The notes beneath the pieces are model-generated. The model ran no database searches. It saw only the letters and a program-made list of their open reading frames with translations, and was not told the DNA's origin. Made by a program: the position numbers and the translations under genes. From Gammaproteobacteria bacterium (GTDB taxonomy: Bacteria > Pseudomonadota > Gammaproteobacteria > Pseudomonadales > Azotimanducaceae), in assembly GCA_002719135.1 (NCBI GenBank), contig PBGU01000052.1, positions 7,294-44,988 of the forward strand: a stretch of 37,695 nucleotides of DNA. The letters are read 5' to 3'. Of this stretch, positions 1-37,695 are shown one piece after another. Every line of letters begins with the position of its first letter. Position 1 is the first letter of the stretch.

Positions 1-771
1 TATTTCGTGACGATCCAGGCCTGTGGTTCCGGAATGTCGAAATTGCTGATACGCGGCTGATATTGCGTTTACGGCTGCCGTTTGGGCGGTAAAGGGATCG
101 ATTATCAAATCCCAGCCCAACGTTGCCCACTCCGTTGGAAGGCGTGTGTCGAGCGAGGTAATCGTGGCGAGCGGTACGCCGATACGTCGAGGTGCTTCCT
201 GCCATTCGGTTTCGTTTGTTGGCATAAGCATGACCAAGTCTGCCCCAGCGTCTGCATAGGCATTGCCGCGCTCAATCGCTTTTTCGAACGATTCGTTACG
301 AACTGCTCCCGTGCGCGCGATGATGACGAAGTCCGAATCGCTGCGTGCGCCGACTGCGGCGCGGATTTTATCGGTCATTTCGCCGATTTCGATGAGGTGC
401 TCGATGCCGCGGTGATGGCTTACCCGTTTAGGCGCTACTTGATCTTCGATCTCGATACCAGCAGCGCCGGCGGCTTCGACCACCTGAATCGTTCGGGTTG
501 TGTGTACCGCGTCGCCAAAACCCACGCCGCCATCGACGATTACGGCAATGTCGGTGCGGGCGGTCACATGCTGAGTAACATCAGCAATTTCGGTTAATGT
601 AAGCAACGCCTCGCTTACGCCGTGGGCAAATCCCAATGCACCACCGCTAATGTAACCAGCTGAGAATCCAGCTCGCTCGGCGATACGACCAGTGAGCGCG
701 TCGAGCGTAAGCGGTGCGAAAACGACCTTTTCGGACGCTAGGGCATGTCTTAATTTCTGTCCAGGTGTCAT
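1..771 (-). CDS. Isocitrate lyase / PEP mutase family protein (C-terminus cut by window edge)
   Basis: The minus strand is open from an ATG at 771 to the window edge (257 codons, no stop), so it is absent from the ORF track; the listed plus-strand ORF 82-597 is its antisense shadow. The protein starts MTPGQKLRHAL and has the TIM-barrel pattern of the ICL/PEPM superfamily: SGGALGFAHG, then DGGVGFGDA where the family has DxDxGYG, then GIEIEDQ with the Mg-binding Glu, then PKRVSHHRG. Members cleave or form C-C or P-C bonds on oxaloacetate-like or 2-methylisocitrate-like acids. Two usual residues differ: the second Asp of DxDxGYG is Gly, and the lyase Cys of the KRCGH loop is missing (VSH). Isocitrate lyase or methylisocitrate lyase activity is therefore unlikely; an oxaloacetate decarboxylase-like or altered activity is possible. 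It is divergent from the serine hydrolase with 121 bp between starts. Confidence 0.85.
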   Translation of the reverse strand, partial: MTPGQKLRHALASEKVVFAPLTLDALTGRIAERAGFSAGYISGGALGFAHGVSEALLTLTEIADVTQHVTARTDIAVIVDGGVGFGDAVHTTRTIQVVEAAGAAGIEIEDQVAPKRVSHHRGIEHLIEIGEMTDKIRAAVGARSDSDFVIIARTGAVRNESFEKAIERGNAYADAGADLVMLMPTNETEWQEAPRRIGVPLATITSLDTRLPTEWATLGWDLIIDPFTAQTAAVNAISAAYQQFRHSGTTGLDRHEI

Positions 772-892
772 CGGAATTTTCCCCCAGCCCATCTTCCGTC
801 AAAAGTTTAAAAGGGGCCATTGCTGACACTCGCCCCTTCCACCTAACTTTGGGCAAACGGTTATGCTGGGTCAAATGGTCGGGGAAATCATT

Positions 893-2095
893 ATGGGGCA
901 CGAGTTTTCGATCGATCGACTTGAGTACCTCACTGCACACCTGCAGGGGTACGTCGACGATGGTCGTTTCCCCGGGTGTTCGTGTCTGGTGACGCGGCAT
1001 GGAGAGGAAGCGTATTTCCGTGCATTCGGTGAGCGCGACGTTGAACGGAATCTCAGTATGGAGCGCGACACGGTGGTACGTATTTATTCGATGTCGAAGC
1101 CGATCACTAGCGTTGCCTTGATGACGTTGTACGAACAGGGGAAATTTCAGTTGGATGATCCGGTGTCGAAGTTCATCCCCAGCTGGTCTGATTTAAGCGT
1201 GTATGAAGACGGCGACGATGACACGATGGTGACGTCCCCAACCACGGTACCGGTAACGATCAAGCATTTGTTAACGCATACCTCGGGACTGACGTACGGA
1301 TTCATGAATAGCCACCCTGTCGATGCCTTGTACCGGAATGCCTCCATAGGCGGCGAACGCCAAGGATCGACGCTCCAAGGCATGATTGATGACTTGGCCG
1401 ACATTCCGCTGTCGTTCACGCCTGGATCGCGTTGGAATTACAGCGTTTCGACCGACGTCTGTGGCTATCTTGTGCAGTTGTTCTCGGACACTGATCTGGA
1501 TGTATTTGTTCGCGAGCGGATTACAGAACCCTTGGGAATGAACGACACCGGTTATCAAGTCCCCGCCCTTTCCAAGGAAAAGTTCGCGGCATGCTATCGC
1601 TATAAACGTGGTGGGGGATTCGAGCTGCAGGACGATCCGGCCAGCTCGGTATACCACGAGCGCCCCACGTTTTTCTCTGGTGGTGGGGGCATGGTGGCAA
1701 CCATTGATGACTATAGTCGCTTCGCCCAGATGCTGCTAAATCGAGGCGAGTTCGACGGATACCGAATACTAGGCCGGAAAACGGTCGAGTACATGGCGAC
1801 TAACCACATGCCCGGAAATGTTGATCTGGCAGCAATGGGACAGCCCGTTTTTAGCGAGACGTCGTATCACGGGATTGGCTTTGGCCTCGGATTCTCGGTC
1901 GTCCTCGATCCGGCTGCGGCCGGTGTCCTTGATTCTCCAGGGGAATTTGCCTGGGGAGGGGCTGCGAGCACCTATTTTTGGGTTGATCCTTTGGAGGACA
2001 TGACGGTCGTATTTCTAACGCAATTGTTGCCTTCATCCACGCATCCGATCAGGCGAGAACTCAAAACCCTGATTTATCAAGCTATTACCAATTAG
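893..2095 (+). CDS. Serine hydrolase, class C beta-lactamase / esterase EstB-like
   Basis: This 400-residue protein has the beta-lactamase-related fold used by class C beta-lactamases, DD-peptidases and EstB-type esterases. The nucleophile motif SxxK is SMSK at about residues 66-69, the second catalytic motif is the Tyr in NYSVS (about 183), and HTSGLTYG and the C-terminal WGGAASTYFWVDP are typical of the family's esterase-like branch. The track starts at ATG 863, but ATG 893 has GGGGAA (881-886) at good spacing, so I use 893. No signal peptide is seen, so the protein is probably cytoplasmic and is more likely an esterase or transesterase than an antibiotic-resistance enzyme. The substrate is unknown. 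The next gene, 250 bp downstream, looks independently transcribed. Confidence 0.9.
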   Translation: MGHEFSIDRLEYLTAHLQGYVDDGRFPGCSCLVTRHGEEAYFRAFGERDVERNLSMERDTVVRIYSMSKPITSVALMTLYEQGKFQLDDPVSKFIPSWSDLSVYEDGDDDTMVTSPTTVPVTIKHLLTHTSGLTYGFMNSHPVDALYRNASIGGERQGSTLQGMIDDLADIPLSFTPGSRWNYSVSTDVCGYLVQLFSDTDLDVFVRERITEPLGMNDTGYQVPALSKEKFAACYRYKRGGGFELQDDPASSVYHERPTFFSGGGGMVATIDDYSRFAQMLLNRGEFDGYRILGRKTVEYMATNHMPGNVDLAAMGQPVFSETSYHGIGFGLGFSVVLDPAAAGVLDSPGEFAWGGAASTYFWVDPLEDMTVVFLTQLLPSSTHPIRRELKTLIYQAITN

Positions 2096-2188
2096 CTGAG
2101 TTATCGCTTCCGAATGACGCCACGTTTCTTGAAAGAAATAGCGGTATACAAGTCAGGCTATTGACGATGTTTCAGGTAAGAGGTTCCT

Positions 2189-2266
2189 ATGCTGATGGGC
2201 ATAGTTGTTGGTTTTGCGTTTGCGTTATGCTTGCGGGCCGCATTGGAGTCGCTTGGTTACGAGTAA
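2189..2266 (+). CDS. Possible 25-residue hydrophobic small protein upstream of glnII
   Basis: An ATG preceded by AAGAGG at 5-nt spacing opens a 25-codon frame, starting MLMGIVVGFAFALCLRAALESL and ending GYE before TAA. The first half is hydrophobic enough for one membrane segment. It lies alone in the 252-bp gap between the serine hydrolase and glutamine synthetase and would be co-transcribed with glnII. It could be a small membrane protein, a leader peptide, or chance; the ribosome-binding site and composition are the only support. I recognise no family. Confidence 0.35.
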   Translation: MLMGIVVGFAFALCLRAALESLGYE

Positions 2267-2347
2267 GCGAGGCGGCAAACGAAAAACGACGGCTGGGGAG
2301 AAAGCCGCGAATATAAAGCGCAATGTTTTTGGAGGGCAAGGCACACT

Positions 2348-3358
2348 ATGAAAACGAAGTTGGAATATATCTGGCTTGACGGCTACAAACCAACCCAGAG
2401 TCTAAGAAGCAAGACCCTGGTACAGACGGACTTTGGCGGAACACTTGACGATTGCCCGATGTGGGCATTCGACGGTAGTTCAACAGAGCAGGCAGCAGGG
2501 AACGATTCGGACTGTCTTTTGAAACCCGTCTGTATTTTCTCGGATCCGGATCGTAAGAACGGGTATCTCGTGATGACTGAAGTCATGAACGCTGATGGGT
2601 CGCCGCACGTTTCCAACGGACGCGCAACCATCGATGATGACGATGAGGATTTTTGGTTTGGGTACGAACAAGAGTACTTCCTCTGGGATACGGACACGGA
2701 TCTCCCACCGGGATTTCCCTTAAATGGGTACCCTGGACCGCAAGGCCCCTATTATTGTTCGGTCGGCGCGTCGAACACGTATGGGCGAGATTGTGTGGAC
2801 GAACACCTAGATCTTTGTCTTGATGCGGGGATTAATGTTGAAGGGATCAATGCCGAGGTTGCTGCGGGACAGTGGGAATTTCAGGTGTTTGGAAAGGGTG
2901 CCAAACGAGCTGGTGACGAGACTTGGTTGGCTCGCTATATGTTAGAGCGGACGGGTGAAAAATATGGTTATTCCATTAACTGGCACCCGAAACCGTTTGG
3001 CGCCATGGACTGGAACGGTTCTGGGATGCACGCGAATTTTTCCAATGGCGTCATGCGTGAGTCGGGCAAGGAAGAGGTATTCACCAAAATTTGCGAACAC
3101 TTCGGAGAAAATATTCCGCGCCATATAGAGGTTTATGGAGCTCACAATGAGTTGCGTCTGACAGGCGAACATGAGACTGAATCAATCGATACGTTCAGTT
3201 TTGCGGTTGCCGACCGCGGTGCGTCGATCCGCATACCGGTGGCCACCATTGATGGCGGTTGGAAAGGTCGACTTGAGGACCGCCGTACCGCCTCGAACGC
3301 GGATCCGTATAAAGTCGCTGCCGCGATCATCAAAACGACCAAAGAGGCGTTGGAATAG
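2348..3358 (+). CDS. glnII: Glutamine synthetase type II (eukaryotic-type GlnII)
   Basis: The enzyme condenses glutamate and ammonia to glutamine with ATP in the cytoplasm. At 336 residues it fits GSII (about 330-370) and not the GSI-type GlnA (about 470). Motifs in order: EYIWLDG at the N-terminus, MWAFDGSSTEQA (the beta-grasp loop), GYEQEYFL (metal-binding Glu), AAGQWEFQ, GSGMHANFS (glutamate site) and DRRTASNADPY near the C-terminus (eukaryotic DRRPASNxDPY). The GSI adenylylation Tyr loop is absent, so GlnE-type control is not expected. AAGG about 6 nt before the ATG and GGAGG slightly further up support the start. No convincing sigma-54 site was found in the 5' region. GSII is scattered in Proteobacteria, so horizontal origin is plausible. 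No other nitrogen genes flank it. Confidence 0.93.
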   Translation: MKTKLEYIWLDGYKPTQSLRSKTLVQTDFGGTLDDCPMWAFDGSSTEQAAGNDSDCLLKPVCIFSDPDRKNGYLVMTEVMNADGSPHVSNGRATIDDDDEDFWFGYEQEYFLWDTDTDLPPGFPLNGYPGPQGPYYCSVGASNTYGRDCVDEHLDLCLDAGINVEGINAEVAAGQWEFQVFGKGAKRAGDETWLARYMLERTGEKYGYSINWHPKPFGAMDWNGSGMHANFSNGVMRESGKEEVFTKICEHFGENIPRHIEVYGAHNELRLTGEHETESIDTFSFAVADRGASIRIPVATIDGGWKGRLEDRRTASNADPYKVAAAIIKTTKEALE

Positions 3359-3390
3359 TCGCTCGCCGGACGATCGACTTCCAATGATGC

Positions 3391-3410
3391 GCCGGTAAAC
3401 GGATACCGGC
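3391..3410. other. Perfect short inverted repeat downstream of glnII
   Basis: GCCGGTA and TACCGGC form a perfect 7-bp stem around a 6-nt loop, 32 bp after the glnII stop. No T-run follows, so it is a weak candidate for a terminator or an mRNA-stabilising hairpin. The rest of the 174-bp gap to the GNAT gene shows nothing I can name. Confidence 0.4.
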
Positions 3411-3532
3411 TGAATTATCCTTACGCGAACAGGAATAGCTGTCGTTTATTGAGCCCGGAACGATTGATTTCACGATTATCGGTAACCTTTTGGTCGATCG
3501 CGGTGACGTTTGCGGCAGTATTGGAGGTTTGA

Positions 3533-4231
3533 TTGGATCCGCTTGATAACCCGGCATGGCACGCGCTGACCGGCGAGCAGCGCGAATTTGGGGTCGTGGG
3601 ATCGCTTGCCGCCCGCTATTGCGCCGATGTTTCCCCGATTGCGGCGGTAGCAGACAGTTCGATTGAGGCGACGAACGAGCTGAGTCAGCTAGTAACTCCG
3701 GACGAGATTGTCGCGGTGATTATGGCTGGGCCTGTTGACGCTAGCTTATGGCGGGAATTGACAACGATCGAACTCACCCAGTGGGTATGTGACACCTTGG
3801 AACCCGACGAAACCGATTTCACCTGGATCGAATTGGGCGAAGGGGATGCTGAAGACATGCAAAGGCTCGTCAAGGCCACAGACCCAGGGCCTTTTGAGCG
3901 GTTGACTCACCAACTAGGAGACTATGTAGGTGTGCGTGTACGAAGTCGTCTAGTATCGATGGCGGGTGAACGAATTTGTTTCGAAGGAAATCGTGAAGTT
4001 AGCGCCGTCTGCACCGCCGAAGGTTTCGGTGGTCGAGGATACGCTCAGGGGCTTGTTGCCGAAATTGTCACACGCCAACATTGCGCTAATTGCAGGTCGT
4101 TCCTGCACGTGCGTGTTGGTAGCCCTGCCGAGAGGATTGCCAGCCGGGTGTATGCCAAACTCGGCTATCACGAGCGGATCCGTTACCCGATGAAAGTACT
4201 ACGTCGCTCGCACCAACTGGGACCGGCATGA
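3533..4231 (+). CDS. GNAT-family N-acetyltransferase (FR47-like C-terminal domain)
   Basis: This is a 232-residue protein whose last 100 residues form an acetyl-CoA-binding GNAT domain. A beta-strand EVSAVCT leads into GFGGRGYAQGLV, the motif A pyrophosphate-binding loop (Q/RxxGxG/A type), followed by a late strand and the SRVYAKLGYHERIRYPMKVL ending typical of FR47-like acetyltransferases. The N-terminal 100 residues are acidic and unassigned. The start is TTG, chosen because GGAGG lies 5 nt upstream and no in-frame ATG gives a full domain. Its TGA overlaps the ATG of the next gene (ATGA), implying translational coupling with the membrane protein. The acceptor substrate is unknown. Confidence 0.82.
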   Translation: MDPLDNPAWHALTGEQREFGVVGSLAARYCADVSPIAAVADSSIEATNELSQLVTPDEIVAVIMAGPVDASLWRELTTIELTQWVCDTLEPDETDFTWIELGEGDAEDMQRLVKATDPGPFERLTHQLGDYVGVRVRSRLVSMAGERICFEGNREVSAVCTAEGFGGRGYAQGLVAEIVTRQHCANCRSFLHVRVGSPAERIASRVYAKLGYHERIRYPMKVLRRSHQLGPA

Positions 4232-5220
4232 CCGAGTCAGAGCAACTTACGCGTTCTGAAAGGAAACAAAAAAAGGCAGGTAAGTGGCTCTTTTCGGGCT
4301 GCACATGGGTTTTGACAGCGGCCTGCTTTTATCTGGTATGGGGAAAGATAGACGACGCTGCTGCACGCGAAAATCAGGCGGCGATTGAGTACCTACTCAT
4401 TTTTTTCGGCCAAGCAAATTGGCTACTTTGGCTGGGGATCATGATCCCCTACTCGATATTCTTTTTTGTCGTGGATGCACATGTGACTTGGCGCGTTATT
4501 CGTTGGTTTAACGTATCGGAGATCAAGTTAAACGCTGTTTTGCCCATCCGCGCGAGCGCGTACATCCTCTCGCTGGTCAACGAGCAAGTTGGGAAAGGAG
4601 CCATGTCGCTATACTTGCTGCGGCGTCACGACGTGCCGGGCTGGGAAGCATTATCAAGCATGATCTTCTTGGGCATCATGGAGATCTACCAGCTACTCAT
4701 TTTCTCCAGCGTTGGGGTGTTGCTCGGATTTGAACTTGTAATGGAAGCATCGTCGATTTTGCCGCTCGACGTGATTTTGCCCGCCGTCTTCATCGGAGCG
4801 TTCATATACCTACCGTTACACATTGCCTATTTTCGGGGTCATGTTCTAAAGAAGTTTTCAATCCGTGATCGGGGCGTTTTTCACGCCTTACGGCAGGGAA
4901 AGCCTAGGCACTACCTATTAACGTTTTTGTTTAAAGCACCTAACTTGGTTGGGGCCGTGGTGGTTTATACGGTCGCACTAGAGCTCTTTCAAGTGGATGT
5001 CAGTTTCGGTCAAATGCTGGCGTTTTTACCCGTTATTTTCCTTGCTGCAGCGCTGCCCCTGCCGTTTCATGCGGGCGCCTTACTCCTTTGGACCGTGTTA
5101 TTCCCCGAATACCCTGCGGTCGGGGCGTTTAGCCTTGTCATGCACACGTTTTTTGTCATGTTCAATGCGGTCATCGGGACACTGTTCCTCACTCGTGCCA
5201 ACCGTGAACTGTTCGACTGA
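4228..5220 (+). CDS. Polytopic inner-membrane protein (UPF0104 / LPG-synthase TM-like)
   Basis: This is a 330-residue protein with a basic, charged N-terminus (about 17 residues) and seven or eight hydrophobic segments, at about 19-38, 64-84, 140-167, 175-200, 228-250, 258-290 and 295-322. The RASAYILSLVNEQVGKGAMSLYLLRR stretch (quoted in part: LVNEQVGKGAMSLYLLRR) resembles the conserved Gly-rich loop of UPF0104/lysylphosphatidylglycerol-synthase-like membrane domains. No soluble aminoacyl-transfer domain is fused, so LPG synthesis itself cannot be claimed. It is coupled to the GNAT gene by an ATGA overlap. Its 3' end faces the convergent CDP-alcohol phosphatidyltransferase gene, another membrane-lipid enzyme, which makes a lipid-related role attractive but unproven. 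Confidence 0.65.
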   Translation: MTESEQLTRSERKQKKAGKWLFSGCTWVLTAACFYLVWGKIDDAAARENQAAIEYLLIFFGQANWLLWLGIMIPYSIFFFVVDAHVTWRVIRWFNVSEIKLNAVLPIRASAYILSLVNEQVGKGAMSLYLLRRHDVPGWEALSSMIFLGIMEIYQLLIFSSVGVLLGFELVMEASSILPLDVILPAVFIGAFIYLPLHIAYFRGHVLKKFSIRDRGVFHALRQGKPRHYLLTFLFKAPNLVGAVVVYTVALELFQVDVSFGQMLAFLPVIFLAAALPLPFHAGALLLWTVLFPEYPAVGAFSLVMHTFFVMFNAVIGTLFLTRANRELFD

Positions 5221-5251
5221 CCAATCTTTGGCCCGAATGTGGGAGTGCTCG

Positions 5252-5764
5252 TTATGACGAACGGAATCGATCGGCAATCGAAGCGACGGTTGATACGACG
5301 AGCAGCCATGCGCCGTAACTAATAATCCATGATGGCACCCAGCTAAGGCCTAACGCATTCTGAGTGACGGGTATTCCGGCCAAGACAAAATACGAGATAC
5401 CGTTATAGCGGCCGAGTCGACTCGCCTTGAGAGGATGTTTCTTATGGGCGCCGGAACCGAAGAAATAGTGGAGGAAAGCTAATCCTACCGCGCACGGAAG
5501 CAACGGCGTGAAAATTTTCTGTGCGGCGAGCGTCGCGAGTATCACGATCACGAAAAATGCGTCGGCTCCATGGTCGACGATTGCACCAAGCTTAGTCGCT
5601 TCTCCGCGACGACGGGCTAGGGGGCCATCGATGAGATCCGTTAGTACCGCGGCAAAAAAAATCAATCCAGCGAGCGACCAGAAATTAGACGAGATGCACA
5701 ACGCGGCGAACGGCGCCATAACGACCCTCGACGCCGACAGTGCATTTGCCCAAGTCAGCCACAT
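5252..5764 (-). CDS. CDP-alcohol phosphatidyltransferase family protein
   Basis: This integral membrane enzyme of about 170 residues transfers a phosphatidyl group from a CDP-lipid to an alcohol. The full family signature DxxDGxxARx8GxxxDxxxD is present as DLIDGPLARRRGEATKLGAIVDHGAD (shown in part: DLIDGPLARRRG, then GAIVDHGAD, about residues 43-68), including both metal-binding Asp pairs. The N-terminal WLTWANALSASR is the usual TxPNxLTxxR entry helix. The track begins at a TTG at 5773; ATG 5764 fits the family start better, and neither has a clear Shine-Dalgarno. The alcohol (glycerol-3-phosphate, inositol or other) cannot be assigned. It is divergent from the epimerase-like gene and convergent with the membrane protein upstream. 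Confidence 0.88.
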   Translation of the reverse strand: MWLTWANALSASRVVMAPFAALCISSNFWSLAGLIFFAAVLTDLIDGPLARRRGEATKLGAIVDHGADAFFVIVILATLAAQKIFTPLLPCAVGLAFLHYFFGSGAHKKHPLKASRLGRYNGISYFVLAGIPVTQNALGLSWVPSWIISYGAWLLVVSTVASIADRFRSS

Positions 5765-5859
5765 ATAAGACAAGGATATATTGTTAATTTCACGTTCTTG
5801 GATGCTCCGGATCGGGCCATTATCGATTATCGTACGCTTCGGAAAACGACGCGAATCAG

Positions 5860-6738
5860 ATGAAGAATCGAATTGTCATCACGGGCGCAAATGGACACAT
5901 TGGCCAACGGTTGATCAACAAAATGGCGATCGATTACGAGGTCCGGGCCCTCGTTAGGACAGATAAAGCGGCGCAAATGCTCGGCAATTCGGCAGCCGAC
6001 GAGGTGCGCATTGTTGATTACACGTCTGAATTGGCAATGACGAGAGCGCTTGAAGGGTGCATTGGTGTTGTGCATTTGATCGGGATCATCCGGGAGAGCC
6101 ACAACAGCACCTACATTGATGCTCACGAAAACGCGACGAGGGCGTTGCGTCATGCGTCGGAAATTAATGGCATTCGCAAGGTCGTTTACCTCAGCGTATT
6201 GGGTGCCGCGGTTGATTCCGGGAACGCATGTTTCTCGAGTAAAGCCAAGGCGGAACGTATTCTGACGGAGAGTGTTGTCTCGTCGAGTATTTTACGCGTT
6301 CCCATGGTGCTTGGGGCAAATGACCACGCCTCACGCGCTTTAGCAAAGCGCGCCTCGAGCACCATTGCGTTCGCGTTCCGAGCATCTAGCTTAGAACAAC
6401 CCATCGACGTTGATGACGTCATTGCGGCTGTGATTGCTTGCATGGAATCGAGTATAGCGGGGGTCCTGTGTCTCGCTGGGCCGGCCTCGCTCAGTCGGCG
6501 AATGCTCTATGAGCGCGCCGGGTTTCATGGACTTTTGATTTCGTTACCGATTTGGTTAGGCATGATCGTGGCTGGTTTATTGGAGCGGGTGAGCGATAAC
6601 CCGCCGATGACGGGCGCGATGTTGGGTGTCTTAGATCACGATGACAACATTGGCGTCGATGCGTGTGCCCAGAAGCTAGGTATAACGCTAACGAGCCTCG
6701 ACGAAACGTTAAAAAAAATTGCACCGTCGCTCGATTAA
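5860..6738 (+). CDS. NAD(P)-binding epimerase/NmrA-like (atypical extended SDR)
   Basis: This 292-residue Rossmann protein starts IVITGANGHIGQRL (GxxGxxG dinucleotide site, residues 7-15) and continues with VVHLIGIIRE and KVVYLSVLGA. That is the layout of atypical extended SDRs related to complex I subunit NDUFA9 and NmrA-like proteins. The usual YxxxK is not clear: the position after the SVLGA strand reads SSKAKAERIL, with Lys but no preceding Tyr. A non-catalytic or quinone/NAD-sensing role is therefore possible. The C-terminal part (about 220-290) has a hydrophobic helix (LLISLPIWLGMIVAGLL). Its TAA overlaps the convergent yejE stop by 2 bp. Confidence 0.8.
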   Translation: MKNRIVITGANGHIGQRLINKMAIDYEVRALVRTDKAAQMLGNSAADEVRIVDYTSELAMTRALEGCIGVVHLIGIIRESHNSTYIDAHENATRALRHASEINGIRKVVYLSVLGAAVDSGNACFSSKAKAERILTESVVSSSILRVPMVLGANDHASRALAKRASSTIAFAFRASSLEQPIDVDDVIAAVIACMESSIAGVLCLAGPASLSRRMLYERAGFHGLLISLPIWLGMIVAGLLERVSDNPPMTGAMLGVLDHDDNIGVDACAQKLGITLTSLDETLKKIAPSLD

Positions 6739-7772
6739 GATCCTGTTAAGTCTTGCATTGATCTTCGTGGATCGAACGCGTCACGCACGGCTTCACCGAC
6801 GAAGATCAATAGACACAGCATCACGGCCAGAGTGAAAAACCCGGTCAAGCCCAACCATGGGGCATGCAGATTCGCTTTCCCCTGGGCCATGAGTTCGCCT
6901 AAGGAGGGCGAGCCGGCCGGAAGACCAAACCCTAAAAAATCGAGAGCGGTTAGCGTCGTGACTGCCCCGCTCAATATAAAGGGCATAAACGTCAACGTTG
7001 CCACCATCGCATTTGGAAGTACGTGTCGGACGATGATGGTCCCGTTGGAAACTCCTAAAGATCGGGCGGCACGGACATAATCGAAATTGCGCGCGCGCAG
7101 AAATTCGGCGCGAACCACGCCAACGAGAGCCATCCAACTGAACATGGTCAGAATGCCCAGTAACCAATAGACGCTTGGTTCAATAATGCTGGCAAGAATA
7201 ATAAGTACGAGAAGGATAGGCAGACCCGCCCAAATTTCCACGATACGTTGCCCGATCAAGTCGACGAGTCCGCCGAAATAACCCTGGAGTGCGCCAACGG
7301 TAACGCCGATGAGGGAACTGAACAGCGTAAGAAATAAGCCGAACGAGACCGATAATCGGAATCCATAAATCAATCGGGCCAACGTGTCCTTTGCCCCATC
7401 GTCGGTACCGAGCCAGTGCTGTGTTGAGGGTGCTGCCGGGGCAGCACTTTCGATATAGAGGTCGATCGTGTCGTGGCTATAGCGAATGGGCGGGTAGACG
7501 ACCCAGCCATCATCATCCGTTATCAAAGCCTGTACAAAGGGGTCCGTGTAATCGGCTTCGATAGGTAGCTCGCCCCCAAGTTCGGTCTCGGTCACGAGTT
7601 CGAAAACAGGCCAATAGAGCGTTTCGTTGAGGTATAAAACGATGGGCTTGTCGTTCGCTAGCAGTTCGGCGAATAGCGAGAGTCCGAACAAAGCAAGAAA
7701 CACCCACAGGGCGTAATAGCCGCGTCGATTTGCTTTGAAATTCGCGATTCGTCGTTTGGCGAGCGGCGTCAT
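6735..7772 (-). CDS. yejE: Peptide ABC transporter permease YejE
   Basis: This is one of the two inner-membrane permeases of the Yej oligopeptide (microcin C-type) importer. The track ORF reaches 8195, but that N-terminal part is out-of-frame yejB. The true start is the ATG at 7772, giving MTPLAKRRIANFKANRRGYYALWVF, very like E. coli YejE (NRRGYWSLWIF from memory), and 345 residues. The BPD_transp_1 domain in the C-terminal half includes the EAA loop (RAARSLGVSNGTIIVRHVLPN) and FLGFGLPAGSPSLGELMAQGK. The start overlaps the yejB stop by one base (TAATG), showing translational coupling. The expected yejF ATPase gene does not follow; the next gene is convergent. Confidence 0.95.
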   Translation of the reverse strand: MTPLAKRRIANFKANRRGYYALWVFLALFGLSLFAELLANDKPIVLYLNETLYWPVFELVTETELGGELPIEADYTDPFVQALITDDDGWVVYPPIRYSHDTIDLYIESAAPAAPSTQHWLGTDDGAKDTLARLIYGFRLSVSFGLFLTLFSSLIGVTVGALQGYFGGLVDLIGQRIVEIWAGLPILLVLIILASIIEPSVYWLLGILTMFSWMALVGVVRAEFLRARNFDYVRAARSLGVSNGTIIVRHVLPNAMVATLTFMPFILSGAVTTLTALDFLGFGLPAGSPSLGELMAQGKANLHAPWLGLTGFFTLAVMLCLLIFVGEAVRDAFDPRRSMQDLTGS

Positions 7773-8866
7773 TATTCTCTCGACTCGAAATCGATTCTCG
7801 GATCCACCAGGGTGTAGACGATATCGCCGACCAAGTGCATCACGAGTCCGATGAGGGTGAAACAAAAAACCGTTCCAAAAAGGATCGGGTAGTCGCGCTT
7901 GAGCAACGCTTCGTAGCTTAGAAGTCCCATGCCGTCGAGTGAGAAGATCACTTCGATCAATACCGAGCCAGTAAAAAGAATGCCCACAAATGCCGCTGGG
8001 AAGCCGGCGATGATGATCAGCATCGCGTTTCGAAATACGTGACCGTAGAGTACGCGCCTCTCCGTGAGTCCCTTGGCTTGTGCTGTTAGAACGAACTGCT
8101 TGCTGATTTCCTCGAGAAAGGAATTCTTGGTGAGCATCGTTAGTGTTGCGAAACCGCCGATTGTTAGTGACGCGATGGGTAAGGCGAGGTGCCAAAAATA
8201 ATCAACCCACCAGTCCCAAAGAGGTAACTCACTCGCATTTTCGGCATGAAGGCCCCTAAGAGGAAACAGGTCGAAATAATTCCCGCCGGCAAATACCACG
8301 ATCAGAAGGATTGCGAGAATAAATCCCGGGATCGCGTAACCAACGAAGATGACGGTACTTGTCCAGAAATCGAAACGCGTTCCATCCCGAGTCGATTTTG
8401 CGATGCCTAAAGGAATGGATATTCCATAAATCAGCAGCAGTGACCAAAGGCCAAGCGAGATCGACACCGGCATCCGTTCGACCACCAGTTCCACGACGGG
8501 CCGATCTTGGAAATAACTTGTTCCAAAATCGAGTCGTAGATAGTTCTTAAGCATGGAAAAAAAGCGCTCGTGGACGGGCTTGTCAAAACCGAACTGTTTC
8601 TCGAGGTCAGCGATTAGCTCGGGGTCCAGTCCGTACGTGGCGGGATTTTGGGTCGCCGCATTCTGTTCCATCGCTTGCGACGACATCCCCGTATCGCCGC
8701 CTCCACTAATCGCGGACGTGGTGGACATTTGCCCCATCGTCGCCTTCGCAATGATCTGTTCGATGGGCCCACCGGGGGCAAACTGCACGATCGTGAAATT
8801 GATCAGAATGACCCCGAACAACGTCGGGATGATCAGTAAGAGGCGGCGTAAAACATACTTACCCAT
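7772..8866 (-). CDS. yejB: Peptide ABC transporter permease YejB
   Basis: This 364-residue permease partners YejE. It opens MGKYVLRRLLLIIPTLFGVILINF, the standard first membrane helix of DppB/YejB-type permeases, followed by the APGGPIEQ segment and a long periplasmic insert rich in Gly, Ser and Met (about residues 45-70). The DFGTSYFQDRPV segment and the EAA loop (FVLTAQAKGLTERRVLYGHVFRNA) identify the BPD_transp_1 family. It starts 3 bp after the yejA stop and ends with a TAATG overlap into yejE, so yejABE forms one tight operon. YejB and YejE together make the channel through which YejA-bound peptides pass. Confidence 0.95.
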   Translation of the reverse strand: MGKYVLRRLLLIIPTLFGVILINFTIVQFAPGGPIEQIIAKATMGQMSTTSAISGGGDTGMSSQAMEQNAATQNPATYGLDPELIADLEKQFGFDKPVHERFFSMLKNYLRLDFGTSYFQDRPVVELVVERMPVSISLGLWSLLLIYGISIPLGIAKSTRDGTRFDFWTSTVIFVGYAIPGFILAILLIVVFAGGNYFDLFPLRGLHAENASELPLWDWWVDYFWHLALPIASLTIGGFATLTMLTKNSFLEEISKQFVLTAQAKGLTERRVLYGHVFRNAMLIIIAGFPAAFVGILFTGSVLIEVIFSLDGMGLLSYEALLKRDYPILFGTVFCFTLIGLVMHLVGDIVYTLVDPRIDFESRE

Positions 8867-8869
8867 CGA

Positions 8870-10744
8870 CTATTTCGCGCTGTTCAATGATTTGAGTCCT
8901 TCCGCCACACGCCGCGCCTTGTTTTCGTCCCACCACCACGCATCCAAGATCGGCACGCGTGATAACGGTGAAGTTTCAACTTCTCCGAACTTGTCCCAGT
9001 GCACTAATCGGTATCCCGGTTGCGCCATTCCCGGGATGAAGTAGAAGCTCCAGAGCAGTACCCGGTCAAGCGCGCGTGTGGATGCATATAAATCGTCAGC
9101 AGTGCGAGATTGAATCACCTTTTCGATTAATGCATCGACGATGGGGTCTTTAATCCCTGCCCAGTTGAGACTGTAGTCCTGCCCGGCTGCAAGGCTCCCG
9201 AAGCGATTTCTTAGATCAAGTCCCGGGGTATTGCTGGGTATGTAGAGGTAGGCGCCTCCGTCGAAAGTGCTCGTTCGCATCCGGTGTTGCCAATGTGAGT
9301 TCTCTGGGGCAATCGCCGTGGTCTCGATCCCGATTTGATTTAACTGAGAGATGTACGGCATTTCGGCGCGACGTAGCATTGGTGACACGAAAACGAAATC
9401 GATGGAGAAACGTTCGTTGGTATCCTTATGGCGGAGCTCAGCATTGCGAAGTTCCCAACCCGCCTCTGATAGGAGTTCGAGCGCTCGAACGATGTTGTCA
9501 CGGTTGGTACCAAAACCGTCCGACGGAGGCTGCTTAAAGGGCGTTGTAAATACCCTAGGCGACAGTTGGTCTCGAAACGGCTCCAACAGTTTGAGCTCGG
9601 CTGGGCCAGGCAAGCCGGTGTGCGCCATGGGCGAATTGTGGAAAAACGATGTTCCGTGATCGTAAAAACCAAACAATATGACTCGATTGATCCAACTGAA
9701 ATCGTATAGCAGCCACAAAGCTTCACGAACCCGAATATCTTGAAAGCGGGGACGGTCAAGGTTCCAAAAAATGGGCCACCAGAGCCCCCAAACGCGAGTG
9801 ATGTAACGCAAGTCAGCTTTAAATAGGCCTGCTTTCACTGCCGGAAAGTTGTATTCAGTCGTCCATGCCTTGGAGACGGTTTCTTCGCGCGCGTCGATCA
9901 CGTCCGCCTTGTGGGCTTCAAGCATGACGTTTTCATCGCGAAAATAGTCAAATTTCACGTTGTTCCAGTTGTAGCGTCCACGGTTCACTGGTATGTCTCG
10001 ACCCCAGTAGTTCTCGACGCGTTCGTATTCGAGCGATCGGCCGAAATCGACGCGTTTCAGCCTATACGGGCCGCTCCCTAAAGGTGCCTCGACGGTGGTC
10101 TTGGATATATCTCGCGACTGCCAATAATGCTTGGGCAAGATCGATAACCCCCCGTAGGCGAACGGCATGATCGGATTGATTTGTGCGTTTGCTCGGGTAA
10201 CAAAACAGAGTTCTCGTTCTCCGAAAGCATAGACGCGGACGAGATCCTGTAACGCTGTTCTGAGGGACACCGAACCGTGTTCCTTAAAGACGTTAAAGCT
10301 GAACAGAACGTCCTCTACTGTGAGGGGTTCTCCATCGTGCCAATACGCGCCGGCGCGAAGTTTGAACGCAACCCAACGGTACTGAGGATCGACGGCGATA
10401 CCCTCCGCGAGACGGCCGTATTGACTCGCTGGTTCGTCAATCGCGGGTTCGAGCAGCCGATCGTAGACGAGTGTCCTGGAACCAACAAAGTCGAATCCAG
10501 CAGCGATGCGTCCCTTTTCAAGGATGCCGTTGAAATTGTCGAAGGTCCCCATGTCGGGTAGACGTAGGAGGCCGCTTTTTGGTGCGAGGGGGTTGCTATA
10601 GGTGAAGTGTGGGAAGTCGGCTGGATACTTCAGCGGGAGCACGTAAGAGATGCCATGAGAATAGTCAGGCGTTGAGCATGGACGATCGTTCGCCGTGGCG
10701 AAGACCGCGACGAGTGCGATCATGGCGTATGAGAATTGCTTCAT
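8870..10744 (-). CDS. yejA: Periplasmic peptide-binding protein YejA (SBP family 5)
   Basis: This is a 624-residue extracellular solute-binding protein, the usual size for YejA. A short signal peptide (MKQFSYAMIALVAVFATA) precedes the mature domain. Family 5 features are HGISYVLPLKYPADFPHFTY, the AYWHDGEPLTVEDVLFSF core motif, GSGPYRL, and the late VIDALIEKVIQSRTADDLYASTRALDRVLLW segment. It captures peptides in the periplasm for YejBE. AGGGGC before the ATG supports the start. It is the first gene of the yejABE operon, and any promoter lies in the 206-bp divergent region shared with the SDR gene. No regulator site was recognised. Confidence 0.94.
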   Translation of the reverse strand: MKQFSYAMIALVAVFATANDRPCSTPDYSHGISYVLPLKYPADFPHFTYSNPLAPKSGLLRLPDMGTFDNFNGILEKGRIAAGFDFVGSRTLVYDRLLEPAIDEPASQYGRLAEGIAVDPQYRWVAFKLRAGAYWHDGEPLTVEDVLFSFNVFKEHGSVSLRTALQDLVRVYAFGERELCFVTRANAQINPIMPFAYGGLSILPKHYWQSRDISKTTVEAPLGSGPYRLKRVDFGRSLEYERVENYWGRDIPVNRGRYNWNNVKFDYFRDENVMLEAHKADVIDAREETVSKAWTTEYNFPAVKAGLFKADLRYITRVWGLWWPIFWNLDRPRFQDIRVREALWLLYDFSWINRVILFGFYDHGTSFFHNSPMAHTGLPGPAELKLLEPFRDQLSPRVFTTPFKQPPSDGFGTNRDNIVRALELLSEAGWELRNAELRHKDTNERFSIDFVFVSPMLRRAEMPYISQLNQIGIETTAIAPENSHWQHRMRTSTFDGGAYLYIPSNTPGLDLRNRFGSLAAGQDYSLNWAGIKDPIVDALIEKVIQSRTADDLYASTRALDRVLLWSFYFIPGMAQPGYRLVHWDKFGEVETSPLSRVPILDAWWWDENKARRVAEGLKSLNSAK

Positions 10745-10836
10745 CTTGCCCCTAGCGACGTCACCTCTTTTCTTGAGTCCGACAATCTATCGGAGATACG
10801 AACAGATGGGTATTAGCGCTTTGTTATCGAGCCCGA

Positions 10837-10877
10837 TCGGTGACCGACAGCCGCCTTCAATGCAAGCGCTCGGTCAC
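10837..10877. repeat. Inverted repeat in the yejA/SDR divergent intergenic region
   Basis: GTGACCG (10840-10846) is matched by CGGTCAC (10871-10877) in inverted orientation with a 24-nt gap. The left arm also sits inside the near-palindrome TCGGTGACCGA (10837-10847). It lies about midway between the two divergent starts. It could be an operator with two half-site clusters, a hairpin, or chance; no regulator family is suggested. Confidence 0.35.
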
Positions 10878-10950
10878 TCGATTGCAACAGTTGCAGCATG
10901 CGCCAATGAAGCTGCTAATCTAGCCCGTTAAGTGGTGCGGAGTGGAATTC

Positions 10951-11733
10951 ATGGGAGTGAAAACAGAACTATTCGATTTAAGCGGGCGTGTCGCGCTTCT
11001 GACAGGGGCTTCAAAGGGCATGGGACTTTCGATGGCCGAAGGACTTGCTGAACACGGCGCAAGGGTCGTTGTGTCCAGTCGTAAGCTAGATCAGTGTGAA
11101 ACCGCCTGCGATCAGATCAACGCCAAGTGCGGGGATGGCTCTGCCACTCCCATCGTCTGCAATATCGGATACAAAGAACAACTTGAAAGATTGGTGAGTG
11201 AGACTCGCGCACAACTGGGTGCGATTGATATTTTGATATGCAACGCGGGGGTCAATCCTTTCTACGGGCCGATGTCGGAAATTCCGGACGAAGCCTATGA
11301 CAAGATTATGAATGCCAACGTGCGATCGAACCATTGGTTATGCCAAATGGTAGCACCGGATATGGTGGCATCGGGTCGTGGATCCATGATGATTACATCC
11401 AGCACGGGAGCTTTTGCTGGTTCAGAGGCCCTGGGGACGTACGCAATTTCTAAGCTTGCTGATATCGCGTTGGTCCGGAATTTAGCGTTGGAATATGGTC
11501 CGAAGGGCGTTCGGGTAAACGCGATTTGTCCTGGCCTGATTCGGACAGATTTTGCCAAGGCGCTGTGGGACAACCCCGAAGCAAAACGTAACGCGGAAAC
11601 GACAACGCCGATGCGGAGACTTGGTGAGTCGGACGACTTCAAAGGGATCGCGGTTTTTCTTGCATCGGATGCGAGCGAGTACATGACGGGTCAAGCAGTC
11701 GCTGTTTGTGGCGGTACGCACATGTGGCGATAG
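10951..11733 (+). CDS. Short-chain dehydrogenase/reductase (classical SDR)
   Basis: This 260-residue classical SDR is an NAD(P)-dependent alcohol/ketone oxidoreductase. It shows TGASKGMG (cofactor loop), CNAGVNP, the catalytic Ser in ITSSTGAFAG, and YAISK (catalytic Tyr and Lys, about 164 and 168), followed by the PGLIRT segment. The track starts at GTG 10942; ATG 10951 has GGAG 8 nt upstream and is preferred. The ending FLASDASEYMTGQAVAVCGG is typical of FabG-like and DHRS4-like proteins. The substrate is not assignable. It is followed after 47 bp by the polymerase gene on the same strand, which probably has no functional link. Confidence 0.9.
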   Translation: MGVKTELFDLSGRVALLTGASKGMGLSMAEGLAEHGARVVVSSRKLDQCETACDQINAKCGDGSATPIVCNIGYKEQLERLVSETRAQLGAIDILICNAGVNPFYGPMSEIPDEAYDKIMNANVRSNHWLCQMVAPDMVASGRGSMMITSSTGAFAGSEALGTYAISKLADIALVRNLALEYGPKGVRVNAICPGLIRTDFAKALWDNPEAKRNAETTTPMRRLGESDDFKGIAVFLASDASEYMTGQAVAVCGGTHMWR

Positions 11734-11780
11734 CGTTGAAGTACATGTCCGTACGATGATTATTCCGCGATCGCCCATCG

Positions 11781-14135
11781 TTGGGATTGTCGGACTACGC
11801 CGATATCGTGCGTGCTGAAGGATTTATCCTCCAAGCAAGTTACCGGGTGGAAAATCGGATTCCGGTGGTTCATCTCTACGGAAAACTCGCGAACGGTGAG
11901 TCGTTTCTCATCCGCGATCAGCGAGAGCGACCGCATTTTTACGTAGATCGGAAAGACGAGAAAAAAACACGGGCTGCTGGTGCAACCAGTTTCCACAAGT
12001 CCACCTCGCGATCGTTTAGCGGTGAACCCCTTGCGCGCGTTGACGTGGCACTACCAACGGATGTGCCGACACTCCGGGATCGACTGCATGACGTTGGCGT
12101 TGCGACCTACGAATCCGACGTGCGGTTTGCGACTCGATATTTGATCGATCGAAACGTGCGTGGTGGTTGCGTCATTCAGGGTGAGGCGCAGCATTCCAAG
12201 GAGGCGGGAATTGATTGGGTATTCAACGACCCCGTCGTCGAGCCAGGCCCAGTCGAGTTCTCGCCGAAACTTCTATCGTTTGATATTGAAACGGATCCCG
12301 AGGCTTCTCGGCTTTTGGCGATTTCTCTTTTTGGAGATTCCCTTGACGAAGTCTATATCGTTGCTCGCGACGGAGTCACGAGCATGCCAGAAAACGCCAT
12401 CGGCTTTCCGTCAGAGGCGGCTGTTCTCGACGCTTTTATCGAGAAGGTTCGAAGCTTTGATCCCGATGTTTTGACGGGGTGGAACGTTATCGGTTTTGAC
12501 TTGCGGGTCCTGGATGGGGTCGCGAGGCGGCATGGCCGTTCCTTTGAGATGGGCCGAGGCGGCGGTGCACTGCGATTGCGGCTCGCGGAGGGACGCTTTG
12601 GCAACGACCAGGCGACGATACCGGGCCGTGTGGTGCTTGACGGCATCGACTTGTTGCGTGGCGCGTACATCCGCATGGATGATTATTCCTTAGACGCCGT
12701 TGCACGTTCTGTACTTGGTGAAGGCAAGCTGGTCAAAGGCGACGTCGGTAATCGTGCCGAAGAAATTCTCGATCGCTATCACCACGATCTGGCCGGCTTC
12801 GCAGCGTACGCGAGGGCCGATGCGCGGTTGGCGTACCAGATTCTTGAAAAACTGGGTCTGATTAATCTCAGCGTGGCGCGCAGCAAGCTAACAGGCATGT
12901 CTCTAGACCGGGTCGCTGCAAGCATCGCGTCATTCGACTTTGTTTACCTTGCTGCGTTATCCGAAAAACACGTCCGCGCGCCCGCTGTTCATTCGCCGAA
13001 CGCTCGGAGATCATCGGCGCAAGGCGGGGGCCACGTCTTGGAGCCCGTCACCGGCATGCACGAAAACGTTTGGGTTCTTGATTATAAGAGTTTGTATCCC
13101 AGCCTGATGCGTACCTTCAATATCGATCCGCTGACTTACGTCGCGCCGGGAGCGGAAAATAACGATGACATCTGCACGCCGAGCGGTGTGGCTTTCCATC
13201 GCGGTGAAGCCATCCTTCCAAACATCCTCGATGATCTCTTTCGGGCGCGTGAACAGGCTAAAACGGACAAAGACGAGGTGGCCTCGCAAGCCATCAAAAT
13301 CCTCATGAATTCATTTTATGGGGTACTTGGTACGCCTGGGTGCCGATTTCATAATCCCGATATTGCGAACAGCATTACGGGGCTCGGCCGCCACTTCCTT
13401 CTCTGGTCAAAGGCGTGGTTCGAGAAGGCAGGTTTCGACGTGGTCTACGGAGACACGGACAGTGTCTTCGTCCGCTCGGGCATCGACGATTCGCGAGAGG
13501 CCAAAGACGAAGTCTACAACCTGACGGCCTCGATCAACGCCGACTTAGCGCGTTATGTTAAGGATACCTGGCGGGTAGAAAGTCGGCTCGAGTTGGAGTT
13601 CGAGAAACTGTACCGACGGCTATTTTTACCCCTGATTCGTCATGGGTCGGCAGGAGCGCGTAAGCGCTACGCCGGGGTCGTTGAGGGGGAAGACGGTGTG
13701 GAGTTTGTGGGCATGGAGGTCGTGCGTCGCGATTGGACTGAGTTAGCCAAGAACGTACAGCGTGAACTATATCTACGATTATTTGATGATGGCCCCGTTC
13801 TCGGTTTCTTACGTGGTTATGTGAGAGATCTTCGCTTGGGAAAACTGGACAATCTCTTGGTATATCGCAAGGGCTTGCGGAAAGCTTTGCACGAATATAC
13901 CGCGATCACCCCGCCGCATGTTGTTGCGGCCCGCAAAGCAAAAACTCTGAGCCGTGTTGTTTCCTACGTCGTCACGACGGCGGGACCGGAACCGTTGGAC
14001 AACGTTCAACACGAGTTGGACCGAGAACACTATGTCCAACGCCAAGTTCGACCTGTAGCTGAACCAGTTCTAGGCGTCATGGGTCTGGACTTCGACCGAG
14101 CGATCGGCGATGACAGACAGTTGGGATTGTTCTAA
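11781..14135 (+). CDS. polB: DNA polymerase II (family B)
   Basis: This family B polymerase with 3'-5' proofreading is used in repair and replication restart. Exonuclease motifs: FDIET (about 167-171, Exo I), NVIGFDLRVL (Exo II) and YARADARLAYQI (Exo III). Polymerase motifs: LDYKSLYPSLMRTF (motif A, about 433), KILMNSFYGVLG (motif B), YGDTDS (motif C, about 556-561) and ARKRYAG (about 627). It ends RQLGLF like E. coli PolB (GQLGLF from memory). All catalytic acidic residues are intact, and 784 residues matches the family. The TTG start is uncertain: no Shine-Dalgarno is seen, an in-frame TGA lies at 11757, and GTG 11808 (VRAEGFIL) aligns with the E. coli N-terminus. No LexA box (CTG-N10-CAG) was found upstream, unlike SOS-controlled E. 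coli polB. Confidence 0.96.
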   Translation: MGLSDYADIVRAEGFILQASYRVENRIPVVHLYGKLANGESFLIRDQRERPHFYVDRKDEKKTRAAGATSFHKSTSRSFSGEPLARVDVALPTDVPTLRDRLHDVGVATYESDVRFATRYLIDRNVRGGCVIQGEAQHSKEAGIDWVFNDPVVEPGPVEFSPKLLSFDIETDPEASRLLAISLFGDSLDEVYIVARDGVTSMPENAIGFPSEAAVLDAFIEKVRSFDPDVLTGWNVIGFDLRVLDGVARRHGRSFEMGRGGGALRLRLAEGRFGNDQATIPGRVVLDGIDLLRGAYIRMDDYSLDAVARSVLGEGKLVKGDVGNRAEEILDRYHHDLAGFAAYARADARLAYQILEKLGLINLSVARSKLTGMSLDRVAASIASFDFVYLAALSEKHVRAPAVHSPNARRSSAQGGGHVLEPVTGMHENVWVLDYKSLYPSLMRTFNIDPLTYVAPGAENNDDICTPSGVAFHRGEAILPNILDDLFRAREQAKTDKDEVASQAIKILMNSFYGVLGTPGCRFHNPDIANSITGLGRHFLLWSKAWFEKAGFDVVYGDTDSVFVRSGIDDSREAKDEVYNLTASINADLARYVKDTWRVESRLELEFEKLYRRLFLPLIRHGSAGARKRYAGVVEGEDGVEFVGMEVVRRDWTELAKNVQRELYLRLFDDGPVLGFLRGYVRDLRLGKLDNLLVYRKGLRKALHEYTAITPPHVVAARKAKTLSRVVSYVVTTAGPEPLDNVQHELDREHYVQRQVRPVAEPVLGVMGLDFDRAIGDDRQLGLF

Positions 14136-14228
14136 CCGATCTCGAAGCCTGGACCGAGCGATACTCAAGCGCGGATCTTTTGTGGAGCCAAATTACGCTG
14201 TGATGCTATCGCTTCGTGCGCAACCTCG

Positions 14229-15638
14229 TTATTCCACATGGGCGATCAGTGGCCACGGCATTTCTGCTTCAAGCTGGGCGGCGAGTTGCAATAGTGTTGC
14301 TTCTTCACCGAAACGAGCCGCAAATTGGACTCCCACGGGCAAGCCTTCGGTGGTTCTGTGAAGGGGTAACGAGATGGCGGGTTGACCGGTCGCGTTGTAG
14401 AGATTCGTAAATCCCCAATAACTACCGAATCGCGCGCCGTAGACGTCGGGATCGTCGTTCGGGTCGAGCCATCCAATCCTGACCGGCGGACAAACCAGCG
14501 TTGGGCTAAGGACCACGTCCCAATTTTCCATGAAAGTGGCCATCTCTCGGCTCAATTGATGCATGCGCTGTATCGACTTGACGTAATTTGTTGCCGATAA
14601 CCGCTGCCCAATTTCAACGCTCCGCAGAGTATTGCGCTCCAGGTAGTCGAGTGTTGGTTCGACCCCGAGGCTCGTGCAGCGTGCGAGGACTGTGTGGGCG
14701 ACGTTGGCGAGTATCACGGAGCCCACGGCAACCCCCCATTCCTCGTGGTCTAAAGGTAACGCTTGTTCGTCGATCACGTGACCCATTTGAGCAAGCGCTG
14801 ATGCAACCTTTTGAACTGCGTCAAGGCACTCTGGATGGGCGTCGTGACCAGTGAACGCGCGACAATCGATGGCGACGCGCAGAGTACCGGGATGGTCATT
14901 CAAGCGAGTAAAAAAAGAACCCGAATCACTTGGACCACAGTACGGATCCCCCGGCATAGGACCCTGGACGGCATCGAGTAACGCAGCGCTGTCTCGAACG
15001 GTTCGCGACACGACGTTTCCGGTAGACATACCGCCCCAACCTTCACCAACGTCCGGACCCAGCGGCGTTCGGCCGCGACTTGGTTTTAAACCCACGAGGC
15101 CACAACAAGAGGCGGGGATACGGATGGATCCGCCTCCATCCGTTGCGTGAGCGACCGGCACGATACCGGCAGCGACCGAGGCTGCTGCGCCTCCGCTGGA
15201 ACCGCCAGGCGTGTGATCGGTACTCCAGGGATTTCGACACGCGCCTAAGGCGACGGACTCGGTGGTGGCGGCGAGGCCGACTTCGGGAGTGTTCGTTTTT
15301 CCTATGATATTCAGTCCGGCATTCTTAAAACGGATCACGACGTGGCCGTCGTGATCCGGTACGTAATCTTGAAAAAGCCGACTACCCATACTGGTCGGTA
15401 CGCCGGCGACGTGATTGAGGTCTTTGACCAAAAACGGCACGCCGTGGAGGGGTCCTTGGGGAGCCCGTTCGGCATACTCCCTCGCCGTATCATAGGTCGG
15501 GGTAACAATCGCGTTGATTTTCGGATTAATAGTTTCCGCTCGGTCGATCGCGGCGTCGACGAGCTCAGCTGGAGTCGCGTCGCCCGCTCGTACGAGCTCG
15601 GCAAGCGCCACGGCATCGTATTTTTCGTAGTCGTTCAT
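14229..15638 (-). CDS. Amidase signature family hydrolase
   Basis: This 469-residue amidase-signature enzyme hydrolyses an amide bond with a Ser-cisSer-Lys triad. The Lys lies in GVPFLVKDLNH (about residue 72). The Gly/Ser-rich signature PGGSSGGAAASVAAG carries the cis-Ser, and DGGGSIRIPASCCGLVGLKPS carries the nucleophilic Ser. The C-terminal YNATGQPAISLP and GLPVGVQFAARFGEEATLLQLA are standard. GatA is unlikely, because no gatB or gatC is nearby and the sequence resembles the free-standing amidase branch (6-aminohexanoate-cyclic-dimer hydrolase or acylamidase types). AGGAG stands 11 nt before the ATG. The gene is convergent with polB (93 bp of apparently empty sequence between) and divergent from the NTF2-like gene. 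Confidence 0.92.
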   Translation of the reverse strand: MNDYEKYDAVALAELVRAGDATPAELVDAAIDRAETINPKINAIVTPTYDTAREYAERAPQGPLHGVPFLVKDLNHVAGVPTSMGSRLFQDYVPDHDGHVVIRFKNAGLNIIGKTNTPEVGLAATTESVALGACRNPWSTDHTPGGSSGGAAASVAAGIVPVAHATDGGGSIRIPASCCGLVGLKPSRGRTPLGPDVGEGWGGMSTGNVVSRTVRDSAALLDAVQGPMPGDPYCGPSDSGSFFTRLNDHPGTLRVAIDCRAFTGHDAHPECLDAVQKVASALAQMGHVIDEQALPLDHEEWGVAVGSVILANVAHTVLARCTSLGVEPTLDYLERNTLRSVEIGQRLSATNYVKSIQRMHQLSREMATFMENWDVVLSPTLVCPPVRIGWLDPNDDPDVYGARFGSYWGFTNLYNATGQPAISLPLHRTTEGLPVGVQFAARFGEEATLLQLAAQLEAEMPWPLIAHVE

Positions 15639-15838
15639 TGACTGAATACTCCTGTCCTGGTGTGGACTCTATATATTGCGTAAAGCGATTGGGCGTCGCC
15701 TCGCATGCAGTCGGGTATAGGACCATGAATGCAAGATCAGTGCGATACAAGCAGGGGATGTAGGGATAGACTCGGGGCGAGGTCTGGGACCAACGAACCA
15801 CCAGACGACACGGGCTTGGGCACAAGAAGGGGCGGCAT

Positions 15839-16531
15839 ATGGGCCAGCGTTCAGCGCTAGATGCGTATCGTCACTTTTTTGAAGCATTTAACAGTCGCGA
15901 TGTCACGTTGTTCTCGGGCGCCCTTAATTACCCTCACGTTCGTGTCTCATGGCGCCGAGACCCTGTCATTCTCTTGAACGCGACGGAACACACACGTAAT
16001 CACTCATGGGACTCCATCATTAAAACTGGGTGGGACCATACTGAAGCGTTGCCGCCAGAAGTTTTCTTTGATTCGAGCAAACAAGCACACATCTCTGGGG
16101 GATGGACGCGGTTCGACCGGGACGGTCGGGTCATCCTCGTCAATCGTGTTGTTTACATCGTCACGCGAGTCGCCGCGGGTTGGGGTATTCAATGCAGGTT
16201 TGGTATGGATGTCGGGGCGGATCCAGCAACATCACCGCAAAGCGACGCCGTAGACGTTGTGCGAGAGTACGTCAATGCATTAGCCCATGAAGATGAACGA
16301 AGCGCATTGTTGTACTGCTCGGACTCCTGTTACATCGTCGGTGTTGGCTCAGTGAATCGGGTCGAGGCGGCAGCTCGTCCAAGTAGATTCAGCGTCGAAA
16401 ATGCCGGTATCGATATCGTTCAAAGTGGCGATCACGCAGTTTCGATTGCGGTCAAAAGTGGTGACCGAATGGGACTTTTTTACGTAACCCAACAGGGTGG
16501 ATGGAAAATCAGGGCAATGACGTGGGCGTAG
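15839..16531 (+). CDS. NTF2-like / SnoaL-type protein with two tandem domains
   Basis: This 230-residue protein appears to hold two cone-fold (NTF2/SnoaL) units. The first is about 1-125, starting YRHFFEAFNSRD and ending VVYIVTRVAAGWGIQCRFG. The second is about 135-230, starting VVREYVNALAHED and ending GLFYVTQQGGWKIRAMTWA. Both halves begin with a helix and end with the 'W-x-I-x' strand characteristic of the fold. Members are small-ligand enzymes or binding modules, so no reaction can be given. Its end overlaps the start of the aldo/keto reductase gene, so the two are translated together and may act on related substrates. AGGGGCGG precedes the start. Confidence 0.7.
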   Translation: MGQRSALDAYRHFFEAFNSRDVTLFSGALNYPHVRVSWRRDPVILLNATEHTRNHSWDSIIKTGWDHTEALPPEVFFDSSKQAHISGGWTRFDRDGRVILVNRVVYIVTRVAAGWGIQCRFGMDVGADPATSPQSDAVDVVREYVNALAHEDERSALLYCSDSCYIVGVGSVNRVEAAARPSRFSVENAGIDIVQSGDHAVSIAVKSGDRMGLFYVTQQGGWKIRAMTWA

Positions 16532-17538
16532 AAACAAGGACGTTGGGGACATCGGGAGTTGCAGTTACGGCACTTGGTTTTGGTGGAGCAACGTTGGGGG
16601 GTGTGGGCGATCGCGTATCGGAGACTGAAGCGCATGATGTCGTTCGTTCAGCGTTCGCGGGCGGCATTCGGTATTTTGATACCGCGCCTTTGTATGGTCA
16701 CGGTCTATCCGAAAAACGCTTGGGTCGGGCACTGTCTTCGTTGCCGAGAGACGATTTCGTGTTGTCGAGTAAGGTCGGCCGATTGCTGGTTTCTCAGGAC
16801 GAAGGAGAACGTTACGAGGGTATGCGTGACACGGAGCCGTTTGCCATTCGTTACGATTATTCCTACGACGCGGTTAGGCGATCGGTCGAAACTAGCCTTG
16901 AGCGACTTGGTTTGGATCGCATCGATGTGCTTCTCTGTCACGACATCGATGTGTGGACGCATGGGGATGAACAACCGGGTATCTTCGACGTTGCCATCAA
17001 CGGGGCACTGCCCGCGCTACAGGACTTACGTGAGCAGGGTGTGGTCCGAGCGATTGGGCTCGGCGTGAATGAATGGGAAGTATGCGTCCGCGTATTGGAC
17101 ACGATCGACGTAGACTGCTTTTTATTGGCGGGTCGGTTTACGCTGCTTGAGCAGACACCGCTCGACGAAATGCTACCCCGATGCATCGCCGATGACGTGT
17201 CCGTGATCATTGGTGGACCGTACAACTCGGGTCTGTTAGCGAATACGGAGCGACGTAGGGCGACCTATGACTACAAGCCCGCTCCTGACCATCTCTGGGA
17301 GAAAGCCCAGAGGATTCGGGAGGTTTGTGTGAGCCACGGCGTTGATATGCGAGCCGCGGCTTTGCAGTACCCGCTGCGCCATCCCGCGGTTGCTGCAGTG
17401 ATTCCCGGAATGTGGTCGAAGGAGGAAGTGCAGACCAACTTGGGATTGATGGGGGTCGACATCCCCCCCGCGCTTTGGAACGAGCTCGACGGTGCTGGAC
17501 TTGTTCGCGGTTGGATCGATGGCGAAGAATCAATATAA
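16501..17538 (+). CDS. Aldo/keto reductase (D-threo-aldose 1-dehydrogenase-like)
   Basis: This NAD(P)-dependent (beta/alpha)8 oxidoreductase of 345 residues has the full AKR tetrad: Asp60 and Tyr65 in FDTAPLYGHGLSE, Lys91 in LSSKVGR, and His147 in VLLCHDID. The sequence resembles the D-threo-aldose/L-fucose 1-dehydrogenase and pyridoxal dehydrogenase branch (FDTAPLYGxGxSE, CHDID), which oxidises sugar lactols or pyridoxal. The ATG at 16501 overlaps the upstream gene by 31 bp. GTG 16522 with AGGG 7 nt upstream is an equally good start and would shorten the protein by 7 residues. It forms a two-gene unit with the NTF2-like gene. Confidence 0.9.
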   Translation: MENQGNDVGVETRTLGTSGVAVTALGFGGATLGGVGDRVSETEAHDVVRSAFAGGIRYFDTAPLYGHGLSEKRLGRALSSLPRDDFVLSSKVGRLLVSQDEGERYEGMRDTEPFAIRYDYSYDAVRRSVETSLERLGLDRIDVLLCHDIDVWTHGDEQPGIFDVAINGALPALQDLREQGVVRAIGLGVNEWEVCVRVLDTIDVDCFLLAGRFTLLEQTPLDEMLPRCIADDVSVIIGGPYNSGLLANTERRRATYDYKPAPDHLWEKAQRIREVCVSHGVDMRAAALQYPLRHPAVAAVIPGMWSKEEVQTNLGLMGVDIPPALWNELDGAGLVRGWIDGEESI

Positions 17539-17613
17539 CGTTTTTAGTTGTGCATCTAGCACCATGAGCCGTGCACGCAATCGTAGTCTTGGCGAACGCG
17601 TAGATTGAGTGCT

Positions 17614-18246
17614 ATGCACACTCGTGTCTGGGATCTTCCATTGCGTATCTGGCATTGGCTTTTTGCAATGGGCGTTGGTACGTGTCTGGTTACTGGTCTT
17701 TCCGGCGATATCGGATGGATGCAATGGCACCAACGCTCAGGGCTCATGATTATTGGATTGGTGGTATTTCGCGTCGGTTGGGGAATTTGGGGAGGACGCT
17801 ATGCGCGCTTTCGGCACTATCGGGTTTCGACTACCGCGATACGAGACCATTTTCTTCGACGGCTTGATCCACAGGTCCACACACCACCGGGTGTTGCGTT
17901 AGCTGTCGTGTTGTTTTCCCTGGTGATTCTGCAAGCGAGCGCCGGTTTGTTTGCAACAGACGATATATTTAATGAGGGTCCGTTGAGGCGCTACGTTACC
18001 GACGCATTTGCAGGAACCGCAACGTGGCTACATCACCGGGTTCACTGGATTATCTCCGGGTTTATCGTTACCCACCTAAGCGCCCAACTGGTCTACGGGT
18101 TATGGTTTAGAGATTCGCTGTGGCTATCCATGGTCACAGGCTATAAATCCGTCGATGCGCTGCCTATCCACGACGACTTTCGCCGGGCCGCGCTAACCGC
18201 GATTGTCTCGATTCTAGTTGTTTCGGTGCTGGTCGCCGCGGGTTAG
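17614..18246 (+). CDS. Cytochrome b561-family di-heme membrane protein
   Basis: This integral-membrane b-type cytochrome has about 210 residues and four helices (about 15-30, 42-57, 90-112 and 138-160) plus a C-terminal hydrophobic segment (about 190-208). Candidate heme-ligand His residues are in RIWHWL (helix 1), MQWHQRSG (helix 2), TWLHHRVHW and VTHLSAQL. This is the bacterial cytochrome b561/Ni-Fe hydrogenase b-subunit type that passes electrons between the quinone pool and a periplasmic partner. The track begins at TTG 17605; ATG 17614 is chosen because family members begin just before the VWDLPLRIWHW segment. Its stop directly abuts the stop of the convergent cytochrome c' gene, its likely partner. 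Confidence 0.9.
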   Translation: MHTRVWDLPLRIWHWLFAMGVGTCLVTGLSGDIGWMQWHQRSGLMIIGLVVFRVGWGIWGGRYARFRHYRVSTTAIRDHFLRRLDPQVHTPPGVALAVVLFSLVILQASAGLFATDDIFNEGPLRRYVTDAFAGTATWLHHRVHWIISGFIVTHLSAQLVYGLWFRDSLWLSMVTGYKSVDALPIHDDFRRAALTAIVSILVVSVLVAAG

Positions 18247-18684
18247 CTACTCTTCGCGGTAGTTGTCGTGACAACCCTTGCAAGCTTGTCCCAACCCGCC
18301 AATCGCGCTACCGATCGACTCAGGATCGCCGCTTTCCGCGGCATCTTTGAAAGCCTCGGCGGCGGAATGAAAAGCGTCCAGCCGTTTAGCAAAATCTTCA
18401 GGCTGTTCCCAGATAGCCGGTAACGCCTCCCTACCCTGTGAACCCTCCGGAAAGAGGTCCGGTGCGACGCGTGCCATGTCAGCAATGGCGTTTGCATGAA
18501 TAGATAGGTGCCCACTGTGCGGTACTTCCTGGCGCAGAATCTTGACGATGGCTTGCATGTGTCCACCAATTGCTTCCATTGAGTAGTGCCGATAATCGAC
18601 ATCGGCTTCCGATCCTAGAGCGCTTGTACCCGTCAATATGGCCAGCCCCAGTAACGTTGCGCCCTTTGAACTAAATCGACTCAT
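18247..18684 (-). CDS. Periplasmic cytochrome c' family protein
   Basis: The true start is ATG 18684, giving 145 residues; the track's extension to 18882 reads through upstream sequence. An N-terminal signal peptide (MSRFSSKGATLLGLAILTGTSALGS) is followed by a four-helix-bundle sequence. The single heme-binding CKGCH is at residues 135-139, close to the C-terminus, which is diagnostic of class II cytochrome c'. Cytochromes c' bind NO or CO or shuttle electrons in the periplasm. The usual helix-1 Met/Arg positions were not assigned with certainty. The stop lies directly beside the stop of the b561 gene. The two are commonly paired but here are transcribed towards each other. Confidence 0.92.
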   Translation of the reverse strand: MSRFSSKGATLLGLAILTGTSALGSEADVDYRHYSMEAIGGHMQAIVKILRQEVPHSGHLSIHANAIADMARVAPDLFPEGSQGREALPAIWEQPEDFAKRLDAFHSAAEAFKDAAESGDPESIGSAIGGLGQACKGCHDNYREE

Positions 18685-18842
18685 GCCTGCTTCACCCCGC
18701 ACTTTGCGTGTCGTGATTGTATAGCGTAGATCGGGGATCGGGTAATTCGGTTTACGCTCTTGTGGTGCGTTATCTGGTTTCGTGGATGATCTAAGAAGCG
18801 CGTTTCCGGGGCCTAATTCGCACGTCGTGGTACCTTGGGACG

Positions 18843-20228
18843 ATGACCGAAGTGCCTGTATCCACCCCTCCGACGGGACCATCGAGCGGCCCTCGATTTA
18901 TTGAAGGCCCCCTTTCGGGTCATTTGTTGCGCCTGTCCGGTTTCATGACGATGGGTTTTCTTGCGATGACCGTCACCATGCTTGTAGAAGCCGTGTTCTT
19001 GGGTCTCGTTAGCAAAGAGGCGCTCGCGGCGATCACCTTCGTTTTTCCGGTCATGATGGGCCTGTCCGCCCTTACTCGAGGCATTGGAACAGGAGCGAGC
19101 GTGGTCCTCGCCCGCGCAATGGGAGCTGGTGAGCGCGGTCGGGCAATGCTTTTTGCCACCCACGGACTTTCGCTCGTCTTCGTGTTTACCGTGGTGGTGT
19201 CGGCCTTGCTGTACGGAAATACGTCCGCCGTATTCAACGTTATTGGAGCTGAGGGTGACGTTCTCGATGAAGTGGTTTCGTACGTAAGGATTTGGTGCAT
19301 CGGCTTCCCGGCATTCGGTTTAGCAACGAGTGGGATGTTAATCATGCGGGCGTTCGGCGATGCATCGTTCCCTGGTTGGGTGATGACGCTCGGCGCGTTG
19401 TTGCAGATGGCGATAGGGCCATTTCTGATATTCGGGTGGATTGGCCTACCGGCCATGGGTATAGAAGGCGCGGGATGGGCCTTTGTAATTGCCAGAACAT
19501 TTTCTTTTGTTCTGAGTGCGTATTGGTTTTTCGTTCGCGAACGGGTCATGCGCTTCGATCTCTCCACCTGGGCTGCATCGAGTCGCGAAATCTTGCACGT
19601 GGGCATCCCGGCGAGTCTGGCCAACCTCGTTCAACCGGTATCCACCGCGGTGACAACGTATCTGCTTGCAGCATTTGGGGTTGGGATTGTCGCGGGGTTT
19701 GGTGTTGCTTCCCGCATCGAATCGGTAATTTTTATGACGATTATTGGCGTGACGTCGAGTGCTGCGCCACTCGTGGGACAGAATTGGGGCGCGAAGCGCC
19801 ATCAACGCGTGGTTGATACGCTAAATCTCTGTGTTCGGTACAGTTTCGTCATCAGTTGCACCGCGGCCGTGATCATGTGGTTCGGTGCCGAATATTTTGT
19901 TGCGCTGATCAATGAAGATCTGGCGCTTAGAGAGACGGCGACGACGTATCTTTATATCGTCCCAATCGCGCTTGGATTCATGGGCATGGCCAATCTCGCG
20001 ATAACAACCTTCAATGCATTGTCCAAACCAGGGCCGGCGTTAGTTTTGTCGGTCGGGCAGACGTTGTTTTATCTCGCGATTGCTATGCTCGTGCGCGACT
20101 TATACGGGTACGTTGGTATATTCCTTGCCCTTGGTCTGGCTAGCGTTACGGCGGGTCCCATCGGCTGGTTTTGGATTCATCGGGTCCTGCGAAAATCGCG
20201 CGGTATTGATGATCGTTCGCAACCCTAG
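18843..20228 (+). CDS. MATE-family multidrug/Na+ antiporter
   Basis: This 461-residue polytopic protein has about 12 hydrophobic helices and the two-fold MATE pattern. The first half has PLSGHLLRLSGFMTMGFLAMTV, FVFPVMMGLSALTRGIGTGASVVLARAMGAG and AFGDASFPGWVMTLG. The second half has GIPASLANLVQPV, GFGVASRIESVIFM and APLVGQNWGAKRHQRV. MatE proteins export cationic drugs or metabolites in exchange for Na+ or H+. A proline/serine-rich 20-residue N-terminus precedes helix 1. The start (ATG 18843) lies 158 bp beyond the divergent cytochrome c' start. The substrate is unknown. Confidence 0.94.
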   Translation: MTEVPVSTPPTGPSSGPRFIEGPLSGHLLRLSGFMTMGFLAMTVTMLVEAVFLGLVSKEALAAITFVFPVMMGLSALTRGIGTGASVVLARAMGAGERGRAMLFATHGLSLVFVFTVVVSALLYGNTSAVFNVIGAEGDVLDEVVSYVRIWCIGFPAFGLATSGMLIMRAFGDASFPGWVMTLGALLQMAIGPFLIFGWIGLPAMGIEGAGWAFVIARTFSFVLSAYWFFVRERVMRFDLSTWAASSREILHVGIPASLANLVQPVSTAVTTYLLAAFGVGIVAGFGVASRIESVIFMTIIGVTSSAAPLVGQNWGAKRHQRVVDTLNLCVRYSFVISCTAAVIMWFGAEYFVALINEDLALRETATTYLYIVPIALGFMGMANLAITTFNALSKPGPALVLSVGQTLFYLAIAMLVRDLYGYVGIFLALGLASVTAGPIGWFWIHRVLRKSRGIDDRSQP

Positions 20229-20261
20229 GGGCCTACTAAATATTGTGTCAATGCCTGACCT

Positions 20262-21053
20262 TTACGTGCCCGTATATTCCGGATTCCGTTTTTCTCGGAA
20301 CGCGGCAATGGATTCTTGTCGGTCATTGGTCGCCCGATTCCCGTAAGCAAGGCTAGTCAGCTCGAAGCGCACGGCATCGTCAAGTTCGGCTTCGACGTTG
20401 TGTTGCAGTACACGCTTAGACATCCGTAATGCTAGAGGGGGCCACTGCGTCATTTGGTTAGCGGCTTCAAGTGCTGTATCCATCAGGTCGTCGTGGTCTA
20501 CGAAGCGATCAAGCAACCCGAGGCGATAGGCTTCTTCGCCGTCGACGGCCCGGCTCGTGTAAATCAAATCTGCGGCTCGTGAGTAGCCGACAATACGAGG
20601 AAGAAAGAAACTCATTCCCGAATCTGGGGAAAGATTCCGTTCGATAAAGACTGTTTTGAAGCGGCTTTTCTCTGATCCCACACGCATATCGCACGCCAAC
20701 GCCAAACTCATCCCGGCCCCCGCGGCAACGCCGTTGACAGCGGCGATTACGGGTTTGTTGAGTCCATACATTGCCTTTGCTTGGCGGCCGACCCAACCGA
20801 GATCGTCGAGGTGATCATTTTGCGTCGGTGTTTTTTGTGCTCCTCGTCCTGTCAGATCGGCTCCAGAGCAGAACCCGCGCCCCGCCCCGGTGACAACGGC
20901 GACCCGAATGTTGTCGTCGTTACGGATTTCAGTAATGGCTTCATGGAGCGCGGTCTGTAAATCGCTCGAAAGTGCGTTTAATTTTTCGGGGCGATCCAAA
21001 GTCACGATGGCGATGTGATCTTGCTTGTCTAACTGCAAAGGGTGCTCGGACAT
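20262..21053 (-). CDS. Enoyl-CoA hydratase/isomerase family protein (crotonase A)
   Basis: This crotonase-fold enzyme has 263 residues. The start is ATG 21053 (AGGAG 6 nt upstream), not the GTG 21071 of the track. The CoA-binding oxyanion region VVTGAGRGFCSGADL and NGVAAGAGMSLALACD are clear. By eye, the two hydratase glutamates are not conserved: the first position reads Ser in GAGMSLA, and the second region reads ERNLSPDSG. The Asp in SPDSG matches the catalytic Asp of PaaG- or enoyl-CoA-isomerase-type members. It is therefore more likely an isomerase or another crotonase than a hydratase. It is divergent from the acyl-CoA dehydrogenase and convergent with the MATE gene. Confidence 0.88.
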   Translation of the reverse strand: MSEHPLQLDKQDHIAIVTLDRPEKLNALSSDLQTALHEAITEIRNDDNIRVAVVTGAGRGFCSGADLTGRGAQKTPTQNDHLDDLGWVGRQAKAMYGLNKPVIAAVNGVAAGAGMSLALACDMRVGSEKSRFKTVFIERNLSPDSGMSFFLPRIVGYSRAADLIYTSRAVDGEEAYRLGLLDRFVDHDDLMDTALEAANQMTQWPPLALRMSKRVLQHNVEAELDDAVRFELTSLAYGNRATNDRQESIAAFREKRNPEYTGT

Positions 21054-21164
21054 AGTGTTCTCCTGCGACACGCGTTGATTCTAACCATAACCGGACAACG
21101 ACAATGGTTTAGCATGCGCTGGCTCTAACGTTATGCTTTGGTGGACACCACAAGGGGAAGATTC

Positions 21165-22391
21165 ATGGCGATTGATTTCACGTTTCCAGAGGAGGTCGAA
21201 GACGCGCGTTTGCTGGTGAAAAAGTTCATGCAGGAAACTGTCCAACCGAAGATGACGGAACTGCGTGACAGCAAAGCGTCCGGTGATACATGGCGGATCG
21301 CGATAAAAGAGCTGCGCGACACGGCGCGCCAGCTGGGGCTTTGGAACCCACATATGCCCGAAGAGTGGGGGGGCATGGGATTGGGTATCACCGCCGTGGC
21401 CGCGATGTCGGCCGAAGCGGTCAAAACACCGTACGGACCGTACCTTATTAATTGCCAAGCGCCCGATGAAGGCAACATGCATACCATGCTGCACTTCGCT
21501 ACCGAGGAGCAGAAAGAAAAGTGGCTGCGCCCTCTCTGTGAAGGTACCGCCCGATCGTGTTTTTCGATGACGGAACCGGAGGTAGCTGGTTCCGATCCTA
21601 CCCAAATTCAAACCTCTGCCGTGAAGCAGGGTGATGAATGGGTCATCAATGGCCACAAATGGTTCACGTCCGGAGCTCGTGGCGCGGATTTCGCGATCGT
21701 TATCGCGAAAACGGACCCAGATGCTGAGATCGCCCAAGCAAGAAACAGTGCGTTCATCGTGCCAACCAATACACCAGGGTTTGAAATCGTCCGGGACGTA
21801 GAAACAATGGGCGGTGGCGGCGGCCATCCCGAATTACGTTACAACGACGTTCGTGTCCCACAAGAAAATATGTTGGGTGAGCAAGGCGGCGGGCATAAAC
21901 TTGGTCAAGTTCGTCTAGGTCCAGCGCGACTAGCGCACTGCATGCGGTGGATTGGGCAGATCGAACAAGCGCTTGAAATGCTCGTGGATCGTGCTCAGAA
22001 GCGATACTCACACGGATCCGTTCTCTCAGAAAAGCAAGGGATTCAGTGGATGATGGCTGAGAGTGCGTTGGAGCTTTATTCGTCAAAGCTAATGGTGCTG
22101 CATGCCGCCTATAAAATCGAAAACGAGATGGATTTTCGCGCGGAAGTATCGATGGCGAAGCACCATGTCGCTAACACTTTGTGGAAGACGGTCGATCGAG
22201 CCTTGCAGGTTCATGGAGCTCTTGGATATTCCAACGATTCGCCGTTAGCGAATATGCTTATCAACGCCCGCTGGGCCCGCATCGCGGATGGTTCGGACGA
22301 AGTGCATTTGATGCGTATTGCTGACATGGTGATTCGTTCATACAACGAAACGGGGTCGGTTAATCACGCGGTGGGGGATTTACCTTTATAA
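21165..22391 (+). CDS. Acyl-CoA dehydrogenase (ACAD10/11-like)
   Basis: This FAD flavoenzyme introduces the alpha-beta double bond into an acyl-CoA. ATG 21165 (GGGGA 6 nt upstream) gives 408 residues, and the track's GTG 21138 is rejected. Motifs: CFSMTEPEVAGSDPTQIQT (flavin/substrate region), VINGHKWFTSGA, LQVHGALGYSNDSP, and RIADGSDEVH near the C-terminus. In that last motif an Asp occupies the place of the catalytic Glu of medium-chain enzymes, as in ACAD10/11-like proteins (RIADGPDEVH type). The Asp base and long N-terminus argue for a long-chain or bulky substrate. An enoyl-CoA isomerase-like gene follows 92 bp downstream on the same strand. Confidence 0.93.
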   Translation: MAIDFTFPEEVEDARLLVKKFMQETVQPKMTELRDSKASGDTWRIAIKELRDTARQLGLWNPHMPEEWGGMGLGITAVAAMSAEAVKTPYGPYLINCQAPDEGNMHTMLHFATEEQKEKWLRPLCEGTARSCFSMTEPEVAGSDPTQIQTSAVKQGDEWVINGHKWFTSGARGADFAIVIAKTDPDAEIAQARNSAFIVPTNTPGFEIVRDVETMGGGGGHPELRYNDVRVPQENMLGEQGGGHKLGQVRLGPARLAHCMRWIGQIEQALEMLVDRAQKRYSHGSVLSEKQGIQWMMAESALELYSSKLMVLHAAYKIENEMDFRAEVSMAKHHVANTLWKTVDRALQVHGALGYSNDSPLANMLINARWARIADGSDEVHLMRIADMVIRSYNETGSVNHAVGDLPL

Positions 22392-22483
22392 CGGCGGCGG
22401 TTTTGATAGAGGGTGTCGAGGTCCCAAAACTTGCGATTAGTTTTTGGTGGGAATAACGGTGTTGCTATTGAAGGAGACGGACA

Positions 22484-23236
22484 ATGCTTGAAACGAACGA
22501 TCAGAATCGTGTTCGCACGCTCACGTTGAATCGGCCGGAGGCCCTTAACGCGTTCAACAATCCGCAGTTCGACGAAGTCGCGGAAGCTTTTCTGTCTGCT
22601 CGCGAAGATGATGACGTCAGAGTTGTCGTTCTAACAGGGGCGGGGCGAGCGTTCAGTGCAGGTGCCGATCTTTCTGAAGCGGGCCGCACCGCGAAAGTTG
22701 TGCACGGCTTCGGCGGCATGGCGCACATCATTGCGGAGTTCCCTAAGCCCTTCGTGGTTGCGGTGAATGGGCTAGGCGTTGGGGTGGGCGCAACAGTGTG
22801 TGGACTTGCGGATTTTGCATTTATGGCCGCGAGCGCGCGACTGCGATGTCCATTTTCTGAGCTCGGCTTGGTCGCCGAGGCTGGCAGCACGATGACATTT
22901 CCGGCGTTGATGGGTCGGCAAAAGGCGGCATGGATGTTGATGAGCTCGGACTGGATGAGCGCGGAACAGTGCAAAGACATGGGGCTCGTGCTCGACGTAT
23001 TTGCGGATGATGTGTTTACCGAAGAAGTTCATCAACGGGCAGCGAAACTTGCGGCGCTCCCCCCTGGACCGCTCGCCGCGGCAAAACGGTTAATCAATGG
23101 GCCTGAAATTGAGCGTCTGAAAGCGGTGATTGATGCCGAGAATGCTGAACTTGCCGAACTCAGCGGTGGACCAGCCAACTTGGAAGCGGTGACAGCGTTT
23201 CGAGAGAAAAGACCGCCCGATTTTTCAACCCTTTGA
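22484..23236 (+). CDS. Enoyl-CoA isomerase-like crotonase (ECI2-like, crotonase B)
   Basis: This 250-residue crotonase has AAGGAG before its ATG. It shows VVVLTGAGRAFSAGADL and NGLGVGVGATVCGLADF, where the first hydratase Glu position is Thr. FSELGLVAEAGSTMTFP closely parallels the FSHLGQSPEGCSSYTFP motif of peroxisomal delta3,delta2-enoyl-CoA isomerase (ECI2), with its single catalytic Glu. The enzyme probably moves a double bond in unsaturated acyl-CoAs for the preceding acyl-CoA dehydrogenase pathway. It follows the dehydrogenase gene on the same strand and the two may be co-transcribed. Confidence 0.88.
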   Translation: MLETNDQNRVRTLTLNRPEALNAFNNPQFDEVAEAFLSAREDDDVRVVVLTGAGRAFSAGADLSEAGRTAKVVHGFGGMAHIIAEFPKPFVVAVNGLGVGVGATVCGLADFAFMAASARLRCPFSELGLVAEAGSTMTFPALMGRQKAAWMLMSSDWMSAEQCKDMGLVLDVFADDVFTEEVHQRAAKLAALPPGPLAAAKRLINGPEIERLKAVIDAENAELAELSGGPANLEAVTAFREKRPPDFSTL

Positions 23237-23274
23237 CCGACGTGGTGTTTGCGTTTCTCGAATTGTTTCCCGCG

Positions 23275-24243
23275 TTAGGCTGCGGGGTGCCATAGAAGTG
23301 TGCGTATTTCGCCGAATTCACGGGGCAAACGCTGCCAGACCTCGCCGCCGTCGTTGCTACGGTACATTTGACCGAGGTTCGTGCACGTAAAAAGAAGGCT
23401 TGGATTAGCGGGATGGGTGGCTACCATCCAAGGCGTGCTATTGGTTTGACCTGGTAAATTCGCATCTTCCCACGACTCTCCCCAGTCTCGACTTCGTAGC
23501 AGCCGACCTTGAGACCCCGGAGGACCATCGCCGTTGCATAGGAATACGGTACCGTCGAGATCGGCGCGCGGCTTGATCCCTCGTGTGTATTGCCACGGTG
23601 AATCAAGCTTTTTCCACTCCCAGCTGGCCCCGTCATCCAGGCTTTGGTAGAGACCGACCGCAGTGGCGGCCAAAAGTTTGCGTCTACCACCGTCGTTGAT
23701 CACGGCGATGTCATGGATATCGGGGAACTTAAAGCCGTTATCAAGCTTTTCCCAGGTATCACCGCCATCGCGGCTTCGATGGACCGCGTCGATTTCGACG
23801 CTGACCCAAATTGCATCGGTCTCGAGAGGATCAAACCGAATACGCGTGACACGCGGTTTGCCAATAAACGGGCAGCTATCAACTAAATCAACCGGAAGTT
23901 CGCGCCAGCTCTTTCCACCGTCATCGGACCGAAATAACGCGCCTGGGTTGGTACCGATGAGGATGATGTTCGAATCATGGGGAGCTTGCGCGACGGACCA
24001 AACGCAGCGTCCATTTTCATCGGCCGGCGATGGCACGTGTTCGGCCGCGCCATCTGCGGCTTGGCGCAATAGACCGCGGTCGGAACCGGCTAAAACAATG
24101 CCGGGTTCAAGATCGTGGCTACAAAGCGCCCAAATTCGGTTTTCTGCATAGATCCCCTTAAAGGCGAAATCCCAAGTCTCACCGAGGTCATCACTGCCCC
24201 ACACGCCCCAGCCCACGGTTCCAGCGTAGAGTTTTGTCTTCAT
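23275..24243 (-). CDS. Asp-box (BNR/VPS10-like) beta-propeller protein
   Basis: This 322-residue protein carries six Asp-box motifs (S-x-D-x-G-x-x-W): SDDLGETW, SDDGGKSW, SRDGGDTW, SLDDGASW, SRDWGESW and SNDGGEVW, spaced as in a beta-propeller of the sialidase/VPS10/YCF48 type. The start is ATG 24243 (AGAGGA upstream), and the track's extra N-terminus is out of place. No signal peptide is visible, so it is probably cytoplasmic. The sialidase active-site Arg triad was not found, so this is a propeller scaffold and no hydrolase activity is claimed. It is divergent from the amidohydrolase gene with 63 bp between starts. Confidence 0.85.
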   Translation of the reverse strand: MKTKLYAGTVGWGVWGSDDLGETWDFAFKGIYAENRIWALCSHDLEPGIVLAGSDRGLLRQAADGAAEHVPSPADENGRCVWSVAQAPHDSNIILIGTNPGALFRSDDGGKSWRELPVDLVDSCPFIGKPRVTRIRFDPLETDAIWVSVEIDAVHRSRDGGDTWEKLDNGFKFPDIHDIAVINDGGRRKLLAATAVGLYQSLDDGASWEWKKLDSPWQYTRGIKPRADLDGTVFLCNGDGPPGSQGRLLRSRDWGESWEDANLPGQTNSTPWMVATHPANPSLLFTCTNLGQMYRSNDGGEVWQRLPREFGEIRTLLWHPAA

Positions 24244-24306
24244 TGATGCGTCCTCTTCCAGGTTCTTCAGGCTATAGTAACGCGGTCGCCACAATCTCAA
24301 GCAACG

Positions 24307-25488
24307 ATGACGTACGCCACGGGCCGTGAATACTACGATGCCGATAGCCACATTATGGAGCTGCCGAACTTTCTCACGGAGTTTGCGGATCCGGGCATTC
24401 GCGAAAAACTACCCGCCATCAGCTACGCCGCTTCTGCGGTATCGGAGGAAGAGGCGCTAGAACTGATGCGCCAAAACGGCCACTCCCAAGCATACAAAAA
24501 AGAACTGCTTGCGTTGGGAGACGACATGATACGAGGTCCCAAGGAGATCCAAGCGTTGGGCGCATTTGATGGCGCGGATCGAGGCGCCGCTTTGGACATA
24601 CTCGGGTTTCGAAAACAATTGGTCTTTTCGACGCTATCGGCGGCATTGCCGATGTCGACGAGAGTAAAAACGGACGGCGAGTTGCAATACGGTGCGGCGC
24701 GGGCGCATAACCGCGCCATGCAGGCGTTTTGCAGTCATGACGACCGCCTTTTGCCGGTACTCATTATCCCCCTCGACCATCCTGAAGCGGCCGTCGAAGA
24801 ACTCGATGCCTGTGTTGCGGGTGGTGTAGGGGCGGTATGGGTCCCTCACCGGCCGTGCGGAGGTCGTTCGCCGGGACATCCGGAATTGGACCCGTTCTGG
24901 ACCCGTCTGTCGGATGCCGGTATTCCTTTCGTGATTCACATCGGTGGTGTTTCGTATCAGTTGGCCCCGGCCTGGCTCAACAACGGTGGCGACAAACCCG
25001 CCGATTGGCTAGGTGGTGGCGAGAATGTTCGTGCTAAAGATATGACCGCCATTCACCATGCGGCTGAACTTTTTATCAGCGCCTTGGTGCTTGACGGCGT
25101 ATTTGAACGTTTTCCGAGGCTGCAGGGGGCGAGCGTGGAGCTGGGTGCTGGTTGGGTTCCTTCCATGTTGAGTCGTCTGGACTGGACGGTCGAGATCTGG
25201 AAGAAAACGGATAAATCGCTGCAACGTTTGACGCGCAAACCGTCGGAACAACTGGCGCAACAGTTTGGTTTTACCCCGTACGTATACGAGAACGTCGGAG
25301 AACTCATTGATCGGTCCCAACCCGAACTCTATCTATTTTCCAGCGATTACCCGCATACCGAAGGAGGTCGTGATCCGATCGGTCGGTTTCGGCGTGCCCT
25401 GGACGGATACGACGAACGCATTCAAGAGAGCTTTTACGCGGGTAACTTTAAGCGGATATTCACTGAACTGAATCTGTCAATCGCGTAG
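24307..25488 (+). CDS. Amidohydrolase family 2 metal-dependent hydrolase/decarboxylase
   Basis: This 393-residue TIM-barrel enzyme is related to ACMSD and gamma-resorcylate decarboxylase (amidohydrolase_2). It begins YYDADSHIMELP, with the DxDxHxxE metal/entry motif (Asp11, Asp13, His15, Glu18). It continues LLPVLIIPLDHPEAAVEEL, FVIHIGG (metal His) and LFSSDYPHTEGGRDP (C-terminal metal Asp, family SSDYPH). The reaction is either hydrolysis or decarboxylation of a carboxylic or aromatic substrate. The substrate is unknown. It shares a 63-bp divergent region with the propeller gene and ends 5 bp from the convergent methyltransferase. Confidence 0.9.
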   Translation: MTYATGREYYDADSHIMELPNFLTEFADPGIREKLPAISYAASAVSEEEALELMRQNGHSQAYKKELLALGDDMIRGPKEIQALGAFDGADRGAALDILGFRKQLVFSTLSAALPMSTRVKTDGELQYGAARAHNRAMQAFCSHDDRLLPVLIIPLDHPEAAVEELDACVAGGVGAVWVPHRPCGGRSPGHPELDPFWTRLSDAGIPFVIHIGGVSYQLAPAWLNNGGDKPADWLGGGENVRAKDMTAIHHAAELFISALVLDGVFERFPRLQGASVELGAGWVPSMLSRLDWTVEIWKKTDKSLQRLTRKPSEQLAQQFGFTPYVYENVGELIDRSQPELYLFSSDYPHTEGGRDPIGRFRRALDGYDERIQESFYAGNFKRIFTELNLSIA

Positions 25489-25493
25489 GTTGG

Positions 25494-26270
25494 TTACAAA
25501 CGACGCGCACACCACACTTCTTCGGTGGGCCATTTGGTGGCCCAAGCCGCGTCGGCCCAGGCGTAATTTGAACCCGCGTCAGCTGTCGGTGCGCCAAGTT
25601 CTAAGAGACGTTCAACGGCGAACTCGTTAGCCGCTAGCAGTGCAATCCATTCCCCGTGAGGGAGATGAAACTCCACTTCGTTCGACGAGAACTCCCACTG
25701 GTTCTGATAAAGGCCTAGGTAAGGCCGCTGTAATTGTTCGGCGAGGGGAGCGTCCTCATCGTCTTGGTCAGGCACGCAACAAATGGCAAATGCGTGGTTT
25801 GTCATAAACACCAGACCTCCACCTGGACGTAGTACTCTGGCGGCCTCTGGGATCCATTGGTAAGGATCAGCCCAGAGCGAAGCCCCGTATTCCGATATAG
25901 CAAAGTCAAAACACGCGTCATCAAACGGTAGTGATTCACCAAAACCTTCGACGAAACCGACGCCTAGTTGGTATTGCGCCTCCAATCGCGTGGCGGTTGC
26001 TAGTTGGTTCGGCGTGGGATCGATACCCACCACCGATTTAGCACCCCGACGAGCCATCCAGGAAGAGACATAGCCGGCACCGCAGCCGATTTCGATACAA
26101 CGTTTTCCGGTCAGATTCTTTGGTAATAGGTCAATATCACTGTCCGGTATGTTCCAAATACCCCAGCGTGGATTGTCGGATGCCCAACCCTCTTCGGCGG
26201 GTTTCACATATCGAGCAGCAAATCCTTGCCATGCGTCTCGATTGGCTATTTGGTGTTTTTTTAGTTTCAT
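25494..26270 (-). CDS. Class I SAM-dependent methyltransferase
   Basis: This 258-residue Rossmann methyltransferase has motif I CIEIGCGAGYVSSWMARRGA (SAM loop, about 58-70), the acidic motif II VVGIDPTPNQL, motif post-II FDFAISEYGASLW, and RVLRPGGGLVFMTNHAF (motif III). It resembles UbiE/Methyltransf_11-type small-molecule methyltransferases. Its ATG overlaps the TGA of the upstream M28 peptidase (ATGA), so it is the translationally coupled last gene of the TauD-M28-methyltransferase operon. The acceptor is unknown. Confidence 0.92.
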   Translation of the reverse strand: MKLKKHQIANRDAWQGFAARYVKPAEEGWASDNPRWGIWNIPDSDIDLLPKNLTGKRCIEIGCGAGYVSSWMARRGAKSVVGIDPTPNQLATATRLEAQYQLGVGFVEGFGESLPFDDACFDFAISEYGASLWADPYQWIPEAARVLRPGGGLVFMTNHAFAICCVPDQDDEDAPLAEQLQRPYLGLYQNQWEFSSNEVEFHLPHGEWIALLAANEFAVERLLELGAPTADAGSNYAWADAAWATKWPTEEVWCARRL

Positions 26271-28483
26271 CGTTGAACGATGGCGTTGATCGCATCAATT
26301 CGATCGGCGAGTCCATTCAGTACCGTACTTAGGCCGACTACGGCTTCCGGAACGGCCCCATAGCGCCGCTCTTCAATCGCTTCACGGATCATGGGCAAAG
26401 TCTTTACCCCGTAGCCGGTGTAAAACCCGGGCGCATAGAGTTGATGGCGATACCAGGAACGACGCGGGAGCCCCTGATCCCGAAGGAATAGCCGCTCACT
26501 GGTGTAGAGAAGATGGTTAATCTTTTTGCGTTGACGCGCTTTCAAGGTAATGAGATCCGCGGCGTCCAATAGCAGCGCGGACCGTTCAACTTTTGCGAGC
26601 GCGTTATGGAGGGGCGAGAAGTTAAAGTGTGGCACGGGGTCATGCCGGCGTGGCGCGCGCAGTGATTTGCGTGGATCCAGTGCCGCCGTGTAGGCGCCAG
26701 CATCGATAAGGCCATTGATCCGCGCCGTTTCTTTACGCCGTGTTTCCGCCAATTCTTCAATGTCCGCGAGAAATTTCTTGACGTTGTCTAGCAGGCCACT
26801 GAAGTCAAAGGGCAAGATTCGGGCGTTTGCGAGCCGCAAGGTGGCGCGTCCGGTCAATTCCGCGAGCACCGTACCGTACACGTTACCGGGATCGATAAAA
26901 CGATGGAAATGTTCGTGCGTGTCGTAGAGCGTGTGGTAGCTACCGCTCTCCGCCTCGCCGCCGAAGCTAAGATTGGCCGAAGCGATACCGAGGTGATGGA
27001 GAAATGCGGTGTAGTCTGATCCAGACCCTAGTGCGGCGACCCGCAGGTCGCGTCGATCAGTAAGTTCGGACACAGCTTTTTCGTCACCGTTTATTTGAAT
27101 ACGGGCCCTCCGTCGTTCACCGATAGACAGCTTTGTTTGAGGATCTTCCACGTCACTAAGCAGTTGGTTAAAAAAGCGTTCAAGTGTGTGACTCGCGCCG
27201 ACGGAGACGAAACCGCGCCCCATACCGTCGGTATTCAGATAAGCCACGGCTTTTCGACTAAGCTCGCGTGCATGCTCTTCCACCCATTCGGTTGATCCCA
27301 TCAGCCCCGGTTCTTCTGCGTCCCACGCGGCATAGACGATGGTCCGGTCGATCGGCTCGTCGAGCCTTGCAATGGCTCGGGCCTCTGCAAGCATCGTCAC
27401 CAGTCCGGAGACAGGGTCTCTCGCGCCGTGATTCCAACCGTCATGATGGTTGCCGCGGATCACCCATTCGTCAGGGAATATTGATCCTTGCCGACGCGCA
27501 ATGACATTACGGGCGGTAACCATCTGCCAGTCGAATTCGACTTGGAGTCGCACCCGCGCGGGTCCGGGACCGAGGTGATACGAAAGTGGCAATGCGCCCC
27601 GCCAGTCAGAAGGTGCCATCGGTCCGCTTAATTGCCTGAGTAATGGTTCCGCATCGGCATAAGAGATCGGGAGGACGGGGATGGTTGCGATGGCAGCAGC
27701 TTCATCACGGCTTAACCGCCGAGCTCCTTTTTTCGCGGCCCAACCGGGCGTAAGTACGTCTCCGGCATGCAACGGCAAGTCCATCACGGCACCGCGTTGA
27801 ATGGCAGAATCGTTTTTGTAGGGTCCGTCGGGGTAGACGCTGCCGCGGGTATACCCATCATCGATGGGATCCGAATAAATCAAAGCGCCGATGGCGCCAT
27901 GTTCCGCCGCCAACTTCGGTTTGATTCCACGCCATACTTTCCCGTAGCGGGCAATAACGATGGCACCGGTGACGTCAACGCCATATCGATCGAGCATTTC
28001 ATAGTCTTCCCGCGTACCGTAGTTCACGTACACCAGATGGCCGACCACATCGCCGTCTGGCGAAAACGCGTTATAAGGGGGCAGTACCTGGTCACGCATG
28101 GTCGTACTTGCATCGGATTTGACGATGCGTTCCGTGAGGGTGGCTTGAAAGTATTGCGGTTGGAGCATCTCAAGCACGCGGACTTTGGGAACTGGGATAA
28201 GAACCTCGTAAGTCGCAAGCCGAGTGTCGTAACCCCACTGCTTAAACAGCGCGGCAATGTACTCGGCGTTCCGTTTGCCTTGCGTTGAAGCGACATGATG
28301 AGGTTTAGCTGCGAGGGCCTCGATCCATTCATGGAGGTCGTTGGCCGAGATGTCGCTCACAAGTCGTGCCTCGAGCTCACGCTGTTTCTCGCTTTCGTCG
28401 ACGCCGAAACCAAGCAGAACGTCGTCTGCGTGACCGGTCGCCGCGTTCAAAAGCGCTATCCACAGGAACACTGCACGCTTCAC
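26267..28483 (-). CDS. Secreted M28 metallopeptidase (glutamate carboxypeptidase II / PSMA-like)
   Basis: This 738-residue co-catalytic zinc peptidase has a signal peptide (MKRAVFLWIALLNAATGHA), a PA-type apical domain (about 130-260), the M28 core and a C-terminal TFR-dimerisation-like domain, as in human PSMA (about 750 residues). Zn ligands and the base are visible by alignment: His346 in GNHHDGW, Asp356 in HGARDP, Glu390 and Glu391 in DAEEPGLMGS, Asp419 in YLNTDG, and His517 in SYHTLYD. It probably removes C-terminal residues from peptides in the periplasm or outside the cell. The start is GTG with GAGG upstream. It is coupled downstream to the methyltransferase and follows the TauD-like gene by 43 bp. 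Confidence 0.93.
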   Translation of the reverse strand: MKRAVFLWIALLNAATGHADDVLLGFGVDESEKQRELEARLVSDISANDLHEWIEALAAKPHHVASTQGKRNAEYIAALFKQWGYDTRLATYEVLIPVPKVRVLEMLQPQYFQATLTERIVKSDASTTMRDQVLPPYNAFSPDGDVVGHLVYVNYGTREDYEMLDRYGVDVTGAIVIARYGKVWRGIKPKLAAEHGAIGALIYSDPIDDGYTRGSVYPDGPYKNDSAIQRGAVMDLPLHAGDVLTPGWAAKKGARRLSRDEAAAIATIPVLPISYADAEPLLRQLSGPMAPSDWRGALPLSYHLGPGPARVRLQVEFDWQMVTARNVIARRQGSIFPDEWVIRGNHHDGWNHGARDPVSGLVTMLAEARAIARLDEPIDRTIVYAAWDAEEPGLMGSTEWVEEHARELSRKAVAYLNTDGMGRGFVSVGASHTLERFFNQLLSDVEDPQTKLSIGERRRARIQINGDEKAVSELTDRRDLRVAALGSGSDYTAFLHHLGIASANLSFGGEAESGSYHTLYDTHEHFHRFIDPGNVYGTVLAELTGRATLRLANARILPFDFSGLLDNVKKFLADIEELAETRRKETARINGLIDAGAYTAALDPRKSLRAPRRHDPVPHFNFSPLHNALAKVERSALLLDAADLITLKARQRKKINHLLYTSERLFLRDQGLPRRSWYRHQLYAPGFYTGYGVKTLPMIREAIEERRYGAVPEAVVGLSTVLNGLADRIDAINAIVQR

Positions 28484-28526
28484 AGCAAGCCTCGATCGAA
28501 ACCGGAGCTAAACGTGCGAAAAAGAC

Positions 28527-29342
28527 TCAACAAAATGGCCGGTCACCCTTGACGGTGACACGAATACCGCTACGAGTGTCCGGGAAGTAATCCCACACCG
28601 CTAAGTGTTGCGTACACCGGTTGTCCCACATGGCGATTGAGTTTTGTCGCCATTGAAATCGACATTGAAACGCTGGGTTTCGGATGTGTTCGAAGAGAAA
28701 CTGAAGCAAACCACGGCTTTCAGCAGCGGTTAGTCCCTCGATACGACGGGTAAAACCAGAATTCACGTACAGTGCCTTTTTTGCGGTGACAGGATGGGCT
28801 CGGATCACCGGATGGGTGGATTGCGGGAATGCGCGCTGCGGTTTGTGGTCGCCGTATAGGCCAGCGTAGTCGGCGCGATGGACGGCGCTTAAGCCGGCAA
28901 GCCAGGCCTGCATCGGACCGGATAGTGCGTCGTAGGCCGCATACATGTTGGCGAATAGGGTATCTCCGCCTTTGGCGGGCACTTGGTGTAGATGCAAGAT
29001 ACTGCCGAGTGGCGGTTCTTCGTCTGCTGAGACGTCGGAGTGCCAGCCGGCGCCGTTGTTTCGTTGCGAATGGCGGTCCGTGTGTATCTGCATTAATTCA
29101 GGATTGTCGTGAACGTATGGGGCCGCCGGATGAATATGCAGGGGGCCAAACCGACGGCCAAATTCTAAGTGCTGTTCGGGAGTTAATTCCTGGTCCCGAA
29201 AAAACACCACCAAGTGTTCCATCCAAGCGTGATGAATTTCATCGAAGGCTTGGTCGTCGAGGGGACGCGATAGGTCAACCCCGTGGATGGTCGCTCCAAT
29301 TGTCGGGGTTAATGGCTCAACCCTAATGCATTGATAGTTCAT
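28527..29342 (-). CDS. TauD/TfdA-family Fe(II)/2-oxoglutarate dioxygenase
   Basis: This non-heme iron enzyme of 271 residues hydroxylates a small acid with 2-oxoglutarate and O2. The start is ATG 29342; the track's TTG 29348 adds only two residues. The facial triad is His and Asp in WHSDVSAD (about 101 and 103) plus the His in NRCTQHLAVWDY (about 246). The 2-oxoglutarate Arg lies in RSGIRVTVKGD. The substrate loop is not that of a proven taurine dioxygenase, so the substrate is open. It is the first gene of a three-gene minus-strand operon and is divergent from crotonase C. No clear Shine-Dalgarno is seen. Confidence 0.92.
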   Translation of the reverse strand: MNYQCIRVEPLTPTIGATIHGVDLSRPLDDQAFDEIHHAWMEHLVVFFRDQELTPEQHLEFGRRFGPLHIHPAAPYVHDNPELMQIHTDRHSQRNNGAGWHSDVSADEEPPLGSILHLHQVPAKGGDTLFANMYAAYDALSGPMQAWLAGLSAVHRADYAGLYGDHKPQRAFPQSTHPVIRAHPVTAKKALYVNSGFTRRIEGLTAAESRGLLQFLFEHIRNPAFQCRFQWRQNSIAMWDNRCTQHLAVWDYFPDTRSGIRVTVKGDRPFC

Positions 29343-29448
29343 GACCAAAGTGTGCCAGAAGCTTGGCGTTAATGTGGTGTGCGGGTGTACGAGGTTTTAG
29401 CCATGCCCGTATACAGGGTACGATCCATGAAAACGAAGGGAGCCAATT

Positions 29449-30282
29449 ATGTCTGACGAAAATCCGATTCTGACCGAGCGCCGCGGACAACAAGGGGGGA
29501 TTCTTTGGCTTACCTTGAATCGACCCGAGAAACTCAATGCGTTGACGTTTCCGTTGTTACGCGAGTTGCGTGAAATTGCGTTTGAGGCACGCTTTGATCG
29601 CACCATACGGTGCGTGGTTATCACAGGTGCGGGCCGTGGTTTTTGTGCTGGCATGGATTTTGGCGGGGCGGCTAACCCCGACCCCGACCCGGTCCCCGAG
29701 GGTTTAGAGGCTGGCCAGGTTGATGCCGAAGGTTACCGGCTGAATTTTCGCCACGAGACTGAAACATTTATTGCGCTACGTCGGATAGAGGTCCCCATGA
29801 TCGCAATGGTTAACGGGCCGTGCGTCGGCGGCGGTTTCGATCTTGCCAGTCATTGCGACATGGCGGTGGTCTCGACGACGGCTCGATTCCAAGTTGCCTA
29901 TGTCAAGCGCGGTGTCTTTGCAGATCTAGGTGGATTTTGGTCACTACCGCGAGTCATCGGATGGCGAAAGGCAATGGAGATGATGATGACGGGACGCTTC
30001 ATGAGTGCGGAAGAGGCGCATGATGCTGGGTTTTCCAACTACCTTGTCGAACCCGACGAGCTGGAAGAAAAAACCATGGAACTCGCATTGGAAATTGAAG
30101 CGGGGCCGCCGATTGCGCAGAAGGTTGGCAAGTTGCTCGCGATGCGAACCGCCCACATGGACTTCGATTCGGCCATGCAGTGGTCGGAAACTGCGATTCC
30201 ATTGGTTGGCCTCTCCGCAGACGCCCGTGAGGGCGCGGCTGCGTTTCGAGAAAAAAGAGAGTCCGATTTTAAAGGCGTCTAA
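29449..30282 (+). CDS. Dienoyl-CoA isomerase-like crotonase (crotonase C)
   Basis: This 277-residue crotonase shows VVITGAGRGFCAGMDF, NGPCVGGGFDLASHCD and GVFADLGGFWSLPRVIG. The Asp in FADLGG matches the catalytic Asp204 of dienoyl-CoA isomerase (ADVG in ECH1). The first hydratase Glu position is Asp in GGFDLA, and the partner Glu is missing by eye. The function is therefore probably isomerase-like rather than hydratase. AAGGGAG precedes the ATG. It lies 36 bp upstream of the glutathione peroxidase gene on the same strand, making a likely two-gene transcription unit. Confidence 0.88.
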   Translation: MSDENPILTERRGQQGGILWLTLNRPEKLNALTFPLLRELREIAFEARFDRTIRCVVITGAGRGFCAGMDFGGAANPDPDPVPEGLEAGQVDAEGYRLNFRHETETFIALRRIEVPMIAMVNGPCVGGGFDLASHCDMAVVSTTARFQVAYVKRGVFADLGGFWSLPRVIGWRKAMEMMMTGRFMSAEEAHDAGFSNYLVEPDELEEKTMELALEIEAGPPIAQKVGKLLAMRTAHMDFDSAMQWSETAIPLVGLSADAREGAAAFREKRESDFKGV

Positions 30283-30318
30283 TCGCGCTATGATTTAGGG
30301 CATAACAAAGGAGAAACC

Positions 30319-30798
30319 ATGGGATTCCATGACATAACAATGCAGTCCATTACCGGGGAACCGAAGAGCTTTGAACAACTCAAGGGCCAGGTCTGTCTGG
30401 CCGTCAACCTAGCTAGCCAGTGAGGACTCACGCCACAGTACGCAGGTCTGCGTACATTACATGAGGACAACGCAGAGAAAGGATTTACCGTTCTCGGATT
30501 TCCTTGCAATCAGTTCGGAGGGCAGGAACCAGGAACGAACGAGGAGATCCTAGAGTTTGCCCGGTCTAAATTCGACGTGACCTTCCCGATGTTTTCCAAG
30601 ATCGAAGTGAACGGAGATGGGGCGTGCGAGCTCTATCAGCTCTTAACGTCGGCCATTTCGAACCCAGAGGGTAAGCCCGACATCGCGTGGAATTTCACCA
30701 AATTCCTTATTGATGGAGATGGCAACGTGGTGGAGCGGTTCGAACCGGGGACGGCGCCTGAAGAGATCGCGGTAAAACTTGAGGGCTATTTGAGTTAA
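30319..30798 (+). CDS. gpx: Selenocysteine-containing glutathione peroxidase (in-frame TGA = Sec35)
   Basis: Reading through TGA at 30421-30423 gives one uninterrupted 159-residue glutathione peroxidase; the track shows only the last 73 residues (30577-30798). The ATG at 30319 has AAAGGAGA about 6 nt upstream. The peroxidatic site reads NLASQ-U-GLTPQY, where Cys-type family members read NVASxCGLTPQY, so the TGA is exactly at the Cys/Sec position. The rest of the tetrad is present: Gln69 in FPCNQFGGQEPG, and Trp124 and Asn125 in WNFTKFLID. The enzyme reduces hydroperoxides with a thiol reductant. Its length equals the bacterial BtuE/GPx type (about 160-185). It forms a probable unit with crotonase C and is followed by a terminator-like hairpin. 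A Cys-to-stop nonsense mutation is the alternative, but the SECIS at the correct distance argues against it. Confidence 0.93.
30427..30465 (+). promoter_or_regulatory. Bacterial SECIS element directing Sec insertion at 30421-30423
   Basis: GTACGCA (30438-30444) and TGCGTAC (30449-30455) form a perfect 7-bp stem closing a GGTC tetraloop, so the apex reads GC-AGGTCT-GC. I recall the same apical sequence from the E. coli fdhF SECIS. The stem begins 14 nt after the TGA, within the short distance required for SelB to deliver Sec-tRNA. A lower stem CTCA/TGAG (30427-30430 with 30462-30465) extends it across an internal loop. The bulged U of E. coli is not present, as in many other bacteria. Confidence 0.88.
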
Positions 30799-30804
30799 CC
30801 GATC

Positions 30805-30829
30805 GGGGGGTACCACAGATACCCCCTTT
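30805..30829 (+). terminator. Terminator-like hairpin after gpx
   Basis: GGGGGTA (30806-30812) and TACCCCC (30820-30826) form a 7-bp stem with a 7-nt loop, followed by TTTCAATATT. The stem starts 7 bp after the gpx stop. The T-run is short, so termination may be partial and allow some readthrough into the CoA-transferase gene. Confidence 0.6.
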
Positions 30830-30851
30830 CAATATTCACGAGAGGGTGTCC

Positions 30852-32057
30852 ATGGCAGCGTTGGATGGTTTGCGGGTACTGGATATGACCCAGTACGAAG
30901 CGGGGACATCGTGTACCCAAGCATTGGCATGGTTGGGCGCAGACGTCGTGAAGGTCGAGCGTCCCGATGGTGGAGATCCGGGACGAGGTGCGGGTGGCGA
31001 CGCTGAGTACTTTGTTGTCTGGAACTCGAATAAACGGAGTGTCGCGATTGATCTGCGGAGCGCGGACGGTCGTGCGTTGTTTATGCGGATGGTGCCTAAA
31101 TACGATGTCTTCGTAGAAAACTATGGCCCCGGCGTTATCGAGCGATTGGACATTGGTTACGAGGCAATGAAGGCTGTGAAGCCCGACATTATCTATGCCC
31201 GTATCAAGGGGTTCGGGGTGGACGGCCCTTGGTCTGACTACAAGTGCTACGACATGGTGGCGCAAGCGGCCGCAGGGGCTTTTTCGATCACGGGCGAGAT
31301 TGACGGACCGCCTATGCGACCGGGACCGACTATGGGAGATGCGGGAACTGGAATACAAATGGCGCTCGCGATCGCGGCCGCGTACGCGCAGAAACTTCGC
31401 ACGAGCAAAGGACAGCTGATCGAATTGTCAATGCAAGAGGCCATGACCTATTACCTACGCACCGCCACCTCGTCAGGAAATTATGGAGAACGGGCGGCGA
31501 ATCGATCTGGAAACGGACAACTCCCCACGATGTCTCTATACCCTTGTGCTGGCGGCGGGTCGAATGATTATGTATACGTGATGGCGGTTACCCCAAAGAT
31601 GTGGGAAGCCCTCTGCCGTGTGATCGATCGAGAGGATCTTGTTCAACATCCGCAATTTAGTCGGCAGGCAGATCGTTACCAGAACCGTGACGAACTGCGA
31701 GGGATCATTGGCACGTGGGCCCTGACGCGTGATAAGTATCAAGCCATGCGCGAGTTGGCCGAGGGAGGTGTTCCCGCGAGCGCCGTCCTCGACACGAGCG
31801 ACCTCTACAACAATCCTCACCTGGTCGAGAGAGGCTTTGTTCACGAGGTTGAACATCTGCGCCACGGTGCGGTAAAGCTTCTCGGCTGGCCGGTGCGCAT
31901 GTCGGAAAGCTCGGTTGAAATCGAAGCTGCGCCAATACTTGGGCAGCATTCCAACGAAGTATTAAATGATGATCTGGGGTTAACCCAAACAGAACTAGAC
32001 GACCTCACGAAACAGGGCGTCATCCAACAGATGGCATCGAACTCGACGGATCGGTGA
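30852..32057 (+). CDS. CaiB/BaiF family CoA-transferase
   Basis: This family III CoA-transferase has 401 residues from ATG 30852 (AGAGGG 5 nt upstream; the track's GTG 30846 lies inside that site). It moves CoA between carboxylic acids through a covalent aspartyl-CoA intermediate. The catalytic Asp is Asp163 in PTMGDAGTG. The N-terminal GLRVLDMTQYEAG, VVKVERPDGGDPGR and NSNKRSVAIDLRS are typical. Formyl-CoA:oxalate and carnitine/succinyl-CoA transferases belong here, and the pair of substrates cannot be told from sequence. Its 3' end is only 6 bp from the convergent ADP-forming acyl-CoA synthetase. Confidence 0.93.
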   Translation: MAALDGLRVLDMTQYEAGTSCTQALAWLGADVVKVERPDGGDPGRGAGGDAEYFVVWNSNKRSVAIDLRSADGRALFMRMVPKYDVFVENYGPGVIERLDIGYEAMKAVKPDIIYARIKGFGVDGPWSDYKCYDMVAQAAAGAFSITGEIDGPPMRPGPTMGDAGTGIQMALAIAAAYAQKLRTSKGQLIELSMQEAMTYYLRTATSSGNYGERAANRSGNGQLPTMSLYPCAGGGSNDYVYVMAVTPKMWEALCRVIDREDLVQHPQFSRQADRYQNRDELRGIIGTWALTRDKYQAMRELAEGGVPASAVLDTSDLYNNPHLVERGFVHEVEHLRHGAVKLLGWPVRMSESSVEIEAAPILGQHSNEVLNDDLGLTQTELDDLTKQGVIQQMASNSTDR

Positions 32058-32063
32058 TCGTTA

Positions 32064-34193
32064 CTAGATTAGCCCAGCGGTTCTAGCCCAACGGTATTTT
32101 GCGCCGAGTACGGCGACGGGTTTCTCGGCCGTATACGGGTATGCCAGAATATTGCGTTCCATCAAATACTCGGCGGCCTGTTCAATTTCAACATCGCCAA
32201 CGAGCGAACAGACAACGGGTTTGTCGTTACCTTCAGCACGCGCATTGGACACGGCCTCGCCCAACAACTCCGCAAATACCATTGGCGGGGTAATGATTGT
32301 GTGCCAGTAGCCAAGCACAAGTGAGTGGATTCGCTCATCACGAAGGGCGAGATCGATCGTTGCGCGGTAGGTCGTTGGAGGTTCTCCTCCAGTTATATCG
32401 ACGGGGTTCCCTGCGGCTCCAAAGGGTGGGATGAATTCTCGGAATGCGGCGTCGAGATCGGTAGGCATCGCCATGAGGGAAAGATCGTTATCGACGCACG
32501 CATCGGACAATAGAACGCCCGAACCCCCGGCCCCGGTGAGGATGAGGACGTTTTCTCCCTTGGGTGTGGGTAACACCGCCAAGCCTCGTGCAAATTCGAG
32601 CATGTCGTTCAGGGTCTTGGCACGTATGACCCCACTTTGTCGTAACACCGCGTCATATACGCGATCGTCACCGGCCAGCGCGCCAGTGTGCGAATTGGCA
32701 GCTTTTGCCCCGAGGCTTGTACGTCCCGCCTTGAGAACGACGATGGGTTTCGTCTTTGACACGCGTTTGGCGACGCTCGCAAATGCACGACCGTCCTTCA
32801 AATCTTCCACATGCATCGCGATCACCGACGTGTTTGAGTCCTGTTCGAAATAGGTCAACAGATCGTCTTCATCGATATCGGATTTGTTACCAAGTCCGAC
32901 GATGGCGGAAACCCCCATTTTGGCAGACCGACTAAAGCCAATGATTGCCATACCTACGCCGCCGCTTTGCGACGATAGCGCGACCGACCCTCTTTCGTTG
33001 TAGGGCGTGCAAAATGTCGCGCAAAGGTTCTTGTGGGTGTAGTAGAACCCGTAAATATTCGGACCCATGAGGCGCACTTTCGATTCCCGGGCGACCCGCA
33101 CGATTTCTTCCTGAAGTTCGTGTTCTCCAATTTCAGCAAATCCGGACGGGATGAGTATGGCGCCGGATACGCGTTTTTGACCACACTCAGCGATGACACC
33201 GGCGACAAACTGGGCCGGTATGCAGAAGATCGCTATATCAACATTTCCAGGTACATCGACGATCGAGGGATAGCACTGGTGACCAAGGATCTGGTCCGCT
33301 TTAGGGTGCACCGGGTACAGGTCTCCCTCGTAACCCCCGTCGATTAGGTTACGCATGACCGAGTTGCCAATTTTTCCATCCTCGGCCGAAGCACCGATGA
33401 CGGCGACGGCAGATGGCTCCATGATGTGCTTCATGGCCGCAAGGATTTCGTCAGGCGTGTGCTGGTGCCGTTCTGGAACGGCGTCAGAATTCAACAACAC
33501 CCTAACGTCTGCGGCGACGGCACCGTCGGCAGATGCGAAGACGGGGTTCAGATCGAGTTCACTTATCTCAGGAAAATCGTTGACCAAGTGGCTGACTTGT
33601 TCAATGGTCCTGGCGAGCGCGGTTCGATCAACGCCTGCTTGACCTCTGACACCATCGAGAATCTTGCTACCAGAAATGTCGTTGAGCATTGCATGCGCGT
33701 CTGCACTTTCAGCAGGGGCAAGGCGAAATGTTATGTCTTGGAGGACTTCGACCAGCGTCCCACCTAATCCGAACGCAACTAGTTTTCCAAAGACTGGATC
33801 CGTCGTTGCACCGACGATTACCTCTAGGCCGCCCTGAATTTGCGCTTGGACTTGCACGCCGTCGATGCTGGCGTCCGAGTTGTATGCCTTGGCGTTATCG
33901 AGAATCGCGGTATAGGCGGCTCTTACCGCGTCGACATCCTCGATGCCCGTGATGACGCCCCCGGCGTCGGTTTTGTGGAGGATGTCGGCGGACGCAATTT
34001 TTAGGACGACGGGAAATCCGATTTCGTTGGCCATCCCGACAGCGTTGTCGACGCTTGTTGCCAGGCCTTCGGCCGGCGTTGCGATCTCGTAAGCCGCAGC
34101 GATTTGTTTGGCTTCCGCAGACGTAAGTGAGCTACGGCCCTCCTCTTTCGCTTTCGCAAGAACGGCTCGCACGGCGCTTTGGTCGTAACTCAT
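32064..34193 (-). CDS. Acyl-CoA synthetase (NDP/ADP-forming), fused ATP-grasp and CoA-ligase subunits
   Basis: This 709-residue fusion resembles ADP-forming acetyl/acyl-CoA synthetase, in the order ATP-grasp (beta-like, about 1-235), CoA-binding (about 255-350, SAVAVIGAS) and succinyl-CoA-synthetase-like ligase domain (about 400-700). HKTDAGGV holds the beta-type conserved His73, and NSHTGALAG holds the likely phospho-His502. Unlike AMP-forming synthetases, it makes an acyl-phosphate and acyl-CoA with ADP as product and is reversible, so it can yield ATP. The start has GGGGGA upstream. It is divergent from the 2-hydroxyacyl-CoA lyase-like gene and convergent with CaiB/BaiF, so a link in acid activation is plausible. 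Confidence 0.93.
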   Translation of the reverse strand: MSYDQSAVRAVLAKAKEEGRSSLTSAEAKQIAAAYEIATPAEGLATSVDNAVGMANEIGFPVVLKIASADILHKTDAGGVITGIEDVDAVRAAYTAILDNAKAYNSDASIDGVQVQAQIQGGLEVIVGATTDPVFGKLVAFGLGGTLVEVLQDITFRLAPAESADAHAMLNDISGSKILDGVRGQAGVDRTALARTIEQVSHLVNDFPEISELDLNPVFASADGAVAADVRVLLNSDAVPERHQHTPDEILAAMKHIMEPSAVAVIGASAEDGKIGNSVMRNLIDGGYEGDLYPVHPKADQILGHQCYPSIVDVPGNVDIAIFCIPAQFVAGVIAECGQKRVSGAILIPSGFAEIGEHELQEEIVRVARESKVRLMGPNIYGFYYTHKNLCATFCTPYNERGSVALSSQSGGVGMAIIGFSRSAKMGVSAIVGLGNKSDIDEDDLLTYFEQDSNTSVIAMHVEDLKDGRAFASVAKRVSKTKPIVVLKAGRTSLGAKAANSHTGALAGDDRVYDAVLRQSGVIRAKTLNDMLEFARGLAVLPTPKGENVLILTGAGGSGVLLSDACVDNDLSLMAMPTDLDAAFREFIPPFGAAGNPVDITGGEPPTTYRATIDLALRDERIHSLVLGYWHTIITPPMVFAELLGEAVSNARAEGNDKPVVCSLVGDVEIEQAAEYLMERNILAYPYTAEKPVAVLGAKYRWARTAGLI

Positions 34194-34341
34194 GTTGTCC
34201 CCCGGCTAATAAAACCGAGATTATCGCGATCGACGCGTTGATGGAATCGTCACGGCGAGGTCGTTGACGTGTGCGATACCCCTTGAGTCGGAGGGCATCC
34301 CCGCGCTAGCTTAGGCGGTCATCAATCAATAGGGGAAGACT

Positions 34342-36006
34342 ATGGGGACCGTAAGTGGTGCAACCCTCATGGCGCGAAGCCTTAAGCAGCAGGGCGTCGA
34401 CTATATTTTTGGCATCGTCGGCTTTCCAGTGCAAGGATTCGCGGCGGTAGCTCAAAAGGAAGGTATCCGATACGTCGGTATGCGCAACGAACAAGCTGCG
34501 AGCTACGCCGCACATGCTGCTGGGTATCTAACGGGGCGCCCGCAAGGATGCTTGACCGTTTCGGGCCCCGGCGTGATCCACGCTTTCGCGGGACTAGCGA
34601 ATGCAAAACAGAATTGCTGGCCAATGATATTGATCGGCGGGGCGTCTCCCGTTTTCCAAAATGGTATGGGCGGCTTTCAAGAGGAACGCCAAGTCGAACT
34701 CGCGGCTCCGTATTGCAAGTATGCGCACGCGATCGAGCACGTCCGTCGGATCCCATATTACGTTAACCAGGCCGTTCGGCATTCGTTGTTCGGCCGTCCA
34801 GGCCCGGTTTACCTGGACTTCCCCGATGACATCATTAATGGCCAATGCGAGGAAGAAGACGTAACTCAAGCCGCGACAGTCCCCGAACCGCCGCGAACGC
34901 TTGCCGATCCAGACGCGGTCGAGGCCGCACTCAATGCGCTTGAATCTGCTGAGCGACCCTTGGTTGTTGTGGGCAAAGGGATGGCATGGTCGCGAGCAGA
35001 AGACGAGATCCGGGAGTTTATTGAGCGCACCCAACTACCGTTTCTCAATTCCCCGATGGGTAAAGGCACGATGCCTGACAACGATTCACTTTCGGTTGGC
35101 GCGGCACGCAGTACCGCATTACGCGACGCAGACCTGGTGTTCCTGATGGGCGCGCGACTGAATTGGATCATGCACTATGGCTTGCCGCCACGCTTCAACG
35201 AAAATGTTCGTATTGTCCAACTCGACATTTCGCCTGAAGAAATTGGTACCAATGTACCGACAGAAGTTGCCTTGGTAGGAGATGGAAAAGCCGTCGTCGG
35301 CCAGCTCAATCGAGCCCTCGATAATCGGCAATGGTTCTATCCAGCCGAGACCACCTGGCGCACGACGTTGAGAGAAAAGGCTGAATCCAACCACGCGGCT
35401 GTGCAACCCATGATCGACGATGATTCAGCACCGTCAAATTATTACCGCGCGTATAAAGACATCGTTGATTGGCTGCCAGATGACGCCATTATTATCGGCG
35501 AGGGTGCCAACACGATGGACATAGGACGCACTCAAATGCCGAACGTGCATTCGCGGCATCGTTTGGATGCGGGCACCTATGGAACGATGGGCGTGGGGCT
35601 GGGTTTTGCGGTCGCTGCCGCGGTAACCAATCCAGACAAACCGATCGTATCGGTACAAGGTGATTCGGCGTTTGGATTTACCGGCATGGAGATCGAAACG
35701 ATGATCCGCTACAACCTCCCGGTAAAAATGATCGTTTTGAATAACGGGGGTATCGGTGGACATAGCGGTTCAACAGAACCACCAGCACCTGGAGAAATTC
35801 AACCGCCTGGAAATCTCACGTATGGCGCTCGGTATGACCTTATGGTCGAGGGCCTCGGCGGCAAAGGCTGGTATATAGAAGATCCTAAGGATCTACGCGC
35901 GGCACTTGATGAGGCGATGGCGCACGATGGCCCCACGTTGATCAATGTACCGCTCAATATTCGTTCCGGACGTAAGCCACAAGAGCACGCCTGGTTGACG
36001 CAATAG
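34342..36006 (+). CDS. ThDP-dependent 2-hydroxyacyl-CoA lyase / oxalyl-CoA decarboxylase-like enzyme
   Basis: This 554-residue ThDP enzyme has the three family domains. The PYR domain carries the cofactor-activating Glu50 in GMRNEQAA. The ThDP-binding motif is GDSAFGF (440-446) through LNN (about 466-468). The segments YIFGIVG, SGPGVIHAFAGLANA, LDAGTYGTMGVGLGFA and GFTGMEIETMIRYNLP closely track peroxisomal 2-hydroxyacyl-CoA lyase (HACL1), which cleaves 2-hydroxyacyl-CoA to formyl-CoA plus an aldehyde; oxalyl-CoA decarboxylase is the close alternative. AGGGGAAG precedes the ATG. It is divergent from the ADP-forming synthetase, with an 8-bp-stem terminator directly after it. A CaiB/BaiF transferase next door could handle the formyl or oxalyl CoA ester. 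Confidence 0.9.
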   Translation: MGTVSGATLMARSLKQQGVDYIFGIVGFPVQGFAAVAQKEGIRYVGMRNEQAASYAAHAAGYLTGRPQGCLTVSGPGVIHAFAGLANAKQNCWPMILIGGASPVFQNGMGGFQEERQVELAAPYCKYAHAIEHVRRIPYYVNQAVRHSLFGRPGPVYLDFPDDIINGQCEEEDVTQAATVPEPPRTLADPDAVEAALNALESAERPLVVVGKGMAWSRAEDEIREFIERTQLPFLNSPMGKGTMPDNDSLSVGAARSTALRDADLVFLMGARLNWIMHYGLPPRFNENVRIVQLDISPEEIGTNVPTEVALVGDGKAVVGQLNRALDNRQWFYPAETTWRTTLREKAESNHAAVQPMIDDDSAPSNYYRAYKDIVDWLPDDAIIIGEGANTMDIGRTQMPNVHSRHRLDAGTYGTMGVGLGFAVAAAVTNPDKPIVSVQGDSAFGFTGMEIETMIRYNLPVKMIVLNNGGIGGHSGSTEPPAPGEIQPPGNLTYGARYDLMVEGLGGKGWYIEDPKDLRAALDEAMAHDGPTLINVPLNIRSGRKPQEHAWLTQ

Positions 36007-36014
36007 TGCTTAGA

Positions 36015-36033
36015 GGGCCGCCTCGGGCGGCCC
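36015..36033 (+). terminator. Rho-independent terminator after the ThDP-enzyme gene
   Basis: GGGCCGCC (36015-36022) and GGCGGCCC (36026-36033) pair perfectly over 8 bp around a TCG triloop, 8 bp after the TAG stop, followed by CTTAGTTTGT. The stem is strong and GC-rich, with a moderate T-rich tail. This is the best terminator in the window. Confidence 0.75.
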
Positions 36034-36153
36034 CTTAGTTTGTCGTGTCATCATCGCATCGCTTCGAGGCGATTGGCCGTCGTCGAGATGCCTCGCGGCT
36101 GTCGGCGACGAAATCGGTCGAAACGGGAAAGACAACGGGTCTATTATCGGGCC

Positions 36154-36438
36154 ATGAATATCGAAGAAAACGCGGTGGCACTACTTTTACGGTCACCGCG
36201 CTTGGACGTCGGCACGATCATGGATGTGCTGGATCTGGGTGACCGTGAATTTCGCGAAATGATGCTGCGTAATCCACGAATCCACGAGCTCTTGGACGCA
36301 AGGCGAGAGGGAACGCTGCCTTCTATACCGGTTGAACCGAAGCAATGCCTCGCCTGTTCGGAATGGTTCATGCCGTATGCGTCAGAGCGTTATTGCTCCG
36401 ACCCCTGCAAGGCAGCGGGGAAAATCCAGAACGCCTAA
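36154..36438 (+). CDS. Small zinc-ribbon protein of unknown function
   Basis: This 94-residue protein (start ATG 36154; the track's 36040 TTG extension is unlikely) has a helical N-terminal two-thirds (LRSPRLDVGTIMDVLDLGDREFREMML) and a C-terminal C-x2-C-x12-C-x3-C cluster (Cys65, 68, 81, 85 in CLACSEWFMPYASERYCSDPC) that would bind one zinc. I recognise no named family. The compact finger beside an acidic helix suggests binding to nucleic acid or protein. It lies alone between the terminator and the DUF3604 gene. No clear Shine-Dalgarno is seen, so the start is moderately certain. Confidence 0.65.
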   Translation: MNIEENAVALLLRSPRLDVGTIMDVLDLGDREFREMMLRNPRIHELLDARREGTLPSIPVEPKQCLACSEWFMPYASERYCSDPCKAAGKIQNA

Positions 36439-36492
36439 TTGCGAGAACCGCTTCCTTGAGGTAAAACCAATAACAAAACGAGGGGGGTGGTC

Positions 36493-37695
36493 ATGATGCG
36501 ATACATGGTTGGCGTTTTGTTGGCGCTTTTGTTTACTGGTCTTTCGAACTATGCGGATGAAACGCCCCGCAACGCGTATTTCGGTGATTTACACATCCAC
36601 ACACGTTATTCCTTCGACGCATTTCTATTCGGCACCAAAACCACGCCGGATGACGCGTATGCGTTTGCTCGTGGCGAACCTATCCTGCACCCAGCGGGAT
36701 TCGAGATTCAGCTGGATCGTCCGCTGGATTTCTATGCCGTCACCGATCATGCGTTTTTTCTTGGGATGTGGTCAGCCATGGAGCAACCGACGCACCCACT
36801 CCACAACGACCCCGATGCGCAAACGTTTCTTAACGCAACGACGGTGCCCGAACGAGGGCAATCGTTCCAGAAGCTATTTCAATTTCTGAACCCCAATGCC
36901 AACGACGGTAGTCCCCTTGCCGTTCACCTTGCGACCGACCTAACGGACGTCAAATCAGCGTGGAGTGAGATTAAAGCGTCCGCGAATCGCAATTACGAAC
37001 CGGGAAAACTGACGACATTTATTGCGTACGAATATACTTCGAGTCGTGATGGCAACCTCCATCGCAACGTCATTTATCGTGGTGATGCGGCACCCAACGT
37101 GCCCTATTCAAGGCTCGACTCATTAAATCCTGAAAATCTATGGGCGTGGATGGACGCCCAACGAGCGATGGGCTTTGAAGCCCTTGCTATCCCGCACAAT
37201 GCCAACGGATCCAACGGAAACATGTTCCAGATGACTCGATTCGACGGCTCCGCGATGGACGCTGATTACGCCATCCAAAGAATGCGGAATGAGCCGTTGG
37301 TGGAAATCACGCAGATTAAAGGAACTTCCGACACCCACCCGTTTTTATCACCAAACGACGAATGGGCCGATTTCGAGATCTTTCCATACCAGATTGCGAG
37401 TTGGAATAAGAGTTGGCCTCGAGGGAGCTACGTTCGGGAAGCCTGGCTGAACGGGTTTAAGTTGGAGAATGATCTTGGCGAAAACCCGTACCTCTTCGGT
37501 GTTATCGGCGCGAGCGATACGCATAATTCGGGTGACGTGTTTGACGAGTCAAATTTCGTCAGTAAGGTCGGCGTGCTGGATTCAGATCCGGTGAACAGAG
37601 GCTCCGTGCCGGCCGCCCATCGGGACGGGCTTCCCGCCTTTCGGGAGGTCGCGAACCGATTTTTCGGTTCATCCGGCATTGCCGGCGTATGGGCT
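36493..37695 (+). CDS. DUF3604 (PHP-like) protein, C-terminus beyond the window
   Basis: An ATG after AGGGGGGTGG opens a frame with no stop to the window edge (401 codons), so it is missing from the ORF track. It has a signal peptide (MMRYMVGVLLALLFTGLSNYA), then YFGDLHIHTRYSFDA, the PHP-like metal-binding start of DUF3604, with VTDHAFFLGMW, IAYEYTSS and GASDTHNSGDVF further on. These His/Asp motifs suggest a secreted metal-dependent phosphoesterase-type fold. DUF3604 proteins are common in environmental Proteobacteria, and their substrate is not established. Confidence 0.88.
   Translation, partial: MMRYMVGVLLALLFTGLSNYADETPRNAYFGDLHIHTRYSFDAFLFGTKTTPDDAYAFARGEPILHPAGFEIQLDRPLDFYAVTDHAFFLGMWSAMEQPTHPLHNDPDAQTFLNATTVPERGQSFQKLFQFLNPNANDGSPLAVHLATDLTDVKSAWSEIKASANRNYEPGKLTTFIAYEYTSSRDGNLHRNVIYRGDAAPNVPYSRLDSLNPENLWAWMDAQRAMGFEALAIPHNANGSNGNMFQMTRFDGSAMDADYAIQRMRNEPLVEITQIKGTSDTHPFLSPNDEWADFEIFPYQIASWNKSWPRGSYVREAWLNGFKLENDLGENPYLFGVIGASDTHNSGDVFDESNFVSKVGVLDSDPVNRGSVPAAHRDGLPAFREVANRFFGSSGIAGVWA

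Follow-up and report, generated by a model that had tools for sequence, protein, structure and literature searches.

The window (the whole 37,695-nt stretch of DNA that was analyzed) carries a gene, gpx, whose product is highly probably a functional selenocysteine (Sec)-containing glutathione peroxidase (GPx), a GPX4-like monomeric enzyme in which an in-frame UGA is read as Sec and which is reduced by glutathione (GSH), with the sel genes of the organism falling in assembly gaps. The gene occupies positions 30319 to 30798 on the forward strand and runs from an ATG start to a TAA stop, coding for 159 residues with one in-frame TGA at codon 35 (30421 to 30423, forward strand) when translated with read-through. 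A Shine-Dalgarno-like AAGGAG (30308 to 30313, forward strand) can be read from the sequence 5 nt before the ATG. These coordinates, strand, and length agree with an earlier sequence-only reading, which had proposed a GPx with a single TGA and neither a frameshift nor another stop; as it also noted, ORF calling splits the gene; what remains callable is a 34-aa ORF (30319 to 30423) and a 73-aa GTG-started ORF (30577 to 30798).

The read-through protein matches PF00255 (GSHPx) with 131.5 bits against a cut-off of 27 (E=1e-38), spanning profile positions 1 to 107 of 108, and a profile search shows this to be the sole GPx locus above the PF00255 cut-off in the genome. The TGA is kept in two independently assembled same-genus genomes (loci L037 and L184) and in 45 further TGA-type genes, and the differences between the window and L037 or L184 are mainly synonymous on either side of the TGA (with L037, dN 0.000 and dS 0.156 before it, dN 0.016 and dS 0.166 after it). 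The profile score, the conservation of the TGA, and the mainly synonymous changes together rule out a chance read-through frame.

The gene sits ∼36 bp from an upstream enoyl-CoA hydratase/isomerase family gene (29449 to 30282, forward strand; PF00378) and ∼47 bp from a downstream class III CoA-transferase gene resembling formyl-CoA transferases (30846 to 32057, forward strand; PF02515, with NF003809/TIGR03253 below cut-off). This order is the same in both congeners (L184 and L185) and is absent from the other relative loci checked, most of which are short. We treat these neighbors as context only and claim no functional link to the GPx. We note that an oxalyl-CoA decarboxylase-like gene lies at 34342 to 36006 (550 bits against a cut-off of 557), and together with the formyl-CoA transferase-like gene it possibly belongs to an oxalate or 2-hydroxyacyl-CoA pathway. 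An Rfam Fibro-purF match within the 3′-terminal part of the enoyl-CoA hydratase gene (30205 to 30276; 29.2 bits against a gathering threshold of 60) is probably due to chance.

Alignment with Cys- and Sec-type GPx proteins places the TGA at the peroxidatic position, as had been proposed, and codon 35 across the fetched loci is TGA (51), TGC (63), or TGT (18) and nothing else, with TGA in both same-genus relatives. The catalytic tetrad of Sec35, Gln69 (30523 to 30525), Trp124, and Asn125 (30688 to 30693), all on the forward strand, is likewise intact and is invariant across 129 homologues. The resolving cysteine that thioredoxin-dependent 2-Cys GPx proteins carry in the second helix, as in yeast Gpx3 (Hyr1), is replaced by Ala81 (30559 to 30561, forward strand), the residue that aligns with the yeast Cys. 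In the 129-homologue alignment this site is Ala or Val in 48/48 Sec-GPx and Cys in 76 of the 81 Cys-GPx. An AlphaFold model from a 44-row alignment has a mean pLDDT of 93.3, and its closest solved folds are monomeric GPx proteins, including GPX4 (TM mostly 0.89 to 0.95 by query length); the solved structures closest in sequence are those of yeast Hyr1/Gpx3 and other GPx.

Just downstream of the UGA there is a bacterial SECIS upper stem-loop, GTACGCA-GGTC-TGCGTAC (30438 to 30455, forward strand), identified by the contrast between Sec and Cys genes, its minimum free energy (MFE), and pair counts. The RNA hairpin (GUACGCA-GGUC-UGCGUAC) starts 14 nt after the UGA and has 7 bp and a 4-nt loop beginning with GG, with 21 nt between UGA and loop and an MFE of −13.6 kcal/mol (z −2.5). 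Neither this hairpin nor the missing resolving cysteine had been seen in the sequence-only reading, although it had suggested a SECIS check at this locus, and both emerged in the follow-up. The Rfam search gave no match for the SECIS, and to our knowledge Rfam has no family that covers bacterial SECIS elements in general. In the published model, a bacterial SECIS has a 3- to 9-nt loop with a G within its first two positions, a stem of 4 to 16 bp, a distance of 16 to 37 nt from the UGA, and an MFE of at most −7.5 kcal/mol (PMC13188914), and the gpx hairpin falls within all of these constraints.

When presence is scored as at least 6 of the 7 pairs forming in either of two registers, 48/48 TGA genes have the hairpin, against 0/81 Cys genes (Fisher p 1e-36, on rows that are not phylogenetically independent); some genes have an alternative hairpin, AGTACGC-CGGGTT-GCGTACT. 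Pair counting gives 96.4% of cells paired, which is higher than in all 500 shuffles. One pair has changed from G-C to A-U, a compensatory change present in four genes that lie on two separate branches; another pair tolerates G-U. The covariation is modest, with 3/7 pairs invariant and one showing two-sided changes, and a control slid by 2 is similar on covariation alone; the case for the SECIS therefore rests mainly on the Sec/Cys contrast. All 48 Sec genes encode Gln40 with CAG and Tyr41 with TAC, whereas the codon entropies at these residues are 1.05 and 1.12 bits in the Cys genes, and residue 45 is Arg or Cys in Sec genes and Glu or Gln in almost all Cys genes. This pattern of codon use and residue choice shows selection on the RNA. 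A synonymous-encoding test is weak alone, as 2.1% of encodings pair by chance (0.4% if only Watson-Crick pairs count). A search of viral contigs for the SECIS pattern found none.

The sequence-only reading had also held that UGA is decoded as Sec in this organism, a claim that gains support from the SECIS conservation and from the selC-selB-selA loci of same-genus genomes. The genome itself (G000) is a draft of 2.08 Mb in 61 contigs, 82% complete, and searches of it for selA, selB, selC, and a native selD gave nothing above cut-off. A SelB candidate with 187 bits was taken to be EF-Tu, its 399-aa frame being of EF-Tu length, and the tRNA-Sec matches below cut-off are ordinary Leu, Ser, Trp, and Gly tRNAs. 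The whole sel set is present in same-genus genomes at 93% completeness, and the two genomes of the same genus within the family sample (G032 and G056) each have a Sec-GPx and carry selC (whose anticodon is UCA), selB, and selA adjacent at a contig start.

The ends of the organism's own contigs indicate why its assembly lacks these genes. A 12-kb query from G032 matches the genome only from query base 6240, which corresponds to base 1 of contig C33, at 95% identity, so that C33 starts within 2.8 kb of the selA position. By comparison with G032, the missing 6.2 kb holds selC, selB, selA, a HIBADH-like gene, and citrate synthase; because citrate synthase is lost in the same gap, a break in the assembly is far likelier than loss of the sel genes. 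Contigs C60 (at base 1) and C46 (at its last base, 22665) similarly flank a gap of ∼5.3 kb that holds the sister's SelD-fusion gene. Since the contigs end exactly at both loci and the congeners carry the genes just beyond, the absence of selA, selB, selC, and selD from this draft is far more likely to reflect assembly gaps than loss, and the species presumably retains them; that both loci were lost and the contigs merely happen to end there is an unlikely alternative. A complete genome without selB and selC had been named beforehand as an outcome that would count against Sec decoding, and this does not apply to an assembly that is incomplete and breaks at the sel loci. The example illustrates how the absence of selB and selC from a draft genome can mislead.

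Several observations concern the surroundings of these loci. In each of the two same-genus assemblies a contig begins directly past selC (L182:1-200 and L183:1-100), and the organism's own assembly breaks nearby; such breaks near tRNA-Sec perhaps mark a repeat or an integration hot spot. The SelD proteins of G032 (L225:2079-4259) and other same-genus genomes have 726 to 731 residues, about twice the usual length, and the SelD domain appears to be fused to another domain. A selD with an in-frame TGA on the organism's own contig C2 (L216, C2:22337-23257), which by eye lies beside a gene for a luciferase-like flavin oxidoreductase, was considered as a second selenoprotein and proof of Sec decoding and was rejected as a probable binning contaminant. 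The tetranucleotide profile of C2 is foreign (correlation of 0.48 to 0.59, versus 0.87 to 0.96 for the other contigs), its region has no match in six same-genus genomes, and the contig probably comes from another Sec-decoding bacterium.

That the gene is instead a degenerating relic, dead and broken at its old Sec codon in a lineage that recently lost selABC and selD, would accord with an assembly devoid of sel genes. It is nonetheless very improbable, given contigs that end exactly at both sel loci, congeners that have the whole set at 93% completeness, mostly synonymous changes relative to L037 and L184 on both sides of the TGA, a perfect SECIS, and no other damage. The window does come from a draft metagenome-type assembly, in which a TGC or TGT of an ordinary Cys-GPx might have been misread as TGA, but 47 other loci, drawn from many assemblies, have the same TGA, which refutes this in practice; moreover, the SECIS occurs only with TGA, the codons for residues 40 to 46 differ systematically from those of the Cys type, and the resolving Cys is absent, so that such an error deserves almost no credence. 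Nothing beyond the in-frame TGA speaks for a genome-wide reassignment of UGA to Trp or Cys without Sec machinery. This is contradicted by the TGA stop codons that end 6 of the window's 30 main ORFs, by a homologous residue that is always Cys and never Trp, and by the SelB and tRNA-Sec of the relatives, and we regard its probability as negligible.

With UGA read as Sec, SelB-GTP-Sec-tRNA(Sec) would dock on the SECIS just 3′ of UGA 35, on a hairpin whose bases also specify residues QYAGLRT. The Sec selenol is predicted to reduce H2O2 or organic and lipid hydroperoxides, aided by Gln69, Trp124, and Asn125. With Ala in place of the resolving Cys, the oxidized selenium would most likely be reduced by two glutathione molecules, and not via thioredoxin and an internal disulfide. 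For the wider group as well, the most likely mechanism is GPX4-like, with one selenol and dependence on glutathione, because 48/48 Sec-GPx lack the resolving Cys of 76/81 Cys-GPx. It is conceivable, if rather unlikely, that the Sec protein uses a reductant other than glutathione, with another thiol, or Cys103 or Cys26, resolving the selenenic acid and thioredoxin regenerating the enzyme. Cys103 is present in 37/48 and Cys26 in 32/48 Sec-GPx and both are rare in Cys-GPx, but neither is universal in the Sec clade.

A TGA-type GPx above cut-off is found in 41 of the 61 genomes of the window's family, and among these 41, selB is above cut-off in 36, selC in 36, both in 34, and neither in 3. TGA is absent from the GPx matches of all 44 other GPx-bearing genomes in a spread of 143 Gammaproteobacteria. 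The statement that bacterial Sec-GPx is rare thus holds for bacteria at large but not for this family, in which the TGA form is usual. Assemblies of Acidimicrobiales, Myxococcota, and 'Deltaproteobacteria' also contain Sec-type relatives with the same SECIS. A tree of 129 proteins groups all 48 Sec genes together with five Cys genes (SH-aLRT 100), and the Sec/Cys character needs five changes; because the tree was built quickly, has many poorly supported inner branches, and draws on a sample chosen by similarity, event numbers and transfer directions are provisional.

The five nested Cys genes (L015, L023, L021, L041, and L044) are exactly the Cys-GPx without the resolving Cys, and hence are apparent Sec-to-Cys reversions; L044 retains a decayed SECIS. 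Four of the five are from family genomes, at least three of which (G007, G040, and G019) still hold selB and selC. We lean somewhat toward the view that a single ancient Sec-GPx lineage with a near-frozen dual-coding SECIS is the family's standard peroxidase, has moved between phyla together with its SECIS (to or from Acidimicrobiales, Myxococcota, and 'Deltaproteobacteria'), and has gone back to Cys on four or more occasions with the resolving Cys still missing. If so, the reverted one-Cys enzymes are natural test cases for why Sec is kept.

The family contains a natural series of Sec genes that have the SECIS, reversions to Cys whose SECIS has decayed, and distant Cys genes that have the resolving Cys; the series is suited to testing what Sec adds to a peroxidase. 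Automated annotation likely drops or truncates gpx family-wide, hiding both the main GPx and a dependence on selenium. More interesting than a single new gene are the occurrence across the family, the common SECIS, and the nested reversions, and we found no description of these in the open-access subset of the literature.

The window gpx belongs to a selenoprotein family known since 2006, when the Treponema denticola Gpx was listed once as a bacterial Sec-GPx (PMC1794560); 40 marine GOS Sec-GPx sequences followed in 2008 (PMC2398784), and a 2026 catalogue includes a GPX-like class with a UxxT motif (entry WP_010957027.1; PMC13188914). Like gpx, these have PF00255/COG0386 membership, Sec at the peroxidatic position, and a bacterial SECIS within the ORF (PMC1794560, PMC13188914, PMC2398784), and the catalogued UxxT corresponds to U-G-L-T in the window gpx; the Treponema protein is likened by description, not by sequence. 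The surveys cover single species or reads, whereas the window gpx is of the form that a whole family of Gammaproteobacteria usually has, with a SECIS in common and Sec-to-Cys reversions that can be traced. The Cys-type thioredoxin-dependent GPx proteins (yeast Hyr1/Gpx3, poplar GPX5, and bacterial BtuE-like enzymes) have the fold and three of the four tetrad residues in common with gpx, but use Cys and a resolving Cys where gpx has Sec and Ala81. Mammalian GPX4 shares the monomeric GPx fold (TM about 0.8 to 0.93), Sec catalysis, and the tetrad, and we take it to lack a resolving Cys at the yeast Gpx3 position, as gpx does. The two proteins are ∼45% identical, and they differ in that the GPX4 SECIS lies in the 3′-UTR, whereas that of gpx is bacterial and lies within the ORF.
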